Shown: positions 1 to 6,118 of the stretch, in pieces
Layout: every line of letters begins with the position of its first letter
Numbering within the stretch: the first letter of the stretch is position 1
Assembly: GCA_024278415.1 (NCBI GenBank)
Contig: JAJRTI010000813.1
Span: 1 to 6,118, forward strand
DNA from: Planctomycetota bacterium
Lineage (GTDB): Bacteria > Planctomycetota > Brocadiia > JAJRTI01
Length of the DNA: 6,118 nt
Direction of reading: 5' to 3'
Notes under the pieces: generated by a model
What the model was told of the DNA's origin: nothing
The model's input: the letters and a program-made list of their open reading frames with translations, nothing else
The model's database searches: none
Position numbers and translations under genes: made by a program

Positions 1-92
1 CGCACGCAGACCGCGCTCATGGAGACGACGTAGACGGCGATCAAGACGGCGACGACTGCCGCGCGGCGGCGTCGAGTCGTCGCGGCGGTCAC
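1..92 (-). CDS. N-terminal fragment of a probable membrane-anchored or secreted protein (runs off the window)
   Basis: This is an open frame of about 31 codons that continues past the left edge of the window. It starts with GTG at 92-90, which overlaps the TGA stop of the upstream small ORF in a GTGA arrangement typical of translational coupling. A G-rich stretch (GGGGG) lies about 8 nt upstream of the GTG and may act as a weak ribosome binding site. The predicted start reads MTAATTRRRR followed by about 17 hydrophobic residues (AAVVAVLIAVYVV and onward). This positive-then-hydrophobic pattern fits a signal peptide or signal anchor, so the product is probably inserted in or exported across the membrane. 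Third codon positions are strongly G/C, like the confident genes nearby. No family can be named from so short a piece. The export signal is read from the sequence; the coupling is inferred. Confidence 0.5.
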   Translation of the reverse strand, partial: MTAATTRRRRAAVVAVLIAVYVVSMSAVCV

Positions 93-352
93 GCGCTGCG
101 CCCCCGCTTGGGTTCGTACGTGCAGCACGGCTTGGCTTCGAGGAAGGCGCCCCCCGCGGCGCACGCGCGTGCGCGGCGCCTGCTCTTGAGCGCGTCGGGA
201 TCGCGCGGCTCCGCGCGTTGCCAAGTCTGGCTCGGTGGGAGCTGGCGCACGTTTCCAGCGGACACGGGTAGGTTGCACGCGGACGTGGTCTCCCGGAAGA
301 CGACGCGGAGGAGAGGGGCGATCGACCCATTTCGTGCGGGATGACTTGCCAA
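89..352 (-). CDS. Small hypothetical protein, 87 aa, not recognised
   Basis: I do not recognise this ORF. It starts with TTG at 352-350, with AAGGA about 9 nt upstream as a possible ribosome binding site, and ends in a TGA that overlaps the GTG of the next frame. The product has no obvious membrane segment. It is rich in Arg and Pro (an RRRARAC stretch near residues 58-64) and contains four cysteines (26, 64, 76, 77), the last two adjacent in PCCTYE. G/C is strong at third positions from about residue 11 onward but weak in the first ten codons, so the true start may lie further in. The main support for coding is the GTGA junction with the following frame. The gene sits after ahbC, beyond a heptamer hairpin. 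It could equally be chance open frame in GC-rich DNA. Confidence 0.35.
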   Translation of the reverse strand: MASHPARNGSIAPLLRVVFRETTSACNLPVSAGNVRQLPPSQTWQRAEPRDPDALKSRRRARACAAGGAFLEAKPCCTYEPKRGRSA

Positions 353-385
353 ACCGGCTGTTCCTTGCCAAGAGCGAGGCAGAGT

Positions 386-467
386 GCGTAAAGCGTAAGG
401 ACGTAAAACGTACGGCGCCCGGCGGTGGCAAGCTCATGCTTTACGTTTTACGCTCTACGCTTTACGC
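386..467. repeat. Long inverted repeat with heptamer arms at the ahbC stop codon; possible terminator or 3' mRNA structure
   Basis: The left arm (386-412) and right arm (442-467) are inverted copies. Two blocks match perfectly: GCGTAAAGCGTA at 386-397 against 456-467, and CGTAAAACGTA at 402-412 against 442-452. They are separated by a short mismatched stretch and a 29-nt GC-rich loop. On the minus strand the right arm reads as 7-bp units GCGTAAA, GCGTAGA, GCGTAAA, ACGTAAA. The TAA stop of ahbC (464-462) lies in the first unit, so the hairpin begins at the stop codon. No U-tract follows, so it is not a classical intrinsic terminator. It may instead block 3' exonucleases or be a repeat element inserted at the gene end. 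The arms are AT-richer than the surrounding DNA. Confidence 0.8.
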
Positions 468-1613
468 CCCAATCTCTTCGTCCGTGAGATAGCATGCCGG
501 CTCCTCGGCCCACACGTCGCCGTATTGGGCCTCGGCGCGCACGCGCATGTTGCCGTTGCAGATGTCGAGGAACTTGCACTTCGCGCACCGGCCCTTCAAG
601 AGTGGCTTGCGGTTGCGCAGGCCCTTCAGGATCGGGTCGGACTCGTCGCTCCAGATCTCGGAGAACTTGCGGTCGCGCACGTTGCCGAAGGAGTGGTGGC
701 GCCAGAACTGGTCTGGGTGCACCTGGCCGCGGTCGTCGATGCAGGCGATGCCAATGCCAGAGCTGTTGCCGCCGTTCCACTTCAGCAACTCGTAGGCCTC
801 GTCCGCGCGGTCGGGCGCTTCTTCGAGGAGTTTGAGATACACGTACGGCCCGTCGGTGTGGTTGTCGACGGTGAGGATTTCCTTTGCGTTGCCGGCGGCG
901 AACATCTCTCGCGTGCGCCGCACGACCGTGTCCACGCTGGCCCGCGCCTCCGCGTGCGACTGGTCCTCCTCCATGAGCTTGCTGCCGCGGCCGGCGTAGA
1001 CGAGGTGGTATACGCAGCAGCGCGGGATGCCCTCGGACACGAGCAGATCGAAGATGGGCTCGAGGTCGTGCTGGTTGCGCTTGTTGATGGTGAAGCGCAG
1101 GCCGACCTTCACGCCTGCGTCGAGGCAGTTGTGGATGCCTCGGAGCGCGTTGTCGAACGCGCCATCGACCGCGCGGAAGCGGTCGTTGGTTTCGCGCAGG
1201 CCGTCGACGCTGACGCCCACGTAGCTGAAGCCGGCCTCCTTGATCGCGGCGGCCATCTCCGGCGAGATGAGCGTGCCGTTGGTGGAGATGACCGCGCGCA
1301 GGCCGGCGTCGACCGCGTACTTGCCCAGCTCCATGAGGTCGGGCCGCAGGGTCGGCTCGCCGCCGGAGAACAGCAGCACCGGGCAGCCGAACGCGGCCAC
1401 GTCGTCGATGATGGCCTTGCCTTCGTCCGTGGTGAATTCGCCGACGAACTCCTCGTCACGCGCGTGCGCGTAGCAATGGACGCAGCGGAGGTTGCAGCGC
1501 CGGGTCATGTTCCACACGACCACGGGCCGGCGCTCGCGCTGGATGTCCTGTCGGTAGCGCAGGTGCTCGTTCGCAGTCGTCGAGCCGCAGACTAGTCTGG
1601 TGATGTCGATCAT
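462..1613 (-). CDS. ahbC: 12,18-didecarboxysiroheme deacetylase AhbC (radical SAM, NirJ/AhbC family)
   Basis: This 383-aa protein matches AhbC along its whole length. AhbC is the radical SAM enzyme of the siroheme-dependent haem pathway; it removes two acetate side chains from 12,18-didecarboxysiroheme to give Fe-coproporphyrin III, which AhbD then converts to haem in the cytoplasm. The family-typical N-terminus (MIDITRLVCG) is followed by WNMTRRCNLRCVHCYAHA, with the [4Fe-4S] cysteines C40, C44 and C47, and SGGEP at 83-87 for SAM binding. The block HPDQFWRHHSFGNVR (299-313) is characteristic. The C-terminal auxiliary-cluster region has C291, C343, C346, C352 and C374 and ends EPACYLTDEEIG, again typical. 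The ATG start fits the family N-terminus, though no clear Shine-Dalgarno sequence precedes it. Other ahb genes are not in the window. The related NirJ (haem d1) is the main alternative, but the N- and C-terminal signatures favour AhbC. Confidence 0.9.
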   Translation of the reverse strand: MIDITRLVCGSTTANEHLRYRQDIQRERRPVVVWNMTRRCNLRCVHCYAHARDEEFVGEFTTDEGKAIIDDVAAFGCPVLLFSGGEPTLRPDLMELGKYAVDAGLRAVISTNGTLISPEMAAAIKEAGFSYVGVSVDGLRETNDRFRAVDGAFDNALRGIHNCLDAGVKVGLRFTINKRNQHDLEPIFDLLVSEGIPRCCVYHLVYAGRGSKLMEEDQSHAEARASVDTVVRRTREMFAAGNAKEILTVDNHTDGPYVYLKLLEEAPDRADEAYELLKWNGGNSSGIGIACIDDRGQVHPDQFWRHHSFGNVRDRKFSEIWSDESDPILKGLRNRKPLLKGRCAKCKFLDICNGNMRVRAEAQYGDVWAEEPACYLTDEEIGA

Positions 1614-1764
1614 ATGTTGGGAACCGGGAATGAATCGAGATTGGCGAGATAAAAGACAAGTGCCTGACGAGCCGCGGCGCCTCGACGAGTCCTCAGGTCA
1701 GCGCGCGCCTCTTCCTCCGCGCGTTGGCGCCATTGCGTCCGCCGTACGGCGGCCAGCGTGTCCA
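1614..1764. other. Intergenic gap between amrS and ahbC, no gene seen
   Basis: These 151 bp separate the amrS stop from the ahbC start. A perfect 14-bp palindrome lies close to the amrS stop (1739-1752). Next to the ahbC start the minus strand has two units resembling RTTCCCR, perhaps a remnant of a heptamer repeat. A TTGTCT hexamer on the minus strand could be a -35 element, but no good -10 is found at 16-18 bp. The gap is long enough for ahbC to have its own promoter, but I cannot place one. Confidence 0.5.
1739..1752. repeat. Perfect 14-bp palindrome CCGCCGTACGGCGG after the amrS stop
   Basis: CCGCCGTACGGCGG equals its own reverse complement and lies 12 nt past the amrS stop codon on the transcribed side. 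As DNA it could be a dimeric protein-binding site upstream of ahbC; as RNA it is a short GC hairpin at the 3' end of amrS. No T-run follows it. A palindrome of this length is unlikely by chance at one site, but the DNA is GC-rich. Confidence 0.45.
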
Positions 1765-2748
1765 TCACCACACGATGGCCGGCGCGAAGCCGCAGACCGC
1801 GCAGGTGCGGCCGTCGATGCCCGTGATGCGCGTGTGGTAGCCGGAACGTTCGATCAGCTTGTGGCCGCACTTGGGACAAATCGTGTCGGACGTGCCCGGC
1901 AGCGCCACGTTGCCGAGGAACACGTAGTGCAGCTTCTCGCAACCGATCTCGTAGGCCGTGCGCAGGGTCGCTTCGGAGGTCGCGGGTGCGGTGAATTTGA
2001 ACTGCGGATGGTAGCGGCTGAAGTGCAGCGGCATCGTCGGGTCCACGGACGCGACGAAGTCCACGAGCGCGGTGATCTGCTCGCGCGAGTCGTTCACCCC
2101 GGTCACGATCAGGTTCGTCACCTCTACGTGGCAGGCTTGGCTCGCCTCGCGGATGGTGTGCTGCACCGGCGCGAGCCGGCCCTTGGCGTGGAGTTTGTAG
2201 ACGTCGTCCTCGATGGCCTTGAGGTCGATGTTCATCGCGTCCGCGAACGGCAGCAGCTCCGCGAGCGGTTCGGGGCTGACGAAGCCGTTGGTCACGAGCA
2301 CGTTGGCCAGGCCGGCGTCCTTCGCGAGCGCCGCGCAGTCCATGAGGAACTCGAACCCGACGAGCGGTTCGTTGTAGGTGTAGGCGATGCCGCAGGAGTC
2401 GTGCTGCCGCGCGGCGGCGACGAGTTGCTCCGGCGACGCGGCTTGCATGCTTGCGCGGCCGTCGGACAGATGCCAGTTCTGGCACCACTCGCAGCGCAAG
2501 TTGCAGCCGTTGGCGCCGATGGACAGGATGTTCGAGCCGGGCTTGAAGTGGTAGAGCGGCTTCTTTTCGATGGGGTCCATCTGCACCGCGGCGACTTGGC
2601 CGTACGTCGTCGCGTCGAGCACGCCGTCCACGTTGCGGCGCACGCCGCAGAAGCCAGTCTTGCCGGGTGCGATCTTGCACTCCTGCGGGCAGAGGTGACA
2701 GGCGACCTTGCCGGTGTCAAGCTTTTCGTAGTAGCGCGCTTCGTGCAT
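1765..2748 (-). CDS. amrS: AmmeMemoRadiSam system radical SAM enzyme AmrS
   Basis: This is a radical SAM protein related to pyruvate formate-lyase activating enzymes, of the family that accompanies AMMECR1 and Memo proteins. The physiological substrate of that system is not settled. Numbering from the ATG at 2748 gives 327 aa. An N-terminal cysteine motif (CHLCPQEC, with a further Cys in GFCGVR) is followed by the family block DPIEKKPLYHFKPG. The cluster motif CNLRCEWC has cysteines at 82, 86 and 89, followed by QNWHLS. AYTYNEP, VTNGF, NIDLKA and HFSRYHP are further family blocks. The C-terminus carries two CxxC pairs (CPKC and CAVC) that look like a zinc ribbon. I chose the ATG because MHEARYYEKLD matches the usual family N-terminus. 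A GTG five codons upstream (2763) lies in the heptamer array and is possible. No AMMECR1 or Memo gene is in the window. Confidence 0.9.
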   Translation of the reverse strand: MHEARYYEKLDTGKVACHLCPQECKIAPGKTGFCGVRRNVDGVLDATTYGQVAAVQMDPIEKKPLYHFKPGSNILSIGANGCNLRCEWCQNWHLSDGRASMQAASPEQLVAAARQHDSCGIAYTYNEPLVGFEFLMDCAALAKDAGLANVLVTNGFVSPEPLAELLPFADAMNIDLKAIEDDVYKLHAKGRLAPVQHTIREASQACHVEVTNLIVTGVNDSREQITALVDFVASVDPTMPLHFSRYHPQFKFTAPATSEATLRTAYEIGCEKLHYVFLGNVALPGTSDTICPKCGHKLIERSGYHTRITGIDGRTCAVCGFAPAIVW

Positions 2749-2759
2749 GGCGACACTGG

Positions 2760-2812
2760 TCACTCGTCACTCGTCACTCGTCACTGATTACTGATTACTG
2801 ATTACTGATTAC
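2760..2812. repeat. Tandem heptamer array, (TCACTCG)3 TCACTGA (TTACTGA)3 TTAC
   Basis: Read on the plus strand, the array has seven full 7-bp units and a 4-nt partial one: TCACTCG at 2760, 2767 and 2774, one intermediate TCACTGA at 2781, TTACTGA at 2788, 2795 and 2802, then TTAC. The intermediate unit carries half of each flanking type. The array fills the gap between the acetyltransferase gene and amrS and overlaps both ends: the acetyltransferase stop TAA is the complement of the first three bases of the unit at 2802, and the upstream GTG start candidate of amrS lies in the first unit. The repeat is one-sided, with no matching inverted arm nearby, so it is not itself a hairpin. Confidence 0.9.
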
Positions 2813-3776
2813 AGGCCACAGCTCGCCGCTCACTTCCCGCACCCGGCCCATCGGGACACGTGTCGCAGTTCTTGTATTTGAGTGGCGGCTTCTCGATAGT
2901 CACTTTCGTGCCGGGCGCCACGGAGTGGGTCACCCACGCGTTGCCGCCGATGACCGCGCCGCGGCCGATCACCGTCTCGCCGCCCAGGATTGTGGCGTTG
3001 GGGTAGACGATCACGTTGTCCTCGATCGTCGGATGGCGCTTTCGGTTGCGCAACTCGTTCACTTCCTCCGTGGGCAGGCTGAACGCGCCGAGGGTCACAC
3101 CGTGGTAGAGGCGCACGTTTGTGCCGATGACGCTCGTCTCGCCGATGACGACGCCGGTGCCATGGTCGATGAAGAACCGCTCGCCGATTTGTGCGCCGGG
3201 GTGGATGTCGATGCCGGTCTCGCGGTGCGCGTACTCGGTCATGATGCGCGGGAGCACGGGCACGCCGAGTTGATAGAGCACGTGCGCAATGCGCTGCGTC
3301 GCGATGGCGCGGATGCAGGGGTAGCTGAAGATGATCTCGTCGAGCGACTTCGCGGCCGGGTCGCCGTCGAACGCGGCCTGCACGTCGAGCTGCATGAGCC
3401 GGCGCAACTCGCCGATCTGCTCCATGAACAGCACGGCCTGCGCCTGGCCGCGCTGCCGGCAATGGCAGCAGGGCTTGCGCACCTCGCGGCACCCGTGCCG
3501 GTACGCCTTGGCGATCTCGTCGGCCAGCAGATCGAAGACCTGGCCGCATAGCTCCCTGACATGGCCCACCAGGTCGACGCGCGGCCGTTCCTGATCGCCG
3601 TAGTAGCCCAGGAACAGCAACTGGAACAGCAGCCCGCAGATGCGCTCCGCGAGACACTCCGACGGCATGGGATGATCGAGCACGTGCTGCGCGTCCGCGT
3701 CTTGGCGGTAACGCGCAACCAAGTCGTCGGCGATGCCGTCGATCTTGGGCTGGAATGGATGGTCGGTGTCGATCAC
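2802..3776 (-). CDS. cysE: Serine O-acetyltransferase, EpsC type
   Basis: This 324-aa enzyme should transfer acetyl from acetyl-CoA to serine, giving O-acetylserine, the first step of cysteine synthesis. Residues 1-150 are the helical N-terminal part, ending in the EpsC-type block DVQAAFDGDPAAKSLDEIIFSYP. A left-handed beta-helix of hexapeptide repeats follows to about residue 295. The catalytic pair is seen as D190 in GIDIHPGA and H205 in FIDHGTGVVIGET, with the same 15-residue spacing as D143/H158 of E. coli CysE. RHPTIEDNVIVYPNATILGGETVIG is also typical. It is longer than E. coli CysE, as EpsC types are. Oddities are a CCHC cluster (103-106), a C-terminal NCDTC (303-307), and a tail whose last residues (CNQ) and stop come from the heptamer array. 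The GTG start has only a weak AGAG upstream; the next Met (37) would cut the domain. The gap to E2 suggests separate transcription. Confidence 0.92.
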   Translation of the reverse strand: MIDTDHPFQPKIDGIADDLVARYRQDADAQHVLDHPMPSECLAERICGLLFQLLFLGYYGDQERPRVDLVGHVRELCGQVFDLLADEIAKAYRHGCREVRKPCCHCRQRGQAQAVLFMEQIGELRRLMQLDVQAAFDGDPAAKSLDEIIFSYPCIRAIATQRIAHVLYQLGVPVLPRIMTEYAHRETGIDIHPGAQIGERFFIDHGTGVVIGETSVIGTNVRLYHGVTLGAFSLPTEEVNELRNRKRHPTIEDNVIVYPNATILGGETVIGRGAVIGGNAWVTHSVAPGTKVTIEKPPLKYKNCDTCPDGPGAGSERRAVACNQ

Positions 3777-3801
3777 GGCTCTATCACAGGTGCGAAGGCT
3801 G

Positions 3802-3829
3802 GGTCATTGGTCATTCGTGATTCGTCATT
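3802..3829. repeat. Heptamer array upstream of the acetyltransferase gene
   Basis: Four adjacent 7-bp units read GGTCATT, GGTCATT, CGTGATT and CGTCATT on the plus strand, followed by a diverged GTTGTTG. They lie 26-53 nt upstream of the acetyltransferase start codon, so they would be in its 5' leader if transcription comes from upstream. The first two units are nearly the exact inverse of the heptamers at 4034-4047, so the two blocks flank the REP-like element between them as inverted repeats. Confidence 0.75.
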
Positions 3830-3836
3830 GTTGTTG

Positions 3837-3872
3837 GGCGCTTAGCGCCGCGTGACCGACAACTTCTTGTCG
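3837..3872. repeat. Two small hairpins between the heptamer array and the REP-like element
   Basis: GGCGC at 3837-3841 pairs with GCGCC at 3845-3849 across a 3-nt loop. CGACAA at 3857-3862 pairs with TTGTCG at 3867-3872 across a 4-nt loop. Both are perfect short stems. They could be remnants of the surrounding repeat elements, or, for CGACAA-N4-TTGTCG, a small operator upstream of the acetyltransferase gene. Function is unknown. Confidence 0.45.
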
Positions 3873-3900
3873 ACGTGCGCGGGGCGCGTCGCCGTGGTTA

Positions 3901-3975
3901 GTAGTAGGGCAATTCATTGCCCGTCGAACGTTTCTTGTCCTCACGGGGCAGACGGGCGATAAATCGCCCTACTAC
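3901..3975. repeat. REP/BIME-like element: two inverted 25-bp hairpin units
   Basis: Two 25-bp arms (3901-3925 and 3951-3975) are inverted copies with 22 of 25 matching positions, separated by exactly 25 bp. Each arm is itself a hairpin: GGGCAATTCATTGCCC on the left and GGGCGATAAATCGCCC on the right, each flanked by GTAGTA and GTC-type ends. Two of the three differences between arms are compensatory within the hairpin (an A-T pair in one is a G-C pair in the other), which indicates that the fold is conserved. This is the layout of bacterial interspersed mosaic elements made of paired REP sequences, which are spread in trans by RAYT transposases. No transposase is present here. Confidence 0.8.
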
Positions 3976-3988
3976 GAGCATAGGCACT

Positions 3989-4048
3989 TGTCATTCACCA
4001 TTCGTGGCTCGGCCGGCGTGGGCCACCAATGCCCAATGGCCAATGACC
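3989..4048. repeat. Heptamer-built hairpin directly after the E2 stop codon; possible terminator
   Basis: On the minus strand the sequence immediately after the E2 TGA reads in 7-bp units GGTCATT, GGCCATT, GGGCATT, then GGTGG (4048-4023). The opposite arm (3989-4007) reads TGTCATT, CACCATT, CGTGG on the plus strand. The arms pair with one extra heptamer bulged out and a GC-rich loop of about 15 nt. This has the same design as the hairpin at the ahbC stop but a different unit sequence. No U-tract follows, so Rho-independent termination is not certain. Confidence 0.7.
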
Positions 4049-5197
4049 TCACACCACCAAGTTCATCGGGCTTTCGAGCAGCCGCCGGATGTCGTTGAGG
4101 AACTCCATGGCCTGGCCGCCGCTGAACACGCGGTGGTCGCCGGAGAGCGTCATCTTCATGCGCTCGGCCGGCACGATGGCGTCGCCGACCACGGCCGGCA
4201 CGCGGCGTACGGACGCCACGCCAAGCAATGCGGCCTCCGGGGGGTTAATGATAGCAGCGAAGTTCTCAACGCTATACATGCCCATGTTCGAGATGGTAAA
4301 CGTGCCGCCGGTGTAGTCGGCTTCCTCGAGCTGGCCGTCGCGCGCGCGGGCGGCCAGATCCTTGGCCTCCGCGCTGATCTGCGCCAGCGTCTTGCGGCCG
4401 CAGTCGCGCACGACCGGCACCACCAGCCCCCCGGGCACGTCGACCGCGATGCCGATGTGGACTCCCCCGCGGCGGATGATGCGGTCGCCGGAGAACGAGC
4501 TGTTGATCTCGGGGTGCGCCTTCAGCGCCATGGCCGCGGCCTTGACGACCAGGTCGTTGATCGTGATCTTGGCCCGGCCCGCGCATTGCTCGTTGACCGC
4601 CGCGCGCATGGCCAATGCGCGGCCCATGTCGACTTCGATCGTAATGTAGAGGTGCGGCGCGGTGGTCTTGCTGAGCGTCATGCGCTCCGCGATGGCCTTG
4701 GCCATGGGCGTGAGCGGGATCTCTTCGTCTCGCGCGGCAGGCGCCGTGGCCGGCGCGGGGGGCTCGTGCGCGAGCACGTCGCGCTTGACGATGCGGCCGC
4801 CGGGGCCGGAGCCCGCGACCGCGGCCAGGTCGATGCCGCGCTCCTTGGCCATCTTGCGCGCGATGGGCGAGGCCTTGATGCGCCCGGTGGGAGCGTCTTC
4901 CGGCGCGGGCGCTGCTGGCTTGGCCATTGGGGCCGGCTCCGGCTCGCCGATGTCCTCGTCCGCGCCCGCGATGATCCCGATAGTGGTTCCGAGAGGCACG
5001 GTGGCCTCCTCAGGCACGACGATTCGGCGCAGCACGCCGGACGCGTACGCTTCGATTTCGAGCGTGGCCTTGTCGGCCTGGATCTCGACGATGGGCTCGC
5101 CCTTTTGCACAGCCTCGCCCACGGCTTTGAGCCACTTCGAGACCATGCCTTCCTTCATGGTGTCGCTGATGCGCGGCATCACCACGTTCGTCGCCAT
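4049..5197 (-). CDS. pdhC: Dihydrolipoamide acyltransferase (E2) of a pyruvate/2-oxoacid dehydrogenase complex
   Basis: This 382-aa E2 subunit would carry acyl groups on a swinging lipoyl arm and transfer them to CoA; pyruvate (giving acetyl-CoA) is the likeliest substrate. Residues 1-77 form one lipoyl domain with the lipoylated lysine at K43 (QADKATLEIEA). A Pro/Ala-rich linker follows, then the peripheral subunit-binding domain at 108-142 (KASPIARKMAKERGIDL and GSGPGGRIVKRDV), a second linker, and the catalytic domain from about 158. The catalytic histidine is H355 in LSGDHRVFSGG. The usual HxxxDG aspartate is Ser359, an unusual change noted separately. INDLVVKA and FTISNMGMYSVENFAAIINPPE are intact. 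The ATG is well placed, with AGAAGGA 6 nt upstream (5204-5210). It lies 32 bp after the ferritin-like gene, so they are probably cotranscribed. No E1 or E3 gene is in the window. Confidence 0.93.
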   Translation of the reverse strand: MATNVVMPRISDTMKEGMVSKWLKAVGEAVQKGEPIVEIQADKATLEIEAYASGVLRRIVVPEEATVPLGTTIGIIAGADEDIGEPEPAPMAKPAAPAPEDAPTGRIKASPIARKMAKERGIDLAAVAGSGPGGRIVKRDVLAHEPPAPATAPAARDEEIPLTPMAKAIAERMTLSKTTAPHLYITIEVDMGRALAMRAAVNEQCAGRAKITINDLVVKAAAMALKAHPEINSSFSGDRIIRRGGVHIGIAVDVPGGLVVPVVRDCGRKTLAQISAEAKDLAARARDGQLEEADYTGGTFTISNMGMYSVENFAAIINPPEAALLGVASVRRVPAVVGDAIVPAERMKMTLSGDHRVFSGGQAMEFLNDIRRLLESPMNLVV

Positions 5198-5203
5198 GCT
5201 GTG

Positions 5204-5210
5204 TCCTTCT
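5204..5210 (-). promoter_or_regulatory. Ribosome binding site of the E2 gene (AGAAGGA)
   Basis: The minus strand reads AGAAGGA followed by CACAGC and the ATG, giving a 6-nt spacer. It is the clearest Shine-Dalgarno match in the window, fixes the E2 start, and shows that E2 can be translated independently of the upstream ferritin-like gene. Confidence 0.75.
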
Positions 5211-5229
5211 GGTTGGCTTGATGCGGTTC

Positions 5230-5721
5230 CTATCCGGCGGCCTCGCCGGCCGGCCTGGGCACGCCGGCCAGGGACACCTGCGCGTCATGCATCGCGACGC
5301 GCTCCTCGGTCAGCACCATCACGTGCTCGCGTTCTTGGTCGGCCATGAGTTCGAGCAGATCGCGTTCTTCCTCAGTCTGTGCACGGCCGGCCCAGCGGCG
5401 GTAGAACCCCTCGGCCGCCTTTTCAGCCTGGATGGCCATCTGCATAACCTTGTCGATGGACAGCGGCGCCTCGTCGAACCGCGCACCGCCCTCCAGGTCG
5501 CCGCCCGACACCGTGCACAGCAACTTTTTGCCGGTGGCGAGCCGGTACCACTGCTCCACGCATTTCTGGTGGCGCTCCTCGGTGTGCGCCATGCCGAGGA
5601 GCTTCTCGGACACGTGGGGGATCGGCGTGCGCCCGGCCAGCTCGGTGTAGAAGATCGCGGCGCGGACTTCTTGCATGTACGCGCGGCGCAGGATGTCGAG
5701 GATGTTTTCGCTGACGGACAT
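5230..5721 (-). CDS. Ferritin-like (rubrerythrin-type) diiron protein
   Basis: This 163-aa protein is mostly helical and carries two half-sites of a ferritin-like diiron centre. The first is E18 (QEVRAAIFYTELAG) with E48xxH51 (HTEERHQ). The second is E100/E104 (AEKAAEGFYRRW) with E130xxH133 (DQEREHV). Rubrerythrin-family proteins of this kind act in the cytoplasm in peroxide reduction or iron handling. No CxxC rubredoxin domain is present, so it would need an outside electron donor. A 25-30 residue segment (63-92, with Cys69) links the two helix pairs, and Cys54 follows the first ExxH. I chose the ATG at 5721 because GGGAG lies 9 nt upstream and a promoter-like element overlaps the longer TTG-start version (5784). 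It is the first gene of a probable operon with E2. The exact subfamily and substrate are unknown. Confidence 0.8.
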   Translation of the reverse strand: MSVSENILDILRRAYMQEVRAAIFYTELAGRTPIPHVSEKLLGMAHTEERHQKCVEQWYRLATGKKLLCTVSGGDLEGGARFDEAPLSIDKVMQMAIQAEKAAEGFYRRWAGRAQTEEERDLLELMADQEREHVMVLTEERVAMHDAQVSLAGVPRPAGEAAG

Positions 5722-5730
5722 GAACGGGTT

Positions 5731-5735
5731 CTCCC
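5731..5735 (-). promoter_or_regulatory. Ribosome binding site of the ferritin-like gene (GGGAG)
   Basis: The minus strand reads GGGAG, then nine nucleotides, then ATG. It decides between the ATG at 5721 and the in-frame TTG 63 nt upstream, which begins inside the candidate -35 element. Confidence 0.6.
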
Positions 5736-5755
5736 AGGCTGAGGCCAGGGCGCTC

Positions 5756-5784
5756 ATCTTACCGGAAGCGCGCGGCGAATCCAA
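5756..5784 (-). promoter_or_regulatory. Candidate sigma-70-like promoter for the ferritin-E2 operon
   Basis: On the minus strand TTGGAT (5784-5779) is followed by a 17-bp spacer and TAAGAT (5761-5756). The -10 matches TATAAT at four positions, including the first two and last, and the -35 keeps TTG. Transcription would start near 5749, giving a leader of about 28 nt containing the GGGAG ribosome binding site. This geometry is consistent, but the hexamers are imperfect and the host's promoter consensus is unknown. Confidence 0.4.
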
Positions 5785-6085
5785 TGCGCATCACCGCGTG
5801 CCCGCCGCGCGTGCGGTCGCCCAAGCCCATGCTCTTCGCCCACAACTTCGCCGCTAATGCCGCTGCCGCGCCGCACTGGAAGCGCCTGGAGGACGGAGCA
5901 GGCCCATTCGTTGTCTCTCTGAATGCGTCAGAAGCGTTCCTTCCCCCAACACACGCGCTTCGGGAGGGAGCAACGAATCAATAGAACGCAACGAATGGCG
6001 ATCGAGACGCGCATCGGCCCGCCATGCGCGGGATTCTTCCGGCCTCTTCAGTCGCGGCCAGAAGCCGCGCCAGGTCCATGAGCGG
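5785..6085. other. Non-coding region upstream of the ferritin-like gene
   Basis: I see no convincing gene in these roughly 300 bp. The half nearest the ferritin-like gene (5785-5900) has no repeats I can define. The rest holds the ATTCGTTG repeats (5904-5998), a weak inverted pair GAATGC/GCGTTC at 5921-5939, and stem-loops from 6018 onward. One minus-strand frame is open from 6117 to 5854, but its translation looks random and it lacks a good start. Confidence 0.5.
5904..5998. repeat. CCATTCGTTG / CAACGAATGG inverted pair with a third CAACGAAT copy
   Basis: CCATTCGTTG at 5904-5913 is the exact inverse of CAACGAATGG at 5989-5998, with 75 bp between. A further copy, GCAACGAAT at 5970-5978, is a direct repeat of 5988-5996, offset by 18 bp. 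The set lies roughly 150-250 bp upstream of the candidate ferritin-E2 promoter. It could be binding sites for a regulator or the ends of a small degenerate element. Confidence 0.5.
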
Positions 6086-6096
6086 CTACAGCCGCT
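6018..6096. repeat. Three consecutive short stem-loops, REP-like
   Basis: CCCGC/GCGGG pair at 6018-6022 and 6028-6032 (5-nt loop). CGCGGC/GCCGCG pair at 6053-6058 and 6064-6069 (5-nt loop). AGCGGCT/AGCCGCT pair at 6081-6087 and 6090-6096, a 7-bp stem closing on 2 nt (or 6 bp closing on 4). The last two share GCGGC and GAAGC words, which suggests a common origin. The final stem-loop overlaps a TAG stop codon of the frame entering from the right edge. Confidence 0.55.
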
Positions 6097-6118
6097 TCTT
6101 GCGCTGACGCTCGATCTC
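6086..6118 (-). CDS. Possible C-terminal end of an upstream gene (runs off the window)
   Basis: From the right edge, one minus-strand frame reads EIERQRKKRL and then TAG (6088-6086). Its third codon positions are nine of ten G/C, while the competing frames are mixed, so this is the best candidate for the tail of a gene beginning beyond the window. A lysine/arginine-rich C-terminus is common, but ten residues cannot identify a family. The stop lies in the loop of the 6081-6096 stem-loop. Confidence 0.35.
   Translation of the reverse strand, partial: EIERQRKKRL

Follow-up and report, generated by a model that had tools for sequence, protein, structure and literature searches.

Tandem arrays with a period of seven bases lie at the ends of three genes in the window, the whole 6,118-nt stretch of DNA analysed here, and we propose, as a reading whose chances we hold to be evenly balanced, that they represent the termini of small PF05635-type insertion elements or hairpin forms of these without the gene. 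Tandem Repeats Finder listed period-7 arrays at 386-412, 438-467, 2754-2785, 2783-2812, 3802-3830 and 4026-4045. When periods 4-15 were scanned across the window, a score of 12 was reached only by period 7 and its double (14), which gave three period-7 segments with scores of 13.5, 42.0 and 13.5; when the window was randomized 300 times under a first-order Markov model, one copy reached at least 13.5 (it scored 14.5) and none approached 42. The arrays are built from four unit types (GCGTAAA, TAATCAG, TGACGAG and GGTCATT), the consensus of which contains no run of three G, and the difference between them rules out copies of a single element. GCGTAAA and GGTCATT arrays were not encountered in the sampled DNA outside the window, and a contig scan for close relatives returned 59 loci whose best segment never exceeded 58% identity.

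As the original prediction had claimed, the arrays at the ends of the ahbC, acetyltransferase and E2 genes, all on the minus strand, each touch a stop codon, and in the first two the array itself supplies the TAA. The stop of the ahbC-like radical SAM gene (462..1613; TIGR04546, 596.6 bits, under the curated cut-off of 650) occupies 462-464, within the GCGTAAA-type array at 438..467 (minus strand reading), so that the last alanine and the stop (GCG TAA) are array letters; in the alignment, all 12 relatives extend one to three residues beyond the window protein past the invariant EIG. The serine acetyltransferase gene (2802..3776) ends with TAA at 2802-2804, inside a composite array at 2754..2812 (minus strand, about four TAATCAG and then about four TGACGAG units, comprising the 42.0 segment) that also encodes its last two residues, NQ; the C-terminal tails of its aligned relatives vary. 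Directly after the E2 dihydrolipoamide acyltransferase stop (4049-4051; gene 4049..5197) come GGTCATT GGCCATT GGGCATT on the minus strand (array 4025..4048), and the window E2 ends in the same column as 9/9 relatives. Closeness to the stop of the upstream gene is seen at 3/3 places but is informative only for ahbC and E2, since the acetyltransferase array fills the whole gap before the AmmeMemoRadiSam radical SAM gene (AmrS, 1765..2763, minus strand), a gap of about 40-50 bp whose size depends on the start chosen for AmrS (GTG 2763 or ATG 2748). The E2 array by itself is weak, at 2.9 copies and under the detection threshold of the scan. A further GGTCATT-type array (3802..3830, plus strand) is separated from the acetyltransferase start by 25 bp and is at no gene's 3' end.

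At two of the three places the arrays form inverted pairs, which had escaped the original prediction. Specifically, the array at 438..467 pairs with a GCGTAAA array on the plus strand at 386..412 (score 20; 0/1000 shuffles as high), and the two arms fold within 380-475 into a hairpin of -44 kcal/mol (z -4.73, 0/200 shuffles). The arrays 3802-3830 and 4025-4048 likewise form an inverted pair (score 14; 0/1000 shuffles as high), with a weaker fold at the E2 end (z -2.79). Within 100 bp the composite array lacks an inverted partner, and it has no stable fold (z 0.28). Terminal inverted repeats, a feature of the intervening sequences (IVS) with PF05635 genes, are present at two places and absent at 2754-2812.

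Arrays of this kind elsewhere flank genes of the PF05635 family (23S-rRNA-intervening-sequence protein, S23p, "four helix bundle protein"), for which we found 72 matches in 18 of the 28 genomes searched. Solved structures exist for the family, and the four-helix-bundle protein is related to Avd, a protein found in diversity-generating retroelements. The flanks of 55 fetched PF05635 loci over the cut-off were compared with those of 178 control genes. Period-7 arrays occupied both flanks at 15/55 PF05635 loci, 10 of these pairs being clearly inverted, and at 0/178 controls; at least one flank carried an array at 29/55 versus 12/178, and inverted flanks scoring at least 20 were seen at 36/55 versus 10/178. 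No array scoring at least 10 was present at 26/55 loci. On cyanobacterial plasmids, the 17 fetched loci had arrays on both sides in eight cases, on one side in four and on neither in five. An Acidobacteria contig (L002) holds an inverted TGAAGGA pair with the stop of an ORF inside its first array, and a PF05635 locus in the same genome (L159) uses the TGAAGGA unit too.

Comparison of occupied and empty sites on the plasmids demonstrates that array, gene and array were inserted together at the stop codon of a neighbour. One comparison (L203 with L218) displays a clean 4-bp duplication, TAAT, with the neighbour's stop TAA inside it, and at L202 and L208 the array provides the final base of a neighbour's stop. 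The distance from host stop to array was at most 6 nt in 6 of the 11 cases measured. At the L203 site, L223 has kept the array together with a truncated PF05635 gene, an instance of decay. Additionally, the end of a gene in L225 and L226 carries inverted hairpins of the AGTCAGG type that enclose no gene, belong to the unit family of the plasmid elements and are absent from L219 and L202; their anatomy is that of window positions 380-475. The open-licence literature searched links heptamers to PF05635 in one paper, on Coxiella, where heptamers adjoining S23p are treated as a local feature, and assigns the protein no role outside rRNA; the association with period-7 arrays, including insertion at stop codons, appears to be new.

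From these observations we suggest that the window arrays derive from an element that, in many bacteria, consists of one PF05635 gene between two period-7 arrays, usually inverted, and comes to rest at the stop codon of an adjacent gene; the PF05635 protein may take part in its movement. The heptamer differs between elements and matches at the two ends of one element; recognition would therefore depend on shape, in the form of a long stem with seven-base periodicity, and not on one sequence. Many heptamers contain a stop trinucleotide and, since seven is not a multiple of three, such an array offers a stop in every frame and leaves the neighbour whole, which would account for the array-supplied TAA. 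On this reading the segment 386-467 would be a hairpin lacking the gene, the inverted pair at 3802-4048 would enclose a REP-like insert, and 2754-2812 would be a single or rearranged end. Several results count against this origin: six-frame pieces of the window gave no match to a profile of 20 PF05635 proteins, the array at the acetyltransferase stop has no partner, and the arrayless PF05635 loci, among the plasmids and overall, weigh on the same side, as do the absence of GCGTAAA and GGTCATT arrays from the sampled DNA and findings from the two stand-in genomes described below. In the known 23S rRNA IVS with an S23p/PF05635 gene, the stem comes from a terminal inverted repeat, of 28 bp in Coxiella, where tandem GACAGAT heptamers beside S23p differ in copy number between strains (parts of PMC4990558). 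These IVS lie in rRNA helices, whereas the window arrays adjoin protein-coding genes, with no PF05635 gene between them.

The principal alternative, possible but in our judgement probably not the explanation, is that the arrays are ordinary heptanucleotide repeats made by replication slippage, with 7 nt favoured, and retained only at sites that spare genes; the PF05635 elements would then use such repeats without being their source, and contact with stops would reflect what selection permits. Mrazek and others (2007, as reported in parts of PMC4679880 and PMC4692102) found that, among the longer repeats, heptanucleotides were the most common in most genomes, and proposed a polymerase footprint. 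In tight operons, the one place where an insertion spares both genes is between stop and start. Arrays were surveyed in two stand-in genomes, G007 and G001. A total of 1.2 Mb of G007 contains 33 arrays with many units and one period, which bears out the expectation that such arrays are not copies of one element; since one genome contains many unrelated heptamers, the window arrays need not share one sequence either. Exact units were shared by 20/50 G007 arrays (shuffled mean 4.1), an excess that disappeared with one mismatch allowed (36 versus 34.8). The G007 arrays look unpaired: those outside genes are not enriched in inverted partners at distances of up to 300 bp (5/44 versus 33/176 controls), and 0/42 have PF05635 remnants nearby, so that solo G007 arrays as two-ended miniature elements are unsupported. 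The fragmentary draft G001 is rich in arrays, with 21 in 344 kb, and yielded no PF05635 match.

Slippage, however, does not make inverted partners, either in the window or around PF05635 genes, and relative to empty sites array and gene come together. Contact with stops also exceeds chance: 6/30 G007 arrays lie within 5 nt of a stop, where 0.54 were expected anywhere and 1.77 in the same gap (7/2000 same-gap placements gave as many), and G001 has 3/14 versus 0.31 and 0.78, weakly above same-gap placement (96/3000). The enrichment at stop codons thus survived this check, but the stop is not the usual place: for 19/30 G007 arrays the distance to a stop exceeds 50 nt or none flanks the gap, and in G007 gaps with one stop side and one start side, 10 arrays were closer to the start and five to the stop.

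Heptamer arrays that touch stops, often as inverted pairs, have already been described in Xanthomonas. According to parts of PMC4692102, the Xanthomonas GGGAATC and Nostoc GGGGA(C/T)T repeats have period 7, are intergenic, lie near the upstream gene (mean 28 nt versus 160 nt) and often overlap a stop codon, with close inverted pairs numbering 70 in one Xanthomonas genome and 75 in the other; the same parts state that they are generally not found with mobile elements and make no link to PF05635. The window arrays share the period, the intergenic location, the closeness to an upstream stop and, at two of three places, the inverted pairing, but have several units free of G runs within 4 kb, whereas the Xanthomonas type has one G-rich unit family per genome. 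Many bacterial heptamer repeats might even be ends, hairpins or scars of one minimal PF05635-only element class, recognized through the periodicity and form of its ends rather than their sequence and entering at stop codons, a generalization that we advance tentatively and think somewhat more doubtful than not. If true, heptamer repeats, long noted without an agreed origin, would become footprints of mobile elements, the PF05635 protein would gain a testable process, and stop codons would be its landing place.

The arrays are improbable as functional 3'-end elements whose stems terminate transcription or protect mRNA 3' ends, selection keeping the seven-base rhythm in any sequence. Their location downstream of genes, the strong ahbC-end hairpin and the weaker E2-end one agree with this role, which the original prediction had raised; the unfolded acetyltransferase array within a tight gene string matches it poorly, as does the position of most G007 arrays away from stops. 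A search for intrinsic terminators (G+C-rich stem, short loop, T run; loops of 3-8 only) gave two plus-strand sites in the window, both inside opposite-strand genes and none at an array, and no Rfam family matched at gathering thresholds. Also improbable is that the arrays bind a translational regulator close to gene starts, the role suggested for the TAACTGA arrays just upstream of start codons in Beggiatoaceae (parts of PMC4679880). The acetyltransferase-AmrS and 3802-3830 arrays also lie near starts, but a single protein reading one sequence fits poorly because the units differ between places, and 0/30 arrays in G007 and 0/14 in G001 are within 5 nt of a start at the thresholds used. A looser G007 threshold gave 1/43. 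In Beggiatoaceae, Cyanobacteria and Bacteroidetes, the TAACTGA repeats are intergenic heptamer arrays, and 8 of 24 sets in a Microcystis sample lie between stop codons (same source, in part). They have one unit, and in the Beggiatoaceae genome most are directly upstream of starts, whereas the window has several units.

The REP-like insert between the arrays 3802-3830 and 4025-4048 is a palindrome pair (3901..3975; 25 nt, 88% complementary; fold z -7.19). GTAG-tagged REPs occur mainly downstream of genes (PMC3733652, in part), and the heptamer arrays, with no fixed tag or sequence, are unlike them. The palindrome pair resembles a REP dimer, with GTAG at both outer ends, the tag at the palindrome foot and the two palindromes in opposite orientation.

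The five genes of the window, all on the minus strand, encode an AhbC-like radical SAM protein, an AmmeMemoRadiSam radical SAM protein (AmrS), a serine acetyltransferase, an E2 acyltransferase and a ferritin-like protein. Period-7 arrays lie at 386–412, 438–467, 2754–2812, 3802–3830 and 4025–4048; among periods 4–15 scanned, only 7 and its double, 14, reached the threshold. The array scores are 42.0, 13.5 and 13.5, and at least 13.5 was reached in 1 of 300 first-order Markov copies; the two weaker arrays are strengthened by the presence of inverted partners. Specifically, 438–467 against 330–437 gives an inverted score of 20 and 3802–3830 against 3831–4048 a score of 14, each unmatched in 1000 shuffles, and the ahbC inverted pair folds at −44 kcal/mol (z −4.73). 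The acetyltransferase array (2754–2812) has no inverted partner within 100 bp and folds no more strongly than its own shuffles. Additionally, a palindrome pair with GTAG at each outer end (3901–3975, z −7.19) is enclosed by two inverted arrays and looks like a dimer of GTAG REPs (treated in the excerpted text of PMC3733652) nested within a heptamer pair.

The original observation of period-7 arrays at gene ends is confirmed: the stop codons of ahbC and the acetyltransferase gene are composed of array letters, and the E2 array begins immediately after the stop. All 12 AhbC relatives run 1–3 residues longer than the window protein past an invariant EIG, all 9 E2 relatives share its C-terminal column, and the acetyltransferase tails differ among 12 relatives. 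Because the acetyltransferase array fills its whole gap, array position is informative for ahbC and E2 only. The closest relatives of AhbC and the acetyltransferase (462–3776) lie on contigs with matching lengths (6640, 3918 and 38351 bases), which suggests a conserved neighbourhood.

As described, the window arrays belong to an already known kind of repeat. According to the excerpted text of PMC4692102, the GGGAATC arrays of Xanthomonas are 89–93% intergenic and frequently sit at a stop codon or overlap it; their mean distance is 28 nt to the gene on the 5' side and 160 nt to the following one, and they form 70 and 75 close inverted pairs. Comparable excerpts treat TAACTGA arrays (PMC4679880, which also summarises Mrazek and others 2007), heptanucleotide elements of Geobacter (PMC2700814) and a Coxiella element (PMC4990558).

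Stop contact was counted in two stand-in draft genomes chosen through acetyltransferase relatives, with genes called by a purpose-written codon-score script. G007, a deltaproteobacterial draft, holds 33 period-7 arrays (score at least 13.5) in 1.2 Mb, built from many different units, and 30 lie between called genes; period 8 gave 6 arrays, periods 10 and 11 none, and multiples of 3 were also frequent. Of these 30, six are no more than 5 nt from a stop, one of them adjoining the stop of a gene for PF05635 (the four helix bundle family of 23S-rRNA-intervening-sequence proteins), against 0.54 expected anywhere (0/2000 as many) and 1.77 for same-gap placement (7/2000); none of the 30 is that close to a start. 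With the threshold relaxed, 8 of 43 arrays were near stops and 1 near a start. The acidobacterial draft G001 holds 21 arrays (score at least 12) in 344 kb. Seven were excluded as lying at contig ends or having their midpoint in a gene, one of which overlaps a stop; the other 14 have a called gene on either side, and 3 of these come within 5 nt of a stop, where 0.31 would be expected anywhere (13/3000) and 0.78 for same-gap placement (96/3000); none is as close as 5 nt to a start. Contact with stops thus exceeds expectation, but most arrays are elsewhere. In G007, 19 of 30 are more than 50 nt from any stop or in a gap without an adjoining stop, and in gaps with one stop side and one start side 10 arrays are closer to the start and 5 to the stop. 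Several G001 arrays (L132, L239, L250, L263) sit close to contig ends, as though the assembly had been broken there by longer repeated elements.

One perfectly inverted array pair in G007 encloses a 125-aa gene matching PF05635. Of 28 genomes searched, 18 contain the family; 60 of the 72 matches came with a locus, and exclusion of 5 loci below the curated cut-off left 55, partly non-independent since several come from one genome or sister species. With 350 bp examined on each side, period-7 arrays scoring at least 10 were found in both flanks at 15 loci, in at least one flank at 29 and in neither at 26, and inverted flanks scoring at least 20 at 36. Among 150 control genes sampled from 316 of 90–180 aa in G007, the counts were 0, 10 and 9, and among 28 control genes from 12 Bacteroidota loci 0, 2 and 1. 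Arrays of period 8 were present at 7/55 loci and of period 9 at 6/55. In ten of the 15 two-sided loci the inverted score is 20 or more and higher than the direct one, and one locus (L146) is clearly direct.

A tblastn search with the G007 protein matched 42 plasmid records, mostly cyanobacterial. In the 17 whose flanks were analysed, arrays stand on both sides in 8, one side in 4 and neither in 5; inverted flanks scoring at least 20 occur in 8, and two two-sided loci (L209, L212) are not inverted. All 6 plasmid proteins checked against Pfam were confirmed as PF05635, and 5 of them also matched bAvd weakly; Avd is given as homologous to PF05635 in the excerpted text of PMC10053308. A host stop and the array on that side are at most 6 nt apart in 6 of 11 cases (from 10 of 15 annotated records), the other five distances being 27, 32, 113, 167 and 266 nt. 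At L205, L209 and L211, on cyanobacterial plasmids, the gene is embedded in strings of CRISPR genes, with cmr2/cas10 and cmr3 or cas6 and cas4 as its neighbours. Among solved structures, the best match to the Trichormus protein is XCC0516 of Xanthomonas campestris; therefore Xanthomonas, known for heptamers, also has a PF05635 gene. A table in the excerpted text of PMC5524665 places a four helix bundle gene start 35 nt past guanylate kinase in Flavobacterium columnare.

Comparison of six occupied sites with records that have no such gene at that position gave a clean duplication once: the Trichormus element (L203) has TAAT at each side, including the upstream gene's TAA, and the empty Aulosira site (L218) a single TAAT. 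The Nostoc C052 site (L202) is empty in L210, which reads CTAGGTTATG, a stop then the next start; the element is inserted behind CTA and contributes the A. In N. edaphicum (L208), compared with Calothrix (L222), the neighbour's stop becomes TAG with an array-derived G. In L206 the array begins 1 nt past the stop, and in L205 and L210 the element sits between stop and start without clear duplication. At the Trichormus site, L223 retains an array and a truncated PF05635 gene. L225 and L226 bear gene-less hairpins of inverted AGTCAGG-type arrays at one gene's end (−65.5 and −68.0 kcal/mol for the stretches folded), absent from that gene in L219 and L202; their anatomy is that of window 380–475. 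L224 carries a nested double pair. Likewise, in the inverted TGAAGGA pair of contig L002 an ORF's stop falls within the first array, and L159, a PF05635 locus from that genome, uses this unit too.

The likeliest mechanism, to which we give about even credence, is that the window arrays, which carry no gene, are related to PF05635 elements lodging at stop codons. Contact may reflect targeting or survival, since in tight operons only insertions touching the stop spare both genes. The main rival, slippage with selection, is possible and less probable. Several results count against the PF05635 reading. Inverted partners within 300 bp are no commoner for non-genic G007 arrays than for controls (5/44 against 33/176, score 12), PF05635 remnants lie within 500 bp of 0/42 G007 arrays, and G001 has many arrays but no PF05635 match, in a fragmentary draft with several arrays near contig ends; therefore arrays may also arise or persist without a PF05635 gene. 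Away from PF05635 genes, 20 of 50 G007 units exactly match those of its PF05635 loci (shuffled units: mean 4.1, maximum 18), a difference that disappears with one mismatch allowed (36 against 34.8).

Heptamer units recur across phyla. Of the window's units, GCGTAAA and GGTCATT formed no arrays in the approximately 2.7 Mb searched, which also counts against the PF05635 reading; TGACGAG forms 3 arrays in G001, CGTCATT 2 in G007, and TAATCAG one at a PF05635 locus. The TGACGAG run at window 2754–2812 recurs at an unrelated site of an Acidobacteriota draft (L263, 4405–4465), and a Prevotellaceae draft (L031, 1876–2290 and 14068–14136) carries ACTCTAC, GAGTAAT and TAAGTGA arrays within 15 kb.
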